64,000 nt of DNA, from NCBI RefSeq assembly GCF_009695875.1, contig NZ_VUNC01000001.1, positions 248,001 to 312,000 on the forward strand, read 5' to 3'. The DNA comes from Olsenella porci (GTDB lineage: Bacteria; Actinomycetota; Coriobacteriia; Coriobacteriales; Atopobiaceae). The notes under the pieces were generated by a model, which made no database searches, was not told where the DNA came from, and saw only the letters and a list, made by a program, of their open reading frames with translations. The position numbers and the translations under genes were made by a program. Of the stretch, positions 1-64,000 are shown in pieces; within the stretch, counting starts at the first letter, position 1, and every line of letters begins with the position of its first letter.

Positions 1-1763
1 ACGCGCAGTTCGTGATTAACAACAAGGACCGGATGTTCTGGAACATGCTTGAGCGGTTCCGCAGGGGCGTGGAGAACATCGACTCTCCTGACATCCGCAA
101 GTACTACGTCAACCAGAAGGACGAGCCCGGTGCCGAGGCGGACATCTTCAGGCCGCAGGACAACGAGAACCACAACTTCTTCCCCGAGTACTACGTCATC
201 CCCATGGACGCCCTCTCGCAGCAGGACCGTGCCGCTGCGGCCGAGACCGTTCAGTTCCTCCTCCACAACGGGGTGAGGGTCTCTCGCCTTACGCATGACG
301 TCACGGTTGGAGGCAAGACCTACAAGGCAGGGGCCATCGTGGTCGACATGCACCAGGCAAAGAGGAACATGGCCAACTGCGCCCTGTATCCCAACCTCCT
401 GATCAGCGACTGGACCCAGTACTCCCTCTACAGCGAGCCGCTCACCAACTTCTCGGCGCTGCGAGGCTACGACATGGACACCATCCGCAAGAAGGGCGCC
501 TTTGCCAAGGAGTTCCTGGAGGACGTCACGGCGGTTCCCGACCCCAAGACCTACGTCCAGGGGTCTGGCCCGGTCACGATCATCCGCAACGACAGCCTCC
601 AGTCCATCAGGGCGGTCAACGACCTCCTCAAGCAGGGCAAGAAGGTCGGCCTCATCAGGGAGGGTAGTCACGAGGGAAGCTATGTGGTCTCCACGGAGGA
701 CTTCAACCTGGTGAAGGACAAGTACGTCCTCTATGCCATCCAGGGGAAGGCGACGCCCAAGGCGAGCACCATCCGCAACGACCTCAAGGTGTACGTGCCC
801 AAGGCGTACACGGAGTTCGTCACGGACGCCGGTGGCAACGAGGTGGGCATGAGCGGCTACAACAACCGCCTCAACACCAATGGGAACTGGGACTTCTTCG
901 CATTGGCGAAGCAGATGGGCTTCACACTGACCGATAACCTGGACGAGGCCACGATCATCGTGGGCAGCCAATACCCGTCTTCGGATGTGGCCGAGGAGAT
1001 TGCCAAGAAGATTGCCGAGGGTGTCCCCTACATCGGCTACACCTCCGATGCCCTGCAGTTCGTGAAGGACGCCGGGCTTGCCGACATCAGCTTCACGGGC
1101 GAGGACTGGGATTGGATGGGGTACGACGCGCTCGACACCGTCGTGTTCCCCGAGGACGACATCATCACGGCAACCTATCGCATTGAGGGCGACCGCATCA
1201 TGTACGGCTACGGCGGAAGCTACTTCGTCAGCATCCCGAAGGGTGCGAAGGTGCTCATCAGGACTACCGACGATCAGCCCATCGAGGGCTTCATGACAGC
1301 GGAGTTCCTCGAGAAGTACAAGGGTCAGATCCAGGCGATCAGCATCCTCGACGGCAAGGCCGACATGGTCCTCTTCGCCAACACCCTCACCAACAAGGCC
1401 CATCAGCAGGACGACTACCGCTACCTCACGGCATCCGTCTACAGCCGCTCCCTTGCAGGCGACTACGGCATCATTCCAGTGCCGGACGAGCCTGAGAAGC
1501 CGGCGGAGCCCGGCAACGCCGGAAGTGCGATCAAGCCGAGCGACAACTGGGCTCCCAGCGCGCCTGCTCCCGAGGACCGCGTGGAGCTCAACCGCGAGGG
1601 CGGCGTGAGCCTCCGCACCGCTGCCCAGCATCAGCGCGACTCCGTCCTCCCGCAGACCGGCGACTCCAGCCTGTCCGGCTCCGGCCTTGCGGCGATGGGA
1701 ATCGTCCTCCTCGCCTCCGGTGGCGCGATTGCCTTCTCGCGTCGGCAGGAGCACGACGAGTAG
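1..1763 (+). CDS. LPXTG-anchored M14-like zinc carboxypeptidase, C-terminal part (5' end cut by window edge)
   Basis: The frame is open to the left edge, so this is the C-terminal ~587 residues of a longer cell-wall protein. The first ~150 residues resemble the region after the catalytic domain in large M14 metallocarboxypeptidases: PEYYVIPMDAL, a segment on loss of side-chain register (LLHNGVRVSRL), and KAGAIVVDMHQAKR. The zinc-binding motifs would lie upstream and are not visible. A Pro-rich spacer is followed by the sortase signal LPQTG at 1647-1661, a hydrophobic helix and a basic tail (SRRQ), so the protein should be covalently anchored to peptidoglycan. A terminator-like hairpin separates it from a second LPQTG protease, so the two are neighbours but probably separate transcripts. 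The family call is from general resemblance only; the anchoring is clear. Confidence 0.7.
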   Translation, partial: AQFVINNKDRMFWNMLERFRRGVENIDSPDIRKYYVNQKDEPGAEADIFRPQDNENHNFFPEYYVIPMDALSQQDRAAAAETVQFLLHNGVRVSRLTHDVTVGGKTYKAGAIVVDMHQAKRNMANCALYPNLLISDWTQYSLYSEPLTNFSALRGYDMDTIRKKGAFAKEFLEDVTAVPDPKTYVQGSGPVTIIRNDSLQSIRAVNDLLKQGKKVGLIREGSHEGSYVVSTEDFNLVKDKYVLYAIQGKATPKASTIRNDLKVYVPKAYTEFVTDAGGNEVGMSGYNNRLNTNGNWDFFALAKQMGFTLTDNLDEATIIVGSQYPSSDVAEEIAKKIAEGVPYIGYTSDALQFVKDAGLADISFTGEDWDWMGYDALDTVVFPEDDIITATYRIEGDRIMYGYGGSYFVSIPKGAKVLIRTTDDQPIEGFMTAEFLEKYKGQIQAISILDGKADMVLFANTLTNKAHQQDDYRYLTASVYSRSLAGDYGIIPVPDEPEKPAEPGNAGSAIKPSDNWAPSAPAPEDRVELNREGGVSLRTAAQHQRDSVLPQTGDSSLSGSGLAAMGIVLLASGGAIAFSRRQEHDE

Positions 1764-1788
1764 TCCCAAAAGATCCTTGCTCTGAGCT

Positions 1789-1824
1789 GGGGCGGGGGCC
1801 CGAAGGTTCCCGGGTCCTCGCCCC
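1789..1824 (+). terminator. Probable rho-independent terminator after the M14-like gene
   Basis: A GC-rich hairpin has outer arms GGGGCG and CGCCCC and inner arms GGGCCCG and CGGGTCC around a six-base loop. It is followed by the moderately T-rich TTGTGGTT. It lies 26 nt after the stop codon. Confidence 0.5.
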
Positions 1825-1863
1825 TTGTGGTTGGTGCATCAATTTGACGACATGGGAGGAAGC

Positions 1864-4638
1864 ATGGAGAAGAAGTGGACCCTCAAGGTGCTCGATGCAA
1901 AGTCGGCACACCGCGCCTGGTCGAAGAGGAGGACGCTCGTCGCAATCGTCGCTGCGGCAATCGCGGCGAGCGTCGCCGCGCCAGCAGTAGCCCGCGCAGA
2001 GGAGGTGCAGGTGCTGCCGGCGGAGCAGCCCGCGATTGAGGTGGTTGCGCAAGTCGCCCCGCCGGAGGCGTCGCCTGAGCCTTCGACCGAGGCTGTTGTC
2101 CAGGAGGAGCCTGCGGAGAGTCTCTCCGATCCCACGCCTACTAGCTCGACGCCTGTAGAGGAGGCTCATGATCCATCCGTTGTAAATCAGGATGAGGGCG
2201 CCGTTGCTCCCTCGAACGAGTCCCAGGACGAGGGGGCTCCTGCGGAGGGAGAGGCTGGCAAGCCCGGGGAGGGCGCTACTGCCGCTGACGAGCCCCAGGA
2301 GGCCGTTCCCTCCCAGCCCGCCCAGGGAACGGAGGTAGCGGGCAGCGAGGCAGATGCCACCAAGGGCGAGGCGCCCCTCTCGCCCTCAAACCCCTCTGCC
2401 GCAGCCGACCCGGAGGGACAGTCGCTTGAGGAGGCCGTTACCGGCAAGGAGGCAGACTCCCTTGGTACCAAGATCGTGTTTGACTTCAACGGTGACGGAA
2501 AGACTGACGCGCAGGACTGGAAGGACTACCTCAAGTGGATGGCCGACTACAAGGCGTTCGACTTTGACTTGGAGACTGGAGACCTGGGCGACTCCCACAA
2601 CGGTGGAATCCAGATCACCGGGGCGACCCAGATAATCGCCAACGGGCACGGAAAGCGCCTCGATTCGATCGACACCAACCTCGACGTCGCGAAGATCACC
2701 CAGTACTACCTCAACAATGTCGGGCTTGCCACGTCCGTGAAGAACCAGAGCCCCTGGGGGACCTGCTGGTCCTTTGCGTCCATCTCGGCACTGGAGAGCG
2801 CCATCCTAAAGGCGCAGACCGGTGCCACCCCGGTCGTAAACCCCGACGACCACGTCAAGCCGATTCTCTCGGGGCTCGACGACAAGGGAGTGGACCTGTC
2901 TGAGCTCTACCTGGCGTGGATGGCGTACGACCTTCAGTCCATGGGGTCGCAGAAGGGCGAGGGAATCATCGACGTCCTGCCCTGCGACACCAACCTCTCC
3001 GACCGGCTGAACTGTGGTGGTTGGGCAACGATGGCAGAGACGCTCTTTGGCTCCTGGCAGGGCATGGCGACCGAGGCGGAGCAGGCGTACTGGCCGCAGG
3101 GGGTTCCCAAGACCTACGAGGAGTTCAAGAAGAAGTACGACCACATGGGCGAGTGGAATGTCTCGAAGGATAATGGCGCCCCCTCGGCGCACGTCGACGG
3201 GGTCTACTACCTCCCCGACCCCAACGTGCTTGCCATGGACAAGAAGGACCACATCGTCTGGAAGGGCTATGACCCAACGGCCAACGACCTCATCAAGCAG
3301 GCGATCCTCAAGTACGGGGCAGTTCAGATTGGCTACGGGGCGGATACGTCGCGCGACCCTGGAAAGAGTAACGGGGACTACTTCAACTACGATTCCTGGG
3401 CACAGTACTGCGATGCCACCAACATCGAGATTACCCATGCAGTCACCATCGTCGGCTGGGATGACAACTTTGACCCCAACAACTTCCGAGCCGGAAAGAA
3501 CGACATCAGTAGCCTTAAGCCCGGGGCATGGCTGATCAAGAACAGCTGGGGCTCTGCGGAGTGGTACATGAAGAACTTTGGTCTGAGCGAGGACGAGGTG
3601 CGGGCAAAGCATCTTGGATGGGGGCTTCCCGATCCAACGACGGGGCTGCCAACTGGTTACTTCTGGCTCTCGTACTATGACCACTCGATCAACTCGCCGT
3701 CGTTCTTTAGCGTGGACCTTCCCAAGGATGGCAAGTTCAAGTACGACAACAACTACTCCTACGACCACCTCATCAACGAGTCGCAGTCACCGTTCGTGTT
3801 CAAGACGGCGGATGGCGGCACCTGGGTCTCGAACGTGTTCAAGGCCAAGGGCGACGAGATCCTAAAGGCGGTCTCGGTGCACACGAGCCAGCCGCAGTCG
3901 CACGCAAAGATACTCGTCTACCTGGTGAACGAGGATGGTCTTAGGGACAGCGACCCCACAAATGACGGCGGCCCCGTCCTCTCCATGGACTACGATGCCC
4001 TGATAGCTGGGATGCACACGGTGGACCTCATAAAGCCCATCCAGCTCAAGGCGGGGCAGCTCTTTGCCATCGTGGAGAACATCACCTGCCAGGACGGCAC
4101 CCCCGGTGCCCCGGATGGCGTGAGCTCCCTCATCAACCTCGAGACCGGTATGGCGCAGAAGGCGCAGTTCCCGTATCCCGACGACCTCGAGAGCAAGGGC
4201 CGTGCAATGGGGTACCTCTGGACCACCGTCAAGGCAAACCCGGGGGAGACGTTCATCAAGATTCTTACGAAAGCCGGATACCGTTGGATTACCCCGCAGC
4301 AGCTGTCGGAGGCGTTCTTCGGCGGCAACGTCTTTGAGTTTGGCAATGCCCTGGTGAAGGCATTCACCTGCAATGGCCTCCTTCCCGTTCCTGCCAACGG
4401 CGGCGAGGAGGAGCCTGGCATCGTCGTCCATGTCGAGGAGGCGTCTGGCAAGACGTCCGTCGAGGGCGCCGAGCCTGTTGCGGTTGCAAGGACTGCCTCC
4501 GTCCGCCCAGTAAGCGATGGTGAGGCCGCGCTTCCCCAGACGGGGGATGTCACCTCAAACGCCCCCGTCGCGCTTGGGGCCCTTGCCACCGCGCTTCTCT
4601 CGGTTGGCTGCCTAGTCCGTCGCCGCGGTCAGGAGTAG
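1864..4638 (+). CDS. LPXTG-anchored papain-like (C1 family) cysteine protease
   Basis: This is a 924-residue exported protease. The start at 1864 follows GGGAGG at 1855-1860. Residues ~20-45 form a signal peptide (a basic run, an Ala-rich core, and an ARA-type cleavage site). The next ~160 residues are a Glu/Pro/Ser-rich low-complexity stalk. Near residue 207 lies DFNGDGKTDAQD, which looks like an EF-hand or dockerin-type calcium loop. The C1 catalytic residues are all present: Cys301 in QSPWGTCWSFA, His525 in ITHAVTIVGWDD and Asn560 in IKNSWGSAEW. A beta-rich segment follows, typical of bacterial C1 proteases carrying a lectin-like module. The C-terminus has LPQTG at 890-894, a hydrophobic helix and RRR. 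It is likely a wall-bound protease for host or dietary protein. Its substrate is unknown. Confidence 0.88.
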   Translation: MEKKWTLKVLDAKSAHRAWSKRRTLVAIVAAAIAASVAAPAVARAEEVQVLPAEQPAIEVVAQVAPPEASPEPSTEAVVQEEPAESLSDPTPTSSTPVEEAHDPSVVNQDEGAVAPSNESQDEGAPAEGEAGKPGEGATAADEPQEAVPSQPAQGTEVAGSEADATKGEAPLSPSNPSAAADPEGQSLEEAVTGKEADSLGTKIVFDFNGDGKTDAQDWKDYLKWMADYKAFDFDLETGDLGDSHNGGIQITGATQIIANGHGKRLDSIDTNLDVAKITQYYLNNVGLATSVKNQSPWGTCWSFASISALESAILKAQTGATPVVNPDDHVKPILSGLDDKGVDLSELYLAWMAYDLQSMGSQKGEGIIDVLPCDTNLSDRLNCGGWATMAETLFGSWQGMATEAEQAYWPQGVPKTYEEFKKKYDHMGEWNVSKDNGAPSAHVDGVYYLPDPNVLAMDKKDHIVWKGYDPTANDLIKQAILKYGAVQIGYGADTSRDPGKSNGDYFNYDSWAQYCDATNIEITHAVTIVGWDDNFDPNNFRAGKNDISSLKPGAWLIKNSWGSAEWYMKNFGLSEDEVRAKHLGWGLPDPTTGLPTGYFWLSYYDHSINSPSFFSVDLPKDGKFKYDNNYSYDHLINESQSPFVFKTADGGTWVSNVFKAKGDEILKAVSVHTSQPQSHAKILVYLVNEDGLRDSDPTNDGGPVLSMDYDALIAGMHTVDLIKPIQLKAGQLFAIVENITCQDGTPGAPDGVSSLINLETGMAQKAQFPYPDDLESKGRAMGYLWTTVKANPGETFIKILTKAGYRWITPQQLSEAFFGGNVFEFGNALVKAFTCNGLLPVPANGGEEEPGIVVHVEEASGKTSVEGAEPVAVARTASVRPVSDGEAALPQTGDVTSNAPVALGALATALLSVGCLVRRRGQE

Positions 4639-4687
4639 AGGGCCTGGGCGAGGTCCGCTCCTGATTCCGCTGTCACGCGGAATAAAC

Positions 4688-4727
4688 GAGGCGGGGCGAG
4701 AGGGCCAAGTTCCTCTCGCCCCGCCTC
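4688..4727. terminator. Bidirectional terminator between convergent genes
   Basis: A 16-bp perfect stem (GAGGCGGGGCGAGAGG with CCTCTCGCCCCGCCTC) encloses an 8-nt loop. It sits between the C1 protease and the convergent DUF6485 gene, so it can serve both strands. Confidence 0.7.
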
Positions 4728-4741
4728 CGTTCCAAGGTCGA

Positions 4742-5044
4742 TCAGTCCGCTTGGTTCCCGGGGTGGCCTGAGTGTGCCTGGTCGAAGGCGGCTGCCTTCT
4801 GGTGGCAGAGGCGACGGGTCTCCTCGTCGCGTGGATGCAGTGCCACGAAGCGTGCGAACCCCTCCACGGACCAGTCGTCCCATCCCTCGGTCGGGCCAAG
4901 TGCGTTGAAGATGCACGAGGGTATCTCGCCCAGCGCGATGTTCTTTTGGATGCAGCGGTCGCAGCCACGCCCCGCGGCGAAGTTCTTGGGGTTGTTGGGG
5001 TTGAGGGGGCAGTCGTGGTCGTCGCACGTACAGAAGTGGGGCAT
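4742..5044 (-). CDS. Small cysteine-rich protein, DUF6485-like
   Basis: This is a 100-residue cytoplasmic protein of unknown function. The N-terminus carries clustered cysteines (C5, C7, C12) and then GRGCDRC (C28, C31), a pattern that could bind zinc or an iron-sulfur cluster. The rest is a soluble helical stretch with one further Cys near residue 80. The start at 5044 lies 1 nt after the stop codon of nth on the same strand, so the two are almost certainly co-transcribed and translationally coupled. The family name DUF6485 is from memory of the N-terminal pattern; no function is known to me for it. Co-transcription with a DNA glycosylase hints at, but does not show, a repair-related role. 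Confidence 0.7.
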   Translation of the reverse strand: MPHFCTCDDHDCPLNPNNPKNFAAGRGCDRCIQKNIALGEIPSCIFNALGPTEGWDDWSVEGFARFVALHPRDEETRRLCHQKAAAFDQAHSGHPGNQAD

Positions 5045-5045
5045 G

Positions 5046-5759
5046 CTACTTGTCCTTTCGCTCGCCTGCGCCCGTCCGCCTTGGCCTGCGTGCGTTGGGT
5101 TTGCCGTTGGCCTTGAACGCGCTGGGGCAGATGTCAACGAGCTGGCAGGTGTCGCACTTGGGGTGCTGGGAGGTGCACACCTCTCGCCCAAAGTGGATCC
5201 ATTGCTCATTGACCGGTCCCCACAGCTCGCGTGGCAGCACCTTGAGTAACTGTGGCTCCGCCTGTGCGGGCGTTGGGGCGCTCACCAGCTTGAGCCTGCT
5301 CGCGATGCGGTACACATGGGTGTCGACGGCGATGCCATCCACGACCCCAAAGGCCTTGTTGAGGACGATGTTGGCGGTCTTTCTCCCTACGCCCGGGAGG
5401 GTTACCAGCTCTTCCATGGTTCCCGGAACCTCACCCCCAAAGTCCGAGACGATGACCTGCGCGCACTCGACGCAGTGACGCGCCTTGGTACGGAAGAATC
5501 CCAGGGGGTGGATGACCTCCTCGATCTCGCTTACGTCTGCCGCTGCCATGGACTCGGGGTCGGGCCAGCGGTGAAACAGCTCGGGCGTGACCCTGTTCAC
5601 CGCGGCGTCCGTGGTCTGGGCAGACAGGAGGACGCAGATCACGAGGGTGAAGGGGCTGTCAAAGTGCAGGGCGCTCTTAACGTTGGGATACATCTCCTGC
5701 ATGCGCCGGCAGACCTCTATGCCGCGCTCGCGCTTTGACTTGAGTGACTCCCTTGGCAT
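5046..5759 (-). CDS. nth: Endonuclease III (DNA glycosylase/AP lyase)
   Basis: This 237-residue base-excision-repair enzyme removes oxidised pyrimidines and cleaves the abasic site. The helix-hairpin-helix LPGVGRKTANIV contains the catalytic Lys127, and the catalytic Asp146 lies in VDTHVYRIASRL. The 4Fe-4S cluster loop is intact with Cys at 195, 202, 205 and 211 (spacing 6-2-5). The ATG at 5759 was chosen because AGGAGGGG lies just upstream on the minus strand; an in-frame start further out lacks a ribosome site. The basic C-terminal tail (RRPRRTG) is longer than in E. coli Nth. It is divergent from glgB and leads into the DUF6485 gene. Confidence 0.95.
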   Translation of the reverse strand: MPRESLKSKRERGIEVCRRMQEMYPNVKSALHFDSPFTLVICVLLSAQTTDAAVNRVTPELFHRWPDPESMAAADVSEIEEVIHPLGFFRTKARHCVECAQVIVSDFGGEVPGTMEELVTLPGVGRKTANIVLNKAFGVVDGIAVDTHVYRIASRLKLVSAPTPAQAEPQLLKVLPRELWGPVNEQWIHFGREVCTSQHPKCDTCQLVDICPSAFKANGKPNARRPRRTGAGERKDK

Positions 5760-5979
5760 AGGCCCCTCCTGGTTCGAGCGACGTTTCGGACATCCCAAAA
5801 GGCGGGTGACGCACGGAGGCTGCCTGTGGGGTGCATCTCATCGAGAACGGTGCACCGTCTATCGAACGCAGGCGGCCCCGTCATGTGCCTGCAATAGTAT
5901 ATGGTTGCTTTGTGAAGTTTTTCACTCGCGTTCAAAACCAGATGCCCCGGCGCCTGGTGCCAGAGGTGGGAGGAAGAGC

Positions 5980-8190
5980 ATGGCCGTAAGCGACTCCGAG
6001 CTGTCACTCACAAAGGATGACCTGTACCTCATGGGGCAGGGATCCTGGTATCGCAGCTACGAGAAGATGGGCGCACATCCTGCCACCCGCGATGGGGTGG
6101 ATGGCTTCCACTTCTCCGTCTGGGCCCCGGACGTCAAGAGCGTAAGGGTCATTGGCGACTTCAACGACTGGGATATCGAGGCGAACTTCCTGGACCACAC
6201 ACCCACGGGCGGGGTGTGGGAAGGCTTCGTCCCGGGGGTCACCGAGGGCCAGCTCTACAAGTATGTGATAGAGACCGGTCGCGGGGATCTGCTCTACAAG
6301 GCGGATCCCTACGCGTTCTACGCCGAGTGCCCGCCGGGGACCGCGTCGAGGACCACGAACCTCGAGGGCTACAAGTGGGGGGACGCCAAGTACCTCAAGG
6401 CGCGTGCGTCTCGTGACATGATGAAGAGCCCGCTCAACATCTTCGAGGTCCACCTTGGCAGCTGGAAGCGCCACGACGACGACCTTGCGGGCAACGGAGA
6501 TCCCGACTCCGACGAGCACAGCGGCAGCTACCTCACCTACGACGAGCTCTCCGAGCAGCTCGTGGACTACGTCAAGAAGATGGGCTACTCGCACATCGAG
6601 GTGCTCCCCGTGATGGAGCATCCATTTGATGGCTCGTGGGGCTATCAGGTGACCGGGTACTATGCTCCCACCTCGCGCTATGGCAACCCCAAGCAATTCA
6701 TGCACTTTGTCGACGCCTGTCACAAGGCCGGCATCGGCGTGATCCTGGACTGGGTCCCGGGTGGCTTCTGCCGCGACGAGCACGGCCTGGTGCATTTCAA
6801 CGGCGAAAAGCTCTACGAGAAGGAGGAGCACCCCAACTGGGGTACCTTCAAGTTTGACCTGGGCAGGCGAGAGGTGCAGACCTTCCTGGTGAGCAACCTG
6901 CTCTACTGGGTGGGCGTGTACCACGCCGATGGCGTCCGCATGGACGGCGTCACCAGCATGCTCTACCTCAACTTTGGCGTGGACGACCCCAGCCAGAAGA
7001 AGTTCAACGAGAAGGGGACCGAGGAGGACCTGGTTGCCATCAAGTTTGTCCAGGCGTGCAACGAGGCCGTTGAGAAGTATTACCCCGACGTGATGATGAT
7101 TGCCGAGGAGTCCACCGCTTGGCCGCTCGTGACGTACCCGCCCAAGGACGGCGGCCTCGGCTTCCACTTCAAGTGGGACATGGGCTGGATGAACGACACG
7201 CTGCACTACATGCAGACCGACTTCCCGTTCCGCCCGGGCAACCACCGGCTCCTCACGTTCTCGACCATGTACCAGTTCAACGAGAACTTTGTCCTGCCCC
7301 TCTCGCACGACGAGGTCGTGCACGGCAAGTGCTCGCTCATCACCCGTCAGCCGGGTGACTACTGGCGTCAGTTTGCCGGCATGCGCTCGCTCGCGCTGTA
7401 TCAGATGACGCACTCTGGCGGCAAGCTCAACTTCATGGGCAACGAGATAGCCCAGTTCATCGAGTGGCGCTACTACGAGGGAATCCAGTACTTCCTCACC
7501 GAGCAGTACGAGAGCCACGCCCACTTCCAGCACTACGTGGCGGCGCTCAACCACTTCTACAACGAGCACCCCGCCCTGTGGCAGAACTCCTACACCAACG
7601 AGGGATTTGAGTGGATAGACGCCGACAACAGCGAGCAGTCGGTCATCTCGTTTGTGCGCAAGGGGGACGACCCCAAGGACACCCTTGTCGTTCTCATCAA
7701 CTTTGACGTCAACCCGCACGAGGACTTCCGCGTGGGGGTTCCCATGAGCGGCTATTGGGTCGAGGCGTTCAACTCCGACAGCCAGGAGTTTGGCGGGTCG
7801 GGTGTTACCAACGGCGACCATCGCTTTGCCTCGCAGGAGACGCCCTGGAACATGCGTGACAACTCGGTGGAGCTCAGGCTCCCACCGCTTGCGGGTCTGA
7901 TGCTGCGCTACGACGGTCCTCTCCCCGCCAAGAAGAAGGCTGCGACCAAGCCAAAGTCGAAGGCCGCCAAGACGACGAGGACCGCTAAGGGCGCAGGCAA
8001 GACTGCCGCAGAGAAGGCCGTCAAGCCCACAGCGGCAAAGGGTTCCTCTTCCCGTGGCACAAAGCGAGCGTCGTCCGCCAAGCCAAATGCAAAGGGTGCC
8101 ACCCCAGCCAAGGGAAAGGCTCCCGCAGGTGCCGCCAAGCCCTCGCAGAGGGGCTCCAAGCCAAGTGCGACGGGGAGGGAAAAGAGCTAA
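5980..8190 (+). CDS. glgB: 1,4-alpha-glucan branching enzyme with lysine-rich tail
   Basis: This 736-residue protein introduces alpha-1,6 branches into glycogen. The start at 5980 follows GGGAGG. An N-terminal CBM48 (FHFSVWAPDVKSVRVIGDFNDW) precedes the GH13 barrel. Nucleophile Asp322 lies in GVRMDGV, acid/base Glu376 in MMIAEESTAW and Asp444 in LPLSHDEVVHGK. Two oddities stand out. Region I reads DWVPGGF where the family has His in place of the second Gly (DWVPxHF). From about residue 650 there is an 87-residue Lys/Ala/Ser/Thr-rich tail resembling histone H1, absent from ordinary GlgB. It is the first gene of the glycogen operon. Branching activity is likely from context, but the lost His makes it worth testing. 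Confidence 0.9.
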   Translation: MAVSDSELSLTKDDLYLMGQGSWYRSYEKMGAHPATRDGVDGFHFSVWAPDVKSVRVIGDFNDWDIEANFLDHTPTGGVWEGFVPGVTEGQLYKYVIETGRGDLLYKADPYAFYAECPPGTASRTTNLEGYKWGDAKYLKARASRDMMKSPLNIFEVHLGSWKRHDDDLAGNGDPDSDEHSGSYLTYDELSEQLVDYVKKMGYSHIEVLPVMEHPFDGSWGYQVTGYYAPTSRYGNPKQFMHFVDACHKAGIGVILDWVPGGFCRDEHGLVHFNGEKLYEKEEHPNWGTFKFDLGRREVQTFLVSNLLYWVGVYHADGVRMDGVTSMLYLNFGVDDPSQKKFNEKGTEEDLVAIKFVQACNEAVEKYYPDVMMIAEESTAWPLVTYPPKDGGLGFHFKWDMGWMNDTLHYMQTDFPFRPGNHRLLTFSTMYQFNENFVLPLSHDEVVHGKCSLITRQPGDYWRQFAGMRSLALYQMTHSGGKLNFMGNEIAQFIEWRYYEGIQYFLTEQYESHAHFQHYVAALNHFYNEHPALWQNSYTNEGFEWIDADNSEQSVISFVRKGDDPKDTLVVLINFDVNPHEDFRVGVPMSGYWVEAFNSDSQEFGGSGVTNGDHRFASQETPWNMRDNSVELRLPPLAGLMLRYDGPLPAKKKAATKPKSKAAKTTRTAKGAGKTAAEKAVKPTAAKGSSSRGTKRASSAKPNAKGATPAKGKAPAGAAKPSQRGSKPSATGREKS

Positions 8191-8281
8191 CACCGACCCC
8201 ATGGATTTTGACGTAACCTTTTCAGGTGCGTGGGGTCGTACGGCCTTTCGCCACGTCGGACTAGCGAAATGAGGCGCGCAA

Positions 8282-10711
8282 ATGACAGCCAAGAACAACA
8301 GGATCTTCCAGAGCAAGGAGGATTTCCTCACCCAGTATCGCGATGCATGCGAGACGTTCGCGGGCAAGGGCTTTGAGGAGCTCAACGACCAGGAGCGTTA
8401 CTACGTCCTCGCGTCGCTCGTGGCGAGCAAGGCGAAGAACGTGAGGGCTGCCGCCCGTCCCGAGGGCAAGGAGGTCTACTACTTCTCCCTCGAGTTCCTG
8501 ATTGGCCCGCTCCTGGACAACTACCTCCTCAACTTTGGCGTTCGCGACATCGTCGAGGAGGGCTGCAACGATCTTGGTACCCCCCTCGACCGCCTGCTCT
8601 CCCAGGAGGTGGACCCGGGCCTGGGCAACGGAGGTCTCGGTCGTCTCGCCGCATGCTTCATGGATTCCATGGCTGCGCTGGGGATCAACGGCAACGGTAA
8701 CGGGATGCGCTACCGCTACGGCCTGTTCAAGCAGGTCATCAAGGAAGGTCGCCAGGTCGAGAAGATGGACAACTGGCTCGAGCACGGCTTCCCTTGGGAG
8801 ACGCGCAAGAACGAGTCGGCTGTCATCGTCCAGTTTGGCGGTAACGTCGTGCGCCACGAGGAGAACGGCCGCTACTGGTTCACCCAGGAGGGCGGCGATC
8901 TGGTGAAGGCCGTCCCGTACGACGTGCCCATCGTTGGGTATGGCGGAAAGACGGTCAACAACCTGCGCCTGTGGAGTGCCGAGCCCGCCGAGGAGAACTT
9001 TGACCTCGACGCGTTCAATGCGGGCGACTACGCCAAGGCCATGAAGTTCCGCTCCGACGTCGAGGCGATCTCGCAGATCCTGTATCCCAACGACTCCGGC
9101 GAGCATGGCCGCATTCTGCGCCTGAAGCAGGAATACCTGTTCGTCTCCGCCGGCCTGCAGACCATCCTTCGCACGTACGAGAAGAAGTTTGGCCCCAAGT
9201 GGGAGGACCTTGGCAAGCACGTCGCCATCCACACCAACGACACCCATCCCGCCATGTGTGGGCCCGAGCTCATGCGCATCCTGGTCGACGACAAGGGCGT
9301 CGACTTTGACCTTGCCTTCAAGATTGCCCAGGAGACCATTAGCTACACCAACCACACCGTGATGCCCGAGGCACTGGAGAAGTGGCCCATCAACACGTTC
9401 CGCGCCCTGCTCCCGCGCACCTACATGTTCATCGAGGAGATCGACCGTCGCTATCGCGAGAGCTTCCCTCACGATCGCGACAACTGGCAGGACCTTCTCG
9501 CCCAGACCGCGATCCTGTGGGACGGCCAGGTTAGGATGGCCAACCTCTCGGTCATCTTCTCGCACTCCGTCAACGGCGTCTCGGCCCTGCACACGGGCAT
9601 CCTCGAGGCGGAGACCCTGCACGGCTTCTACGAGCTCACGCCCGAGAAGTTCAACAACAAGACCAACGGCATCAGCCACCGTCGCTTCCTTGGCAACGCC
9701 AACCCGTCGTACGCACGGCTCATCAGCAACACCATCGGCGATGGTTGGCTATCCGATGCCAACGAGCTCAAGAAGCTCGAGCCCTACGCCGACGATGCGT
9801 CGTTCCTGGAGGAGTTCGAGAAGGCAAAGCTCGAGAACAAGCGCCGACTCGCCAAGTACATCGCGGACACCACGGGGGTCGAGCTCGACACCTCGATGGT
9901 CTTCGATGTGCAGGTGAAGCGCTTCCACGCCTACAAGAGGCAGCTCCTCAACGTGTTCAAGATCCTCGACCTGTATAACCGCATCATCTCTGACTCCTCG
10001 TTTCAGCCCAGGCCCACCGCGTTCGTGTTCTCGGGCAAGGCGGCGCAGAGCTACACCTTTGCCAAGGAGGTCATCCGCCTCATCAACTCGGTCGCCGAGG
10101 TCGTGAACAGCGACGCTCGCGTCAACGACAAGATCAGGGTCGCCTTCGTCCCCAACTTCGCCGTCTCGAGCGCGCAGCTCATCTATCCCGCGGCCGAGAT
10201 CTCGGAGCAGATCAGCTGGGCGGGCTCCGAGGCGTCCGGCACCTCCAACATGAAGCTCATGATGAACGGCGCGATCACGCTGGGGACCTACGATGGCGCC
10301 AACGTCGAGATCTGCAAGCTCGTGGGAGAAGACAACATCAAGATCTTTGGCCTGCGCACCGAGGAGGTCGAGAACCTCCGCGCGAGCGGCAAGTACTGGG
10401 CGTGGGACGCCTACAACGCCGACCGCCCGCGCCTCGGCCGAATCGTGGACGAGCTCACCGACGGCACCCTCGCGCACCTCTCGGGCAACTTCGAGAGCAT
10501 CCGCGACGAGCTCATGGTCAACAACGACCACGACCTGGTGCTCAAGGACTTCTACTCGTACGTGAGTGCGTGGGAGGAGCTGACCGCCTCCTACGCCGAC
10601 CGCAAGGCCTGGAACCGGTCGGCGGTCCTCAACACTGCTCGGTCGGGATATTTCTCCAGTGACCGAACCATTCGCGAGTACGCCAACGACATTTGGCATA
10701 TTGGAGATTAG
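8282..10711 (+). CDS. glgP: Glycogen/maltodextrin phosphorylase
   Basis: This 809-residue GT35 enzyme releases glucose-1-phosphate from glycogen chain ends using pyridoxal phosphate. The PLP lysine lies in EASGTSNMKLMMNG. Other family blocks are visible: FSLEFLIG near the N-terminus, GLGNGGLGRLAACFMDS, HTNDTHPAM and VKRFHAYKRQLLN. Length is normal for bacterial phosphorylases. A TGAGG ribosome site precedes the ATG. It lies 91 nt after glgB; that gap holds a possible long-loop hairpin (GACCCCA with TGGGGTC) that might set relative expression. Placing phosphorylase between branching enzyme and ADP-glucose genes means synthesis and breakdown are co-transcribed. Confidence 0.96.
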   Translation: MTAKNNRIFQSKEDFLTQYRDACETFAGKGFEELNDQERYYVLASLVASKAKNVRAAARPEGKEVYYFSLEFLIGPLLDNYLLNFGVRDIVEEGCNDLGTPLDRLLSQEVDPGLGNGGLGRLAACFMDSMAALGINGNGNGMRYRYGLFKQVIKEGRQVEKMDNWLEHGFPWETRKNESAVIVQFGGNVVRHEENGRYWFTQEGGDLVKAVPYDVPIVGYGGKTVNNLRLWSAEPAEENFDLDAFNAGDYAKAMKFRSDVEAISQILYPNDSGEHGRILRLKQEYLFVSAGLQTILRTYEKKFGPKWEDLGKHVAIHTNDTHPAMCGPELMRILVDDKGVDFDLAFKIAQETISYTNHTVMPEALEKWPINTFRALLPRTYMFIEEIDRRYRESFPHDRDNWQDLLAQTAILWDGQVRMANLSVIFSHSVNGVSALHTGILEAETLHGFYELTPEKFNNKTNGISHRRFLGNANPSYARLISNTIGDGWLSDANELKKLEPYADDASFLEEFEKAKLENKRRLAKYIADTTGVELDTSMVFDVQVKRFHAYKRQLLNVFKILDLYNRIISDSSFQPRPTAFVFSGKAAQSYTFAKEVIRLINSVAEVVNSDARVNDKIRVAFVPNFAVSSAQLIYPAAEISEQISWAGSEASGTSNMKLMMNGAITLGTYDGANVEICKLVGEDNIKIFGLRTEEVENLRASGKYWAWDAYNADRPRLGRIVDELTDGTLAHLSGNFESIRDELMVNNDHDLVLKDFYSYVSAWEELTASYADRKAWNRSAVLNTARSGYFSSDRTIREYANDIWHIGD

Positions 10712-10738
10712 AAGAGTTTTTGACGAAAGGGGTTCCTC

Positions 10739-11887
10739 ATGAGCAAGAAGGAATGCATCGCGATGCTTCTTGCCGGTGGCCAGGGAAGCAGGCTCGGCGT
10801 TCTCACGCGTGACATCGCCAAGCCCGCAGTGTCCTTCGGCGCAAAGTATCGCATTATCGACTTCGCCCTCTCCAACTGCGCCAATTCGGGCGTTGACACG
10901 GTGGGTGTCCTCACCCAGTACAGGCCGTACCTGCTGCACTCCTACATCGGCAGCGGTGCGGCGTGGAACCTGGACGAGGGCGACGGCGGGGTCTCGATCC
11001 TGCCCCCGTACGCCACGCAGACCGGTGGAGCCTGGTATGCGGGAACGGCGGACGCGGTCACTCAGAACATCGGCTTCATCGAGCAGAACGATCCCGACTA
11101 CGTCCTGATCCTCTCTGGCGACCAGCTGTATCGCATGGACTACCAGAAGATGCTCGAGAACCACAAGCGCCACAATGCGGACCTCACCGTCGCAGTCATG
11201 CCGGTGCCCTGGGAGGACGCCTCGCGCTTTGGCATCATCACGCAGGATGACGACGAGCGTATCCTCAAGTTCACCGAGAAGCCCAACAAGCCCGACAGCA
11301 ACCTCGCCTCGATGGGCATCTACATCTTCAACGCAAAGCTGCTGGTCGACACCCTCAAGGAGGACGCAACCGACCAGACCTCCGAGCACGACTTTGGAAA
11401 GAACATCATCCCCAAGCTCCTTGCCGACGGCAAGCGCCTGTACACCTACGAGTTCCAGGGCTTCTGGCGCGACGTCGGTACCATCGCCAGCTACCACGAG
11501 ACGAGCATGGACCTGCTTGGCCTGCAGCCCGACTTCGACCTGTACGACGCCGAGAACCCCATCATGAGCAACGCCGGCGCCAAGCCTCCCGCGTACGTGG
11601 GACCCAACGGGGCGATAGACGACTGCCTGGTGGGCAACGGCGCGCAGATCTTTGGCAGCGTCAGGCACTCCATCGTCTCCACCTCCGCCTACGTGGGCGA
11701 GAGGGCCGTGGTCGAGGACTCCGTCCTCCTGCCCGGCGCAACGGTGAAGGACGGCGCGCACGTGGTGCGTGCGATTCTCGGCGAGAACAGCGTGGTCGAG
11801 GACAACGTGGTCCTTGGCAGCGTCGACCAAACGAAGGACACCGCGGTCATTGGCAACGACGTGGTGGTCGGAAAGGGGGAGGAGTAA
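10739..11887 (+). CDS. glgC: Glucose-1-phosphate adenylyltransferase, catalytic subunit
   Basis: This 382-residue enzyme makes ADP-glucose, the committed step of glycogen synthesis. The nucleotide loop [15 protein letters not shown], the substrate segment [15 protein letters not shown], and the motifs GTADAV and [10 protein letters not shown] are intact. The C-terminal third is a left-handed beta-helix with hexapeptide repeats ([18 protein letters not shown]). AAAGG precedes the start at 10739. The stop is separated from glgD by only 2 nt, so the two are made together and probably form a GlgC-GlgD heteromer as in Bacillus-type systems. Confidence 0.96.
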
Positions 11888-11889
11888 CG

Positions 11890-12984
11890 ATGGAGAAGCT
11901 CATCGGCCTCGTCACTGCCAACTACTCCACAAAGTATCCGAGCGCCCTCTCCGAGACGCGCCCCGTGGCCTCCGTCCCATACCTTGGCCGCTATCGCGTG
12001 GTTGACTTCGCGCTCTCCAACATGGCCAACGCGGGCATTCGCACCGTGGGTCTGATCATGCCCTACAACTACCGGTCGCTCATCGACCACGTGGGGTCTG
12101 GGCGTGACTGGAATCTCTCCCGCAAGAAGGGCGGCCTCTTCATCCTCCCCGGCTCCGCCTTTGGCACGTCCCGCACGGGTTCTCGCTTCCTGCTTCGCGA
12201 CCTCGAGCACAACAAGGTCTACCTCAAGCGCAGCACGGCTGACCTGGTCATCCTTAGCTCGGCGAGCTTTGTGTACAACATGGACTACAACCAGCTTACC
12301 GCAGTCCACAGCCAGAGCGGTGCGGACATCACCGTGGTGACCAAGAGTGCTACCGAGAAGGACGTGGACGTTACCGGGTTCGTGGTCGACGACGGCAGGG
12401 TGCACGGCATCCGTCACGGCGTCTCCTTTGGCGACGAGGCGTTTCTCGACTGCTTCGTGGTCAGGCGCGAGTTCCTGCTCAACCTCCTCGACTGGTACGA
12501 GCAGAACGACTACCTCGACCTGTTCGAGGCCCTGTCGGGCGACTACGGTCGCGTGGACGTTCGCACCTATCGCTTTGACGGCTATGCCGAGCCCATCTTC
12601 AACAAGGACGCGTACTTCCGCTCCAACATGCAGATGCTCGACCCCAAGGTCACGGCGGAGCTCTTCCCCGCGGAGAGGCCGATCATGACCAAGGCGCACG
12701 ATAACGCGCCTGCCAAGTTCGAGTCTGGGTCGCATGTGAGCAACTCCGCGGTCAGCGGCAGCTGCCGCATCTATGGCACGGTTACCAACTCCATCCTCGG
12801 CCGCAGCGTCGTGGTGGAGAGCGGAGCCACGGTCAACAACTCCATCGTGATGCAGTCCTGCGTCATCAAGAGCGGTGCTCGCGTTGAGAACGCCATTGTC
12901 GACCGCAACAACGTGGTCCCTGCCGGAACCGAGCTTCGCGGGACGCCCGATGACCTGTTCATCAAGGAGAAGGCCGCGGACTAG
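11890..12984 (+). CDS. glgD: GlgD, non-catalytic/regulatory ADP-glucose pyrophosphorylase subunit
   Basis: This 364-residue paralogue of GlgC has the same fold, but the nucleotide-binding glycine loop is lost (GLVTANYSTKYPSAL replaces [11 protein letters not shown]). That is the signature of GlgD. The substrate-side block PYLGRYRVVDFALSNM and the C-terminal beta-helix repeats (SVVVESGATVNNSIV) are retained. In Firmicutes GlgD raises the activity of GlgC in a heterotetramer. GlgD is unusual among Actinobacteria at large. It lies 2 nt after glgC and 9 nt before glgA. Confidence 0.94.
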   Translation: MEKLIGLVTANYSTKYPSALSETRPVASVPYLGRYRVVDFALSNMANAGIRTVGLIMPYNYRSLIDHVGSGRDWNLSRKKGGLFILPGSAFGTSRTGSRFLLRDLEHNKVYLKRSTADLVILSSASFVYNMDYNQLTAVHSQSGADITVVTKSATEKDVDVTGFVVDDGRVHGIRHGVSFGDEAFLDCFVVRREFLLNLLDWYEQNDYLDLFEALSGDYGRVDVRTYRFDGYAEPIFNKDAYFRSNMQMLDPKVTAELFPAERPIMTKAHDNAPAKFESGSHVSNSAVSGSCRIYGTVTNSILGRSVVVESGATVNNSIVMQSCVIKSGARVENAIVDRNNVVPAGTELRGTPDDLFIKEKAAD

Positions 12985-12993
12985 GGAAACAAA

Positions 12994-14469
12994 ATGTCTT
13001 ATAGGGATAGCAGGAAGATGAGGGTGCTCTTCGCGGCGTCGGAGGCCGTCCCGTTTGTCAAGACGGGTGGCCTGGGCGACGTCGCGGGGTCCCTCCCGCG
13101 CGCCCTCAACGCGGCTGGCGCGGACGTATCGGTGATCCTGCCCAAGTATGGCAGCATTCCGCATGAGTACCAGGACCAGATGAGGCACGTAGCGGAGTTC
13201 TACGTGCCCCTCGCCTGGCGCAACGTGTACTGCGGAATCGAGAAGCTCACCTACAAGGGCGTCACGTTCTACTTCGTGGACAACGAGGCGTACTTCAAGC
13301 GTGACGGCATCTACGGCTACTTCGACGACGGGGAGCGCTACGCGTTCTTCTCCAAGGCGATCTGCGAGGCGATCCAGAACGTCCCCGAGCTCCAGGTGGA
13401 CATCCTCCAGTGCAACGACTGGCAGACCGCGATGGCCCCCGTGTTTCTCCGCGAGTTCTACCAGGGATCGTTGGCGTGCCGCAACGTGAAGACCATCTTC
13501 ACCGTGCACAACGTCAAGTTTCAGGGGCAGTTCTCCGACAAGGTGCTGCAGGACATCCTCGGCCTTGCCGACAATCCCACGGCCGCCAGCCAGCTCTACG
13601 TGGACCGCGACTCCGTCAACTACATGAAGGGCGCGCTCCTGTACTCCGACCTCATCACCACGGTGAGTCCGAGCTATGCCAGCGAGCTGCAGATGCCCTT
13701 CTACGGCGAGGGGATGGATGCCATCTTCCGTCGCCGCTCCAGCTCGCTGCGTGGCATCCTCAACGGCATCGACGTGGATACCTGGAACCCTGCGACCGAT
13801 CCGCTCATCTCGCACCGCTACGCGGTGGACGACATGGGCCCCAAGGCACAGGACAAGGCAGAGCTCCAGCGCGAGCTCGGTCTTGCGGAGGACCCCACGC
13901 GCCCGCTGGTGGTCATGATCGGTCGCCTCACCAACCAAAAGGGCCTCGGCCTGGTTCGCTACGCCATGAACCGACTCATGGACCGTGGCGTCCAGGTTGC
14001 CATCCTGGGCACGGGCGACAAGGACCAGGAGGACGCCTTCAAGTACTTTGACTGGACGTACGGCGACAGGATGGCTGCGAGGATCGCGTTCGACAACGCC
14101 CTGAGCCATCGCATGTACGCCGGCGGCGACATCCTCCTGATGCCGTCCGAGTTCGAGCCCTGTGGCCTCTCCCAGATGATTGCCATGCGCTACGGCACGC
14201 TTCCCGTGGTGCGCGAGACCGGTGGCCTGCAGGACAGCGTGGTTCCGTACAACAAGTTCACGGGCGAAGGCACTGGCTTCCGCTTCGCCAACATGAACGC
14301 GGACGAGATGGCGGACTGCCTGCTCGGCGCATGCGAGGTCTTCTGGACCGACCATGACGCATGGGCTAAGCTACAGCGTCAGGCAATGGAGGCGGACTTT
14401 AGCTGGGACAGGGCGGCCGACGAGTACCTTGGCATCTATCACGACCTTCACCCAGAGATTGACCGATAA
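12994..14469 (+). CDS. glgA: Glycogen synthase (ADP-glucose type)
   Basis: This GT5 enzyme transfers glucose from ADP-glucose to the non-reducing end. The N-terminal KTGGLGDVAGSLP loop binds ADP. The blocks QCNDWQTAM, FTVHNVKFQG and LLMPSEFEPCGLSQM (the last with the catalytic Glu) are all visible, as is the C-terminal GTLPVVRETGGLQDSV. The full reading frame gives 491 residues from the ATG at 12994. An ATG at 13018 (MRVLFAASEAVPF), with AGGA just before it, fits the usual family N-terminus slightly better, so the true start may be eight codons in. Part of the tight glg operon. Confidence 0.96.
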   Translation: MSYRDSRKMRVLFAASEAVPFVKTGGLGDVAGSLPRALNAAGADVSVILPKYGSIPHEYQDQMRHVAEFYVPLAWRNVYCGIEKLTYKGVTFYFVDNEAYFKRDGIYGYFDDGERYAFFSKAICEAIQNVPELQVDILQCNDWQTAMAPVFLREFYQGSLACRNVKTIFTVHNVKFQGQFSDKVLQDILGLADNPTAASQLYVDRDSVNYMKGALLYSDLITTVSPSYASELQMPFYGEGMDAIFRRRSSSLRGILNGIDVDTWNPATDPLISHRYAVDDMGPKAQDKAELQRELGLAEDPTRPLVVMIGRLTNQKGLGLVRYAMNRLMDRGVQVAILGTGDKDQEDAFKYFDWTYGDRMAARIAFDNALSHRMYAGGDILLMPSEFEPCGLSQMIAMRYGTLPVVRETGGLQDSVVPYNKFTGEGTGFRFANMNADEMADCLLGACEVFWTDHDAWAKLQRQAMEADFSWDRAADEYLGIYHDLHPEIDR

Positions 14470-14493
14470 GAGCAGAAGAGGCAGGCGGCCCGC

Positions 14494-17400
14494 TTGAGAG
14501 CAAGGCACATCACCTCCGACGCGCGTTACCGGACCCCCTTCGGCGCCGCCCCCGCGGGCGGCGCCGTCGTGCTGTCCATCGACGTGTGGGACGAGCCGGA
14601 GGCAACAGCGCAACTGCGCATATGGATTGACGAGCGCGGGGAGATTCTTCTTCCCATGACGGGGGAGTGGGAGGACGACCACCTGCACTTCTCTGCACAC
14701 TTCACACCGAGCGAGCCGGAGGTGATCTGGTACTCGTTTCTGATCACCGCTGCCGACGGTGCCGTATGGCGCTATGGCGCCGCCTGCGAGCACGGCTGCG
14801 GCGAGGGCGCGTTTGCCTACGGCGAGCCCCCCTCGTTCCAGATTACGGTGTACCAGCGCCAGCGCACGGTGATGCCCGAATGGTTCAAGGGTGGCATCGC
14901 CTACCAGATCTTTCCTGATCGCTTTGCGCGCGGGGACGACTGGGAGGGCCGCGTGCACGACTCGCTCGACGCTCCCCGCAAGGGGCCAGACCGAGTCCTG
15001 GTCGACGACTGGGGTCGCTATCCCCGCTACGACCGCAACCCAGACGGTTCGGTGCGCAGCTGGGACTTCTATGGCGGCACGCTGGAGGGAGTGAGGGAGA
15101 AGCTCCCCTACCTTCAGAGCATGGGCGTCTCGGTCATCTACCTCAACCCGATCTTCGAGGCCGCCTCCAACCACCGCTACGACACTGCCGACTTCCTGAG
15201 GATCGACCCCATGCTGGGGGACGAGGAGTCGTTCTCCCGCCTGTGCCACGACGCGGGGGAGAGGGGCATCTCCATCATCCTCGACGGCGTGTTCAACCAT
15301 TGCGGGCGAGACTCCCGCTACTTTGACTTCTTTGGCAACTATGGTGGCGAGGGGGCCTACCAGAGCCCACACTCACGCTATCGCAGCTGGTTCAAGTTCA
15401 ACGACGACGGCACGTACCAGAGCTGGTGGGGAGTGGGCGACCTGCCCGACTTCAACCAGGACAACCCCGAGTACCGCGAACTCATCTGCGGCCACGACGG
15501 CGTCATCCGCAAGTGGCTGCGCCTTGGCGCGCGCGGCTGGCGGCTCGACGTGGCGGACGAGCTGTCCGACGACTTCATCGCCGACATCAAGAGTGCCGCC
15601 CTGGCGGAGAAGCCCGACGCCCTTCTCATCGGCGAGGTGTGGGAGGATGCGTCCAACAAGACCGCCTACGGCAAGCTGCGCAAGTACTTTCAGGGTGCGG
15701 AGCTCGACTCGACCATGAACTACCCCCTGCGTCATGCCCTGGAGGACTTTCTCACCAACAAGGCGGGGGCGCCGAAGTTTGTGTCCACGCTCCGCTCGCT
15801 CCAGGAGAACTACCCGCGCGAGAACTTCTACTCCACGCTCAACATGCTGGGCAGCCATGACCGCATCCGGCTCCTCACGATTTTGGGGGACGCGCCGGCG
15901 CAGGCCCAGATGAGCGACGACGAGAAGTACCGCTTCCGCCTGGACGAGGGGCACCGCTCGCTCGCGATCAGCCGCCTGTGGTGCGCGGCGCTCCTGCAGA
16001 TGACGCTGCCTGGCGTCCCCTGCGTCTACTATGGGGACGAGGCGGGCCTGGAGGGCTACTCCGACCCGTATTGCCGCGCGGCCTTCCCCTGGGGGCACGA
16101 GGATGCGGACTGCAAGACCATCTATCGCAATGCCATCGCCATCCGCAAGTCGCTCCCCGTGTTCGTGGACGGTGACTTCGAGCCCTTTGCCATCGGCGAC
16201 GACGTGTTTGGGTTCTGGCGCCGTGACGACGAGAGCTCGGTCTGCGTCCTGGTGAACGCAAGCCTCAAGAAGTCCCACACCGTGAGCGTCCCCGTGGCGG
16301 GCCCGTGCGTGGACGACGTCGTGACCGGCAACGTGCCGGAGGTGGGCGACGACGGCGCCAAGGTGTTCCTCTGGCCGCTTGGGACCTCCGTTCTGTACTT
16401 TCACGAGGAGCAGCGCCTGCAGCAGTCCATGCCCCACGGCATGGGCGTCCTCGCGCACATCACCTCCGTCCCCAACCCGGATAAGCCGGGCGGGCACGGC
16501 ACCCTGGGCGAGCCCACCCGCAGGTTCATCGATTACCTTGCGGCGGGGAAGCAGCACTACTGGCAGGTGCTTCCTGCCAACCCAACCGACTCCTTTGGCT
16601 CGCCGTACGCGGGTCTCTCTGCCTTTGCCGGCAACCGGGAGCTCATGTGGGGCATCGAGAACGGCATCACGTCGTTCAGGGCCGACTTTGAGGAGACCCC
16701 CAGCTTCCGTCGCTTTATGGAGAAGAACGAGCGTTGGCTGATGCCATATGCCACGTTCCTGGCCATTCGCAAGCAGGAGGGTGGCACCCCTTGGCAGGAG
16801 TGGCCAAAGCGCTACCGCGAGTGGTCTCCGCAGCTTGCCGCGAGGGAGGAGCTAAGGGGCGAGGTGCGTCGCGTCTGTGCCACGCAGTACGAGTTCCAGC
16901 GCCAGTGGGACGAGATGCGGCGCTATGCCAATGAGCGTGGCATCCAGCTCATAGGCGACATGCCCATGTACGTCTCGGCTGACTCCGCCGACGTGTGGGC
17001 CGAGCGCAAGATCTTCGAGCTTGGTCCGGACGGCACTCCCGCCCTCCGCGCCGGCTGTCCGCCCGACAGCTTCTCGGCCGACGGCCAGCTGTGGGGCAAC
17101 CCCACCTACAGGTGGGACGTGCTGCGCGACACCGGTTACGACTGGTGGATGCGCCGCTTTGAGCGCGCGTTCGAGCTGTACGACTACGTGCGCCTGGACC
17201 ACTTCTTGGGCTTCTCGTCGTACTACACCATTCCCGAGGGCAAGACCGCCCTTGAGGGGGCGTGGAACTTTGGGCCTGGCCTGGATCTGTTCCGCGAGGC
17301 GAGGCGGCGGTTTGGCGACCTTCCGTTTATCGCGGAGGACCTTGGAACGGTCACCCCAGCGGTTCGTGCGCTGCTGGCGGCGACCGGCTTCCCGGGCATG

Positions 17401-17802
17401 GACGTGATCCAGTTCGCGGACGAGGATGTGAGAAGGGGCTTCCACCCCAAGCCGGGCAAGATGGCCTACACCTCCACGCACGACACCCAGACGCTCCTTG
17501 GGTGGTGCGAGTCTCGCTTTGGCGGCGGCGCCGTGGAGGACGGTCTTGGGCGAGAGGGACTGTCGTACTCCCGCGTGGAGGAGATGCGTGAGCTTGCCGA
17601 GCGTTTGCGCGCCGCCACGCTTGCCACCAACGCGAACGTCGCGATCGTTTCTCTCCAGGACGTCCTGATGCTGGATGACTCTGCCAGGATGAACGTGCCC
17701 GGCGTGGCGACTGGCAACTGGTCGTGGCAGGCGGACCTCGCCGACGTGGAGCAGTCGCAGGGTTTGCTGCGGCAGCTTGCGGAGGAGAGCGGCAGGGCGT
17801 AG
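14494..17802 (+). CDS. GH13 alpha-glucan hydrolase fused to GH77 4-alpha-glucanotransferase (MalQ)
   Basis: This 1102-residue two-enzyme protein starts at TTG 14494, 24 nt after glgA. Residues 1-~640 form a neopullulanase/cyclomaltodextrinase-type GH13 module: a starch-binding N-domain, GGIAYQIFPDRFARGDDW, region I DGVFNH, nucleophile Asp352 (GWRLDVAD), Glu381 (LIGEVWED) and Asp456 (LGSHDR). From ~646 there is a complete MalQ: nucleophile Asp902 (VRLDHFLGF), Glu948 (FIAEDLGTV) and Asp997 (STHDTQTLLGW). Phosphorylase leaves short limit branches; the first half could open or trim them and the second could rebuild chains long enough for GlgP. No separate glgX is visible, so this protein may be the operon's debranching function. 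The two-domain assignment is firm; the precise GH13 specificity is not. Confidence 0.92.
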   Translation: MRARHITSDARYRTPFGAAPAGGAVVLSIDVWDEPEATAQLRIWIDERGEILLPMTGEWEDDHLHFSAHFTPSEPEVIWYSFLITAADGAVWRYGAACEHGCGEGAFAYGEPPSFQITVYQRQRTVMPEWFKGGIAYQIFPDRFARGDDWEGRVHDSLDAPRKGPDRVLVDDWGRYPRYDRNPDGSVRSWDFYGGTLEGVREKLPYLQSMGVSVIYLNPIFEAASNHRYDTADFLRIDPMLGDEESFSRLCHDAGERGISIILDGVFNHCGRDSRYFDFFGNYGGEGAYQSPHSRYRSWFKFNDDGTYQSWWGVGDLPDFNQDNPEYRELICGHDGVIRKWLRLGARGWRLDVADELSDDFIADIKSAALAEKPDALLIGEVWEDASNKTAYGKLRKYFQGAELDSTMNYPLRHALEDFLTNKAGAPKFVSTLRSLQENYPRENFYSTLNMLGSHDRIRLLTILGDAPAQAQMSDDEKYRFRLDEGHRSLAISRLWCAALLQMTLPGVPCVYYGDEAGLEGYSDPYCRAAFPWGHEDADCKTIYRNAIAIRKSLPVFVDGDFEPFAIGDDVFGFWRRDDESSVCVLVNASLKKSHTVSVPVAGPCVDDVVTGNVPEVGDDGAKVFLWPLGTSVLYFHEEQRLQQSMPHGMGVLAHITSVPNPDKPGGHGTLGEPTRRFIDYLAAGKQHYWQVLPANPTDSFGSPYAGLSAFAGNRELMWGIENGITSFRADFEETPSFRRFMEKNERWLMPYATFLAIRKQEGGTPWQEWPKRYREWSPQLAAREELRGEVRRVCATQYEFQRQWDEMRRYANERGIQLIGDMPMYVSADSADVWAERKIFELGPDGTPALRAGCPPDSFSADGQLWGNPTYRWDVLRDTGYDWWMRRFERAFELYDYVRLDHFLGFSSYYTIPEGKTALEGAWNFGPGLDLFREARRRFGDLPFIAEDLGTVTPAVRALLAATGFPGMDVIQFADEDVRRGFHPKPGKMAYTSTHDTQTLLGWCESRFGGGAVEDGLGREGLSYSRVEEMRELAERLRAATLATNANVAIVSLQDVLMLDDSARMNVPGVATGNWSWQADLADVEQSQGLLRQLAEESGRA

Positions 17803-17850
17803 CGCTGGTGAGACACTCGCATGGCGCGGGTTGGCGGAGGGCTTCGGGCG

Positions 17851-17941
17851 GCGTCCCGGGGCCCTCCGTGTCGTTGCGGCTCCGTTTACTGCGCGGAGGC
17901 GGCTGCGTCCCGGGGCCCTTAGTATCGTTGTGGCGCCGTTT
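17851..17941. repeat. Two imperfect 37-bp direct repeats, 54-bp period
   Basis: Copy 1 (17851-17887) and copy 2 (17905-17941) both begin GCGTCCCGGGGCCCT and end CCGTTT, with 32 of 37 positions identical. Each contains the palindrome CCCGGGG/GGGCCC. They lie 48 nt after the stop codon of the GH13-GH77 gene in DNA without a credible gene. Confidence 0.75.
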
Positions 17942-17961
17942 CCGTCGGTGCGGGTTGGGCC

Positions 17962-18197
17962 GCTTAGCGAGCCTGGCCCCCATGTGGGTCTGGCGGCGAA
18001 GTGCTTAGAAGGACTAGCCCCCTTGTGGATTTGACAGCAGGGTGCTTAACAAACCTAGCCCCCATGCGAGTTTTGGGCACCAGACCCTCCATGAGGGCTA
18101 GCAGTGCTAAGCGTTCGGGCTTCAAAACCCACATGAGGCCTAGCGTCTCTAAGCGGCCCGTCCCGGAATCCACAAGAGGGCTAGCGCTGTTAAGTGC
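17962..18197. repeat. Six-copy ~41-bp repeat array, three direct then three inverted
   Basis: Units share GCTTAG, a 4-5 nt variable spacer, then CTAGCCCCCATGTGGGTTT. Forward copies begin at 17962, 18003 and 18044. Inverted copies end at about 18112, 18154 and 18196. Spacing is 41-42 bp throughout. Inverted copies 5 and 6 match forward copies 1 and 2 best at the variable positions (CATGTGGGT and CTTGTGGAT). The whole could fold as one large hairpin in RNA or single-stranded DNA. The 590-bp gap 17803-18392 holds this array, the 37-bp repeats, and an unremarkable stretch before mfd. Confidence 0.85.
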
Positions 18198-18379
18198 TGC
18201 TCCGCGAAACGTATGCCGCCGCGGTAAGGAGAAACCCTGGCAACATCGCCCGCGCTGGAGGGGTAAGGCCGCTGGCGGCTCCAGGCTCCTGTCCCATCGC
18301 CCTCAACCCAGCTGCCCGGCTCGCCAAGAAGCTTGCGAAGATTTGTTTCCCCCGCGTCGGCACGGCGACAAACGCCGCC

Positions 18380-18385
18380 TACAAT
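18380..18385 (+). promoter_or_regulatory. -10 box placing mfd on a leaderless transcript
   Basis: TACAAT ends 7 nt before the ATG at 18393, and there is no Shine-Dalgarno sequence in between. The transcription start would fall at or within a base or two of the start codon. No clear -35 is seen. Confidence 0.5.
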
Positions 18386-18392
18386 GTGTCCC

Positions 18393-21300
18393 ATGTTTAT
18401 CAACAGAGTCTCAAGACAGCTGCTCGCCGCCCCCGAGTTTGTGCCCCTGCTGCACGGGCTCGACGCGGGCGATGACGTCACGCTCGGCGTGTCGCAAAGC
18501 GCACGCCCCCTGGTCCTCGCCTCCCTCTGGGCGCGGGACCCCCGCCCCTGCCTCATGGTCGTTGCCGGCGAGGAGGCGGCCGACCGCACGGCGCGGTCGC
18601 TTGCCGCCTGGCTCGGCATGGACGTGGTATGCCGCTATCCCGACCGCAAGGACCTGCCCTGGTCCCCCAAGGCCCCGGACGACGCCGCCGTGGGCGCCCG
18701 CTGCTCCGCCGTCGCGCGTCTCTCGGCAGGGGAGAGGTGCGTGGTGGTCGCAAGTGCGGCGGCGCTCCTCCGTCGGGTTCCGCCCGTGGGCTCAGGCTAC
18801 TTTGCCTCGAGCACCTTCTCGGTGGGCGATCAGGTTGACTTTGAGGACGTGGGTCACCTTTTGGTGGGCATGGGCTACACCGATGCCGGCGATTCCGCCG
18901 AGGTCAGCGAACCCGGCATGTTCCACGTGCACGGCGACAGCGTGGACGTGTTCCCCGCGCAGGCGACCTCGCCCGTTCGCATCGAGTTCTTTGGCGACGA
19001 GGTCGACCGCGTGCGGCGCATGGTTCCCTCCACGGGGCAGACCATCGGCGAGTTGGATTCGGTCACGGTCTCGCCCTGCCGCGAGATTGCGCTTACGCCC
19101 ACGACAATCGATGCCGCCCGCCATGCCCTCTACAAGCGCGCGCAGGACAACTCAAAGGTCGCGGCCGACCTCGAGCTCATCCAGGCGGGTTCCGCCGAGC
19201 CGTCGCTCGAGAAGTACCTCCCCGCCCTCTACGGCGGAAGTGCCTCGGTCATCGACCACGCGAGCAAGGACACGCTCGTGGTTCTCGCGGAGCCCCGTGC
19301 GCTCTTCGACGATTGCATGCACGCCTACGACGACGTCGTTGCCTCGGCCAACGCGGTGCGCGTGAAGCCGGATGGCCTGTTCTCCTCTCCCCGGGAACTA
19401 GACTTTGGCAGGCAGCAGCGACTCTCGCTTTCGTCGATTCAGCGGGCCGGCACCTCCGCCACCTCGCAGCTCGCCGTGCGTCAGCCGGGCATTGCGGGTA
19501 GCGACGCAAAGCTGCTTGGCCGTCTTCGCCAGTTGGTGGGGGAGAGGAGCGCAGTCGTCTTTGCCGTGCCCGATCGCGGTGCGCGCGAGGCGCTTGAGCT
19601 CACCCTGAGCGACGAGGGCATCCCCTTTGAGGAGTCGCTGGGAGCTGCGGCTCCCAATAACGTGCCCGTGGCCTCGGACTTGGCCAACGACCACGTGACC
19701 CCGCTCTCCCGCGGCATCGTCACCTTCTTCGACGCGCCCGTCCCCGCCGGCATCGTGGTTCCCTCCGCGCGCCTGGGTGTGTTCAGCGTGAGCGATCTCA
19801 CCTCTCGCATGGCGAGACACCGCGACCATGCCCGCCGCGTGGACCCCACCACGGTCACGTTCCCCTTCAAGCCGGGGGACTACGTCGTCCACGCCACGCA
19901 CGGCATCGCGCTTTTCTCGCAGATCGTGCGCCAGGAGGTCGGTGGGCGACAGCGCGACTACTTCCTCCTGGAGTACGCCGGGGGAGACAAGCTGTTTGTC
20001 CCGCTTGAGCAGGTCGACCGCATCACCCGCTATGTAGGGCCGGATGGCTCGAGCCCGCGCCTCACGCGGCTCAACACCGCCGACTGGTCGCGTGCCACCG
20101 GCAAGGCGCGCAAGAGTGCCAAGAAGCTCGCCTTTGACCTGGTGGACCTTTACACGCGACGCTCATCGGTGTCGGGCCACGCGTTCTCGCCCGACACGCC
20201 CGCCCAGGCGGACATGGAGGCGAGCTTTCGCTACGAGCTCACTCCCGACCAGGCATCGGCGGTTGCGGACATCAAGGCCGACATGGAGTCTCCCAAGCCC
20301 ATGGACCGCCTGCTCTGCGGCGACGTGGGATTTGGCAAGACCGAGGTGGCCCTGCGCGCGGCCTTCAAGTGCTGCCAGGACTCCAAGCAGGTCATGGTGC
20401 TGTGCCCCACCACCATCCTGGCGCAGCAGCACTTCGAGACGTTCTTCGAGCGCTTCTCGCCCTTTGACCTGGACGTGCGCGTTCTCTCGCGCTTTGTGAC
20501 CCCCGCCCAGCAGCGCAAGGCCCTCGAGGGCTTTGCCTCGGGCGACGTGGACGTGCTCATCGGCACCCACCGCCTGCTGTCTGCCGACGTGAACCCGCAC
20601 GACCTGGGACTCGTGATCATCGACGAGGAGCAGCGCTTTGGCGTTCAGCACAAGGAGCAGCTCAAGAACCTGCGCGAGCAGGTGGACGTGCTCACGCTCT
20701 CGGCAACGCCCATTCCGCGTACCATGCAGATGGCCATGAGCGGCGTGCGCGACATGAGCCTCATCCTCACCCCGCCGCCGGGGCGCCTGCCGGTGAAGGT
20801 CACCGTGGGCGAGTGGGATTCCGATGTGGTGAGCGACGCCATCCGGCGAGAGCTGGAGCGCAAGGGCCAGGTCTACTACGTGAGCAACCGCGTCACCACC
20901 ATCGAGGACGCCGTGGACCGCGTGCACGAGGCCGCCCCCGAAGCCCGCGTGGGCGTGGCGCACGGCCAGATGAGCGCCTCTCAGGTGGAGGACGTGATGA
21001 TGGAGTTCGACGAGCACGAGATAGACGTGCTCGTGGCAACGACCATCATCGAGAGCGGCATCGACAACCCTCACACCAACACGCTCATCATCGAGGACTC
21101 CCAGCGACTGGGGCTGGCGCAGCTCTACCAGCTCAAGGGTCGCGTTGGTCGCGGCAGGGTGCAGGCGTACGCGTACTTCATGTTCCCGGGTGAGACGCCC
21201 CTCACCCCCGAGGCCACGGACCGTCTCACTGCCATCAACGAGTACCAGGACCTGGGAAGCGGCATGCGCATCGCCATGCGCGACCTCGAGATCCGCGGCG

Positions 21301-21854
21301 CCGGGTCCCTTATGGGCGCGGAGCAGCATGGCAACCTCTCGAGCGTGGGCTTTGACCTGTTCACCCAGATGCTGGGCCAGGCTGTGAGCGAGGCGAGGGG
21401 CGAGGCGCCAGACGTGGAGCAGACGGAGGTCACCATCAACCTCCCGGCAGACTTTTACCTTGCGGAGGAGTACCTGCCCGACGTCGACCGCAGGGTGCTG
21501 GCCTACCGCCGCCTCGCCGCGGCGACGGAGCTGGCGGACGTGGACGCCCTGCAGCGCGACCTGGAGGACAGCTATGGTGCGCTCCCGCTTGCGGGCAAGA
21601 ACCTGTTCGACCGCGCGCGCATCCGCATTCGCTGCGAGCGCCTGGGTGCCACGAGCGTCTCGCTCACCAACGGACGTCTGATTTACCAGGGGGTGGACGT
21701 GCCCCGAGACGTGGCAGCAAGGCTGCGCCAGCACCGCGCGATCGTGTACCCCAAGACCAGGAAGCTCGCCTATCCGTTCCATACCGGCAAGGAGGAGCTG
21801 CTGCCGGCGGCCCTTGGGGTGCTGGAGGAGATAGGCGGGGACGACGAGGAGTAG
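18393..21854 (+). CDS. mfd: Transcription-repair coupling factor
   Basis: This 1153-residue SF2 translocase releases stalled RNA polymerase and recruits nucleotide excision repair. The UvrB-like N-terminal half, the RNA polymerase interaction module (FPFKPGDYVVHATHGIALF), the helicase core with Walker A GDVGFGKTEVAL (near residue 642), DEEQRFG, motif VI RVGRG, and the TRCF C-domain are all recognisable. Length is normal. The start at 18393 has no ribosome site but sits 7 nt after a TACAAT box, so the message is probably leaderless; upstream in-frame starts would extend into non-homologous sequence. mazG follows 31 nt downstream. Confidence 0.96.
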   Translation: MFINRVSRQLLAAPEFVPLLHGLDAGDDVTLGVSQSARPLVLASLWARDPRPCLMVVAGEEAADRTARSLAAWLGMDVVCRYPDRKDLPWSPKAPDDAAVGARCSAVARLSAGERCVVVASAAALLRRVPPVGSGYFASSTFSVGDQVDFEDVGHLLVGMGYTDAGDSAEVSEPGMFHVHGDSVDVFPAQATSPVRIEFFGDEVDRVRRMVPSTGQTIGELDSVTVSPCREIALTPTTIDAARHALYKRAQDNSKVAADLELIQAGSAEPSLEKYLPALYGGSASVIDHASKDTLVVLAEPRALFDDCMHAYDDVVASANAVRVKPDGLFSSPRELDFGRQQRLSLSSIQRAGTSATSQLAVRQPGIAGSDAKLLGRLRQLVGERSAVVFAVPDRGAREALELTLSDEGIPFEESLGAAAPNNVPVASDLANDHVTPLSRGIVTFFDAPVPAGIVVPSARLGVFSVSDLTSRMARHRDHARRVDPTTVTFPFKPGDYVVHATHGIALFSQIVRQEVGGRQRDYFLLEYAGGDKLFVPLEQVDRITRYVGPDGSSPRLTRLNTADWSRATGKARKSAKKLAFDLVDLYTRRSSVSGHAFSPDTPAQADMEASFRYELTPDQASAVADIKADMESPKPMDRLLCGDVGFGKTEVALRAAFKCCQDSKQVMVLCPTTILAQQHFETFFERFSPFDLDVRVLSRFVTPAQQRKALEGFASGDVDVLIGTHRLLSADVNPHDLGLVIIDEEQRFGVQHKEQLKNLREQVDVLTLSATPIPRTMQMAMSGVRDMSLILTPPPGRLPVKVTVGEWDSDVVSDAIRRELERKGQVYYVSNRVTTIEDAVDRVHEAAPEARVGVAHGQMSASQVEDVMMEFDEHEIDVLVATTIIESGIDNPHTNTLIIEDSQRLGLAQLYQLKGRVGRGRVQAYAYFMFPGETPLTPEATDRLTAINEYQDLGSGMRIAMRDLEIRGAGSLMGAEQHGNLSSVGFDLFTQMLGQAVSEARGEAPDVEQTEVTINLPADFYLAEEYLPDVDRRVLAYRRLAAATELADVDALQRDLEDSYGALPLAGKNLFDRARIRIRCERLGATSVSLTNGRLIYQGVDVPRDVAARLRQHRAIVYPKTRKLAYPFHTGKEELLPAALGVLEEIGGDDEE

Positions 21855-21885
21855 GAGCGGGCCACGCCCGCGGAGGGGAGTGCCA

Positions 21886-22821
21886 ATGGGTGAAGGCGAG
21901 AGGGGCCGCGGGGATAACCGCTGGCAGGATGCCGCGGACCGCGCGGACGCGCAGAACTCCGGGCGCGAGGGTGCGCCGGGCGAGCACCCTGAGTTCGACC
22001 GCCTGGTGCGCACCATCTGGCGGCTGCGCCAGCCCGACGGCTGCCCGTGGGACAAGGCGCAGACCCACCGCTCCATCACGCGCAACATGATCGAGGAGGC
22101 CTACGAGGCGGTAGACACCATCGAGTCCGACGACATGCCTCACCTTCGCGAGGAGCTTGGTGACGTCCTGGAGCAGGTGCTTCTCCACTCACAGATTGCC
22201 TCGGACGAGGGCGACTTCGACATAGACGACGTGTGCCGCGAGCTCAACCAAAAGCTCGTGCGCAGGCATCCGCACGTCTTTGGCGACCTCGCCTCCGATG
22301 GCGCGGACTCCGTGGGCGGGGTGCTGGACATCTGGGACGACGTCAAGCGCCAGGAGCGCGAGGCAAGGGGCGCAGGGGGAGAGGAACCGGGGCTTCTGGA
22401 CTCCGTGCCCAAGTCGCTGCCGGCGCTCATGCAGTGCCAGAAGATCTCAAAGCGTGCGGCAAAGGCCGGCTTTGAGTGGGCGAGCGAGGGCGAGGTGTGG
22501 GGGCAGGTCCGGAGCGAGCGGGACGAGTTCGAGGCCGAGGAGCCCGGCAGCCCCGAGCGGGCGGAGGAGTTTGGCGACTTGCTCTTCTCCCTTGTGAACG
22601 TCGCCCGCTGGGAGCACATTGACGCGGAGGAGGCCCTGTCCGCCGCAAACCGCAAGTTCAGGCGTCGCTGGGCCCTGATGGAGGGCATGGCACGCGAGGA
22701 GGGCGTGAGCCTGGAGGACGTGGGAACGGAGCGCCTCAACCTCATGTGGGACGCCGCAAAGGAGCGGGAGCGCTCGGGACAGAGGGCCTCTGGTGACGTT
22801 GCGGAGGCCTCGGGGAAGTAG
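21886..22821 (+). CDS. mazG: MazG-family nucleoside triphosphate pyrophosphohydrolase
   Basis: This 311-residue house-cleaning enzyme hydrolyses NTPs to NMP and PPi. Two MazG domains in tandem are visible. The first has CPWDKAQTHRSI, EEAYEAVD and REELGDVLEQVLLH (the metal-binding E-x-x-E and E-x-x-D helices). The second, more diverged, has RAEEFGDLLFSLVNVARW. ATG 21886 is preceded by GGAGGGG at 7-nt spacing; a GTG two codons earlier is less well placed. It lies 31 nt after mfd on the same strand and is probably co-transcribed, an order seen in many Gram-positive genomes. Confidence 0.93.
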   Translation: MGEGERGRGDNRWQDAADRADAQNSGREGAPGEHPEFDRLVRTIWRLRQPDGCPWDKAQTHRSITRNMIEEAYEAVDTIESDDMPHLREELGDVLEQVLLHSQIASDEGDFDIDDVCRELNQKLVRRHPHVFGDLASDGADSVGGVLDIWDDVKRQEREARGAGGEEPGLLDSVPKSLPALMQCQKISKRAAKAGFEWASEGEVWGQVRSERDEFEAEEPGSPERAEEFGDLLFSLVNVARWEHIDAEEALSAANRKFRRRWALMEGMAREEGVSLEDVGTERLNLMWDAAKERERSGQRASGDVAEASGK

Positions 22822-22842
22822 GTCCGCCCCACCGCCGGCTGC

Positions 22843-22848
22843 TATAGT
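22843..22848 (+). promoter_or_regulatory. Candidate -10 box upstream of the septum gene
   Basis: TATAGT lies 59 nt before the ATG at 22908, just after mazG. No good -35 hexamer is visible at 17 bp. Confidence 0.35.
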
Positions 22849-22907
22849 ATGAAGTCCACGGGGCGGATTGGCGCCCCTCGCCAAACGAACCAGAAACGAA
22901 GCATGGC

Positions 22908-23561
22908 ATGAGCAGACTCAGTCGTTCCCAAGCGGGCGGGTCAATCGCCCTCCCCAGATATGGCACCCCACGCCAACCGGTCGCACCAAGTGGACGGCGC
23001 GGGGAGCGAGAGAATCGCGATCGCGTCACCCCCGTGCGGGAGACTTCACGGGCAGCGCGCGGTAGGGCCCAGGAGTCCCGCCGTGGCGGTCGTCGCGTCC
23101 CGGTCCAGACGGGCCGCGAGGTCACCCGTCGCGAAGGCCGTGCGGACGCGGCGGAGAGGATCCTCTCCGCCGGGGACTGGGCGGCTCACCATCGCGTCAT
23201 CGTCACCGTCTTCGCAGTCGTCCTGGTCGCGGTCGTGGGGCTGTATGGTCCCGCGCGCGACTACTACGTGGCGCGTAGGACTGGAGAGGTCCTGCAGCAG
23301 AAGTACGATGACATATCCAGCCAGAACTCCGCGCTCACCGCAGACGTTCAGCGCCTGCAGACCAAGGAGGGCATCGAGGACGAGGCCCGCAAGCGCGGGT
23401 ACGTGTTGCAGGGCGAGACGGCCGTGACCGTCGAGGGCCTGAGCGACGACTCCCAGAGTGACCCCTCTGCGGTGGACGCCTACCAGGATGACCGCAGCAT
23501 GACCACCAAGCTGCTCGACACGGCGTTTGGCTACGACCCGGAGGCAACATGGAACGCGTAG
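22908..23561 (+). CDS. Septum formation initiator / DivIC-FtsB-like membrane protein
   Basis: This is a 217-residue bitopic membrane protein. A long, strongly basic cytoplasmic N-terminus (residues 1-~95, Arg-rich) is followed by one transmembrane helix at ~97-113 (VIVTVFAVVLVAVVGLYG). An extracellular coiled coil comes next at ~122-155 (QQKYDDISSQNSALTADVQ) with the family's ...EARKRGYVLQGE segment after it. This matches FtsB/DivIC proteins that bridge FtsL and FtsQ in the divisome; the extended basic tail is common in actinobacterial versions. Its end overlaps the start of the ppx gene by 13 nt, so the two are translationally coupled. Confidence 0.85.
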   Translation: MSRLSRSQAGGSIALPRYGTPRQPVAPSGRRGERENRDRVTPVRETSRAARGRAQESRRGGRRVPVQTGREVTRREGRADAAERILSAGDWAAHHRVIVTVFAVVLVAVVGLYGPARDYYVARRTGEVLQQKYDDISSQNSALTADVQRLQTKEGIEDEARKRGYVLQGETAVTVEGLSDDSQSDPSAVDAYQDDRSMTTKLLDTAFGYDPEATWNA

Positions 23562-24535
23562 CGTGCATAGACATCGGAACCGTGACGTGCCGCCTGGCGG
23601 TCGCCGAGGTCGAGGGGGACAAGGTCCAGCGGCTCGCCAAGAGCTCGAATATCTGCAACCTCGGTCAGGACCTTACCGCGACGGGGATGATCTGCGACGA
23701 GGCGCGCGACCGTGTGCTCGCATGCATCGACCAATACCTTGCGTCCACCGCCACGTCGGGGGCTCAGGCCGTCTGCTGCACGCTCACCTCGGCGGCGCGC
23801 GATGCGAGCAACTCGGGCGAGCTTCTCTCGGCGCTCGAGGGTCGCGGGCTCAGGCCCATGGTCATCCCGGGCGAGGTGGAGGGGTCCCTCACCTTCCTTG
23901 GGGTGGCCCAGGACTTCCCCGGGCAGCGCATACTCGTGGCGGACAACGGCGGCGGATCAACCGAGCTGGCGCTGGGGACGCTCTCCGCGACCGGCCTCGA
24001 GCTCGAGGCGGTGCGTTCCGAGAACGTGGGATGCCGCAGGATTACCGAGCGCTTCCTCTCGGCGGGCGACCCGCCTTCGCCGGACGACATCGCCGCCGCG
24101 CGTGCGTTCGCGGACGGTCCGTTTGCGAACGCTGCCGCCGAGGAGAAGATCGCGGAGAATCGTCCCTCCAGGCTCGTCGTAACGGGTGGTACGGTGACCA
24201 GCCTCGTTGCCATCGAGAAGCGCCTGCAGCCCTACGATCCCCGCCAGGTCCACCTCGCGACCCTGAGTCGTGCGCAGGTGGAGGGCTTGGTCATGGGTCT
24301 CACCTCCATGACTGTGGCCCAACGGCGCGAGCTGCCGGGCCTGCAGCCCAAGCGGGCCGGCGTGATTCTCGGTGGAGCCGTTGCAATTGCCGAGCTCATG
24401 GCACAGACCGGCTTTGACGAGCTCACCGTGAGCGAGAGCGACCTGCTCTTTGGCCTCTCGCTCTGTGCGGCGGCCACCATGCGTGGCGACCAGACCCCAG
24501 TGGGCTGGAAGCCGCTTCTCGCGCCCGTCCGGTAG
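23549..24535 (+). CDS. Ppx/GppA family exopolyphosphatase
   Basis: This 328-residue ASKHA-fold phosphatase acts on polyphosphate and/or pppGpp. The first phosphate loop is VACIDIGTVTCRLAV (family DIGTNSxRL; here Val-Thr-Cys replaces Asn-Ser-Val). The second is VADNGGGSTELAL, with GEVEGSLTFLGV between them. It is shorter than E. coli Ppx and has only the two actin-like domains, as in Actinobacteria. The start overlaps the septum gene's end. A SixA-CHAD fusion, also potentially polyphosphate-related, lies 29 kb away. Whether it prefers polyP or pppGpp cannot be told. Confidence 0.88.
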   Translation: MERVACIDIGTVTCRLAVAEVEGDKVQRLAKSSNICNLGQDLTATGMICDEARDRVLACIDQYLASTATSGAQAVCCTLTSAARDASNSGELLSALEGRGLRPMVIPGEVEGSLTFLGVAQDFPGQRILVADNGGGSTELALGTLSATGLELEAVRSENVGCRRITERFLSAGDPPSPDDIAAARAFADGPFANAAAEEKIAENRPSRLVVTGGTVTSLVAIEKRLQPYDPRQVHLATLSRAQVEGLVMGLTSMTVAQRRELPGLQPKRAGVILGGAVAIAELMAQTGFDELTVSESDLLFGLSLCAAATMRGDQTPVGWKPLLAPVR

Positions 24536-24556
24536 TCCGCTTGCGGGCTCTTGCCG

Positions 24557-24584
24557 GGCGAGAGGTGCCTGCGGGCCTCTCGCC
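24557..24584 (+). terminator. Hairpin after ppx
   Basis: The 9-bp perfect stem GGCGAGAGG / CCTCTCGCC has a 10-nt loop. It lies between ppx and tRNA-Leu. No T-run follows. Confidence 0.45.
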
Positions 24585-24605
24585 GCGATATCATTGCAAG
24601 GGCTT

Positions 24606-24690
24606 GGGGGCGTGGCGAAATTGGCATACGCAGCAGACTTAAAATCTGCCTCCGAGAGGATTGCGGGTTCGAGCCCCGCCGCCCCTACCA
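24606..24690 (+). tRNA. tRNA-Leu (TAA)
   Basis: This 85-nt cloverleaf has acceptor GGGGGCG paired with CGCCCCT, anticodon stem GCAGA/TCTGC around loop CTTAAAA (anticodon TAA), a long class II variable arm, T-loop GGTTCGAGCC and an encoded CCA. TATCAT at 24589-24594 is a possible -10. It reads UUA, a rare codon in DNA this GC-rich. Confidence 0.95.
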
Positions 24691-24712
24691 CACGTTCCGT
24701 TGCAAAATGAAT

Positions 24713-24743
24713 GGGGCGGCGCACCAGCCTGGTGCGCCGCCCC
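24713..24743. terminator. Bidirectional terminator between convergent tRNAs
   Basis: A 14-bp stem (GGGGCGGCGCACCA with TGGTGCGCCGCCCC) has a 3-nt loop. It is followed by CTGTTTG on the plus strand and T-rich CATTTTGC on the minus strand. Confidence 0.7.
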
Positions 24744-24753
24744 CTGTTTGCCA

Positions 24754-24828
24754 TGGTGCCCCCAACGAGACTCGAACTCGTGTCGTCGCCTTGAAAGGGC
24801 GATGTCCTGACCGCTAGACGATGGGGAC
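24754..24828 (-). tRNA. tRNA-Glu (TTC)
   Basis: This 75-nt minus-strand cloverleaf has acceptor GTCCCCA with TGGGGGC (one G-T pair), anticodon loop CTTTCAA (TTC), T-arm ACGAG/CTCGT and an encoded CCA. A minus-strand -10, TATACT, lies at 24843-24838, just upstream of the 5' end. Confidence 0.95.
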
Positions 24829-24986
24829 GCATCGGCCAGTATAACAGAGCCTACGGGATGTACTCCTCCATGCCTCTCCACAAACCAAAGAGACCACTTG
24901 TCCAATACTTGACTGCACGGGTACGATGGAGGGAGAGATTCAATCCAGTAGGACCAAAGATTGATAGTGCGAGGACAACAAGCAGC

Positions 24987-25805
24987 ATGTCAGCGGACGA
25001 GACCGATACTACCTATATGCCAAACCCCATACCGACCCCAGCGTTGGCCAGGTCGGTCCCACCCCTGTACAAGGGAAAGCCGCAAGAGGTTGCTGGGACC
25101 ACCTACCACGCGCAGCTCTCCGAGATCTTTCGCGAGAAGATCTATTCCCGGGAGTGGAAGGCAGACTCCAAGATACCCTCCGAGCACCAGTTGATGGAGC
25201 GGTTCGGCCTCAGTCGCGGGACCGTCAGGCACGCAATCAAGACGCTCGTCGACGAGGGGCTTCTCGTCCAGCGCCATGGCAAGGGTACGTTCGTCACGGA
25301 GTTTGGGATCTCTCATCCCGCCGGCATTCGCCCCATCTCGTTTGCCCAGTCCCTGCACGACCAGGGGAAGGACTTCATCACGCTCGTCCTGGACAAGAAG
25401 GTCCTTCCCGCCCCGGTCGACGTTGCGCGGGAGCTCGAGATGGAGGAGGGGGGCAAGGCGCTCTTCCTCAGGAGGGTTCGCCTTGTGGAGGGGGTTCCCC
25501 TCATCTGCCAGGAGAGCTGGACCAACCTTGCGGTCTGCCCCGGATACGAGAAGGTCAGGTTTGAAGAGGAGCCCGCCTTCGATGCGGCGCAACGCTGCAG
25601 CGGGAAGAAGATTGCCTATTCGAGGATTCGCACCACGGCGCGCCTGGCAGGTGTGGAGCACGGGAGATATCTGCGCTGTGACGAATCTGCACCGCTCCTC
25701 GTGCTCGAGCAGACAATCCGCTTTTCCGATCGGACCCCCTTCGAGTGGAGTCTGACTTGGCTTAGTTCTGGCCAGGCGGTCGTGGGGGATGCGGTCCAGG
25801 AGTGA
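24987..25805 (+). CDS. GntR/HutC-family transcriptional regulator (UTRA domain)
   Basis: This 272-residue DNA-binding regulator has a winged helix at residues ~40-103 (HAQLSEIFREKIYSREW, SEHQLMERFGLSRGTVRHAI, then the wing LVQRHGKGTFV). A UTRA effector domain follows (~125-265: FAQSLHDQGKDFITLVL, LFLRRVRLVEGVPLICQ, VLEQTIRFSDRTPFEWS). UTRA domains usually bind a phosphorylated sugar. ATG 24987 was chosen over an earlier in-frame ATG because the longer version adds unrelated residues; GAGGA lies 11 nt upstream. It is immediately upstream of the isomerase/YjbQ operon. Three promoters in the next 6 kb carry the same 24-bp inverted repeat, so it is the obvious candidate regulator. Binding is inferred. 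Confidence 0.92.
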   Translation: MSADETDTTYMPNPIPTPALARSVPPLYKGKPQEVAGTTYHAQLSEIFREKIYSREWKADSKIPSEHQLMERFGLSRGTVRHAIKTLVDEGLLVQRHGKGTFVTEFGISHPAGIRPISFAQSLHDQGKDFITLVLDKKVLPAPVDVARELEMEEGGKALFLRRVRLVEGVPLICQESWTNLAVCPGYEKVRFEEEPAFDAAQRCSGKKIAYSRIRTTARLAGVEHGRYLRCDESAPLLVLEQTIRFSDRTPFEWSLTWLSSGQAVVGDAVQE

Positions 25806-25855
25806 CGCGCGGCCGGGTGCCTGCCCCCCGCGCCCTCTAACACGCCCTTGAGACT

Positions 25856-25901
25856 CTTGTTCATTGAAAGATGTACAAGTAGCCCTTGGAGTTGCTATAC
25901 T
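25856..25901 (+). promoter_or_regulatory. Operator site 1 and promoter of the isomerase-yjbQ operon
   Basis: The inverted repeat CTTGTTCAT-TGAAAG-ATGTACAAG occupies 25856-25879. A TATACT -10 box follows at 25896-25901, so the operator would cover the -35 region. One mismatch separates the arms. It shares length, spacing and arm ends with sites 2 and 3. Confidence 0.65.
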
Positions 25902-25947
25902 CTTCGCGACAGTTCCTACACATCTTCGATGTCAGGAGGAGACTCGC

Positions 25948-26652
25948 ATGGAGAAGGCAACGCTCAGAAGCCCGTTTCTCGTCGTGAACCCCAAGTCCTA
26001 CACCTATGGTGAGGATCTCCGCAAGCTGGCGCAGCGCGCCGAGGAGCTTGCGGCAAAGTATGACCTTGACTGCTTGTTCACCGCTCAGTTCATTGACCTA
26101 CCCTGGGTCATCGAGAACTGCCCCCACCTCACGCCGTGCGCCCAGAACATGGAGAGCCTGAAGCCCGGTCGTGGCATGGGGCACATCCTTCCCGAGGCCC
26201 TCGCGGCGGCGGGCGTCAAGGCGACGTTCCTCAACCACGCCGAGAACCCCAAGACCGTCCACGAGCTTGCGGCGACCATCGCTCGCGCAAACGAGGTGGG
26301 CATCCTCACCTGCGTCTGCGCCGACTCCGTCGAGGAGGCCCAGATCATCGCCGAACTTCACCCCGACATCATCACCTGCGAGCTCACCAGCCTCATCGGC
26401 ACCGGCCAGGTTGCGGGTGAGGACTACATGAGGTCCTCGACCGAGGCCGTGCGTGCGGTCTCGCCCAGCACCAAGGTGCTCCAGGCTGCCGGCATCCACT
26501 CCGGCCAGAACGTGTACGACGCCATAAGGCTGGGTGCCGACGCCACGGGCGGCACCTCCGGCATCGTGTGCGCCGATGACCCGCTTGCCAAGCTCGACGA
26601 GATGTTCGAGGCGCTTGACCGCGCCCGCACCGACTTCTACAAGGAGGCATAG
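25948..26652 (+). CDS. Triose-phosphate isomerase paralogue, archaeal-type
   Basis: This 234-residue TIM-barrel protein starts at 25948 after AGGAGGA. TIM catalytic residues can be placed: Asn14 and Lys16 (VVNPKSY), His97 (FLNHAEN) and Glu145 (TCELTSLIGTG). The short length, and the SLIGTG loop followed by KVLQAAGIHSGQNV, resemble archaeal triose-phosphate isomerases rather than the ~250-residue bacterial housekeeping enzyme. This one sits in a GntR-controlled PTS locus, which argues for a dedicated sugar-phosphate isomerase of a catabolic pathway. Mycobacterial LerI-type isomerases of tetrulose phosphates are one precedent for TIM paralogues in polyol pathways. yjbQ begins 2 nt after its stop. 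Substrate unknown. Confidence 0.85.
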   Translation: MEKATLRSPFLVVNPKSYTYGEDLRKLAQRAEELAAKYDLDCLFTAQFIDLPWVIENCPHLTPCAQNMESLKPGRGMGHILPEALAAAGVKATFLNHAENPKTVHELAATIARANEVGILTCVCADSVEEAQIIAELHPDIITCELTSLIGTGQVAGEDYMRSSTEAVRAVSPSTKVLQAAGIHSGQNVYDAIRLGADATGGTSGIVCADDPLAKLDEMFEALDRARTDFYKEA

Positions 26653-26654
26653 GG

Positions 26655-27176
26655 ATGACTGTCTACAAGGGTCAGGTAACCGTTGACACCCAGGCGGGCA
26701 AGCCCACCTACATCGACGTGACCGACGAGGTCAACAAGATCGTCGAGGAGAGTGGCGTCAAGGAGGGCATCGTCTCGGTCATCTCGTGCCACACCACCTG
26801 CGCGGTGTTCTCTGACGAGTACGACCACGACCGCAACGGAGCGGGTGACCTCTTCCTGCACGCGGACCTCAACAACGGCCTCCAGAAGATCTTCCCCGAG
26901 CAGCACGACTGGAATACCTACAACTACCCGGGCGAGAAGCACCTGGAGGAGGTCGAGTCGTGGCCCAACCCGGAGAAGTATCTTCCCGGCGGCGACAGGA
27001 CCATGCTCTGGAACGGTGACGCCCACCTGCGCTCGACCCTCATCGGCGGCAGCCAGACCTTTGAGGTTGCCGAGGGCAAGCTCCAGATGAACGGCCTAGC
27101 CAGCATCTTCTTCGTCGACTATGACCGTACGCGCGAGCGCACCCGTCGCCTTCGCGTGATCGTCATGGGGGAGTAG
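26655..27176 (+). CDS. YjbQ/UPF0047 family protein
   Basis: This 173-residue single-domain cytoplasmic protein shows the family pattern SCHTTCAVFSDEYDHD, then GDLFLHADLNNGLQKIFP, then WNGDAHLRSTLIGGSQTF near residue 120, with a C-terminal R-x-R strand (RLRVIVMGE). Family members form trimers with a conserved His/Asp pocket. A weak thiamine-phosphate synthase activity is reported for YjbQ, but the physiological role is unsettled. It begins 2 nt after the isomerase, so the two are co-translated. An insertion (residues ~85-115, QHDWNTYNYPGEKHLEEVE) is longer than in E. coli YjbQ. A catabolic role here is inference from operon and operator. Confidence 0.85.
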   Translation: MTVYKGQVTVDTQAGKPTYIDVTDEVNKIVEESGVKEGIVSVISCHTTCAVFSDEYDHDRNGAGDLFLHADLNNGLQKIFPEQHDWNTYNYPGEKHLEEVESWPNPEKYLPGGDRTMLWNGDAHLRSTLIGGSQTFEVAEGKLQMNGLASIFFVDYDRTRERTRRLRVIVMGE

Positions 27177-27204
27177 TTTCATACTGTCTACCTGCCAGGC
27201 GTCA

Positions 27205-27263
27205 CTTGTAATCAGAAAAATGTACAAGTGGCGCTTGATTTTTGAACGGGAAGTATATACTTT
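27205..27263 (+). promoter_or_regulatory. Operator site 2 and promoter of the PTS IIB-IIC genes
   Basis: The inverted repeat CTTGTAATC-AGAAAA-ATGTACAAG lies at 27205-27228. Downstream are TTGATT (27235-27240) and TATACT (27256-27261) or TACTTT (27258-27263, 17-bp spacing) as -35/-10 candidates. The left arm is degenerate in its inner half. Confidence 0.62.
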
Positions 27264-27329
27264 ATGGCAGATGTATGAAGCAGTTGCTTTTTGGCAGCTG
27301 AACGTTCGTCCGTTTAGGAGGAATTTCTC

Positions 27330-27614
27330 ATGAAGACCATCATCGTCGCTTGTGGTTCTGGGGTTGCGACATCCACCGCTGTCGTCGCAAAGATTACCGA
27401 CCTGCTCGACTCCCACGGATTCAACGGCGAGTACCAGCTTCAGCAGTGCTCCATTGCGGAGGCCGTGGCAAAGTCCAAGACTGCCGACCTCCTTATCGCC
27501 ACAACCGCGAAGCCCCAGGGCATTGAGTGCCCCTTCATCTCGGGCATCCCGTTCCTCACCGGAATTGGCAAGGCCGGGGTCGAGCAGCAGATCCTCGACT
27601 TCATGGCAAAGTAG
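27330..27614 (+). CDS. PTS system galactitol-type IIB component
   Basis: This 94-residue phosphocarrier passes phosphate from IIA to the incoming sugar. The active-site loop IVACGSGVATST holds the phosphorylated Cys8 and starts right at the N-terminus, as in GatB. AGGAGG lies upstream. IIC follows 98 nt downstream on the same strand, and the matching IIA lies 3.2 kb away behind another copy of the same operator. The name 'galactitol' reflects family membership only; the real substrate is not shown. Confidence 0.92.
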   Translation: MKTIIVACGSGVATSTAVVAKITDLLDSHGFNGEYQLQQCSIAEAVAKSKTADLLIATTAKPQGIECPFISGIPFLTGIGKAGVEQQILDFMAK

Positions 27615-27712
27615 CCGTAGGAGCCACAAAGCCCTCAATAATTTAGGTTTTACTGGGGCCCTAGCGGAGGGGTCCTGGGAAATGTACGCAAAATGGAAGG
27701 AGAACAGCACCT

Positions 27713-29131
27713 ATGGATGCAATCGTTGCGTTCTTCAACGGGCTATCCAGCCTGGGCGTTTCGGTCGTCATGCCGATCGTCCTCACCATCATCGGTTGCT
27801 GCTTTGGAGCCGGCTTTGGCAAGAGCCTCAAGGCGGGCCTTACCGTCGGCATCGGCTTCATCGGCCTTAACCTAGTCATTAACCAGCTGATGGGAACCGA
27901 TCTCGCCTCCGCGGTCACCGCCATGGTCAACCGCTTCGGCCTCGAGCTCTCGGTCATCGACGTTGGTTGGCCTGCGGCCTCCGCCATCGCCATGGGCTCT
28001 GTCGTCGGAACCATCATCATCCCGCTGGCCCTGCTGGTGAACGTCGTCATGCTGCTCACCAACACGACCCAGACCGCCGACGTCGACATCTGGAACTACT
28101 GGCACTTCGCCTTCACCGGTGCCCTCGTCGCCATCGTCACCAACAACGTGGGCCTTGGCATCTTTGCCGCCATCATCAACGAGGTCGTCGTCCTGATCAT
28201 CGGCGACGTCACCGCTCCGCTCGTCGAGGAGTCCCTGGGCCTTCCCGGCGTCTCCATCCCCCACGGCTTCTCTGGCGCATACGTGCCCATCGCGTTTGCG
28301 GTGAACTGGCTCCTTGACAAGATTCCCGGCATCAAGAACATCAACTGGGACGTCCGCAGCATGCAGAAGAAGTTCGGCGTGTTTGGCGACCCCGTCATGC
28401 TCGGCTCCATCATCGGCCTTGTCATCGGAATCCTCGCCGGCTATGGTCTGCTTCCCGTCACCAACTCCGATGGCACCACTACCCAGTCCGTGCTCTACAT
28501 CGCGGTCGCAATGGGCGCCGTTATGGTCCTGATTCCGCGCATGGCCGCACTGCTCATGGAGGGCCTGCTCCCCATCTCCGATGCTGCCTCTGCCTTCATC
28601 CAGAAGCACTTCTCCAACCGCGGCAAGATCTACATCGGTCTTGACTCCGCCGTGGGCACCGGTCACCCCGTGACCCTGACCATGGCCCTGATTCTCGTGC
28701 CGGTGGCCGTCTTCCTGGCCTTCATCCTTCCTGGCAACAAGGTCGTGCCTCTCGCCGACCTGGCGTGCATCCCTTACATGCTCGTGCTGATCACCCCGAT
28801 CGTCCACGAGAACGGCTTCCGCGGCCTGCTCGTTGGCATCGTCGTCCTGGCAGTTGGCTTCTACATTGCCACCGACCTCTCGCCGCTCATCACCTCCGCC
28901 GCGGCAAACGTCAACTTTGACATGGGTGGCGCGGCTGCGATCTCGTCCATCTGCGATGGCGCTAACCCGCTCACCTGGCTCATCGTCCGCTTTGGTACGA
29001 TCGGCACCTACATCGGCCTGGTCGTCCTCGCGGTGGGTGACGTTGCGCTTGCCCTCTGGAACCGCAAGCGCATCCTGCGCGAGGCGGCGGAGCTCCATGA
29101 GGAGAGCGCCGAGGCGGCTGCGCAGAAGTAA
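27713..29131 (+). CDS. PTS system galactitol-type IIC permease
   Basis: This 472-residue polytopic membrane protein forms the sugar channel of a GatABC-type PTS. The N-terminus (FNGLSSLGVSVVMPIVLTII), GFIGLNLVINQLMG, and the late GLDSAVGTGHPVTLTMALIL and DGANPLTWLIVRF segments match the GatC/UlaA-related family. About ten or more hydrophobic helices are evident. AAGGAG precedes the ATG. The 98-nt gap after IIB contains no promoter I can recognise, so they likely share a message. A hairpin with GACGGG/CCCGTC arms ends the unit. Confidence 0.92.
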   Translation: MDAIVAFFNGLSSLGVSVVMPIVLTIIGCCFGAGFGKSLKAGLTVGIGFIGLNLVINQLMGTDLASAVTAMVNRFGLELSVIDVGWPAASAIAMGSVVGTIIIPLALLVNVVMLLTNTTQTADVDIWNYWHFAFTGALVAIVTNNVGLGIFAAIINEVVVLIIGDVTAPLVEESLGLPGVSIPHGFSGAYVPIAFAVNWLLDKIPGIKNINWDVRSMQKKFGVFGDPVMLGSIIGLVIGILAGYGLLPVTNSDGTTTQSVLYIAVAMGAVMVLIPRMAALLMEGLLPISDAASAFIQKHFSNRGKIYIGLDSAVGTGHPVTLTMALILVPVAVFLAFILPGNKVVPLADLACIPYMLVLITPIVHENGFRGLLVGIVVLAVGFYIATDLSPLITSAAANVNFDMGGAAAISSICDGANPLTWLIVRFGTIGTYIGLVVLAVGDVALALWNRKRILREAAELHEESAEAAAQK

Positions 29132-29170
29132 GGTAGCTTGTCTCCGCAACGAGCTTCCCGGTCTGGAAGG

Positions 29171-29206
29171 GACGGGTCCCACGGCTGCTGTCGCGTGGGG
29201 CCCGTC
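29171..29206 (+). terminator. Hairpin after PTS IIC
   Basis: Arms GACGGGTCCCACG and CGTGGGGCCCGTC pair with one T-G wobble around a 10-nt loop, then CTCGTTT. The next gene starts 16 nt later, so read-through or an attenuation role is possible. Confidence 0.5.
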
Positions 29207-29221
29207 CTCGTTTGGAGGAGC

Positions 29222-29761
29222 ATGGAAGAGAGGACCTACACATACGCTCGCGGCCACTTCAACTGGGAGGTGACGGCCCAAGGCGTCATCTGCCTCGCCA
29301 TCGCCATCGCCTGCGTGTTCGAGGCGGCGAGGGGCGTCCTGGTTGGGCTCATGGTCGTGATTGCCGTCATTGGGGCTTATGGCGCCTTCAAGACCTTTGT
29401 GGCGCGCGCGTACCCGCACTCCGTCATTTTCGGCGATGGCTTCGTGGAATTTGAGTGCTACGGTAAGCGCGACAGGTACGACTTCGAAAAGACGCATGAT
29501 GTCAGGGTGAGGGAGTATCCAAGCCAGATGCGCCTGTATATCCGCATGGACGGCGACAGCTTCCTCCGCGGGCGCTATTGGGTCCATGCCCAGTGGTTTG
29601 ACGGCGGGCAGGAGCTCTTTGACCGTCTCGTCGACCTCGAGAACACCCTCAACCCCACCAGCCTGAGGGCGCGCGCCCGGCGTGGGGGAGGGTTCGTGGA
29701 CCTCTCCGATGGTGCAACGCCCCTAAAGCCAAAGTCCAAGTCCAAGCGCAAGCGCCAGTGA
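29222..29761 (+). CDS. Small membrane protein of unknown function
   Basis: This 179-residue protein is not assigned to a family. The start at 29222 follows GGAGGAG at a normal distance; a longer in-frame start would begin inside the upstream hairpin. Two adjacent hydrophobic helices (~20-62: VICLAIAIACVF and LVGLMVVIAVIGAYGAF) form a hairpin anchor. The cytoplasmic remainder resembles a PH-like or YcxB-type beta domain (HSVIFGDGFVEFECYGKRDRYDF). It ends in an unusually basic tail, PKSKSKRKRQ. It follows the PTS IIC gene behind a hairpin and converges on the aldolase, so it may or may not belong to the regulon. Confidence 0.75.
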   Translation: MEERTYTYARGHFNWEVTAQGVICLAIAIACVFEAARGVLVGLMVVIAVIGAYGAFKTFVARAYPHSVIFGDGFVEFECYGKRDRYDFEKTHDVRVREYPSQMRLYIRMDGDSFLRGRYWVHAQWFDGGQELFDRLVDLENTLNPTSLRARARRGGGFVDLSDGATPLKPKSKSKRKRQ

Positions 29762-29785
29762 CGCTGGCTTGGGTAAGAGACACGA

Positions 29786-29825
29786 GGCGGCCCGCCCGAG
29801 AGAATCCTCTCGATGGCGGGCCGCC
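29786..29825. terminator. Bidirectional terminator
   Basis: A two-tier hairpin has outer arms GGCGGCCCGCC and GGCGGGCCGCC and inner arms CGAGAG and CTCTCG around AATC. It lies between the convergent membrane-protein and aldolase genes. Confidence 0.65.
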
Positions 29826-29859
29826 TTGCGCGTCGTATGAGTTAAAGGCGCTTTATGCC

Positions 29860-30735
29860 TTACGCCAGGGGCTTCGCACCATTCGCGAAGACCTTGACGA
29901 CCTTCTCGAAGTCGTCGCGAAGGGTCTCGTACGCGACGGTGGTCATGTCGTGCCAGTAGGCGACCTTGCCGCCCTTCTCGCCCACGAGCCTCTCCACTGC
30001 CTCGCCGGCATACTTTACGCCGTAGGTGTAGTAGTTGATCTTCCTGATGCCGGCGTTGATGGACTTGACGTAGTCCTCGTCCGAGACGCCCGAGCCACCG
30101 TGCATGACCAGGGGTACGTTGTTGCGCTCGCGAATCTGGGTCAGGACGTCAAAGTTGAGGTGCGGCTCGCCCTTGTACAGGCCGTGAACGGTGCCAAACG
30201 AGCAGGCAAGGATGTCGAGACCGGTGCGGGCGATGAACTCCTGCGCCTGGTCGGGGTCCGTGTAGATGGCGCCAGACTCCTGTGCGGTACCACCCTCGTC
30301 GCGCGACCCGGCCTCGCGGCTGCCCATGGAGCCGAGCTCGCACTCAAGTCCGGCGTCGAAGCTCGCGCACATGTCTGCGGCGCGACTGGAGTTGGCCACG
30401 TTCTCCTCGTAGGGGAGGAAGGAGCCATCGAACATGGCGCCCGTGAAGCCCATGTTAAGCGCCTTGTACATGTACGAGAGGTGCTCGCAGTGGTCTAGGT
30501 GCACGCAGAGGGTGGCGCTGGAGCGCTCCGCGAGGGCGACCATGGTGGGGCCGATCTTGTCGAGCGGCGCAAACGGGTCATGTCCCTCGGCGTGGGAAAG
30601 GATGACCGGGTAGCCGGTCTGCTCCGCCACGTCTATAGCCGCGCGGAGAGCCTCAAAGCTGGGTACGTTGAACGATGCGATTGCCATGTTGTTCTGCTCG
30701 GCGATGGAGCAGATGTCTCGAAGGTTGATGAGCAT
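29860..30735 (-). CDS. Class II (zinc) ketose-bisphosphate aldolase
   Basis: This 291-residue FbaA/GatY-family aldolase cleaves a ketose phosphate to dihydroxyacetone phosphate plus an aldehyde. Metal and catalytic motifs are complete: HLDHCEHLS (zinc His and catalytic Asp), GAMFDGSFLP, ECELGSMGSREAG, SFGTVHGLYKG (zinc His) and VMHGGSGVSDEDY (zinc His), then INYYTY in the phosphate-binding region. The ATG at 30735 follows GGAGGGGAG. It is divergently transcribed from PTS IIA, with the shared operator between them. Together with the TIM paralogue it suggests a route of PTS import, then rearrangement, then retro-aldol cleavage and triose isomerisation. The sugar stereochemistry cannot be read from sequence. 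Confidence 0.92.
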   Translation of the reverse strand: MLINLRDICSIAEQNNMAIASFNVPSFEALRAAIDVAEQTGYPVILSHAEGHDPFAPLDKIGPTMVALAERSSATLCVHLDHCEHLSYMYKALNMGFTGAMFDGSFLPYEENVANSSRAADMCASFDAGLECELGSMGSREAGSRDEGGTAQESGAIYTDPDQAQEFIARTGLDILACSFGTVHGLYKGEPHLNFDVLTQIRERNNVPLVMHGGSGVSDEDYVKSINAGIRKINYYTYGVKYAGEAVERLVGEKGGKVAYWHDMTTVAYETLRDDFEKVVKVFANGAKPLA

Positions 30736-30780
30736 TCAACACTCCCCTCCAGTCGGGTGGCTTGGATGTCAAGCCACTAT

Positions 30781-30804
30781 CTTGTATATGCTAGTATATA
30801 CAAG
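30781..30804. promoter_or_regulatory. Operator site 3 between divergent aldolase and PTS IIA genes
   Basis: A perfect 9-bp inverted repeat, CTTGTATAT-GCTAGT-ATATACAAG. TATATG (30785-30790) with TTGGAT (30762-30767) 17 bp away is a candidate plus-strand promoter overlapping the site. The minus strand also has TATACT inside it. This is the best-conserved of the three sites. Confidence 0.7.
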
Positions 30805-30850
30805 TACAGAGTAAGAGACAGCACGAGTTAGACCGTGGAAGGGAGAACGA

Positions 30851-31306
30851 ATGATTCTCAAGAAGGAGCTCATACAGATTGGGCTTGACTGCCCGGATGC
30901 GGACAGCGCGCTGCGCGAGGCAGCCCGCGCCTTCGTCGACAATGGTTTTGCGACCGAGGGGTACCCCCAGGCGATCATCGATCGCGAGCAGGTCTATCCC
31001 ACGGCGCTTCCAGGTGCCGCGTTCGACATCGCGATGCCCCACTGTGACGCAAAGTACATCAACAAGACTGGCGTTGCAGTCATCACGCTCAAGAATCCCG
31101 TCGAGATGAAGATGATGGGTGATCCCGACACCACGCTGCACCCCAAGATGTTCTTCATGCTGGGCATCGCCGATCCGCATGGCCAGGTCGAGATGCTCCA
31201 GAGGCTTATCGCCGTCATCCAGGACGCAGACCTTCTCAACCAGGCGTATGCGTGCCAGGACGTCGACGCACTCTACGACCTCATGGCGCCCAAGCTGGGC
31301 GACTAG
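30851..31306 (+). CDS. PTS system IIA component (fructose/galactitol type)
   Basis: This 151-residue cytoplasmic phosphocarrier of the PTS EIIA type 2 family has the phosphorylated His64 in AAFDIAMPHCD. Flanking family elements include GFATEGYPQAIIDREQVYPTAL-like spacing before it and a C-terminal LIAVIQDADLLNQAY segment. It should be charged by HPr and donate to the Cys of IIB encoded 3.2 kb upstream. It is transcribed away from the aldolase gene across the best copy of the 24-bp operator. No other PTS genes are in the window. Confidence 0.92.
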   Translation: MILKKELIQIGLDCPDADSALREAARAFVDNGFATEGYPQAIIDREQVYPTALPGAAFDIAMPHCDAKYINKTGVAVITLKNPVEMKMMGDPDTTLHPKMFFMLGIADPHGQVEMLQRLIAVIQDADLLNQAYACQDVDALYDLMAPKLGD

Positions 31307-31404
31307 GGGAGAGGCGCTTCGGTCATAGGCCCCAGGTCGGGCGCGGGAGGCTGCGAATCAGCTGGCTCCCGCGCCCTTCTCCTATCGATTGCAGGCGCTC
31401 GCGG

Positions 31405-32376
31405 CTACCAGTCGAGCCCGTGCTCCCCCGCAAACGACTTGCCCGCGGAGGCTATGTCCTCCTGGCGCTCGGCCCACAGGGCAAAGTCCGGCACGTCCAG
31501 GATGATCGGATCCGCCTCGTGCACGGCGAGCGTGACCTCTTCAAAGCTGTAGGGGGCGTACTGGGGGCGGTCTGGCATGTACGTGTCGATGAGGATGGGA
31601 CGCAGCAGCGCATAGGCGCCACCGTCGCACAGGCTGCACATGCCCCGCAGGGCTCGGCGGGCGGCGGTCATGCGGCCCAGCTTGTACAGCAGGATGACCC
31701 TCGAGAGGGCAAACCACGAGTCTCCCCGGTGCGAGAAGCGTGCCTCGAGCCGGTTGAGCCCCTCCTCGTCCTCGAGCCTCGCGCGAGAGAGCGCGCATGC
31801 CCTTCTCGCCCCCACGCCGTCAGTGGGGGAGAGGGACAGCGCATCCTCCCCCGCCTTGTCGCATATGCGGTAGCGGCCCGAGTCAAGGGCGGCAAACTGT
31901 ATGCGGGCGAGCAGCCTGAGCCATGGACGGGCGAACACGTCGTTCCAGGCGTCGCCAGTCCCGGTGGTGTCGGACGTCCATGGGCCGCCCGCGATTTCGT
32001 CGCGAAGGTCCAAGAGCATCCCCAGCTCCACGTCCGGGTCCCTGTCACTGGCGATGATCTGCACCACGCGTGCGTCCACGCAGGTGGGACACGCCTTGGT
32101 GATCTTCTCGCAGGCAATGGACAGCTTGCCCATGCGCTTTGCGCGCTCTATCGCGAACTCGTCGTCCTCCAGCAGGTCGTCGCCCTGTCGGTCTGCCGCG
32201 AACTTGTCCAGCAGCTTCCCCAACGCGAGAAACGTGGCGTCCTCGCGATTGTCGATGAACTCCACCGGGTTCTTGCGAACCGCCAGGAGCAGCTCGGCGT
32301 AGGCACTCTTTGAGAGGCCCATGCGCTCACCGCGCCTGCGGGCGACGCGCTGCACCAGCTCTTCCCTTGCGTCCAA
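31405..32376 (-). CDS. Helical-repeat protein of unknown function, paralogue B
   Basis: This 323-residue cytoplasmic protein is mostly alpha-helical with TPR-like pairs. I chose TTG at 32376 because GGGGAGG sits just before it and it abuts the upstream stop codon (1 nt between). It is a diverged copy of the gene upstream. PWLRLLARIQFAALDSGRYR aligns with YLRWLGMQASKAVICGRNR, SLSPTDGVGARRACALSRA with LDPTDIADARFTAAIAYA, and RLEDEEGLNRLEAR with KLEDEGGLDALARR. No catalytic motif, signal peptide or membrane helix is seen. The similarity to TPR scaffolds suggests a binding rather than enzymatic role. Confidence 0.72.
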   Translation of the reverse strand: MDAREELVQRVARRRGERMGLSKSAYAELLLAVRKNPVEFIDNREDATFLALGKLLDKFAADRQGDDLLEDDEFAIERAKRMGKLSIACEKITKACPTCVDARVVQIIASDRDPDVELGMLLDLRDEIAGGPWTSDTTGTGDAWNDVFARPWLRLLARIQFAALDSGRYRICDKAGEDALSLSPTDGVGARRACALSRARLEDEEGLNRLEARFSHRGDSWFALSRVILLYKLGRMTAARRALRGMCSLCDGGAYALLRPILIDTYMPDRPQYAPYSFEEVTLAVHEADPIILDVPDFALWAERQEDIASAGKSFAGEHGLDW

Positions 32377-32377
32377 G

Positions 32378-33445
32378 CTACCTCCCCTCCCCGGAGTCGC
32401 CATTGAGCTCGCTGTCCTCCCGCGCCACGAGCGCGTCGATGTCCTCCTTTGGGGCGAGCTCCTTCGCCCGCTCGGCGAGCCAGGTCCCCAGTGAGCCGTG
32501 ACCGCATCTTGCCCTGCCCTCCTGGAACAGGACCGTCGCCTCGGAGCACGCCACGATGAGCTCGTCCTCGCTGTACGGGGGCACGGCAAGTCGGTAGAAG
32601 ACGCCGTCGGGCAGCTCGTGCTGCAGAAAGATCGTGGCAGCGGCGTAGGGGTAGGTGTCGCAGAGCTGCTGGAGTTGGCGCTTGGCGTCGTTCATCCGGT
32701 ATTGCTTGAACCGGATCGCCATGCGGGCGAGCTGCATCCACGCGTCCTCGGGACCTCTCGCCCGCTCGATCGAGACCTGTCGCGTCCTGCGCGCGAGCGC
32801 GTCCAAGCCGCCCTCGTCCTCCAGCTTGGCGTAGGCGATCGCCGCGGTGAAACGGGCGTCTGCGATGTCGGTGGGGTCCAGCTCCAGCAGCCTGTTGCAG
32901 ATTCTGATGGCCTGCCGGTTGCGTCCGCAGATGACCGCCTTGGATGCCTGCATGCCCAGCCAGCGAAGGTAGGGGTACATGGCAATCTTGCTTGCGAGGA
33001 CCGCTCGGTCCCCCTCATGGGTCGCAAGCATCAGGTCGCGCTGCTCTTGGCAGTGGGCGCCCACCTCGTCTGCCGTCTCGTCCAAGAAATCGTAGTAGAG
33101 GTCAAATGACGGGATGTCGGCGGCGCGGAGCATACGAATGGCGTCATAGCAGTACGGGTCCAGCGAGACCGCCTCGTTGAGCAGGTTGCGCCCGCGCTTG
33201 AGGAGGTCCTGGGACGTTCCTCCGCGGGAGAAGGGCAGGTCGTAGTCTATGATCGTTGCCGCTAGGGAGACCAGGTGAAACGCCCTGTCCTCGTCGGTCT
33301 GGGGGAGCGAGTCCCGGTCCTGCGCAAACCGACGCCCAAAGGTGGCGAACTCCCTTGCCGCTTTAAGTGGATCGGTCCCGTCGAGCTGGTTCACAAAGCG
33401 AAGCGCCAGGCGCTGGTAGTCCTCCCTGCTGGGGTCAAACGACAT
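32378..33445 (-). CDS. Helical-repeat protein of unknown function, paralogue A
   Basis: This 355-residue cytoplasmic alpha-helical protein has TPR-like helix pairs, for example RQAIRICNRLLELDPTDIADA at ~190-210 and the following helix. The ATG at 33445 follows GGGAGG on the minus strand. Its stop is 1 nt from the start of paralogue B, so the two form a coupled pair. Both share the order of an N-terminal helical bundle, a WLRxL block, an LxPTD turn, an ALEDExGL helix and an aromatic PYSxEE segment (PPYSEDEL in A, APYSFEEV in B). I do not recognise a named family. Both genes are rich in GC like their neighbours, so recent transfer is not indicated. Confidence 0.75.
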   Translation of the reverse strand: MSFDPSREDYQRLALRFVNQLDGTDPLKAAREFATFGRRFAQDRDSLPQTDEDRAFHLVSLAATIIDYDLPFSRGGTSQDLLKRGRNLLNEAVSLDPYCYDAIRMLRAADIPSFDLYYDFLDETADEVGAHCQEQRDLMLATHEGDRAVLASKIAMYPYLRWLGMQASKAVICGRNRQAIRICNRLLELDPTDIADARFTAAIAYAKLEDEGGLDALARRTRQVSIERARGPEDAWMQLARMAIRFKQYRMNDAKRQLQQLCDTYPYAAATIFLQHELPDGVFYRLAVPPYSEDELIVACSEATVLFQEGRARCGHGSLGTWLAERAKELAPKEDIDALVAREDSELNGDSGEGR

Positions 33446-33955
33446 GTGCCTCCTCCCAAAGCGTGCCTACGACATGCCATCGTATCTCAGGTGTGGGCGG
33501 AGCGCAGGGCGTGTCCCGGAGCGTGGTGGTGGTATCCACTTGCTGGTTCTGCCTGCGTGGGAGGCGCCGGTCTCAAAAAGCAAAAGCTTAAGGGAGAGGC
33601 TGAAGAAATGCCGCGTGCAGCGGGTTTCTCGCCTCGCGGGCGTCGGGCGGTCGGCGACACCGCTGGGGTACGAATGCGGGAGCATCTCATATCAGATGGT
33701 GAATGTATTCTATATAGTGTACATTCAAAAAAGTCAATAGATGCGCAATCAGTATTCAGTATACGGTCGAGAAATTCGGCGAGATGATTCCTGAGCGTGC
33801 ATCAGACCCCTATGGGTATTCTCTCTACCGGATGGGGTTCGTATCCCATTCCCCATGGTTGAACAGCGGGCGAGGGGTTCGCCCGCAATCGTCGCATTGG
33901 GCGACTCGTTGTCGGCTCCGCTGGGGGCGGTTGCCGGCAGAAGGAGGAGAGTGTA
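33446..33955. other. 510-bp gene-free region upstream of the iron alcohol dehydrogenase
   Basis: No convincing gene. The right half is a likely long 5' leader and control region. It holds an AT-rich patch at ~33690-33770, a perfect 7-bp inverted repeat (GAATGTA, 12 nt, TACATTC) at 33701-33726 with TATAGT inside it, and a stable hairpin GCGGGCGA/TCGCCCGC at 33866-33886. The ribosome site AAGGAGGA follows. The left half shows nothing I can name. Confidence 0.6.
33701..33726 (+). promoter_or_regulatory. Inverted-repeat operator candidate for the alcohol dehydrogenase
   Basis: GAATGTA and TACATTC are perfect inverted arms 12 nt apart. A -10-like TATAGT (33713-33718) lies between them, so a bound protein would block or reposition polymerase. 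Confidence 0.5.
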
Positions 33956-35182
33956 ATGGGACGTTTTACCAACCCGCGTGACCTGTACTTTGGCGAGGGC
34001 GCCCGCCACGAGGTGAAGAACCTCAAGGGCAAGAAGGCCGTCATCGTCTCCGGTGGCCACAGCATGCGCCGCGGCGGCTTCCTGCAGGATGTCCAGAAGG
34101 ACCTGGAGGATGCCGGCTTCGAGGTCAAGCTGTTCGAGGGCGTCGAGTCCGACCCGTCGATCGAGACGGTGCAGAAGGGCGCCAAGTTCATGCAGGACTT
34201 TGGCCCCGATTGGATCGTCGCCATCGGTGGTGGCTCGCCCATTGATGCCGCAAAGGCCATGTGGGTGTTCTACGAGTACCCCGACGAGAAGTTCGACAAC
34301 ATCATCCAGCCGTTCTCGTTCCCCGAGCTGCGTCAGAAGGCCCACTTCTGCGCCATCAGCTCCACGTCTGGCACCGCTACCGAGGTCACGGCATTCTCGG
34401 TCATTACCGACTACGAGCATGGCATCAAGTACCCGCTAGCTGACTTCAACATTACGCCCGACGTCGCCATCGTCGACCCCGAGCTCACCTACTCCATGCC
34501 CCAGAAGCTCTGCGCCCACACCGGGATGGACGCCCTCACGCACTGCCTCGAGGCGTACGTCTCGACTGCTGCCTCCATGTTCACCGACGCTGACGCCCTG
34601 CACGGCATCCGCGAGATCACCCAGTGGCTGCCTGTCTCCTACACCGGCGACCACGAGGGCCGCAAGCACATGCACGAGGCCCAGTGCCTCGCGGGCCTGG
34701 CCTTCTCCTCGGGCCTGCTCGGCATCGTGCACTCCATGGCGCACAAGACCGGCGCGGCGTTTGAGAACGGCCACATCATCCACGGTGCCGCCAACGCCAT
34801 GTACCTGGGCAAGGCCATCCAGTGGAACTCGAAGGATCCTCGCGCTCACGAGCGCTACGCCTACGTTGCCAAGGAGATCCTGCACCTTCCCGGCACCACC
34901 GACGACCAGCTCATCGAGTCGCTGGTGCAGAAGATTCGCAGCATGAACGACGAGCTGCACATTCCGCAGAGCATCAACAACTATGCCAACGGCGGCGTCA
35001 AGGCCGACGAGACCGGCGAGCCCGTCATGGTCTCCGAGAAGGAGTTCCTGGAGAAGCTCCCGACCATCGCGGCCAACGCGGTCAAGGATGCCTGCACGCC
35101 CGAGAACCCGCGCGAGACCAAGGCAGAGGACTTCGAGAAGATTCTGAAGTGCTGCTACTACGACGAGCCGGTCAACTTCTAG
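33956..35182 (+). CDS. Iron-containing alcohol dehydrogenase
   Basis: This 408-residue group III alcohol dehydrogenase reduces aldehydes with NAD(P)H or oxidises alcohols or diols. The nucleotide-binding GGGSPIDAAKAM is at ~91-102. Metal ligands are visible as Asp192 and His196 (GMDALTHCLEAY), His263 (VHSMAHKTG) and His276 (IIHGAANA). The length is normal. A strong AAGGAGGA lies upstream of ATG 33956. It stands alone between a long leader and a clear terminator. In a fermenter it would re-oxidise NADH as an ethanol or 1,2-propanediol/butanol dehydrogenase; the exact substrate cannot be read. Confidence 0.92.
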   Translation: MGRFTNPRDLYFGEGARHEVKNLKGKKAVIVSGGHSMRRGGFLQDVQKDLEDAGFEVKLFEGVESDPSIETVQKGAKFMQDFGPDWIVAIGGGSPIDAAKAMWVFYEYPDEKFDNIIQPFSFPELRQKAHFCAISSTSGTATEVTAFSVITDYEHGIKYPLADFNITPDVAIVDPELTYSMPQKLCAHTGMDALTHCLEAYVSTAASMFTDADALHGIREITQWLPVSYTGDHEGRKHMHEAQCLAGLAFSSGLLGIVHSMAHKTGAAFENGHIIHGAANAMYLGKAIQWNSKDPRAHERYAYVAKEILHLPGTTDDQLIESLVQKIRSMNDELHIPQSINNYANGGVKADETGEPVMVSEKEFLEKLPTIAANAVKDACTPENPRETKAEDFEKILKCCYYDEPVNF

Positions 35183-35214
35183 GGACCGATTCGCAGGTAA
35201 GTTCATCCCCCAAG

Positions 35215-35242
35215 AGCCCCGTCGGCACCCGCCGGCGGGGCT
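35215..35242 (+). terminator. Rho-independent terminator after the alcohol dehydrogenase
   Basis: Stem AGCCCCGTCGGC / GCCGGCGGGGCT, a 4-nt loop, then TCTTTTGT. The convergent tannase-like gene ends 22 nt downstream. Confidence 0.8.
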
Positions 35243-35263
35243 TCTTTTGTCACCGGGAGCCTT

Positions 35264-36955
35264 CTACGAGAGGCTGGATGCGATCCATGCGATGAGGTTC
35301 TGCGTGTGGTCTCCGCTTCTCTCGGCGACCGTATGGCCCTGCGCCCAGACCGTCTGGAAGTCGAGGTTGGACACCGACGAGTCATGCGCAAGGACCAGGG
35401 CAAGGTTGAGTTCGGTGGCAAGTGAGGTCTCGCCTTGGGTGATGCCGCTGCGGATTCTCCAGTTTGGCGCCACGGTGGATGTGCCGTAGCCGTCTCCCGA
35501 GGGGCACAGGTAGTAGAGCGGGCTGTACATGTTCAGGCGGGCGGCCTGCTCGATTCCCAAGGCGTCCTTGGTCTGGACGTCGTTAGCCCAGTCCGAGGCG
35601 TAGCTGGAGTCATAGCCACTCAGGGAGGAGTAGTCGCTGGCGTTATCCTCCATCAAGTCTGCCATGGTTGCGTCAAAGTGGCGGGCGTCCTGGTCGTGGT
35701 CGCCCATCAGGAGGTTCTCCATGGCGCTCTTGTCAGGGTCATCAAACGCGGCGACCGCCTTGGTCGGCGGCTTGCAATGCTTCACGAACGCGCCGATGCC
35801 CGAGACCGTCGCCGTGTTGGAGGACGCGTCGTAGGTCACCCACTCCTCGTCGGAGTTGAGGGAGTCGATGTAAGCTTGCGCATCGTTGTAGGTTGCGTCG
35901 TCGGTGGAGTAGGGAAAGCTCGTGTCGACGAGGAAGTTGTTGAGCGAGCCCTCGATGGTCGAGAGCATCTGGTCGTAGTAGCTGCCCGAGGTGTAGATGC
36001 CCCCTCCCCCCTCCGAGAGGGTCAGGCGGTTGCCGTCGGCGTCCTCGATGTCGGACCCGTTTATATATGAGACGAACTCCCGCGCCATGTCCTGCGACAG
36101 TGCCCTGGTCCAGGTGCCCTGCGCACGGGTGTCGTCGGTCGAGAACTGCCCCATCATCCACTCGTAGGCCTCGTTGCCCGAGTCGAGCGACGTCACGGGG
36201 CACCAGCACGCCACCCCGCACACGGCGTCGGAAGAGCCGTCCTCGGTCACGGCGCCGATCGACTGGAGGTAGGGGTCATACTCCGACGCGTCCCCCGTCG
36301 ATGCGACCACGGCGCTCTGGGCGCCTCCCGCGGACACGCCAAAGATGAAGATGCGGTCCGTGCTCCCCGGAAGGGTGTTGCCGTTGTGGCGGAGGCAGCG
36401 GATGGCCGCCTTGAGGTCCGTCACGCCCCACGGAGCGCCGCCGTCGTACTCCGAACCGTCGGAGTTGGTTCCGTTGCTCCTCCCGCGGCACCCCGCAAGG
36501 ACGTACACCATGCCGGCGGCGGTGTAGGTCTTCACGTCGTCGGGGCTGTACGAGGTGGGAGGGTTCTGCGGGGCGTATCCGTTGGTGGTGACGGGCATCG
36601 CAATGGGGGCGTCCCTGGCCGTGTAGTCCCCAACCGCCCCGTCCTCGTTGAGCTTGCAGGTGTAGGTCGATCCGTCGGAGTTTGCCGTCGCGCTGAGGTA
36701 GGCGCCCGGGGCGTAGATCCCCATCGACTCGATGGCGGGTGCGGCGGGGCTCAGACAGTACCGCACGCCGAGCTGGTAGTAGATGTCGTTGTCGGAGTCG
36801 TACTGCCAGGCGGAGCCATCAAGCGCGAGGCTCGAATAGTCCGTCGCCGCCTGAGAGTTTGCCTCTCGCAGGTTCGAGGCCCCCATGGCGCCGATGAGCC
36901 CCGCCGATACCGCTCCGGCGGAGAGAAACGCCCTCCTGGTCATCTTGCCGCCCAT
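35264..36955 (-). CDS. Tat-exported tannase-like alpha/beta-hydrolase
   Basis: This 563-residue secreted esterase probably acts on gallate esters. The start at 36955 follows AGGGAG. A twin-arginine leader, TRRAFLSAGAVSAGLIGAMG, occupies residues 6-25, with no lipobox. The order of blocks matches Lactobacillus-type tannase: VLAGCRGRSN; LKAAIRCLRHNGNTLPG; nucleophile Ser208 in FGVSAGGAQSA; an inserted lid domain of ~250 residues; NWRIRSGITQGETSLA; and His541 in VWAQGHTVAERSGD. The family's catalytic Asp lies in the lid-proximal region and I could not fix it. Feruloyl esterases and other polyphenol esterases share this fold, so galloyl specificity is inferred. The gene is flanked by terminators or convergent genes and looks monocistronic. 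Confidence 0.8.
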   Translation of the reverse strand: MGGKMTRRAFLSAGAVSAGLIGAMGASNLREANSQAATDYSSLALDGSAWQYDSDNDIYYQLGVRYCLSPAAPAIESMGIYAPGAYLSATANSDGSTYTCKLNEDGAVGDYTARDAPIAMPVTTNGYAPQNPPTSYSPDDVKTYTAAGMVYVLAGCRGRSNGTNSDGSEYDGGAPWGVTDLKAAIRCLRHNGNTLPGSTDRIFIFGVSAGGAQSAVVASTGDASEYDPYLQSIGAVTEDGSSDAVCGVACWCPVTSLDSGNEAYEWMMGQFSTDDTRAQGTWTRALSQDMAREFVSYINGSDIEDADGNRLTLSEGGGGIYTSGSYYDQMLSTIEGSLNNFLVDTSFPYSTDDATYNDAQAYIDSLNSDEEWVTYDASSNTATVSGIGAFVKHCKPPTKAVAAFDDPDKSAMENLLMGDHDQDARHFDATMADLMEDNASDYSSLSGYDSSYASDWANDVQTKDALGIEQAARLNMYSPLYYLCPSGDGYGTSTVAPNWRIRSGITQGETSLATELNLALVLAHDSSVSNLDFQTVWAQGHTVAERSGDHTQNLIAWIASSLS

Positions 36956-37104
36956 CGATGGCTCCCTTCCGAGGCAGGGACACCGCCCCTCACCTTGAGG
37001 AGAGCGTAGCAACGCAGGCTTAACGCCAGCTTTGGGAAGCGCCCCTTGGGCCATCGCTTGACCCGAGGGGCGCAATGCTTTCCGCTACCTTAAGACACCG
37101 CTCC

Positions 37105-38046
37105 CTACGAGCGCCTTCTCAGTTCGACCAGGGTGCGCATGGCGTCGCAGAAGCCGTCCGTGGCATCCCTCGACGAGACCCACGCGTTGCCGCTCGTGGC
37201 GAGCGCCGCCTGGGCCTTGGGGTTGTCGATGCCGTTGCGCATGAGCAGGAAAGTGCCCACGTGGGGAGCCATGGCGCAGTCGGCGGGGGAGTCCCCGCAC
37301 GCCATGACCTCCGCGGGATCCCAGTCCATGAGCTCGATGTAGCGCTGCACGGCCGAGCCCTTGTCCAGGCCGCGTGGGGTGATGTGGTAGGTGTGCACGT
37401 CATCCAGGTGTCCCGACTGCGCGGCGGGCAGGATCGTCTTGCCGGTTATGCGCGAGACAAAACCGTTGTCTGCCAGGTAGAGGGGCAGGCCCGTCTCGTC
37501 CAGCATCCGCTGCGCCTCGTCCTCCATGACCGCTCCGCGCAGCGCTACGGTCACCTCGCGGTACTGGTAGCCGATGTTGTTGTCGTTGTAGGTCTCCAGG
37601 CAGTCGTACCAGCGGTCCAGGAGCCGTCCCACCACACCCGTCGCCACGATCACGTCGTGGGGCGTCCTGCCGCAGGAGGGGTCGTAGGGCATGTCGGCCG
37701 TGAAGTAGCGCCAGCCGTCCTCCTGGCCCTCGTGGAGGCACAGGATGCCGCCCATCTCGCCTATCCAGCCGGGGAGTCCTAGGATGCGCGCGTCCTCGCG
37801 GATCATGGCGCGGTTGCGGCCCGTGCAGGGGACTACGTCCATGCCGGCGGCGGCCATGGCCACAAGGGTGCGGGGAAGCTCGTCGGACGGCCTTCCCGCG
37901 GTGTCGCGGAGCGCGGTGCTGTGACAGATCATGGTGTTGTCGGTGTCGCTGATCACGTGGCGGATGCGACCGAGCGATTCTGCTAGGTCGCTGGGAAGCG
38001 AAGCGGCATCGGTGGGGAAGGTCGGGAGCGAGAGTGCTGCTGGCAA
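37105..38046 (-). CDS. HAD-superfamily (Cof-like) phosphatase
   Basis: This 313-residue cytoplasmic phosphatase has motif I VISDTDNTMICH (nucleophile Asp and the +2 Asp), a C2-type cap domain, and motif IV ACGDSPADCAM. The start is taken as TTG 38046, because AAAGGA lies ~11 nt upstream and the frame cannot extend far without running into the murE terminator. An N-terminal Ser/Pro-rich stretch precedes motif I by ~30 residues. It lies downstream of murE on the same strand but behind a strong hairpin, so expression is probably reduced or separate. Substrate unknown; sugar phosphates are typical for this subgroup. Confidence 0.82.
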   Translation of the reverse strand: MPAALSLPTFPTDAASLPSDLAESLGRIRHVISDTDNTMICHSTALRDTAGRPSDELPRTLVAMAAAGMDVVPCTGRNRAMIREDARILGLPGWIGEMGGILCLHEGQEDGWRYFTADMPYDPSCGRTPHDVIVATGVVGRLLDRWYDCLETYNDNNIGYQYREVTVALRGAVMEDEAQRMLDETGLPLYLADNGFVSRITGKTILPAAQSGHLDDVHTYHITPRGLDKGSAVQRYIELMDWDPAEVMACGDSPADCAMAPHVGTFLLMRNGIDNPKAQAALATSGNAWVSSRDATDGFCDAMRTLVELRRRS

Positions 38047-38069
38047 CGTCGGTGTCCTTTCAACATGAG

Positions 38070-38094
38070 GGTGGCGCCCGCAGGGGGCGCCACC
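38070..38094 (-). terminator. Hairpin between murE and the HAD gene
   Basis: Perfect 10-bp arms GGTGGCGCCC and GGGCGCCACC with a 5-nt loop lie 15 nt after the murE stop on the minus strand. No T-run follows, so it may pause rather than terminate. Confidence 0.55.
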
Positions 38095-38108
38095 GTGGGT
38101 CCTCCGTC

Positions 38109-39641
38109 TTAGTTGTGGTAGAGCTCGCGCATCGCACGGGCAAAGAGCGCTCCGTCGGTCTCGCACGGCACGTACGAGTCGCCAACGTGCTGGCGCGTCT
38201 CGTCTCCCTTGGCAAGGAGACACACGACGGCGCCGCGATCGCTCTGAAGTGCCAGCTCCACGGCGCGCCGGATGGCCTGGGGGCGGTCGACGATCACCTC
38301 ATGGGCCTGACCCTTGGGCGTTGCGTCGGCGAGCTGCCGACAGATCTGCTCGACGGGCTCGCCCGCGGGGTCCTCCTCCGTATAGATGAGGACGTCCGCC
38401 CACTTGCTCGCCTCCTCGGGCAGCTCGTGGCGACGCTCGTATGCCTTCCCCCCGGGAGCCCCCAGCACGGCGATGATGGAACGGCCCGGGAACTCCTTGC
38501 TGATGGAAGAGAAGAAGCGCTGGTAGCTCAGCTTGTTGTGGGCGTAGTCCACGATTCCCACCACCCTGGGGGTGGGAGAGGGGAGCAGCTCCATGCGCCC
38601 GGGGACGCTTACCTTGGCAAGGCCGTCGCGCACCTGCTCGTAGCCAATCCCCAGCACCTCGCACGCGGCGACGGCACAGAGGGCGTTCTCCGCGTTGAAG
38701 AGGCCGGGTATGCTCACCACGAGCTCACCCTCCCAGCTGGGGGTGTGCGCCACAAGGCGGATTCCGCCCATGAACGGGACCACATCGTCTGCCCACACGT
38801 CCGCGTCGCGGTCGCCCCTGGCGGAGAAGGTCACGACCCTGTTGCAGCGGGACGCATGCGAGAGGACCTCGTCCACGTGGTCGGTCTCCAGGTTGACCAC
38901 GGCGACGTCGGCCTGGTCGAAGATGCGCAGCTTGCTCTGGAAGTAGTCCTCGAAGCTGGGGTGCTCGCGCGGCGAGATGTGGTCCCTGCCGATGTTGAGG
39001 AAGCACGCCACGTCCAGGCGAAGGTGGTCCACGCGGTCGTACTTGAGCGCCTGGCTCGAGACCTCCATCACCATGTGGGGGAGGCCGGCGTCACGGGCGT
39101 TTGCGAGGTGACGCCAAAGGTCGGGAGCCTCGGGCGTGGTGTTGACGCTCTCGGCGCGCTCCCTGCCGTCGTAGGTCTCGATGGATCCCAGGATGCCTGC
39201 GCGGGAGTAGGGCTCCCCGGCATCCAGGATGGTCCGCAGCATGTACGAGGTGGTGCTCTTGCCCTTAGTGCCGGTGATTCCCACCACGTCGAGGTTGCGG
39301 TCGGGGTGTCCCCAGGCCTCCGCGGAGGCGAGGGCCATCGCGGGCCTCAGGCCGTCGTCCGTCGCGACCAACGCAGGGACGTCCCCAGCAACGGGCGCGA
39401 GGGCGTCTGCATGGGACTCGTCGCACAGGTACGCGACCGCTCCGTCCGCAATGGCGGAGGAGAGGTACTGGGGTCTGAAGGCGGCTCCCTTGCACACGAA
39501 CAGGTGACCGGGTGCGGCAAAGCGCGAGTCGCTGTCCGCTCCCGTGACGGGTGCGTCCGCCGCGGAGCCCAGGCTCGGATTGCGTGCGAGGAGGCCGGCC
39601 CCTCCCAGGAGGGAGGCTATGGATTCAAGTGTCGTATTCAT
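38109..39641 (-). CDS. murE: UDP-N-acetylmuramyl-tripeptide synthetase-like ligase
   Basis: This 510-residue Mur ligase adds the third amino acid of the peptidoglycan stem peptide. ATP loop GITGTKGKST is at 121-130, with NTTPEAPDL and MEVSSQALKYDRV for UDP-MurNAc-dipeptide, and NIGRDHISPREHPSFEDYF in the central domain. In the C-terminal domain the DNPR motif typical of meso-diaminopimelate enzymes is absent; TEEDPAGEP (421-429) stands there, and the usual GCGGDRD-x-x-KR block is GAPGGKAYERR. This places it in a MurE subgroup with a different or unknown amino-acid preference. ATG 39641 has no ribosome site but follows TATACT by 7 nt on the minus strand, so the mRNA is probably leaderless. Confidence 0.88.
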   Translation of the reverse strand: MNTTLESIASLLGGAGLLARNPSLGSAADAPVTGADSDSRFAAPGHLFVCKGAAFRPQYLSSAIADGAVAYLCDESHADALAPVAGDVPALVATDDGLRPAMALASAEAWGHPDRNLDVVGITGTKGKSTTSYMLRTILDAGEPYSRAGILGSIETYDGRERAESVNTTPEAPDLWRHLANARDAGLPHMVMEVSSQALKYDRVDHLRLDVACFLNIGRDHISPREHPSFEDYFQSKLRIFDQADVAVVNLETDHVDEVLSHASRCNRVVTFSARGDRDADVWADDVVPFMGGIRLVAHTPSWEGELVVSIPGLFNAENALCAVAACEVLGIGYEQVRDGLAKVSVPGRMELLPSPTPRVVGIVDYAHNKLSYQRFFSSISKEFPGRSIIAVLGAPGGKAYERRHELPEEASKWADVLIYTEEDPAGEPVEQICRQLADATPKGQAHEVIVDRPQAIRRAVELALQSDRGAVVCLLAKGDETRQHVGDSYVPCETDGALFARAMRELYHN

Positions 39642-39648
39642 GCGACTA

Positions 39649-39654
39649 AGTATA
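39649..39654 (-). promoter_or_regulatory. -10 box for leaderless murE transcript
   Basis: The minus strand reads TATACT, 7 nt before the murE ATG, placing the transcription start on or next to the start codon. No Shine-Dalgarno sequence is present. Confidence 0.6.
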
Positions 39655-39770
39655 TGCGCGCGTGGGGCTGGGAGGGGACTCGGTGCGTCACCCCGCGAAA
39701 GCCCCACCGAAGCCCCCGCGGTGTCGCCCCTCTCGCCCGTCGACCCTCGGGAGGGCGAGGGGCTCTGTGC

Positions 39771-39776
39771 TACACT
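39771..39776 (+). promoter_or_regulatory. -10 box of tRNA-Val
   Basis: TACACT lies 11 nt before the tRNA 5' end. No clear -35. Confidence 0.4.
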
Positions 39777-39787
39777 CTGCCTGTTAT

Positions 39788-39863
39788 GGGCGATTGGCGC
39801 AGCGGCTAGCGCAGGTGCCTTACACGCACAAGGTCGGCGGTTCGAATCCGTCATCGCCCACCA
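39788..39863 (+). tRNA. tRNA-Val (TAC)
   Basis: This 76-nt cloverleaf has acceptor GGGCGAT with ATCGCCC, anticodon loop CTTACAC (TAC), T-loop GGTTCGAATCC and an encoded CCA. It is followed at once by a hairpin and then rph. Confidence 0.96.
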
Positions 39864-39870
39864 GCCATCT

Positions 39871-39890
39871 ACGGGCCCTTCGGGGCCCGT
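39871..39890 (+). terminator. Short hairpin after tRNA-Val
   Basis: ACGGGCCC, TTCG tetraloop, GGGCCCGT, then CGTCGTTT. The rph ribosome site GGAG begins 7 nt further on. Confidence 0.6.
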
Positions 39891-39909
39891 CGTCGTTTGG
39901 AGCCATCGC

Positions 39910-40650
39910 ATGGCAGACAGCCCAGCCCCCCGCGAGCGCTCGTACGGGCGCGCCGCAGACCAGATGCGTCCCGTCAAGCTCACCCGCGACGTGATGAAGA
40001 ACGCGCACGGCTCGTGTCTCGCCGAGTTTGGCGATACCAGGGTCATGTGCACCGCGACCGTGGAGGAGGGCGTTCCCGGCTGGAGGCGCGGGCAGCGTCT
40101 TGGCTGGGTCACCGCGGAGTATGCGATGCTCCCGGCCTCTACCAGCACGCGCACGCGTCGTGAGTACGGAAGGCGCAAGGGTCGCAGCATGGAGATCGAG
40201 CGCCTGATCGGCAGGAGCCTGCGCGCGGTCGTGGACATGGAGCGCCTGGGCGAGTTCACCGTCACCTGCGACTGCGATGTGATCCAGGCGGACGGCGGAA
40301 CCCGCACCGCGTCAATCACCGGCGCATGGGTCGCCCTCCACGACGCGCTCATGTCGTTTGTGGAGCGTGGCGCCATAGCCCGCCTGCCACTCACGGGCCA
40401 GGTTGCCGCCATCAGCATGGGTGTGGTTGGCGGGGTCGAGCTCCTGGACCTCGACTACCCGGAGGACTCGCACGCGCAGGTCGACATGAACCTGGTGTGC
40501 ACCGGCGATGGCGGCATTGTCGAGGCCCAGTGCACGGGAGAGCGGGCGACCCTCTCGCGCGACCAGCTCAACGACCTGCTCGACATGGGGCAGGCTGGCG
40601 TGGCAAGGCTCATCGAGCTGCAGGAGAGGGTCACCAACTTCAGGTCATAG
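39910..40650 (+). CDS. rph: Ribonuclease PH
   Basis: This 246-residue phosphorolytic 3'-5' exoribonuclease trims tRNA 3' ends. Core motifs are intact: CLAEFGDTRVMCTATVEE, WVTAEYAMLPASTSTR, RSMEIERLIGRSLRAVVD (the family RSxEIQRLIGRSLR block), CDVIQADGGTRTASITGAW and VDMNLVCTGDGGIVE. It starts at ATG 39910 behind GGAG and lies directly after tRNA-Val, a fitting though possibly coincidental neighbour. rdgB follows 53 nt later with its own strong ribosome site, a classic gene pair. Confidence 0.96.
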   Translation: MADSPAPRERSYGRAADQMRPVKLTRDVMKNAHGSCLAEFGDTRVMCTATVEEGVPGWRRGQRLGWVTAEYAMLPASTSTRTRREYGRRKGRSMEIERLIGRSLRAVVDMERLGEFTVTCDCDVIQADGGTRTASITGAWVALHDALMSFVERGAIARLPLTGQVAAISMGVVGGVELLDLDYPEDSHAQVDMNLVCTGDGGIVEAQCTGERATLSRDQLNDLLDMGQAGVARLIELQERVTNFRS

Positions 40651-40703
40651 CGAGCCCTTCCGACGGGCGTGCTGCCGTCGGGGCTGCGGAGGAGGAGAGG
40701 CAC

Positions 40704-41339
40704 ATGGAGCACGTGGACATCTCGGAGCTGGACCCTGCGGCGACCGTGGTGGTCGCCACCGGCAACGCGCACAAGGTCACGGAGATCGAGGCTATTCTCT
40801 CTCCCGTGATGGAGGGCATGAGGTTCGTCGCGCTGGGACAGCTGGGCAACTTCCCCGACCCGGTGGAGGATGGTCAGACCTTTCACGACAATGCGGTGAT
40901 TAAGGCGCGGGCGGCTCTGGACGAGACGGGATTGCACATGGCGGTCGCGGACGACTCCGGCCTGTGCGTGGACGCCCTGGACGGAGCGCCGGGAATCTTC
41001 AGCGCCCGCTACGCCGGCGAGCACGGCAACGACGCCGCCAACAACGAGAAGCTCCTGCGCGAACTCGACGGCGTGCCCGCCGAGCGTCGCCGCGCGCGCT
41101 TCCACAGCAGTGTGGTGCTAGTCCAGCGTGACGAGGACGGCGAGGAAGTCATTGGCGGGGAGGGTGACTGCGAGGGCATGGTCGGCTTCTCCCCCAGGGG
41201 CGACAACGGCTTTGGGTACGACCCGCTGTTCCACCCAGACGATACCCCGGGCAAGACGATGGCAGAGCTCACGCCAGAGCAGAAGAACGCCATCTCGCAT
41301 CGCTTCCATGCCCTGCAGGACCTCGCCGCCAAGCTCTAG
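40704..41339 (+). CDS. rdgB: XTP/dITP diphosphatase (RdgB/HAM1)
   Basis: This 211-residue enzyme removes non-canonical purine triphosphates such as dITP and XTP. The motifs VVVATGNAHKVTEIEAIL (the T/SxNxxK substrate loop), GQTFHDNAVIKARAA, AVADDSGLCVDAL, FSPRGDNGFGYDPLF and the C-terminal AISHR are all present. The start at 40704 follows GGAGGAGAGG. It is the downstream partner of rph. The protein has a short N-terminal extension (~12 residues) before the first strand. Confidence 0.95.
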   Translation: MEHVDISELDPAATVVVATGNAHKVTEIEAILSPVMEGMRFVALGQLGNFPDPVEDGQTFHDNAVIKARAALDETGLHMAVADDSGLCVDALDGAPGIFSARYAGEHGNDAANNEKLLRELDGVPAERRRARFHSSVVLVQRDEDGEEVIGGEGDCEGMVGFSPRGDNGFGYDPLFHPDDTPGKTMAELTPEQKNAISHRFHALQDLAAKL

Positions 41340-41597
41340 GCTGCGACAGGTGTTCGTCCTCGGGCCGTCCCGACGTTCGTGTGTGGGGCTGCCTTTCCCG
41401 CATGTCCCCATTCTGCGGATTGCTAGAGTGGGGCATGTGGGCACTCAGCCCAATCGCCGTGGACGGGCAGGGGCCTCGACGCGGCGGGACCTTCCATAGT
41501 TCATGCGGCCTCGCCCTGGTGGCCGCCCGTTGCTAAGGCGACCTCTGGTCGCGCGGCGGGCGCAGGAGCTGCTCGCCGGCTGGGAAGGAGCGTTCTC

Positions 41598-42332
41598 ATG
41601 CGCATCATAAGAACAATCGATTACCGGGACATGAGCCGCAAGGCGGCAAACATCATCTCGGCCCAGGTGATACTCAAGCCCGACAGCGTCCTGGGGCTTG
41701 CCACGGGCACCACTCCGCTGGGGACCTACGGCCAGCTCGCCGCCTGGTGCGCCAAGGGCGACTGCGACTTCTCCAAGGTCCACACCTACAACCTGGACGA
41801 GTATCGCGGCCTCACGCACGAGGACCCGCAGAGCTATCACTACTTCATGCGCAAGAACTTCTTTGACAAGATCAACATCGACATCGCCAACACCCACGTG
41901 CCCGACGGATCCAATCCCAACGCCGACGAGGCGTGCGCCGAGTACGACCGCATGGTGGAGGAGGCGGGCTACCCCGACCTCCAGCTCCTGGGCATTGGCA
42001 GGAACGGGCACATTGGGTTCAACGAGCCCGACGACGTGTTCAGCAAGGGGACGCACTGCGTCACGCTTACCCCGAGCACCATTGAGGCCAACAGCCGCCT
42101 CTTCGAGCGCGAGGAGGATGTGCCGAGGCAGGCCTACACCATGGGGGTCCAGACCATCATGCGTGCGCGGAGCATCCTGGTGATTGCGAACGGCGAGGCA
42201 AAGGCCCAGGCCGTGTACGATATGTGCTTTGGGCCCGTCACACCCAAGGTGCCAGCCTCCATTCTGCAGCTGCACACCAACTGTGTGGTCGTGGCGGACG
42301 AGGAGGCGCTGAGCCTCTGCCCGCGAGACTAG
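41598..42332 (+). CDS. nagB: Glucosamine-6-phosphate deaminase
   Basis: This 244-residue enzyme converts glucosamine-6-phosphate to fructose-6-phosphate and ammonia, feeding amino sugars into glycolysis. LGLATGTTPLGTYGQL binds phosphate, NLDEYRGL carries the catalytic Asp, and GIGRNGHIGFNEP carries Asp/His/Glu of the active site. AAGGAG precedes ATG 41598. It stands alone, without nagA nearby. The 258-nt gap upstream has no recognised operator. Length suits the shorter Gram-positive form lacking the E. coli allosteric C-terminus. Confidence 0.95.
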   Translation: MRIIRTIDYRDMSRKAANIISAQVILKPDSVLGLATGTTPLGTYGQLAAWCAKGDCDFSKVHTYNLDEYRGLTHEDPQSYHYFMRKNFFDKINIDIANTHVPDGSNPNADEACAEYDRMVEEAGYPDLQLLGIGRNGHIGFNEPDDVFSKGTHCVTLTPSTIEANSRLFEREEDVPRQAYTMGVQTIMRARSILVIANGEAKAQAVYDMCFGPVTPKVPASILQLHTNCVVVADEEALSLCPRD

Positions 42333-42359
42333 CCGTGTCGCAGACACCGGAGACAGACG

Positions 42360-42392
42360 CACCCCCGCAGGAGATGGCTTCCTGCGGGGGTG
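42360..42392. terminator. Bidirectional terminator between nagB and the M24 peptidase
   Basis: A 13-bp perfect stem CACCCCCGCAGGA / TCCTGCGGGGGTG has a 7-nt loop between convergent genes. Confidence 0.75.
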
Positions 42393-42413
42393 CCCCGTCT
42401 CTCTCGCCTTGCC

Positions 42414-43490
42414 CTAGGCGTCGAGGACAACCGGCTCGTGCGTGTAGTGGTTGAGGACCTCGCACCCGTTCTCGGTCACGATCACCAGGTCCTCGATGCG
42501 CACGCCCATGTCGTTGGGCAGGTAGATTCCCGGCTCGATGGAGAAGCACTGCCCTGGGCGCACGGGCTCGTCGTGCGTGGCGCTCACGTCGCCGGGCTCG
42601 TGGTCGGTGAGACCGATCTGGTGCCCCAGACGATGGGTGAAATAGGGGCCAAAGCCCGCGTCCTCGATGACCTTTCGGGCAGTGAGGTCTATCTGGGCAA
42701 AGGTGACGCCCGGACGCACGATCTTCTCTGCGGCCTCGTTTGCCCTGCGGACCGTGTCGTACACCTCAAGCTGGTGCGCCGTGGGCTCTGCCGTGAAGAA
42801 CGTCCTGGTCATGTCGGAGCAGTACCAGTCCTGCTTGCAGCCCGCGTCAAAGAGGACCATGTCACCCTTGGCAAGGGGCGTCTGGTCGGGCTCGTGGTGC
42901 GGGTCGGCGGCGTGCGCGCCGTAGCTGACGATTGGCGGGAACGAGTGGTCCTGCGCCCCCAGCGAGCGGTACTCGCCCAGCAGGCCCTCGGCGATAGAGA
43001 GTTCGGTGGCTCCCTCCCTCACCTGCGAGGCGAGCCAGGACATCGCGAGGTCGTTGGTCAGGCTCGCCTGGCGCATCAGGCCCTGCTCGCGGTCGTCCTT
43101 GATGGAGCGCGCGTCATCCACCGCCTTCGAGGCGAGCCTGAAGCCGCTCGCGGCCTTGGAGTCCATGAGGGGCACGAGCCAACGCGCTGCAAGGTCCTTG
43201 TCCACCCCGAGCTCGGAGTTGGGGTCGCAGTTCGCCGCCACCAGGGGAATGGGGTCCTCGGTGTCGTCAAAGGTCACCAGCCGGTCCGCCGCGCCCGTGG
43301 CGTCGGGGAAGAGGCGGTTGGCAAACAGGACGGAGCCGCTCGGGCTCAGGTATAGCGCCAGGAAGCGCTCCAGGGGTTCCGTGTAGTAGCCCGTCAGGTA
43401 CCAAATGGACAGCGGGTCACAGAATAGTGCCTGTGAGAGCCCCATCTGCCGTAGGTTGTCCATCACACGTTTGCTGCGTCCCTGGTCCAT
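42414..43490 (-). CDS. M24-family Xaa-Pro aminopeptidase
   Basis: This 358-residue metallopeptidase removes N-terminal residues preceding proline. The N-terminal creatinase-like domain (SIWYLTGYYTEPLERFLAL) precedes the pita-bread catalytic domain. The five dimetal ligands are seen in LFDAGCK (Asp), CSDMTRTF (Asp), THRLGHQIG (His), FSIEPGIY (Glu) and VRIEDLV (Glu). The start at 43490 follows GAGGGAGAGG. It is convergent with nagB and divergent from veg. It likely cooperates with the other peptidases in the window in peptide use, though it is not linked to them by operon. Confidence 0.93.
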   Translation of the reverse strand: MDQGRSKRVMDNLRQMGLSQALFCDPLSIWYLTGYYTEPLERFLALYLSPSGSVLFANRLFPDATGAADRLVTFDDTEDPIPLVAANCDPNSELGVDKDLAARWLVPLMDSKAASGFRLASKAVDDARSIKDDREQGLMRQASLTNDLAMSWLASQVREGATELSIAEGLLGEYRSLGAQDHSFPPIVSYGAHAADPHHEPDQTPLAKGDMVLFDAGCKQDWYCSDMTRTFFTAEPTAHQLEVYDTVRRANEAAEKIVRPGVTFAQIDLTARKVIEDAGFGPYFTHRLGHQIGLTDHEPGDVSATHDEPVRPGQCFSIEPGIYLPNDMGVRIEDLVIVTENGCEVLNHYTHEPVVLDA

Positions 43491-43543
43491 GGCCTCTCCC
43501 TCTTACGGTGCCTGTCTACCTTTCGTGAACACGCACCTGCTGC

Positions 43544-43549
43544 TATACA
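43544..43549 (+). promoter_or_regulatory. -10 box of veg
   Basis: TATACA lies 78 nt before the veg start; the -35 is weak. The resulting leader contains the hairpin at 43571-43600. Confidence 0.45.
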
Positions 43550-43570
43550 CTTAAAGGCTGCATGACACAA

Positions 43571-43600
43571 GGCGGCGGGAGGGCACGCCTTCCCGCCGCC
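43571..43600 (+). promoter_or_regulatory. Stable leader hairpin ahead of veg
   Basis: GGCGGCGGGA pairs with TCCCGCCGCC around a 10-nt interior. It ends 7 nt before the Shine-Dalgarno GGAGGT region. It has no T-run, so control of translation or mRNA stability is likelier than termination. Confidence 0.5.
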
Positions 43601-43621
43601 GCTTCATGGAGGTACCTTCAT

Positions 43622-43918
43622 ATGGAATCAGAGATCCCACCCGTCAACAGGGTAGACGAAATCCGCGACGAACTTAAGGGTCTTCAGGGCAAGCGGGTCA
43701 AGGTCCGCGCCAACATGGGTCGTTCGCGCGTCGTCGAGCGCACGGGCACGCTCGTCGGTGCCTACCCCACCCTCTTCGTCATCGAGGTCGAGGAGCGTCG
43801 TGGCCGCAGGGCACGCCAGTCCTACCAGTACGTGGACGTCCTCACCTCCACCGTCGAGCTGTACGATCCGGACACCGGCGAGCGCGTGCTCGACTTCTCC
43901 GACATCCAGGAGCAGTAG
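43622..43918 (+). CDS. veg: Veg-family protein
   Basis: This 98-residue small basic protein belongs to the Bacillus Veg family, an SH3-like barrel. VDEIRDELKGLQGKRVKVRANMGR is the family N-terminus, followed by ERTGTLVGAYPTLFVIEVEE and SYQYVDVLTSTVELY. B. subtilis Veg is highly expressed and linked to biofilm and spore outgrowth; its molecular role is unclear. ATG 43622 was preferred to an upstream ATG inside the hairpin because GGAGGT is correctly spaced. The ispE start is 3 nt past its stop, the same neighbour as in Bacillus. Confidence 0.9.
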   Translation: MESEIPPVNRVDEIRDELKGLQGKRVKVRANMGRSRVVERTGTLVGAYPTLFVIEVEERRGRRARQSYQYVDVLTSTVELYDPDTGERVLDFSDIQEQ

Positions 43919-43921
43919 GCC

Positions 43922-44809
43922 GTGCGCTCCGTCACGCTTCTAGCACCCGCCAAGGTGAACCTTCACCTGGGGATTTATCCCGGGAGGGACGAGCGAGGCT
44001 ATCACAGGGCGGACTCGGTGATGGTAGCCCTGGGCCTTGCCGACAGAGTTACCGTGAGCGAGACGCCGGACAGCCCCCTTCATGTCTCGATGGACGTGGA
44101 TGCCGGGGTAGGCGAGAGGGACAACACTGCCTACGTCGCGGCGGAGCGTCTCTGCGCGGCCTTCGGCCGTTCCCCCGAGTATCAGGTCTCGATCGAGAAG
44201 CGCGTGCCCCCGAAGAGCGGTCTTGGCGGCTCCTCGTCGGATGGCGCCGCCACCATCCTGGCGCTCTGCGACCTCTGGGGTGTGTCCCCCGCAAGTGATG
44301 CGGTCGTGGGGGTTGCGCGTTCGGTTGGCGCGGACGTCCCCTTCTTCCTCAACCTCGCCCCCTCGCTTCTCGAGGGCGCCGGGGACGTGCTGTGCAGGGT
44401 GTTCCCCGCCCTGGGCGACGTGCCCATCGTCCTTGTCAGGCCAAAGGGCGGCGTCTCAACGGCGAGGGCGTACGCCGAGTTCGACTGCGATCCCGTCAAT
44501 CCCCTGGACACCACGGGAATCATCAATGCCCTGTCCGGAGGCAGCGTGGCGGACGTCGCGAGGAGCCTGTACAACAACCTCTCCGGTGCCGCTCGCCGCG
44601 CCGAGGGGCAGATCGCCGAGGTCGAGAGGTGGCTCGCCGTGCAGGATGGCGTCAGGGCCAGCATGGTGTCCGGATCCGGGAGCTGCGTCTTTGGCATCTG
44701 CTCCAGCCATGCGGACGCCGAGCGCATCGCCGCCCTTGCTCACGACGAGCAGGGGCTTTGGTCTTGCGCCACGCGTGTCGTCTCCAGCAGGGATGAGGTC
44801 GCGAACTAG
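43922..44809 (+). CDS. ispE: 4-diphosphocytidyl-2-C-methyl-D-erythritol kinase
   Basis: This 295-residue GHMP kinase belongs to the MEP isoprenoid pathway. The N-terminal PAKVNLHLGI, the ATP loop PPKSGLGGSSSDGAA and the C-terminal VSGSGSCVFGI (GSGxxxF) are intact. It starts at GTG 43922, directly after the veg stop, so translation is probably coupled. Its presence means the MEP route is used, as usual for Actinobacteria. tRNA-Pro follows 65 nt later. Confidence 0.95.
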   Translation: MRSVTLLAPAKVNLHLGIYPGRDERGYHRADSVMVALGLADRVTVSETPDSPLHVSMDVDAGVGERDNTAYVAAERLCAAFGRSPEYQVSIEKRVPPKSGLGGSSSDGAATILALCDLWGVSPASDAVVGVARSVGADVPFFLNLAPSLLEGAGDVLCRVFPALGDVPIVLVRPKGGVSTARAYAEFDCDPVNPLDTTGIINALSGGSVADVARSLYNNLSGAARRAEGQIAEVERWLAVQDGVRASMVSGSGSCVFGICSSHADAERIAALAHDEQGLWSCATRVVSSRDEVAN

Positions 44810-44874
44810 GACGTAGGCCGATTTGACGCAGCGGCTTCCATCCGTGTGGCAAATCTGCTAGATTAAGCAAGCTA

Positions 44875-44951
44875 CGGGACGTGGCGCAGTTTGGTAGCGC
44901 GCACGGTTCGGGACCGTGAGGTCGCTGGTTCGAATCCAGTCGTCCCGACCA
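44875..44951 (+). tRNA. tRNA-Pro (CGG)
   Basis: This 77-nt cloverleaf has acceptor CGGGACG with CGTCCCG, anticodon stem CACGG/CCGTG with loop TTCGGGA (anticodon CGG), T-loop GGTTCGAATCC and an encoded CCA. Confidence 0.96.
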
Positions 44952-44961
44952 GACATGCAGG

Positions 44962-44991
44962 GGCCCAGGGGTTACTCCCCTGGGCCTTTTT
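44962..44991 (+). terminator. Rho-independent terminator after tRNA-Pro
   Basis: Perfect 10-bp stem GGCCCAGGGG / CCCCTGGGCC, a 5-nt loop, then TTTTT. Confidence 0.92.
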
Positions 44992-45147
44992 GCGTTGCGG
45001 GCACGTTTGGGATGCTCCTCATCCTCGCCCTCCTTCTTTTTGGACTCCGCCATTTGTTAAACGCCCCTTAACTGGAGGGCGATATAGTGGACCCCGACAT
45101 ATGCTCAGGTTTGGCGTCCCCGCTTTGTCGGGGGGTAAGGGGAGTTC

Positions 45148-45981
45148 ATGCGTATCGAGCTTTCGACCTGGCCATGCGTCCAGGCATACTTTTCCAGCGG
45201 CGAGGATCTCGTGGTCCTGGCGGTCGGTAGCACCGAGGAGCATGGGAGGCACAACCCACTGGGAACGGATACCTTGGCCCCAAACCTCCTGCTTGACATC
45301 ATCGAGCGAGACCTTGCCGAGAGGGGCGACCCCGATGTCCTCGTGGCGCCGACCATTCCCTATGGGAACGCAGACGACCTGGTTGGGTTCCCCGGGACCC
45401 TCTCGATTGGATATGACCTGCTGATGCGGCTGGCGCAGCGCATCACGGACCAGCTCTACGACTACGGGGCACGACGCTTCCTCGTAATCAACGGCCACGG
45501 CCCCAACATCAAGCCCCTCTCTGCGGTTTGCGAGGGACTCAACCGGAGGGGGTGCCTTGCGGCACTCGCCAACTGGTGGCTTATGGCGGGGGAGCTTAAC
45601 CCCGTCTGGGGTGGCGGCCATGGCGGAGCGGAGGAGACAGCGGCGGTCATGGCGGTGGACCCGGCTCTCGTCGATCGGTCGGCTCTCGGGCCCATGGACC
45701 TTGCAAACGACGTCTCGGACGAGCTGCCAACTGACGGTTGGGACAACGTGCTCTACAAGGGGGCGCACGTCGCGTTCCCGCGGGACGCCTGCCGCTATGC
45801 CGGCAACGGCTGGATTGGCCCGGACGATCCGTCGGGCGCCGACCCCGAGTGGGGTCGCCAGATGATGGAGGGCGTGGGGTCCTATCTCGCGGACTTCATC
45901 GGGGCAATGAGGCGTGCGCCTCTCCCGCAGCCAATGCCCATCAGAACGGTCGCCGCCTTTGGGCGCAAGGCGGGCGAGTAG
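45148..45981 (+). CDS. Creatininase-family amidohydrolase, paralogue 1
   Basis: This 277-residue zinc-dependent hydrolase of the creatininase/MftE fold has metal ligands as in the family: Glu and His in GSTEEHGRHNPLGTD (with the following Asp), His in NGHGPNIKP and Glu in GGGHGGAEET. AGGGGAG precedes the ATG. Characterised members open cyclic amides (creatinine), deformylate (FAPy-type) or cleave a modified peptide (MftE). It opens a plus-strand run with an M42 peptidase, an S33 peptidase and a second creatininase; no creatine or mycofactocin genes are nearby. The substrate is probably a small amide or peptide; I cannot say which. Confidence 0.9.
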   Translation: MRIELSTWPCVQAYFSSGEDLVVLAVGSTEEHGRHNPLGTDTLAPNLLLDIIERDLAERGDPDVLVAPTIPYGNADDLVGFPGTLSIGYDLLMRLAQRITDQLYDYGARRFLVINGHGPNIKPLSAVCEGLNRRGCLAALANWWLMAGELNPVWGGGHGGAEETAAVMAVDPALVDRSALGPMDLANDVSDELPTDGWDNVLYKGAHVAFPRDACRYAGNGWIGPDDPSGADPEWGRQMMEGVGSYLADFIGAMRRAPLPQPMPIRTVAAFGRKAGE

Positions 45982-46045
45982 GCGAGAGGGTCCAGCGCGA
46001 GGAGCCCTGGCTTTGTCCCGGCTAATGGGAGGAATCGGAGAAACG

Positions 46046-47119
46046 ATGGAATTTGATCGAAACGAGACGGTCGACCTGCTTGGGAGCCTGAGCAACGCGA
46101 AGTCGCCCTCGGGCTTCGAGGACGAGACGGTTTGGGTGGTGCGCGAATTCTGCGAGGGCTGGGCGGACGTCCAGACTAACTCGCTCATGGACGCGCTCAT
46201 CACCCCCAACAACTTCACGGGGGAGAAGCCCGTGGTCATGCTTGACGCCCACGGCGACGAGGTCGGCGGGATGGTTCGCTCGATCCGCTCCAACGGAACG
46301 ATGTCCTTTGTGGAGCTCGGTCGGTTCTCTCCCCACGTGCTTGCCGGCCAGGATGTGCTCGTGAGGGGCACGGATGGGGTCTGGCGCCACGGCGTGGTGG
46401 GCATCAAGCCACCACATTTCATGTCAAAGGCAGAGGCTGCCGCCGGGGACAGCCCCATGATCCTCGACGTCGGCGCATCCTCAAAGGAAGAGGCAATCGA
46501 GAAGTTTCACATGGGTATGGGCGAGCCCATGGTTCCCGCCACCAAGTTCCAGTACGACAACGAGACGGGCGTGGCCTTTGGCAAGGGCTTCGACTGCCGA
46601 GCCGGCGTGGCGGCAGAGCTGCTTGCGCTCCGCGAGCTTTCCCGTCGCGCCGACCTCCCGTTTGACGTCGTCGCGAGCGTCTCTGCTATGGAGGAGGTGG
46701 GCGAGAGGGGTGTCGCCGCGGCGGTGAGGCATTTCAACCCACAGATTGCGTTCATGTTCGAGGGGTGCCCCGCCGATGACACCTTCCAGGCGCCCGACGA
46801 CATCCAGACGGCGCTGCGCCATGGGCCGATGTTTCGCTACTTCGACGTGTGCATGATCACGAACCCGCGCTACCAGCGCTTCGTGCTCAAGTGCGCCGAG
46901 GACGCAGGGCTCACGTGCCAGACGAGCGTGCGCGAGGGCGGTGGAACCGACGGTGGCCCCACCCATATGATGGACGTCCCCAGCGTGGTCGCAGGGGTCC
47001 CTTGCCGCTACGTGCATGCGGGGACGGCCATCTGCGCGCTCGACGACGTGGAGGAGACGGCGCGAGTTGCCGTGGAGGTCGTCTCGCGCTTTACGCAGGA
47101 GATTGTCCAGGGGTTCTAG
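46046..47119 (+). CDS. M42-family aminopeptidase
   Basis: This 357-residue dinuclear metallo-aminopeptidase belongs to the TET/FrvX/SgcX group. Metal and catalytic residues are seen in LDAHGDEVGGM (His, Asp), KGFDCRAGV (bridging Asp), SAMEEVGERG (catalytic Glu and ligand) and the late GPTHMMDVPSVV (His). The family's dodecamer domain (residues ~70-160) is present. ATG 46046 follows GGAG; an alternative ATG at 46025 is possible. It lies 64 nt after creatininase 1 and 19 nt before the S33 gene, so it is likely co-transcribed. It would trim N-terminal residues from short peptides. Confidence 0.92.
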   Translation: MEFDRNETVDLLGSLSNAKSPSGFEDETVWVVREFCEGWADVQTNSLMDALITPNNFTGEKPVVMLDAHGDEVGGMVRSIRSNGTMSFVELGRFSPHVLAGQDVLVRGTDGVWRHGVVGIKPPHFMSKAEAAAGDSPMILDVGASSKEEAIEKFHMGMGEPMVPATKFQYDNETGVAFGKGFDCRAGVAAELLALRELSRRADLPFDVVASVSAMEEVGERGVAAAVRHFNPQIAFMFEGCPADDTFQAPDDIQTALRHGPMFRYFDVCMITNPRYQRFVLKCAEDAGLTCQTSVREGGGTDGGPTHMMDVPSVVAGVPCRYVHAGTAICALDDVEETARVAVEVVSRFTQEIVQGF

Positions 47120-47138
47120 GGGCGTGAGGAGAAGGAAG

Positions 47139-48029
47139 ATGTCTCTTAAGGTCCAGGAGGGGTACATCCCCTTCGCAGGCTACAAGACCTACTACCGCAT
47201 CGTGGGCGAGTGTGACACGGGGAGGCTGCCCATCCTCGCCCTCCACGGAGGGCCCGGCTCGGCACACTACTACGTGACCTCCCTCGACGACATTGCAGAG
47301 AGGTACGGTCGCGCCGTCATCTACTACGACCAGATGAGCTGCGGCAAGTCAAAGTCTCCCGCCCTCCCCGACCAGTGGAGCGCGGAGTTCTTTGAGGACG
47401 AGCTCAGGGTCGTGCGCCGCGAGCTCGGGCTCGATCGCATCCACCTGTGGGGTCACTCCTGGGGCGGGATGCTTGCCATGCAGTATGCAACGCATCGCCC
47501 CGCCGGCATCGCGTCCATGGTCGTCGCGAGCGGCCCCGCATCCCTCGACCTGTGGCTTGAGGAGGCGAATCGCCTTCGCGGCTATCTGCCCATCGATATG
47601 CAGAAGGCCCTTGTCCAGGCGGACGAGGATGGCGACTACGAGCGACCCGAGGTCAAGGCGGCAAGTGACGAGTACTACCGTCGGCACGTGTGCAAGGTGA
47701 GTGCGGAGGACGAGGACCCCAAGCTCAGGCGTCCCAAGGACGAGCCCGGCAAGGAGTGCTACCACTTCATGCAGGGGATGAGCGAGTTCGTGGTTACGGG
47801 GAAGCTCTCTCACTGGGACATCACCGACGACCTGCATCGCATCTCGATTCCAACCCTGTTCACGTCAGGTGAGGCGGACGAGTGCACCCCTTACATTGCC
47901 AAGCAGGTGGTCGACAGGATCCCCGGCTGCGAATGGCACCTCTTCAGGGGAGGCACCCACTGCGTCCACTCGGAGCAGCCCCAGGCCTACAACGACGTGG
48001 TCGAGGAGTTCGTGGAGCGTCACGAGTAG
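47139..48029 (+). CDS. Proline iminopeptidase-like S33 alpha/beta-hydrolase
   Basis: This 296-residue serine hydrolase has the oxyanion segment LALHGGPGSAHYY, nucleophile Ser107 in LWGHSWGGMLA, a cap domain, Asp in TSGEADECTP and His in GGTHCVHSE. This is the S33 prolyl aminopeptidase/tricorn-interacting factor F1 pattern. The start at 47139 sits behind GAGGAGAAGGA, and the next gene begins 9 nt after its stop. In this operon it would remove N-terminal Pro (or release amino acids from small amides) next to an M42 aminopeptidase and two creatininase homologues. Confidence 0.9.
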   Translation: MSLKVQEGYIPFAGYKTYYRIVGECDTGRLPILALHGGPGSAHYYVTSLDDIAERYGRAVIYYDQMSCGKSKSPALPDQWSAEFFEDELRVVRRELGLDRIHLWGHSWGGMLAMQYATHRPAGIASMVVASGPASLDLWLEEANRLRGYLPIDMQKALVQADEDGDYERPEVKAASDEYYRRHVCKVSAEDEDPKLRRPKDEPGKECYHFMQGMSEFVVTGKLSHWDITDDLHRISIPTLFTSGEADECTPYIAKQVVDRIPGCEWHLFRGGTHCVHSEQPQAYNDVVEEFVERHE

Positions 48030-48038
48030 GGAGGCAGC

Positions 48039-48818
48039 ATGTTCTTGGAGAGAAGCACGTGGCCCCATGTGGAGGAGTACCTCTCCCGGCGCGACCTTGT
48101 CGTCCTCGGCTTTGGAAGCACCGAGAACCATGGGCGGCACAATCCCCTGGGCACCGACTGGATGGCGCCGCAAAGGATTCTCGAGCTTCTGGACGAGAGG
48201 CGCCCGGACGTCCTGGTTGGGCCAACCCTCAAGCTGGGGTCCGCCGACCACTTCATCGACTATCCCGGGACCCTCTCGCTTGGCGACGAGCTGCTCTATC
48301 AGGTTGCCAAGCGGATATGCTCCCAGCTGCGGCACTATGGGGTGCGTCACTTCGTCTTCGTCAACGGCCATGGGGGCAACGCCAAGTCGCTGACGAGGGT
48401 CGGCTACGAGCTCAATGACGCGGGATGCCAGGTGGCGCTGGTCAACTGGTGGAAGCTCGCCGGGCAGCTCGACCCCAAATGGGGCGGTGGCCATGGAGGG
48501 GCGCAGGAGACGTCTGCCAACCTGTGGATTGACCCCTCGGCGGTTGACCTCGACGCAGTTGCGCCCATGGACCTCGTGGACGACGGCGGGGACGCGCTCA
48601 AGACGTTGGGGTTTGACTCCGTCGAGTTCGAGGGTCTCACCCCGACCCTGCTGCGCCGCGCCCGCCGCTATGCGTCAAACGGCTGGATCGGGCCGGATGA
48701 CCCATCGGAGGCGAGCGCGGAGTGGGGTAGGGACATGCTCACGGCCATGGCTGACTGGCTCGCCGACTTCGTCGACGCGTTTGCGGAGTCCCCACTGCCA
48801 GACCCAATCGAGCGCTGA
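48039..48818 (+). CDS. Creatininase-family amidohydrolase, paralogue 2
   Basis: This 259-residue relative of the genes at 45148 and 50821 keeps the ligand pattern: GSTENHGRHNPLGTD, NGHGGNAKS and GGGHGGAQETS. The second position of the first motif is Asn (E-N-H), against Glu in paralogue 1 (E-E-H) and Cys in paralogue 3 (E-C-H). Since the metal-ligand Glu and His flank it, this may tune the site. The C-terminus shares NGWIGPDDPS with paralogue 1, absent in paralogue 3. It lies 9 nt after the S33 gene and is the last gene of the run before a strong hairpin. Confidence 0.9.
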   Translation: MFLERSTWPHVEEYLSRRDLVVLGFGSTENHGRHNPLGTDWMAPQRILELLDERRPDVLVGPTLKLGSADHFIDYPGTLSLGDELLYQVAKRICSQLRHYGVRHFVFVNGHGGNAKSLTRVGYELNDAGCQVALVNWWKLAGQLDPKWGGGHGGAQETSANLWIDPSAVDLDAVAPMDLVDDGGDALKTLGFDSVEFEGLTPTLLRRARRYASNGWIGPDDPSEASAEWGRDMLTAMADWLADFVDAFAESPLPDPIER

Positions 48819-48838
48819 CCTTTTCGCCTGGCGATGAC

Positions 48839-48876
48839 AGCGCGCCCCGGAGGCCATGTGGCGTCCGGGGCGCGCT
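48839..48876. terminator. Bidirectional terminator
   Basis: Perfect 13-bp stem AGCGCGCCCCGGA / TCCGGGGCGCGCT with a 12-nt loop, then CTTCTCT. It lies between convergent creatininase 2 and the binding-protein gene. Confidence 0.75.
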
Positions 48877-48898
48877 CTTCTCTCCCCTCCTGGGGACT

Positions 48899-50563
48899 CT
48901 ATGCCTTCTTTGCGGAGTGGAGCTCGGGGCAGCGTGCCGCGTCAACGATTACGTTGGTGAAGTTCTTGGAGCAGACCTTGCTCAGGCCCTTGTGGATGAT
49001 GGGGATGATGGGCATGTCCTCGGCTGCGATCGCGTCAGCCTCGTGCATGAGCTCGATGCGCTTGTCCTCGTCCACGGTCTTGCGCGCCTCGTCGAGCTTG
49101 GCGTCAAACTTGCTGCTGGAGTAGTGGGACACGTTGTCGCCCACCCCGGTGTACATGAGGGGCTGGAGGAAGTTGTCCATGATGGGGTAGTCGGCGGTCC
49201 ACCCGCGCGATCCCAGCTGGAACGTACCGTCGGTGTACTTCGTGAGCATCGAGGCGTACTCCATCTGGTCGATCGTCACGGTGATGCCGACCGCCTTCCA
49301 GTCGTTGATCATCATCGTGAACTCGTCCGTGGAGCTCGAGGACGACACCATGAAGTCGATCTTGATCCCACGGTCTCCGCTGGAGTCAGCCTTATAACCT
49401 GCCTCGTCCAGCAGCTTCTCGGCCTTGTCCTTGTCGTAGGCGGTATAGGCCCATGTGCTCTCATCGTTCCCCCTGATGCCCGGGGGAACGATGTCTCCGG
49501 CGGGCTTTGCCGTGCCCTCGTAGAGCGTGTCGCAGATCTTCTGGCGGTTGAGGGCCAGGGACATGGCCTGGCGCACCTTCACGTTCGAGAGGACCTCGTC
49601 GTTCACGTTGTAGGCAAGATACTCCGTGTACAGGACCTCGCCCGTGAGGGTCTGGTTGCCCGGGGTTGCGGTGAAGCCGTCCTTGGAGGTGCCGTAGGAA
49701 CCCTCGGTCTCCTTGATGCGGCCAGTGGGGATGTCGCACACGTCGAGGTTGCCTGCCTCGAACTCGCGGAACGCGGTATCCGCGTCCTTCTGGATCGAGA
49801 AGTTGACCCCGTCGACGCTTGCCGTGTTGGGACCGGCATAGTCGTCAAAGCGCTTGAGGTTGATGTACTGGTCGTCCTTCCACGTGCCGTCCATCTTGAA
49901 GGGACCGTTGCCTACCGGGGCCTTGGTGTAGGCGGCAAAGTCCTTCTTCGCGCAGTCTGGGATGGGCGAGAGGGGCGTGCACGACGTGACGTAGGGGAAG
50001 TCGGCGTACGGGGCGCTCAGCTCTACCTTCAGCGTGTAGTCATCCGGGCAGGTGACCCCGGCAAGCTCGGTTGCCTTGCCGTTGATCATGTCGTCGTACC
50101 CCTTGACGAGCTGGAGGTGATACGAGACGACGGACGGGGCCGAGCCCGCCTTGGGGTTGCAGAGGCGCTCCCATCCGTACTTGAACGACTTCGCGGTGAC
50201 GTCGGTTCCGTCGTGGAACTTCAGCCCCTTGCGGATCTTGAAGGTCCACGTGTCTGCGGAGTCGTTGGACTCCCAGGACTCGGCAGAGAGGCCCTCGAGC
50301 TTCTCGGTCGAGAAGTTGAAGATGGTGAGGGGGTCAAACAGCTGGTACGAAACGGCAACGCCGTTGAACTCCTCGATGTCGTAGGGGTCGATGCTCGTGG
50401 GGTTCGAGATGTAGTACTTCATCGTTCCGCCCGTTGAACCGCCGGTGCTGTCGGAGGCACCCGTCCCCTTCTTTCCACATGCAGTGAGGCCCGCGATGGC
50501 GGCGAGTCCCGCCGAGCCCTTGAGGAACGTTCGCCTTGTAAAGCTAGTGCCGCTTGCTCCCAT
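48899..50563 (-). CDS. Peptide-type ABC transporter substrate-binding lipoprotein with Tat leader
   Basis: This 554-residue family 5 (DppA/OppA) binding protein has the twin-arginine motif TRRTFLKG at residues 9-16, followed by a hydrophobic helix and lipobox LTAC with Cys29, so it is a Tat-exported lipoprotein. The mature part has the family's KIRKGLKFHDGTDVTAKSFKYGWERL, later FRRDPYA-type strands and DWKAVGITVTIDQMEYASML. The start at 50563 follows GGGAGG. No permease or ATPase genes are nearby, so it must share components encoded elsewhere. Its placement between creatininase paralogues suggests it delivers the peptide or amide that they process. Confidence 0.92.
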   Translation of the reverse strand: MGASGTSFTRRTFLKGSAGLAAIAGLTACGKKGTGASDSTGGSTGGTMKYYISNPTSIDPYDIEEFNGVAVSYQLFDPLTIFNFSTEKLEGLSAESWESNDSADTWTFKIRKGLKFHDGTDVTAKSFKYGWERLCNPKAGSAPSVVSYHLQLVKGYDDMINGKATELAGVTCPDDYTLKVELSAPYADFPYVTSCTPLSPIPDCAKKDFAAYTKAPVGNGPFKMDGTWKDDQYINLKRFDDYAGPNTASVDGVNFSIQKDADTAFREFEAGNLDVCDIPTGRIKETEGSYGTSKDGFTATPGNQTLTGEVLYTEYLAYNVNDEVLSNVKVRQAMSLALNRQKICDTLYEGTAKPAGDIVPPGIRGNDESTWAYTAYDKDKAEKLLDEAGYKADSSGDRGIKIDFMVSSSSSTDEFTMMINDWKAVGITVTIDQMEYASMLTKYTDGTFQLGSRGWTADYPIMDNFLQPLMYTGVGDNVSHYSSSKFDAKLDEARKTVDEDKRIELMHEADAIAAEDMPIIPIIHKGLSKVCSKNFTNVIVDAARCPELHSAKKA

Positions 50564-50820
50564 AAAGCTACCTCCCGTATCCACCAAACTGCACCCTGAC
50601 GCAAGTCTGAACGGGTCCAAACTTGTTTACGGATGGTTGTACCAGTGAATACGGAGCAGTGGTGACACTGATGACAAACTCGATATGATGACGAAACAAT
50701 CCATTTATACATTTATTCCAGACGGCAGAATATCGCCGGCGAGCGGATGGCTTTGCGAGAAGGCGCTATCATCCACGGATGACGCGACGGCAGCCGACCG
50801 GCTGGAGAGAGGAGAGGCCC
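50564..50820. promoter_or_regulatory. Divergent promoter region, binding protein / creatininase 3
   Basis: This 257-bp region is AT-richer than its surroundings (50640-50740). A plus-strand -10 candidate TATCAT lies near 50767. A degenerate 24-bp repeat, CTTGTTTAC-GGATGG-TTGTACCAG at 50622-50645, recalls the GntR sites but the arms match at only 5 of 9 positions. No promoter can be fixed with confidence. Confidence 0.35.
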
Positions 50821-51636
50821 ATGCGCATGGACAGGAGCACCTGGACGCAGGTGAGGGACTACTTCGACGCTCATGACCTCGTGGTGATTGGGGTCGGCTC
50901 GACCGAGTGCCATGGACGCCACAATCCCCTGGGAACCGACACCATGGCGCCGGACGAGATCCTGAGGCAGGTCGAGGAGAGGGACGGGACATTCCTCATA
51001 GCCCCAACGCTGCCCTATGGCGCCACGGACGACCTGGTCGGGTATCCCGGGACCATCTCCCTTGGGGTGGAAGGGCTCGCAAGGGTCCTCCAGAGCATCA
51101 CCTCGCAGCTGTACGACTATGGGGCGCGGCGCTTCGTGTTCCTCAACGGGCACGGCGGCAACGTCAAGTCCATCTCGCAGGTTTCGATGGGGCTCAATGA
51201 TCGGGGCTGCATCGCCGCGATGGTCAATTGGTGGCGGGTCGCCCCTCAGATTGACCCGCGCTGGGGAGGCGGCCATGGGGGCGCAATGGAGACCTCGGCG
51301 AATCTGGCCATCGACCCCGACTCCGTCGACCTCTCCCAGGTGTGCGACGAGGGGCTCCTCCCAGACGTGGGGGACGACCTTCCCTCGACGGGCTGGTGCT
51401 CAGTTCGCTACCAGGGCGTGGATGTGGACGTCCCGCGACGGCTTGTGCGCTTTGCCAGCTCGGGTTGGGTTGCGGAGGGCTTTGACGACCACCCTCGGGA
51501 CTCATCGGCGGAGCTGGGCAGGCAGATGCTCGAGGGGACTGCCACCTGGCTCATCGGCTTTCTGCACACCCTCGAGGGTGAGAGGCTGCCAAAGCCCCTC
51601 GACCCGTCACGCGCAACCGAACACCTGGAGGGGTAG
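50821..51636 (+). CDS. Creatininase-family amidohydrolase, paralogue 3
   Basis: This 271-residue protein starts at ATG 50821 behind GAGAGGAGAGG. It has ligand motifs GSTECHGRHNPLGTD, NGHGGNVKS and GGGHGGAMETS. It is divergent from the binding-protein gene and shares its control region, tying the transporter component to a creatininase. Compared with its two relatives, the C-terminal third differs (FASSGWVAEGFDDHPRDSS), so substrate may differ. All three copies share the RSTW/LSTWP-type N-terminus, pointing to duplication within this lineage rather than separate arrival. Confidence 0.9.
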   Translation: MRMDRSTWTQVRDYFDAHDLVVIGVGSTECHGRHNPLGTDTMAPDEILRQVEERDGTFLIAPTLPYGATDDLVGYPGTISLGVEGLARVLQSITSQLYDYGARRFVFLNGHGGNVKSISQVSMGLNDRGCIAAMVNWWRVAPQIDPRWGGGHGGAMETSANLAIDPDSVDLSQVCDEGLLPDVGDDLPSTGWCSVRYQGVDVDVPRRLVRFASSGWVAEGFDDHPRDSSAELGRQMLEGTATWLIGFLHTLEGERLPKPLDPSRATEHLEG

Positions 51637-51657
51637 GGCCCGGGAGGGGCTTCGCGA

Positions 51658-51688
51658 GGGGGCGCCCCGCATCATGCGGGGCGCCCCC
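51658..51688. terminator. Bidirectional terminator
   Basis: A 15-bp perfect palindromic stem GGGGGCGCCCCGCAT / ATGCGGGGCGCCCCC has a one-base centre between convergent genes. Confidence 0.75.
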
Positions 51689-51712
51689 TCCGCCGTGCAG
51701 CCGGGATGTCCC

Positions 51713-53017
51713 CTACACGCGCTCGGGCTCGACCTCGGCTCGCACGACCACGGGGCTGCCATCCAGGACCAGCCTGCTGTCGGACACCCTCACGGTGACG
51801 CCGTCCACGAGGTTCTCGTATGCGCCGTCGGGGAGCGGGACGTCCACCGTCGCGCCCTCCCCGCCAAGGCAGAACGCACCGACCTTCCTCACCCCATGGG
51901 ACTCTCGCCTGAGGACGGCGACGTTTGCCTCGTCATCCGCGGAGGAGAAGAACGCGTCGTCGGCGTCCAGGGCCTTCCTCTTGACGGCGGACATACGCGC
52001 CATCAGGGGCGAAAGGTCGTGGCCGCCCTCCCAATTGATGGGGTCGCGGTCGAAGAGGCTCGGCCTGTGCTCGCTCGCCACCTCCTGCCCGGCGTACACG
52101 AGCGTGGTCCCCTTGAGGAAGTAGAGCATGGCGGTGAAGTTCTCCAGCGCCCTTGTGCCGCCCACCCGCGGCGCGATGCGAGGCAGGTCGTGGTTCTCCA
52201 AGAAGCGGAGCTTGTCGTAGTTCTGGGGGTACACGCTCTCCTGGAAGTCCAAGAGGTCCAGGTAGCACGAGAGGGGGATCTTGCCCTCCAGATAGCGGTC
52301 AAAGGCCTCCTGCACGTCGTAGGAGTACTCGGCGTCAAAGGCCTCGAACGCCTCGGTGTCTCGCGCGCAGTACATGCCCGCGGCGCGGCAGGCAGCCCCA
52401 AAGGAGCGGTGCACCGTCTCGGCTAGCCACAGGCAGCCGGGGTGGACCCTCTGGACTTCCCGGCGCGCATGGATCCAGAAGTCGACGGGGACAAACGACG
52501 CCACGTCGCAGCGGAAGCCGTCGACGATCTGCGCCCACTGGCAGAGCGTCTGGATCTGGTAGTCCCACAAATCGTGGTTGGAGTAGTCCAGGTCGACGAT
52601 GTCGCTCCAGTCGCCCACGCGGTTGCCGGTGCTGCCGTCCGGCTTGTGGTAGAAGTACTCGGGATGCCGGGAGAGGAGCACGGAGTCGGGCGAGGTGTGG
52701 TTGTACACCACGTCGATGATGCAGCGCATGCCGTTTGCGTGGATGGCGTCGACCAGGGCGCGCATGTCGTCGAGCGTCCCGTACTCGGGGTTCACGGCAC
52801 GGTAGTCGCGGATGGCGTAGGGGCTTCCCAGCGTGCCCTTTCTGCAGGCCTCCCCAATGGGGTGGATGGGCATCAGCCACACCACGTCGGTTCCCAGCGA
52901 GCGAATCCTGGGCAGGTCCGGAATTACCGCCCTAAACGTTCCCTCCTCCGTGTGGTTGCGCACGAAGATGGAATAGATGACGAGGTCGCGCACTGCGTTG
53001 CTGGTGTCTGCTGCCAT
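51713..53017 (-). CDS. GH13 alpha-amylase-family glycosidase
   Basis: This 434-residue cytoplasmic enzyme (no signal peptide) starts at 53017 after GGGAGG. Region I DVVYNH, region II GFRCDVAS with nucleophile Asp171, region III LWLAETVH with Glu200 and region IV FLENHD with Asp277 are all intact. A short C-terminal beta domain follows. It is separate from the glycogen operon and monocistronic by its flanking terminators. It probably hydrolyses maltodextrins inside the cell; the subfamily is not recognised. Confidence 0.9.
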   Translation of the reverse strand: MAADTSNAVRDLVIYSIFVRNHTEEGTFRAVIPDLPRIRSLGTDVVWLMPIHPIGEACRKGTLGSPYAIRDYRAVNPEYGTLDDMRALVDAIHANGMRCIIDVVYNHTSPDSVLLSRHPEYFYHKPDGSTGNRVGDWSDIVDLDYSNHDLWDYQIQTLCQWAQIVDGFRCDVASFVPVDFWIHARREVQRVHPGCLWLAETVHRSFGAACRAAGMYCARDTEAFEAFDAEYSYDVQEAFDRYLEGKIPLSCYLDLLDFQESVYPQNYDKLRFLENHDLPRIAPRVGGTRALENFTAMLYFLKGTTLVYAGQEVASEHRPSLFDRDPINWEGGHDLSPLMARMSAVKRKALDADDAFFSSADDEANVAVLRRESHGVRKVGAFCLGGEGATVDVPLPDGAYENLVDGVTVRVSDSRLVLDGSPVVVRAEVEPERV

Positions 53018-53163
53018 GGAGCCTCCCGTTGACTTGCCGTCGAGTTCAATTCTGCCGCACGGGGAGAGGTCGTGCAAACAACTTTGTCCCAGCGGTTGCC
53101 GTGCGACGGGTTGGGTCGAGGTCCCCGCCGCACGTCAGCTTACGCTGCGCTTACATGCAGCCG

Positions 53164-53169
53164 ATAGAA
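53164..53169 (+). promoter_or_regulatory. -10 box of the SixA-CHAD gene
   Basis: TAGAAT lies 77 nt before the ATG at 53246. A near-identical TAGAATCG also precedes engB. Confidence 0.4.
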
Positions 53170-53245
53170 TCGTTCCTAGGAGAGACATGCGACCGTCCGG
53201 CTCGGACCCCCGTCCCGTCGGCGGCGCCCCAGGTTCGGAGGGCAC

Positions 53246-54580
53246 ATGGTCAAGACGCTCGTGCTGATGCGCCACGGTAGGGCCCGCGCCGCGAGGCCGG
53301 GCGAGGACGACTCCGAGCGGCCCCTCACCAAGGCCGGAAGGGTCGCGCTCGAGAGGTCACTTCCCGCCACGCTCGCGCTTCTGGGCGACCGGGGCAGCGT
53401 GGCAGTGTGGACCAGCCCGCTGCTTCGCGCGCGCCAGACGGCGCGGCTCGTCGCACGTGCGGCGCGCGCCCCCGAGCCCGTCGTGCATGGCTCCCTGGCC
53501 TCCACCGATCCCGAGCGGCTTATGGCGGAGCTGCAAGAGGCGGAGGGGGACTGCGTCATCGCGGTCGGGCACGTCCCCCTCGTCCCGGCGGTGGCGCGCG
53601 GCCTCCTGGGCACGAGCCCCGACTTCAAGCCCGGCGCCATGCTCGCGCTGGAGCCAGGTGGTCAGCCCTCGGGGGCTCTCGCTCTCTGGTTTGTCAACGG
53701 GCCGGCGGTGGAGCCGTGGGAGGAACTCGACGCGCTCGAGTCGGCGCTGGCGGCCTGCTCGCGTCGCATCGCGGGCAGGAGGGATGACTTCCTGGCGGAG
53801 CCGTCCGCCTCCAACTTGCACCGACTGCGCATCTCCCTCAGGGAGGCGCGGTCGCTCGCGCGCTTCGCCTCTCCGTGGCTTCGCGGGTCCTCCTCCCTCT
53901 GCGACGACCTCTCCCTGGTCCAGGGGCAGACGTCCAGGCTGCGTGACATGGACGTGCTGCTCTCCCTGGTGGCGTCCGGCTCGTTTCGCGAGGCCGCCTG
54001 CGGAGATGGGACGCCGAGCCGCCTGCCTCAGGTCGTCTCGCTCCTGGCTGACGAGCGCGAGCGTGAGGCGGGAAGGCTCAAGGGGGCCCTCGCGTCCAAG
54101 CGGGTCTCGGCGGCGCTCTCGTCCTCCCTCAAGTCGCTGGACAAGCCGCGTCTGACCAAGGCGGCGCGCGAGCATGGGGTCGCGCGGGACGAGCTCGCAC
54201 AACGCTTTGACCGGCTGGCCGGAAAGGCGGATGCGCTGAGGGCGCTTCCACCGAGCACGCCGGACGAGCTCCACACGCTCAGAAAGCGCGAGAAGGAGCT
54301 GCGCTACGTGATTAGGCGGCTGGGGGACCAGCTGGCCCCGGGGCAGGCGTCGCGGGCGGCCTCGCTGAGGGAGGCCCAGGACGTCCTGGGCACGGCCTGC
54401 GACTACGCGTCTGCCGCGCGGCTCTCCGGCGAGCTTGCGAGGAAGGGGCGCTTCTCCGAGGTCAGGGGCGAGCTCCGGCGAATCTCCTCCGACTGCTCCC
54501 AGGCGGGTGAGAGGGCATTCTCCCATGCGTTTGGCGGCGCGGAGCTGGCGGATGTCCCGTCTCCTGACGAAAATCTGTGA
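53246..54580 (+). CDS. SixA-type phosphohistidine phosphatase fused to a CHAD domain
   Basis: This 444-residue protein has an N-terminal histidine phosphatase (~1-155) with LVLMRHGRA (catalytic His10 in the RHG motif), TSPLLRARQTARL and the second His in CVIAVGHVPLV, as in SixA. From ~185 a CHAD domain follows, with two helical repeats rich in basic residues (LHRLRISLREARSLARF and LHTLRKREKELRYVI). CHAD domains bind inorganic polyphosphate. GGAGGG precedes the ATG. The fusion suggests a phosphatase that is located on, or controlled by, polyphosphate. Neighbours are an amylase (divergent) and an LDH-family gene; no operon partner is evident. Confidence 0.88.
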   Translation: MVKTLVLMRHGRARAARPGEDDSERPLTKAGRVALERSLPATLALLGDRGSVAVWTSPLLRARQTARLVARAARAPEPVVHGSLASTDPERLMAELQEAEGDCVIAVGHVPLVPAVARGLLGTSPDFKPGAMLALEPGGQPSGALALWFVNGPAVEPWEELDALESALAACSRRIAGRRDDFLAEPSASNLHRLRISLREARSLARFASPWLRGSSSLCDDLSLVQGQTSRLRDMDVLLSLVASGSFREAACGDGTPSRLPQVVSLLADEREREAGRLKGALASKRVSAALSSSLKSLDKPRLTKAAREHGVARDELAQRFDRLAGKADALRALPPSTPDELHTLRKREKELRYVIRRLGDQLAPGQASRAASLREAQDVLGTACDYASAARLSGELARKGRFSEVRGELRRISSDCSQAGERAFSHAFGGAELADVPSPDENL

Positions 54581-54672
54581 ACGGCGTTCTCCCCGCCGCG
54601 CGTTCGGCTAACGTTTGATTCGAAGGGACGGTGCCGCGATGTGCCGCCCGCAAAGCGTCGGGAGGAGACCCC

Positions 54673-55632
54673 ATGGGATTCAGGAGCTCGAAGGTCGTCA
54701 TAGTGGGCGTTGGCAACGTGGGCGCCACCACCGCCTACAGCCTTGCAAACCAGCAGCTCTGCGAGGAGCTGGTGCTCATTGACGTCAACCGCGACAAGGC
54801 GGTGGCGGAGGCGCTGGACATCCAGCAGTCGGCCTATTTCATGGAGCGCAACATGAAGGTCCGCGCGGGCGACTACGCGGACTGTGCGGACGCCGACATG
54901 GTCGTGATATCCGCGAGCGCCCCCATGCCCAAGGACTCCGACGACAGGCTCCAGATGCTCAAGCCCTCCATGGGCCTGGTGCGCGGGATCGTGGACTCCG
55001 TGATGGAGAGCGGCTTTGCGGGGATCCTCCTTCTGGTCTCCAACCCCGTCGACGTGATGACCTACTACGCCTGGCGCCTCTCCGGGCTACCGTCCAACCA
55101 GGTCATCGGAAGCGGAACCAACCTGGACACCGCGCGCCTCTGCACGCGCCTGGCGCAGATGTACGACCTCGACGCGCGCAGCGTCCAGGCATACGTCATC
55201 GGCGAGCACGGAGACTCCGAGGTGGTCTCGTGGGCGTCCGCGACCATTGGCGGCAAGAGCGTGACCGACGTCCTGGCAGATAACGCGTCGCGCACCAAGG
55301 GGACCACCAAGGACGACCTGCTCAAGAGCACCATCCAGGCGGGTTGGGACATCTTCTCCCGCAAGGGGAACACCTGCTACGGCATCGCCTCGTCCGTGAC
55401 CGCAATAGCCCGCTCCATCCTCAACGACGACAACGCGATCATGCCCGTGAGCGTCCGTCTCGCCGGGCAGTATGGGGTGGACGGCGTGTTCCTCTCCGTC
55501 CCCACTATTCTGGACCACACGGGTGCCAAGGAGATCGTCGAGATTCGCCTGGCGCCCGACGAGGAGGCGGCGTTCAAGAGGTCGGTGGAGGTCCTGCGCT
55601 CGCAGTACGAGCTCGTGGACTCCACGCTGTAG
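54673..55632 (+). CDS. L-lactate/2-hydroxyacid dehydrogenase family
   Basis: This 319-residue NAD-dependent enzyme of the LDH/MDH superfamily starts at 54673 after GGAGGAG. The Rossmann loop is VVIVGVGNVGATTAY. SGTNLDTARLC and GEHGDSEVVSW (catalytic His) are canonical. In the mobile substrate loop (APMPKDSDDRL) the Arg109-equivalent is kept, but the position that is Gln in LDH and Arg in malate dehydrogenase appears to be Lys. Specificity may therefore be for another 2-oxoacid, as in L-2-hydroxyisocaproate dehydrogenase. Lactate formation remains plausible. It is monocistronic. Confidence 0.85.
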   Translation: MGFRSSKVVIVGVGNVGATTAYSLANQQLCEELVLIDVNRDKAVAEALDIQQSAYFMERNMKVRAGDYADCADADMVVISASAPMPKDSDDRLQMLKPSMGLVRGIVDSVMESGFAGILLLVSNPVDVMTYYAWRLSGLPSNQVIGSGTNLDTARLCTRLAQMYDLDARSVQAYVIGEHGDSEVVSWASATIGGKSVTDVLADNASRTKGTTKDDLLKSTIQAGWDIFSRKGNTCYGIASSVTAIARSILNDDNAIMPVSVRLAGQYGVDGVFLSVPTILDHTGAKEIVEIRLAPDEEAAFKRSVEVLRSQYELVDSTL

Positions 55633-55721
55633 GGTGGTCCCGCGAGTCATAGTTGTGGAGGGGCCCTGTTGCCGGGGTGCCTGGGGGAGACGCGCTGTGC
55701 CCCGGGCACTCCGGCTTCACA

Positions 55722-55727
55722 TAGAAT
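55722..55727 (+). promoter_or_regulatory. -10 box of engB
   Basis: TAGAAT lies 30 nt before the ATG at 55758. Confidence 0.4.
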
Positions 55728-55757
55728 CGGTCTGTCAGATGAGCAGGGGGAGGAACC

Positions 55758-56405
55758 ATGGCACTCAAGTACTCGACGGCGAGGTTTGTGGCATCGTACG
55801 GGGAGCCCGAGCAGCTGCCCGAGCCAACGGAGCCCGAGATCGCATTCTGCGGCCGCTCCAACGTGGGCAAGTCCTCCCTGCTCAACAAGCTCGTGGGGCG
55901 CAAGGCGCTCGCCAAGGTGTCGAGTCAGCCGGGGCGCACGGCTAACGTCAACTTCTTCGAGGTCGACGGGGTCGCGTTCGTGGACCTGCCCGGCTACGGC
56001 TTTGCCAGGGTCAGTAAGGCAGAGCGCAAGCGGTGGTCAAACCTCATCGGTGGCTACTTTGAGCAGAACCGTAGCTTCAACCTGGTCGTTGCCCTCGTGG
56101 ACATCCGCCTTGACGCGCAGCAGCTCGATCGCCAGATGCTGGGCTTTCTCCAGGAGCGCGAGCTCCCCTTCATCGTGGCGCTCACCAAGGCAGATAAGCT
56201 CGGGCGCAACAAGCAGTCGCAGCAGCGCGCCAGCCTCGCGCGGCAGTTTTGCATCGACCCCGAGGCCATGGTCATCACCTCGTCCCAGACGGGGCTTGGC
56301 ATCGACGAGATCCGCCGCCGCATCCAGCGTGCGGTGGACGATCCCGAGGTGCCCGAGGGCGCCGAGGTCGTGGATGCGGCTTCGGGAGAGGACCTCTGGC
56401 AGTAA
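55758..56405 (+). CDS. engB: Ribosome biogenesis GTPase YihA/YsxC
   Basis: This 215-residue TRAFAC GTPase is needed for 50S subunit assembly. G1 is FCGRSNVGKSSLLN, G2 lies around GRTANVNFF, G3 is DLPGYGFA, G4 is TKADKLG and G5 is the SSQTG region. GGGGGAGGA precedes the ATG. Length is normal with a short acidic C-terminus. It is convergent with the spermidine-synthase-like gene. Confidence 0.95.
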   Translation: MALKYSTARFVASYGEPEQLPEPTEPEIAFCGRSNVGKSSLLNKLVGRKALAKVSSQPGRTANVNFFEVDGVAFVDLPGYGFARVSKAERKRWSNLIGGYFEQNRSFNLVVALVDIRLDAQQLDRQMLGFLQERELPFIVALTKADKLGRNKQSQQRASLARQFCIDPEAMVITSSQTGLGIDEIRRRIQRAVDDPEVPEGAEVVDAASGEDLWQ

Positions 56406-56418
56406 GGTCGCGCCGTCG

Positions 56419-57237
56419 CTACTTCCGCCGGTATTGACGTGCGATCGCCAGCTCGCGGTCGCAGGCGACAAAGACGTTGTCCCCGTTGTGGCGTGGGTCC
56501 TCGGGCCGCTCGGGAATCACGTATACGTGGGCAAACTCCTCCGCGAAGGTGCGGACGGTCTCCTCCAGCGTCCGCGAACGGCGCCCCTCCAGGGGGCAGA
56601 TTACGTTAGCCAGGTAGATGCCCCTCTCGGTGAGGTGCTCGTGGATGATCCTGGCGCCCGCGTCGGTCCGCATGGGGCCGAGGGGCCGCTTCCCGCTGAA
56701 GGCGTCGTTCACCACGAGGTCCCAGCGTCGGTCGCTTCCGCGGAGGTACGCCCAACCGTCGGCGCATTCGACGCGAAACCGCCCGTCCCTCTCGGCGTGG
56801 TAGTCCTCCTCCAACCGGTCGAGGAAGAACTTCTGGTGTGCGATGCGGATGATGGCGGGGTCGACCTCCACCACGTCTATCCGCGTGTTGGGGCAGTGAG
56901 CTACCAGCCATTTGGGAAACGAGAAACCTCCGCCGCCAATGACCAGTGCGGAGTCCGCGCCTCCTGCGATGTCCAGCACTTCGGCAAAGTACTGGTGGTA
57001 CATGCACGCCAGCTCTGCGTAGTCGTCACCCACAAAGCTCACGCTCTGGAACGTCCCCCTCACATTGAGGAGACGGACGGTCCCCACCTCGTCGGTGGGG
57101 GAGTCAAACACCAGCGCCGGACCAAACTTGGTCCTGATCATGTCCACCCCGCGGAGCCTGAGGAGGCGCGGCAGCAGGAGGATGATCACGTCGAGGATGC
57201 AGACAAAGACGAACAGGGCCACGAGTGGCTTGGGCAT
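56419..57237 (-). CDS. Spermidine synthase-like methyltransferase-fold protein with membrane anchor
   Basis: This 272-residue protein has one N-terminal hydrophobic helix (LVALFVFVCILDVIILLLP, ~5-23), which should hold it at the membrane with the catalytic domain inside. The domain has the Rossmann-like signatures ALVIGGGGFSFPKWLV, IDVVEVDPAIIRIA and LVVNDAFSGKRP of the spermidine synthase superfamily. The family GGGDG reads GGGGF, so the aminopropyl-donor pocket is altered and true spermidine synthesis is doubtful. No speD or speA is in the window. AGGGG precedes the ATG. Function open: an orphan aminopropyl- or methyltransferase. Confidence 0.8.
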   Translation of the reverse strand: MPKPLVALFVFVCILDVIILLLPRLLRLRGVDMIRTKFGPALVFDSPTDEVGTVRLLNVRGTFQSVSFVGDDYAELACMYHQYFAEVLDIAGGADSALVIGGGGFSFPKWLVAHCPNTRIDVVEVDPAIIRIAHQKFFLDRLEEDYHAERDGRFRVECADGWAYLRGSDRRWDLVVNDAFSGKRPLGPMRTDAGARIIHEHLTERGIYLANVICPLEGRRSRTLEETVRTFAEEFAHVYVIPERPEDPRHNGDNVFVACDRELAIARQYRRK

Positions 57238-57305
57238 TTGACCCCTGCTTTCGTGTTAGGAACGTAAAAGTAACACCCGAGGAATCGACCGTCGGGCGCC
57301 TCGGC

Positions 57306-57311
57306 TATACT
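57306..57311 (+). promoter_or_regulatory. -10 box of tatA
   Basis: TATACT lies 62 nt before the tatA ATG; AGGAGG is present in the leader at 57363-57368. Confidence 0.45.
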
Positions 57312-57373
57312 AGCGTTTGCCGTGACCGTCGGGTGCAGCGTGCGCTCGGCAGAGGTATCTCTAGGAGGAACAC

Positions 57374-57715
57374 ATGATACTAGGACTGGGCGCTCCCGAG
57401 CTCATCATCATCCTGCTCGTGGTGCTGGTCATCTTCGGGCCCAAGAACCTTCCGAAGCTTGGCAAGTCGCTTGGCAAGACGGTGAAGAACGTGCGCGAGG
57501 GCATGGAGGGCACCGACGAGGAGGACTCCTCCAAGAAGGTCGAGAAGCCCGCCGAGGACGCCAGCGTGGAGGATGTCGTCGCCACCGACTCCGACGAGGA
57601 TGCCGACGCCTCCGAGGCAGGGGCCGAGGACGGCGTGTTCTGCACCAAGTGCGGGACCAAGAACCCTGCCGGCTCCGCCTTCTGCAGCAAGTGCGGCGCC
57701 AAGCTCGCCGAGTAG
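57374..57715 (+). CDS. tatA: TatA-like twin-arginine translocase subunit with C-terminal zinc ribbon
   Basis: This 113-residue protein has the standard TatA N-terminus: a short periplasmic start, a transmembrane helix (~8-21, [15 protein letters not shown]), the FGP hinge, and an amphipathic helix ([21 protein letters not shown]). It then has an acidic linker of ~40 residues and, unusually, a zinc ribbon with Cys90, Cys93, Cys104 and Cys107 (CTKCG ... CSKCG). AGGAGG lies upstream. tatC is not in the window. Two Tat leaders occur in the window (the tannase-like esterase and the binding protein). The cytoplasmic zinc ribbon might bind a partner or a cargo quality-control factor; this is inference. 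Confidence 0.9.
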
Positions 57716-57761
57716 GCGCAGGCGCGTAGCACGGACCCTGCACGAAGGAAGAAAGGGCAGC

Positions 57762-58238
57762 ATGGACAAGAAGGAAATCATCCTCACCCCCGAAGGCCGC
57801 CAGCGTCTGGTGGAGGAGCTCGAGTTCCGCGAGGGCGAGAAGCACGACGAGATTGTCGAGCGCATCAAGGAGGCCCGCGGCTTTGGCGACCTCTCCGAGA
57901 ACGCGGAGTACGACGCCGCGAAGGAGGAGCAGTCCCAGAACGAGTCCCGCATCAACGAGATTCGCCAGATCCTCGCCACGGCAAAGGTCGTGGCCGCCGG
58001 GGCGGACGCGCACCTCTCCGTCTCCATCGGCACCACGGTCGAGCTCGAGGACGCAAAGGGCAAGCGCGTCTCCTTCACCATCGTGGGCACCACCGAGACC
58101 GACTCGCTTTCGCACAAGATTTCGAACGAGTCGCCTGCGGGTTCCGTGCTCATCGGGCACGTGGTGGGGGACAGCGTCTCGTTCTCCACGCCCAGCGGCA
58201 AGGTTCGTGAGTACACCATCACCAACATTACCCGCTAG
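57762..58238 (+). CDS. greA: Transcript cleavage factor GreA
   Basis: This 158-residue factor enters the RNA polymerase secondary channel and stimulates cleavage of backtracked RNA. The coiled-coil tip EARGFGDLSENAEYDAAKEEQ carries the conserved Asp/Glu pair, and the C-terminal FKBP-like domain has GTTVELEDAKGKRVSFTIVG and SPAGSVLIGH. ATG 57762 follows GAAAGG. It lies 46 nt after tatA and 111 nt before lysS, separated from the latter by a terminator-like hairpin. greA before lysS is a common order in Actinobacteria and Firmicutes. Confidence 0.96.
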   Translation: MDKKEIILTPEGRQRLVEELEFREGEKHDEIVERIKEARGFGDLSENAEYDAAKEEQSQNESRINEIRQILATAKVVAAGADAHLSVSIGTTVELEDAKGKRVSFTIVGTTETDSLSHKISNESPAGSVLIGHVVGDSVSFSTPSGKVREYTITNITR

Positions 58239-58258
58239 GAAACAGACAGAGACTTGCG

Positions 58259-58295
58259 TGCACCCCGTGCCCTCGGCAGTAAGGCGTGGGGTGCA
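58259..58295 (+). terminator. Terminator-like hairpin between greA and lysS
   Basis: TGCACCCC pairs with GGGGTGCA, an inner GCC/GGC extends it, and TTTGTCATTT follows. It lies 20 nt after the greA stop. Confidence 0.65.
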
Positions 58296-58349
58296 TTTGT
58301 CATTTGACGAGGAACGAAGCCACGCGGCAGGCAGACCTAGGAGCAGCCA

Positions 58350-60599
58350 ATGTCCGAAACAAGCACCATCGCTGTAGACCCCAACGACGAGCGCGCGCAG
58401 CGTCGCGCGAGGAGGCAGGCCCTCATCGACGCTGGCGTCAACCCCTATCCCATCAGGAGCGAGGTGACCGCGCACGCCGGTGAGCTGGCCGAGCGCTACG
58501 CCTCCCTCGAGCCCGCGACCGACACCACCGACACCTACACCCTTGCCGGCAGGATCCGCGCCTTCCGCAAGCAGGGCAAGATCTGCTTCATCGTCCTCGA
58601 GGACGTCTCGGGGCAGATCCAGCTCTTCTGCCGCGTGAATGACCTTCCCGAGGACGACTGGGCGCTTCTCTCCAAGATGGACCTGGGCGACATCATCCAG
58701 GCCACTGGCAACGTGATCCGCACCCGCCGTGGGGAGCTCTCCATCGCCCCCAGCCACCTGGTCATGCTGTCCAAGTCCACGCGTCCCCTGCCCGAGAAGT
58801 TCCACGGCCTCACCGATCGCGAGATGCGCTATCGCCAGCGCTACGTCGACCTGATCATGAATCCCGACGTGCGCGAGGTGTTCCGCAAGCGCAGCCAGAT
58901 CGTCAGCCTGATTCGCCGCTACATGGAGGCGGACGGTTACATGGAGGTCGAGACCCCCATGATGCACGCAATCATGGGCGGCGCCAACGCAAAGCCGTTC
59001 GTCACGCACTTCAATGCCCTCGACCGCGACTTCTACCTCCGCATCGCCACCGAGCTCCCGCTCAAGCGCCTCATCGTGGGCGGCATGGAGCGCGTGTTCG
59101 AGATCGGCCGGCAGTTCCGCAACGAGGGCATGGACCTCACGCACAACCCCGAGTTCACCACGATGGAGGCGTACTGCGCCTACTCCGACCTCGAGGGCAT
59201 GAAGAGGCTCACCGAGGGGCTGTTCAAGACCATCGCGCGCGAGGCCTGCGGCTGTGAGGAGGGCCACGAGGTCATCACCTACCAGGGCCAGCGGGTGGAC
59301 ATGAGCGGGGAGTGGCGCTCGGTGCCGCTCTCGGAGGTTGCTTCCGAGGCGGTTGGCGAGCCCGTTGACATGGACACCCCCGTCGAGCGGCTGCGCCAGC
59401 TCTGCGAGGCCAACGGAATAGAGTGGGAGGAGAGCTGGGGCTCGGGCAAGCTGCTGTTCACCCTGTACGACGAGCTGGGCGAGAGTACGCTCGTGAACCC
59501 GACCTTCGTCTGCGACTATCCCGAGGAGGTCTCGCCCCTCTCCAAGCGCAAGGACGAGGACCCGCGCCTGACCGACCGCTTTGAGCTCGTCATCTGCGGC
59601 CACGAGTACGCCAACGCGTTCAGCGAGCTCAACGATCCAGTCGACCAGGCGGGCCGCTTTGCCGAGCAGGTTGCGGCCAAGGGCTTTGGCGACGACGAGG
59701 CCATGGGCTATGACTACGACTACGTCCGCGCGCTCGAGTATGGCATGCCCCCCGCGGGTGGCATCGGGTACGGCATCGACCGCATGGTCATGCTGTTCTG
59801 CGATCAGCCGGCCATTCGCGATGTGCTGCTGTTCCCGCAGATGAAGCCCGAGGTCGTCACCAGGGCGGACATCGCCTCGCAGCTGCCCGACAGGACCGAC
59901 AACGCCGCGGCGGAGGCAGACGCGCTGCTTGACGACGCGGAGAACGGCGCCTCCGCGGAGGCGGGAAGGGAGGCCAAGGTGGCCAAGTTACAGAGCGGGC
60001 TTACCCGTGAGCAGGCGTTTGACCTGCTCAAGAAGTACAACGAGGACGACTTCCACATCAAGCACGGTGAGACCCTCGAGGGCCTGATGCGCCACTATGC
60101 CGAGAAGTACGATCCCGAGAACGTGGACTTCTGGGGTCAGGTTGGCCTTCTCCACGACCTCGACTGGGAGAAGTGGCAGGACGACCAGCTCCACACCGTC
60201 AAGACGGCCGAGCTGCTGGCCGAGGCGGGTGCCGATCCCTACCTGGCGCACGCCATCCAGACGCACAACTCCGACGTCAACACCGACCTCCCCAAGCCCG
60301 AGGCCAAGATGGAGAAGGTCCTCTTCGCGTGCGACGAGCTGTCAGGCCTCATCCAGGCGGCGGCGCGCGTGAGGCCGTCCGGCTCCGTGACCGACATGCC
60401 GCTCAAGTCCCTCAAGAAGAAGTTCAAGGACAAGCGCTTCGCCGCAGGCTGCGACCGCGACGTCATCCGCATGGGAGCCGAGCTCAACGGCCTTGAGCTC
60501 GATGACCTGCTCGCCGAGGTTCTCGACGCCATGAAGGCCATCGCCCCGGTCGGCGACATCTACGCCAAGGGCGACGAGGCGGAGGGCTCCGCCGAGTAG
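58350..60599 (+). CDS. lysS: Lysyl-tRNA synthetase (class II) fused to an HD-domain hydrolase
   Basis: This 749-residue protein is ~250 residues longer than usual LysRS. Residues 1-~505 form a complete class II enzyme: an OB-fold anticodon domain (YTLAGRIRAFRKQGKICF), motif 1 around MEVETPMMH, motif 2 FEIGRQFRNEGMDLTHNPEFT and motif 3 GGIGYGIDRMVMLF. An acidic Ala-rich linker (~510-545) leads to an HD-type phosphohydrolase domain (~550-735). Its metal motif is GLLHDLDWE (His602, Asp603), with DELSGLIQAAARVRPSGS and a KSLKKKFKDKRFAAG helix. Stand-alone HD proteins of this kind occur in Clostridia. TAGGAG precedes the ATG. The HD substrate is unknown; a nucleotide or an aminoacyl-adenylate-derived signal are candidates. 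Confidence 0.94.
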   Translation: MSETSTIAVDPNDERAQRRARRQALIDAGVNPYPIRSEVTAHAGELAERYASLEPATDTTDTYTLAGRIRAFRKQGKICFIVLEDVSGQIQLFCRVNDLPEDDWALLSKMDLGDIIQATGNVIRTRRGELSIAPSHLVMLSKSTRPLPEKFHGLTDREMRYRQRYVDLIMNPDVREVFRKRSQIVSLIRRYMEADGYMEVETPMMHAIMGGANAKPFVTHFNALDRDFYLRIATELPLKRLIVGGMERVFEIGRQFRNEGMDLTHNPEFTTMEAYCAYSDLEGMKRLTEGLFKTIAREACGCEEGHEVITYQGQRVDMSGEWRSVPLSEVASEAVGEPVDMDTPVERLRQLCEANGIEWEESWGSGKLLFTLYDELGESTLVNPTFVCDYPEEVSPLSKRKDEDPRLTDRFELVICGHEYANAFSELNDPVDQAGRFAEQVAAKGFGDDEAMGYDYDYVRALEYGMPPAGGIGYGIDRMVMLFCDQPAIRDVLLFPQMKPEVVTRADIASQLPDRTDNAAAEADALLDDAENGASAEAGREAKVAKLQSGLTREQAFDLLKKYNEDDFHIKHGETLEGLMRHYAEKYDPENVDFWGQVGLLHDLDWEKWQDDQLHTVKTAELLAEAGADPYLAHAIQTHNSDVNTDLPKPEAKMEKVLFACDELSGLIQAAARVRPSGSVTDMPLKSLKKKFKDKRFAAGCDRDVIRMGAELNGLELDDLLAEVLDAMKAIAPVGDIYAKGDEAEGSAE

Positions 60600-60634
60600 C
60601 GCTGGCCCCCGCGGCTCCCCATGGCGACCACGTG

Positions 60635-60664
60635 GACGCCCGTCTCCCCTGGGAGGCGGGCGTC
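60635..60664 (+). terminator. Terminator after lysS
   Basis: GACGCCCG-T-CTCCC, CT loop, GGGAG-G-CGGGCGTC, then TTCT. It lies 35 nt after the stop. Confidence 0.7.
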
Positions 60665-61018
60665 TTCTGATGACTTGCGATGACATCGGATTCCCCGCGT
60701 GCGCCTGGCAATGCGAAAGGTGGAGAAGTGCTCATAGAAGAGCGGTGCGCGTCGTGCGGGGGCGAGGGTGTGCCCCCCTGACCGAGAGGAAGGCCCCTCT
60801 CGGCCAGGGGAGGGGTCAAAGAAGGGGATGTCCGCGCCCCGCCGCCCTCCGCCTTGCGGGCGCGGTATCCCACCCAAATGTGGGAGGCGTGCAAACAGAT
60901 CGTGGGGATTGACCTCACGGGGCCTTGGGTAAACACCAACAAGCAAACGTAGGGTCGCCCCGCCCCGCCGGGCGGGGACCTGAGGGCGGCCGCAGGACTC
61001 GAGGGGGTCATAGCCCGC
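60665..61018. other. Gene-free region upstream of clpC
   Basis: Together with the lysS terminator this makes a 419-bp gap. No credible gene. It holds a hairpin CCGAGAGG/CCTCTCGG near 60782-60802, a GC palindrome CCCCGCC/GGGCGGGG near 60960-60976, and a possible promoter TTGACC (60909-60914) with TAAACA (60930-60935) at 15 bp. No HspR (HAIR), CtsR or ClgR operator was found by eye. Confidence 0.5.
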
Positions 61019-63613
61019 ATGTTCGAGAAGTTCACAGACAAGGCGCGCAAGGTCATGAGCCTTGCGCAGGACGAGGCGCGTAACCTCGGCAAGATGTACG
61101 TGGGCACGGAGCATCTGCTGCTCGCGCTCATCAAGGAGGGCGAGGGCATCGCCGCACGGGCGCTCGCCAGCCTGGATGTCACCTACGACGAGACGCTCGC
61201 CACCATCAAGGAGATCTCGAGCGAGGACACCCAACCCGTCTCGGGTGGGCACATCCCGTTCACGCCCCGTGCCAAGCGCGTGCTCGAGGACGCGTATCGC
61301 GAGACCATGGCACGCGGCCAGACCTACATCGCGACCGAGCACCTTCTCCTGGGGATCGTCTCGGAGGGAGACGGGCGCGCCATGACCGCGCTGTCTCGCA
61401 TGGGCGTGAGCGCCGACGCCATCCGCAACGCCGTGACAGAGATCTCGCAGAAGGAACAGCCCGATGTGGGCAGGCAGTCGGACCCCACGGCCGGCTTTGG
61501 CGGCCAGTTCATCGGCGCTGGCATGCCCGGCACGTCGGGCGATTCGTCCGAGGACGGGTCTATGCTCGAGCAGTACGGGCGCAACCTCACCAAGCAGGCG
61601 GCGGACGGGGCCCTCGACCCCGTCATCGGGCGTGACCGCGAGGTCGAGCGCGTGATGCAGGTCCTGGCGCGCCGCCAGAAGAACAACCCACTCATCCTGG
61701 GCGACCCGGGCGTGGGCAAGACGGCGGTCGTTGAGGGCCTGGCGCAGCTCATCGCCTCCGGTAACGTGCCCGACATCCTGCGCGGCAAGCAGATCTGGAC
61801 GCTCGACATGGCGTCCCTCGTCGCCGGTTCCAAGTATCGCGGAGAGTTCGAGGAGCGCCTGAAGAAGGTCATCTCCGAGGTTATGGACTCCAACGACGTG
61901 ATTCTCTTTATCGACGAGATCCACACCATCATCGGTGCCGGCTCCGCCGAGGGCTCCATCGACGCCGCCTCGATCCTCAAGCCGCCCCTCTCCCGTGGAG
62001 AGATTCAGGTCATCGGTGCCACCACGGCGGACGAGTACCGCAAGCACATCGAGAAGGACACCGCCCTGGAGCGCCGCTTCCAGCCGGTGAACGTGGGTGA
62101 GCCCTCCCCCGAGGACACCCTCGCAATCCTCCACGGGCTCCAGTCACGCTACGAGGAGCACCACCACGTGCGCTACACCGAGGCGGCCCTCGCGGCGGCT
62201 GTGACGCTCTCAAACCGCTACGTGCAGGACCGCTTCCTCCCGGACAAGGCGATTGACATCATCGACGAGGCCGGCGCGCGCACCCGCGTACACAAGACCA
62301 GCCTGCCTCCCGAGCTCGCCCAGGTGGACGAGGAGCTCGCCCGCACCAAGGGGGAGAAGGACAAGGCCGCGGACGCCCAGGAGTTCGAAGAGGCGGCGCG
62401 TCTGCGCGACAAGGAGCGCGAGCTCACCTCCCGCAGGGACGACCTCGAGGCCAAGTGGCGCGAGAAGATGGACAAGAACGTCGTGGTCGTGGACGAGCCC
62501 GACATCGCCGACGTGGTGAGCGAGATCACTGGGGTGCCCGTCTCCAACCTCACCGAGGCTGAGGCGTCCAAGCTCCTGCGCTGCGAGGACGCGCTGCACC
62601 AGCGCGTCGTGGGCCAGGACGAGGCTATCTCGGCCGTCTCGCGCGCCATCCGCCGCAGTCGCTCGCCCCTCAAGGACCCACGCCGTCCCGGCGGCTCCTT
62701 CATCTTCCTGGGGCCGTCCGGCGTGGGCAAGACCGAGCTCGCCAAGTCGCTCGCCGAGTTCCTCTTTGGCAGCGAGGACGCCCTCATCAGCTTCGACATG
62801 TCTGAGTTCATGGAGAAGCATGAGGTCAGCAAGCTTGTGGGCGCGCCTCCTGGATATGTGGGGTACGACGAGGGCGGAGAACTCACCAAGGCCGTCCGTA
62901 GGCGCCCCTACTCGGTCGTGTTGTTCGACGAGATCGAGAAGGCCCATCCCGACATTTTCAACATCCTGCTGCAGATCCTGGACGAGGGGCGTCTCACCGA
63001 CGGCCAGGGCCGCACGGTCGACTTCAGCAACACCGTCATCATCATGACTTCCAACATCGGTGCGCGCGAGATTGCCCAGACCTCGCCCATGGGATTCAGC
63101 TCCCAGGGCAACGGCGGTCTCTCCGACAAGGAGATCAAGAGCAGGGTCGAGGGCGAGCTCAAGCACCTGTTCCGCCCCGAGTTCCTCAACCGTGTGGACG
63201 AGATCGTGGTCTTCAAGTCCCTCACGGGCGAGCAGCTGAGAAAGATCGTCGACCTCATGGTGGTCGACCTCCGCAACCGCCTGGTGGGGCAGGGCATGTC
63301 CATCGAACTCACCGATGCCGCGCGCGACTACGTGGCCAAGGAGGGCACCGATCCGGTGTATGGCGCCCGTCCGCTGCGTCGTGCCATCCAAACGCTCATC
63401 GAGGACCCTCTCGCCGAGCAGATGCTCATGGGCAAGTGGAAGACCGGCGACGTCATCCAGGTGGACGCCGGGGACGACGGGCTCACCTTCGCCCGTGGCG
63501 AGGGCGAGATTCCCAGCGTCACGGAGCGAGTCCACATGGACCTTCCGCGTGCCCGCGACCACTGGTCGCCCGCGGCGCCGTCGCCGGAGGGCAGCGCCGC
63601 CTCTGGCGCATAG
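61019..63613 (+). CDS. clpC: ATP-dependent Clp protease ATPase subunit ClpC
   Basis: This 864-residue AAA+ unfoldase pairs with ClpP. It has two N-terminal Clp repeats ([16 protein letters not shown] and [16 protein letters not shown]). AAA1 has Walker [14 protein letters not shown] and Walker [16 protein letters not shown]-containing middle domain (~420-480, [19 protein letters not shown]) separates ClpC from ClpA/ClpB. AAA2 has [23 protein letters not shown] and the ClpP-binding loop region near MGFSSQG. The start at 61019 follows GAGGGGG at a rather long 13-nt spacing. mcsA/mcsB and ctsR are not adjacent, unlike in Bacillus. Confidence 0.96.
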
Positions 63614-63652
63614 CCCCGAGTTTGGGGGTCGCGGAGTCGTCTGCGAGCGTCA

Positions 63653-63658
63653 TATACT
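63653..63658 (+). promoter_or_regulatory. -10 box between clpC and disA
   Basis: TATACT lies 60 nt before the disA ATG and upstream of the terminator hairpin, so a transcript starting here must pass the hairpin to reach disA. Confidence 0.5.
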
Positions 63659-63671
63659 GTGAGAGACAGTC

Positions 63672-63705
63672 CGGCCGGTCCGCACTGCGGGCCGGCCGTT
63701 TATTT
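63672..63705 (+). terminator. Rho-independent terminator (possible attenuator) before disA
   Basis: CGGCCGGTCCGC pairs with GCGGGCCGGCCG (one T-G pair) around a 3-nt loop, followed by TTTATTT. The disA ribosome site GAAGGGGG begins straight after. Confidence 0.82.
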
Positions 63706-63717
63706 GAAGGGGGTAGC

Positions 63718-64000
63718 ATGGACGCAGCTCGCAAGGACGCCCAGCCTGCAGACGGCTCGGCGCGCCTCCGTGAGGCCATCAAGCTCACCGCGCCGGGAAC
63801 CGCGCTCCGCGTGGCGCTGGACATGATCATCGCTGGCCACATGGGTGCCCTCATCTGCATCGGCGACACGGACAACGTCCTTGCCGCGGGGGACGACGGC
63901 TTCAGGCTCGACATCTCGTTCACCGCAAACCGCCTGTTCGAGCTCAGCAAGATGGACGGCGCAATCGTCATCGACAAGGACCTCACGCGCATCGTGCGGG
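63718..64000 (+). CDS. disA: DNA integrity scanning diadenylate cyclase DisA, N-terminal part (cut by window edge)
   Basis: The first 94 residues are visible after GAAGGGGG and ATG 63718. LREAIKLTAPGTALRVALDMII, GALICIGDTDNV, FRLDISFTANRLFELSKMDGAIVIDKDL and RIV match the N-terminus of the DAC domain of DisA. The enzyme makes cyclic di-AMP and responds to branched DNA. The DGA and RHR active-site motifs would lie at and beyond the edge; KMDGAIV is seen. The octamer-forming and DNA-binding domains are outside the window. clpC is directly upstream, a common actinobacterial neighbourhood. Confidence 0.92.
   Translation, partial: MDAARKDAQPADGSARLREAIKLTAPGTALRVALDMIIAGHMGALICIGDTDNVLAAGDDGFRLDISFTANRLFELSKMDGAIVIDKDLTRIVR

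What the first reader, a model, noticed from the sequence alone, without database searches (positions are those of the whole stretch)
45148..51636. Three creatininase-family paralogues with M42 and S33 peptidases and a peptide-type binding protein
Within 6.5 kb there are three diverged copies with all metal ligands kept (GSTExHGRHNPLGTD, NGHGxN, GGGHGGxxET), two aminopeptidases in the same run, and a Tat-lipoprotein DppA-like binding protein divergent from copy 3. No creatine, mycofactocin or riboflavin/F420 genes are nearby. The position between the Glu and His ligands differs (Glu, Asn, Cys), suggesting three substrates. Inference: a pathway that imports and dismantles cyclic or modified small peptides or amides, with creatininase homologues opening or deblocking and M42/S33 enzymes trimming.
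Basis: partly seen in the sequence, partly recalled or inferred. Interest (0 to 1): 0.72.

Follow-up and report, generated by a model that had tools for sequence, protein, structure and literature searches.

The report
Creatininase-like enzymes in peptide-uptake operon
Gut bacteria of three phyla keep an unstudied branch of creatininase-like metal hydrolases next to a peptide importer and peptide-cutting enzymes, and in one actinobacterial class the enzyme was triplicated; this points to an uncharacterised step in peptide breakdown, but the substrate is unknown.

Summary
The window carries three intact PF02633 (creatininase-family) genes, A, B and C, with an M42 aminopeptidase, an S33 proline iminopeptidase and a Tat-lipoprotein peptide-binding protein. 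They are the only PF02633 genes in this Coriobacteriia genome. Ten of 298 class members sampled carry the clade, each with exactly three copies within about 7 kb. A, B and C form three orthologue clades from one old triplication. Single-copy relatives in Bacillota, Spirochaetota and Propionibacteriaceae (43-49% identical) usually sit in a DppBCDF-binding protein-creatininase-M42 run. Of 36 carrier genomes, 29 have the transporter or its binding protein in the run and 29 have M42. This genome's own DppBCDF lies on another contig and is about 80% identical to the one next to the creatininases in Tractidigestivibacter.

It is not creatininase (Glu122 is Gly or Pro; scores far below cut-off), nor MftE or ArfB (below cut-off; no mycofactocin radical-SAM gene; own C-terminal block). 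Best reading: an uncharacterised PF02633 subfamily acting as intracellular amidohydrolase or peptidase on Dpp-imported short peptides. Whether the substrate is linear, cyclic or modified is unresolved.

The parts
45148..45981 (+). Creatininase-family hydrolase A (277 aa)
   Evidence: PF02633 1.4e-52; orthologue clade A, SH-aLRT 99
46046..47119 (+). M42 aminopeptidase (357 aa)
   Evidence: PF05343 2.1e-56 on the longer open frame; best solved relative 5ds0, 1.1e-52, catalytic residues aligned
47139..48029 (+). S33 proline iminopeptidase family hydrolase (296 aa)
   Evidence: TIGR01250 266 bits over cut-off 167.65; 3nwo 1.1e-66
48039..48818 (+). Creatininase-family hydrolase B (259 aa)
   Evidence: PF02633 1.4e-55; orthologue clade B, SH-aLRT 94
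48899..50563 (-). Tat-exported lipoprotein, OppA/DppA-type substrate-binding protein
   Evidence: PF00496 7e-88, TAT_signal; keeps the amine-binding Asp of OppA/DppA (GWTADYP)
50564..50820 (.). Divergent intergenic region between binding protein and copy C; two weak promoter-like matches on +
   Evidence: 2 found, 0.9 expected in the region scanned, so weak; no inverted repeat found
50821..51636 (+). Creatininase-family hydrolase C (271 aa)
   Evidence: PF02633 9e-53; orthologue clade C, SH-aLRT 99; AlphaFold2 pLDDT 96.5, creatininase fold

Best explanation
This is the enzymatic half of a peptide-utilisation system of gut bacteria. A Tat-exported lipoprotein of the OppA/DppA type (here 48899-50563) captures a short peptide or peptide-like amide outside and hands it to a Dpp-type ABC permease, which in this genome is encoded on another contig. 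In the cytoplasm the creatininase-family proteins A, B and C, metal-dependent amidohydrolases of an uncharacterised PF02633 subfamily, hydrolyse an amide bond that ordinary aminopeptidases cannot. The M42 aminopeptidase (plus S33 proline iminopeptidase here, M18 or M20 peptidases in relatives) breaks the product down to amino acids. An ancestral single enzyme was triplicated in Coriobacteriia and the copies diverged, probably to accept different residues. Shown: gene content, conserved linkage, triplication, intact ligand residues, predicted fold. Inferred: that the three act on the imported ligand, the bond cut, and the division of labour. Whether the substrate is a linear peptide (MftE-like peptidase action), a cyclic dipeptide or lactam, or a modified peptide is not decided.
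For: Linkage: in 36 genomes carrying the clade, 29 have the Dpp transporter or its binding protein in the run and 29 have M42, across Actinomycetota, Bacillota and Spirochaetota. Further peptidases beside it: M18, isoaspartyl dipeptidase (TIGR01975, 395 bits over cut-off 331), M20 enzymes, a second M42. Window genome: only two SBP_bac_5 genes, the one here and one heading SBP-DppBCDF at C9; that DppBCDF is about 79-82% identical to the one directly behind creatininase-M42 in Tractidigestivibacter. Exactly three copies in 10 of 10 carriers out of 298 Coriobacteriia; one copy in 16 of 16 genomes outside. Three orthologue clades. Profile most like MftE, a peptide-cleaving member (PMC10885120). 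Fold: creatininase, Foldseek E down to 4e-16.
Against: No substrate, activity or expression data. Some carriers have the gene without transporter or M42 nearby (L046 beside a beta-glucosidase-like gene and sugar-type ABC genes; L059 and L061 beside an adenosine deaminase-like gene; L054). The binding proteins are not one family: the Spirochaetota ones are GsiB-like and lack the amine-binding Asp, so the imported ligand may differ or be broad. In this genome the permease is unlinked.
Confidence: 0.62

Rival explanations
1. The enzymes specifically open cyclic dipeptides (diketopiperazines) or lactam-capped peptides, giving linear products for M42 and S33.
For: Creatininase itself hydrolyses a small cyclic amide. 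The clade keeps Trp at the positions of creatininase Trp154 and Trp174 by pairwise alignment. Two Clostridia loci have a DUF34/NIF3 gene directly after the creatininase; from memory, its E. coli homologue neighbours 5-oxoprolinase genes.
Against: The binding proteins of Coriobacteriia and of two Bacillota loci keep the OppA/DppA Asp that binds a free alpha-amino group. The nearest profile is MftE, which cuts a linear peptide. No cyclodipeptide or 5-oxoproline genes were seen in the runs.
Confidence: 0.22
2. They are ordinary creatininases (creatinine to creatine).
For: Same fold, and most creatininase metal and active-site positions are kept.
Against: TIGR04448 score 57-77 bits against cut-off 235. 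Glu122 is Gly or Pro in all. No creatinase or sarcosine pathway is linked; the linked genes are peptide genes.
Confidence: 0.03
3. They are formamidases or deformylases of the ArfB/BrbF type, or peptide-maturation proteases of the MftE type.
For: Same superfamily; the MftE profile is the best NCBIfam match (up to 104 bits for the window proteins); BrbF shows that a 'creatininase' can be a formamidase (PMC9478397).
Against: MftE score below cut-off 172; ArfB at most 34 bits against 180. No mycofactocin radical-SAM protein over cut-off in 18 carrier genomes. The MftE proteins aligned lack the clade's C-terminal R...GW block.
Confidence: 0.06
4. The neighbourhood reflects a general nitrogen-salvage cluster; the creatininases act on unrelated amides or imides and share only regulation with the peptide genes.
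For: A minority of loci have the gene without Dpp or M42 (L046, L054, L059, L061, L123); regulators differ between loci (RpiR, GntR, AraC).
Against: Direct adjacency to binding protein and M42 is conserved in three phyla with little else constant.
Confidence: 0.12

Closest known systems
Creatininase (creatinine amidohydrolase, EC 3.5.2.10; PDB 1j2t, 1q3k)
   Same: Fold; Glu34, His36, Asp45, His120, His178 and Glu183 positions kept; Trp154 and Trp174 positions kept in pairwise alignment
   Different: Glu122 replaced by Gly (Pro in A); about 25% identity; far below TIGR04448 cut-off; extra C-terminal block; peptide-gene context
MftE (mycofactocin peptidyl-dipeptidase, TIGR03964)
   Same: NGHGGN motif; best NCBIfam score; acts on a peptide bond
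   Different: Below cut-off; MftE lacks the W-GGHG segment and the C-terminal R...GW block; no mycofactocin radical-SAM gene over cut-off in carriers
ArfB / BrbF formamidases
   Same: Same superfamily (ArfB model matches weakly)
   Different: At most 34 bits against 180 for ArfB; no riboflavin context seen in the runs
IolN (3-dehydro-scyllo-inosose hydrolase, NF041098)
   Same: Same superfamily, partial match
   Different: 38-64 bits against cut-off 245
Dpp/Opp peptide-uptake operons with intracellular peptidases
   Same: Binding protein, two permeases, two ATPases, aminopeptidase
   Different: Addition of one to three PF02633 enzymes of unknown substrate

Membership tests
PF02633 creatininase superfamily | Pfam score over gathering cut-off and creatininase fold | tested here: met
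   179-189 bits against 31.3; Foldseek E 4e-16 to creatininases
PF02633 creatininase superfamily | Metal-ligand motifs E-x-H, D, NGH, H...E | tested here: met
   E29, H31, D40, H111, H152, E157 invariant in 36 sequences
True creatininase (TIGR04448) | Equivalog score over 235 bits | tested here: not met
   57-83 bits
True creatininase (TIGR04448) | Glu122 (NGHxEN) | tested here: not met
   Gly in B, C and the single copies, Pro in A
MftE (TIGR03964) | Equivalog score over 172 bits | tested here: not met
   86-116 bits
MftE (TIGR03964) | Co-occurring mycofactocin radical SAM MftC | tested here: not met
   0 of 18 carrier genomes over cut-off
ArfB formamidase (NF033501) | Equivalog score over 180 bits | tested here: not met
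   No match for A, B, C; 21-34 bits for relatives
Dpp/Opp peptide-uptake system | Family 5 binding protein with permeases B, C and ATPases D, F | tested here: met
   Complete in many relatives; in this genome split over two contigs
Dpp/Opp peptide-uptake system | Binding protein keeps the Asp that binds the ligand's free amino group | tested here: inconclusive
   Kept in the window protein, other Coriobacteriia and two Bacillota; absent in Spirochaetota
Peptide hydrolase acting on imported peptides | Measured activity | not testable with these tools
   Needs purified enzyme

The most novel reading that the evidence does not exclude
An undescribed PF02633 subfamily is a dedicated metalloamidohydrolase for a class of gut peptides that normal aminopeptidases cannot start on (cyclic dipeptides, lactam-capped or otherwise blocked peptides), triplicated into a specificity set in Coriobacteriia and spread as an operon across three phyla of gut bacteria.
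Probability: 0.25. Interest if true: 0.72.

Novelty: new variant of a known kind. Interest (0 to 1): 0.48.

Why it matters
Proteins annotated 'creatininase' in gut Coriobacteriia, Clostridia and spirochaetes of this clade are very probably misnamed: their conserved partners are a peptide importer and peptidases. If confirmed, this adds a new activity to the small set of experimentally known creatininase-family functions, gives a marker operon for a specific peptide niche in animal guts, and makes the triplication a clean case of enzyme diversification with single-copy relatives to compare.

Tried and rejected
Fused tandem creatininases: the long 'open frames' reported for some genomes are not fusions; stop codons separate the genes. 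A small minus-strand ORF between M18 and copy C in relatives looked like a conserved gene, but has no family match and lies antisense to a SecG-like gene, so it was dropped. Glu/Asn/Cys as a specificity marker: not fixed within orthologue groups. Clustering of class-separating positions near the metal ligands was tested and is not significant (1 of 4 sites, p 0.29), although position 156, next to ligand Glu157, is fixed as Glu, Gln, Met in A, B, C. The neighbouring M24/Creatinase_N protein as evidence of a creatine pathway: rejected (generic peptidase, not linked in relatives). Shared regulatory site between binding protein and copy C: no inverted repeat, promoter-like matches near chance. Literature: no paper found that links creatininase to diketopiperazines or peptide ABC transporters in the open library.

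Full report
Observation. Three PF02633 genes A (45148-45981), B (48039-48818) and C (50821-51636) are 51-53% identical and are the only PF02633 genes of the genome. A, M42, S33 and B run head to tail with gaps of 64, 19 and 9 nt, as an operon would. The binding protein is convergent with B and divergent from C. M42 aligns with intact metal ligands to solved M42 aminopeptidases. S33 passes the proline-iminopeptidase subfamily cut-off and is closest to solved proline iminopeptidases.

Distribution. In the family of this genome 17 of 140 genomes have a PF02633 match; two of these are other PF02633 branches and one is a sub-threshold match. With a profile of the clade, 10 of 298 genomes drawn from the class carry it. 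Every carrier has exactly three copies, within about 7 kb. Outside the class, 16 of 16 genomes reached through genome contigs have exactly one clade member. It is rare there: 4 of 391 in the class of an Oscillospiraceae carrier and 2 of 247 in the phylum of Breznakiella, each count including the genome the sample was centred on. Record titles name horse-feces, sheep-duodenum and similar isolates or MAGs; the general gut reading partly rests on my own knowledge of those accessions.

Phylogeny. A, B and C form three clades (SH-aLRT 99, 94, 99) inside one Coriobacteriia clade (98). Single-copy proteins of Bacillota, Spirochaetota and Propionibacteriaceae form the neighbouring group (support 90), and MftE, creatininase and other PF02633 fall far outside. 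This is a quick tree with long outgroup branches, so only the inner clades are relied on. One old triplication with retention of all three copies explains it.

Neighbourhood. A tblastn census of 36 carrier genomes shows the recurrent unit DppBCDF - binding protein - creatininase (1-3) - M42. The transporter or its binding protein is present in 29 of 36 and M42 in 29 of 36; five have neither nearby. Some short contigs cannot show the full run. Extra peptidases occur beside it: M18 in Tractidigestivibacter and relatives, isoaspartyl dipeptidase in L052, M20 enzymes in L051 and L123, a second M42 in L048, S33 in the window and two relatives. These recur in different phyla with different surroundings, so shared ancestry of a whole chromosome region does not explain it.

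This genome's transporter. The genome has only two SBP_bac_5 genes. The second heads a complete SBP-DppBCDF set on contig C9 (about 258.9-265.0 kb), shortly after the glycolytic block gap-pgk-tpiA (named from sequence by me). In Tractidigestivibacter the same block is followed by creatininase B, the orthologue of the window's binding protein, M18, creatininase C, creatininase A, M42 and then SBP-DppBCDF. The C9 permease and ATPase genes are about 79-82% identical to those. So the window cluster is the enzyme half of a system that is one run in relatives, found here at a separate place. That the window's orphan binding protein feeds the C9 permease is inference.

What the enzyme is. An AlphaFold2 model of C (mean pLDDT 96.5) matches creatininases and two uncharacterised PF02633 structures and nothing else well. 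Ligand residues are invariant. Creatininase Glu122 aligns with Gly (Pro in A). The E122Q, W154F and W174F mutant structures listed show these positions were studied as active-site residues; the functional role of Glu122 is from my knowledge of that literature. Scores against creatininase, MftE, ArfB and IolN equivalogs are all below cut-off, MftE being nearest. None of 18 carriers tested has the mycofactocin radical-SAM protein over cut-off. The clade has its own C-terminal block with invariant Arg206 and Gly-Trp 215-216, absent from the other PF02633 branches aligned. It is therefore filed as a distinct, uncharacterised PF02633 subfamily.

Specificity. There are too few such sites for significant clustering near the ligands, so three substrates remain a suggestion.

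Ligand. The binding protein aligns best with peptide binders (OppA, DppA). Its GWTADYP segment places an Asp where OppA and DppA have the Asp that holds the peptide N-terminus (that role is from my knowledge of OppA Asp419 and DppA Asp408). The Asp is kept in the Coriobacteriia proteins and in the two Bacillota ones aligned, but not in the GsiB-like proteins of Spirochaetota. This favours ligands with a free amine for this locus and weakens a purely cyclic-peptide model, but does not exclude it.

Conclusion. Peptide import plus dismantling is well supported by comparative evidence; the creatininase reaction itself is inferred. I put 0.62 on peptide-related amidohydrolase action of some kind and 0.22 on the specifically cyclic or lactam version.

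Noticed in passing
L055:12036-13151, L056:10857-11972, L060:10070-11065, L125:5786-6853: A roughly 330-370 aa protein follows M42 in several spirochaetes; the L055 copy has no Pfam or NCBIfam match, and its sequence (GSLRKWMG) looks like a PLP-dependent aminotransferase-fold enzyme. A homologue lies upstream in L050.
   Followed up: partly
L122:7154-7954, L124:6634-7405: A DUF34/NIF3 family gene directly follows the creatininase in two Clostridia (family match made on the L122 gene).
   Followed up: partly
L052:6777-7901: Isoaspartyl dipeptidase (TIGR01975 over cut-off) between an RpiR-type regulator and the binding protein of a creatininase-M42 run.
   Followed up: partly
L046:4288-11979: A clade member in a different setting: beta-glucosidase-like gene and sugar-type ABC genes upstream, Macro-domain protein downstream.
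   Followed up: no
L059 and L061: Propionibacteriaceae single-copy members beside adenosine deaminase-like and enoyl-CoA hydratase-like genes, without Dpp or M42.
   Followed up: no
L044:8306-10995: In this genome (G121) copy C is in two pieces with an internal gap and M42 is split over two frames; decay or assembly error.
   Followed up: no
window 42414-43490 (-): M24 peptidase with Creatinase_N domain close to the cluster; generic aminopeptidase P/prolidase type by score.
   Followed up: partly
L004 and L005: Two other genomes of the same family carry unrelated PF02633 branches (L004 with 222 bits).
   Followed up: no
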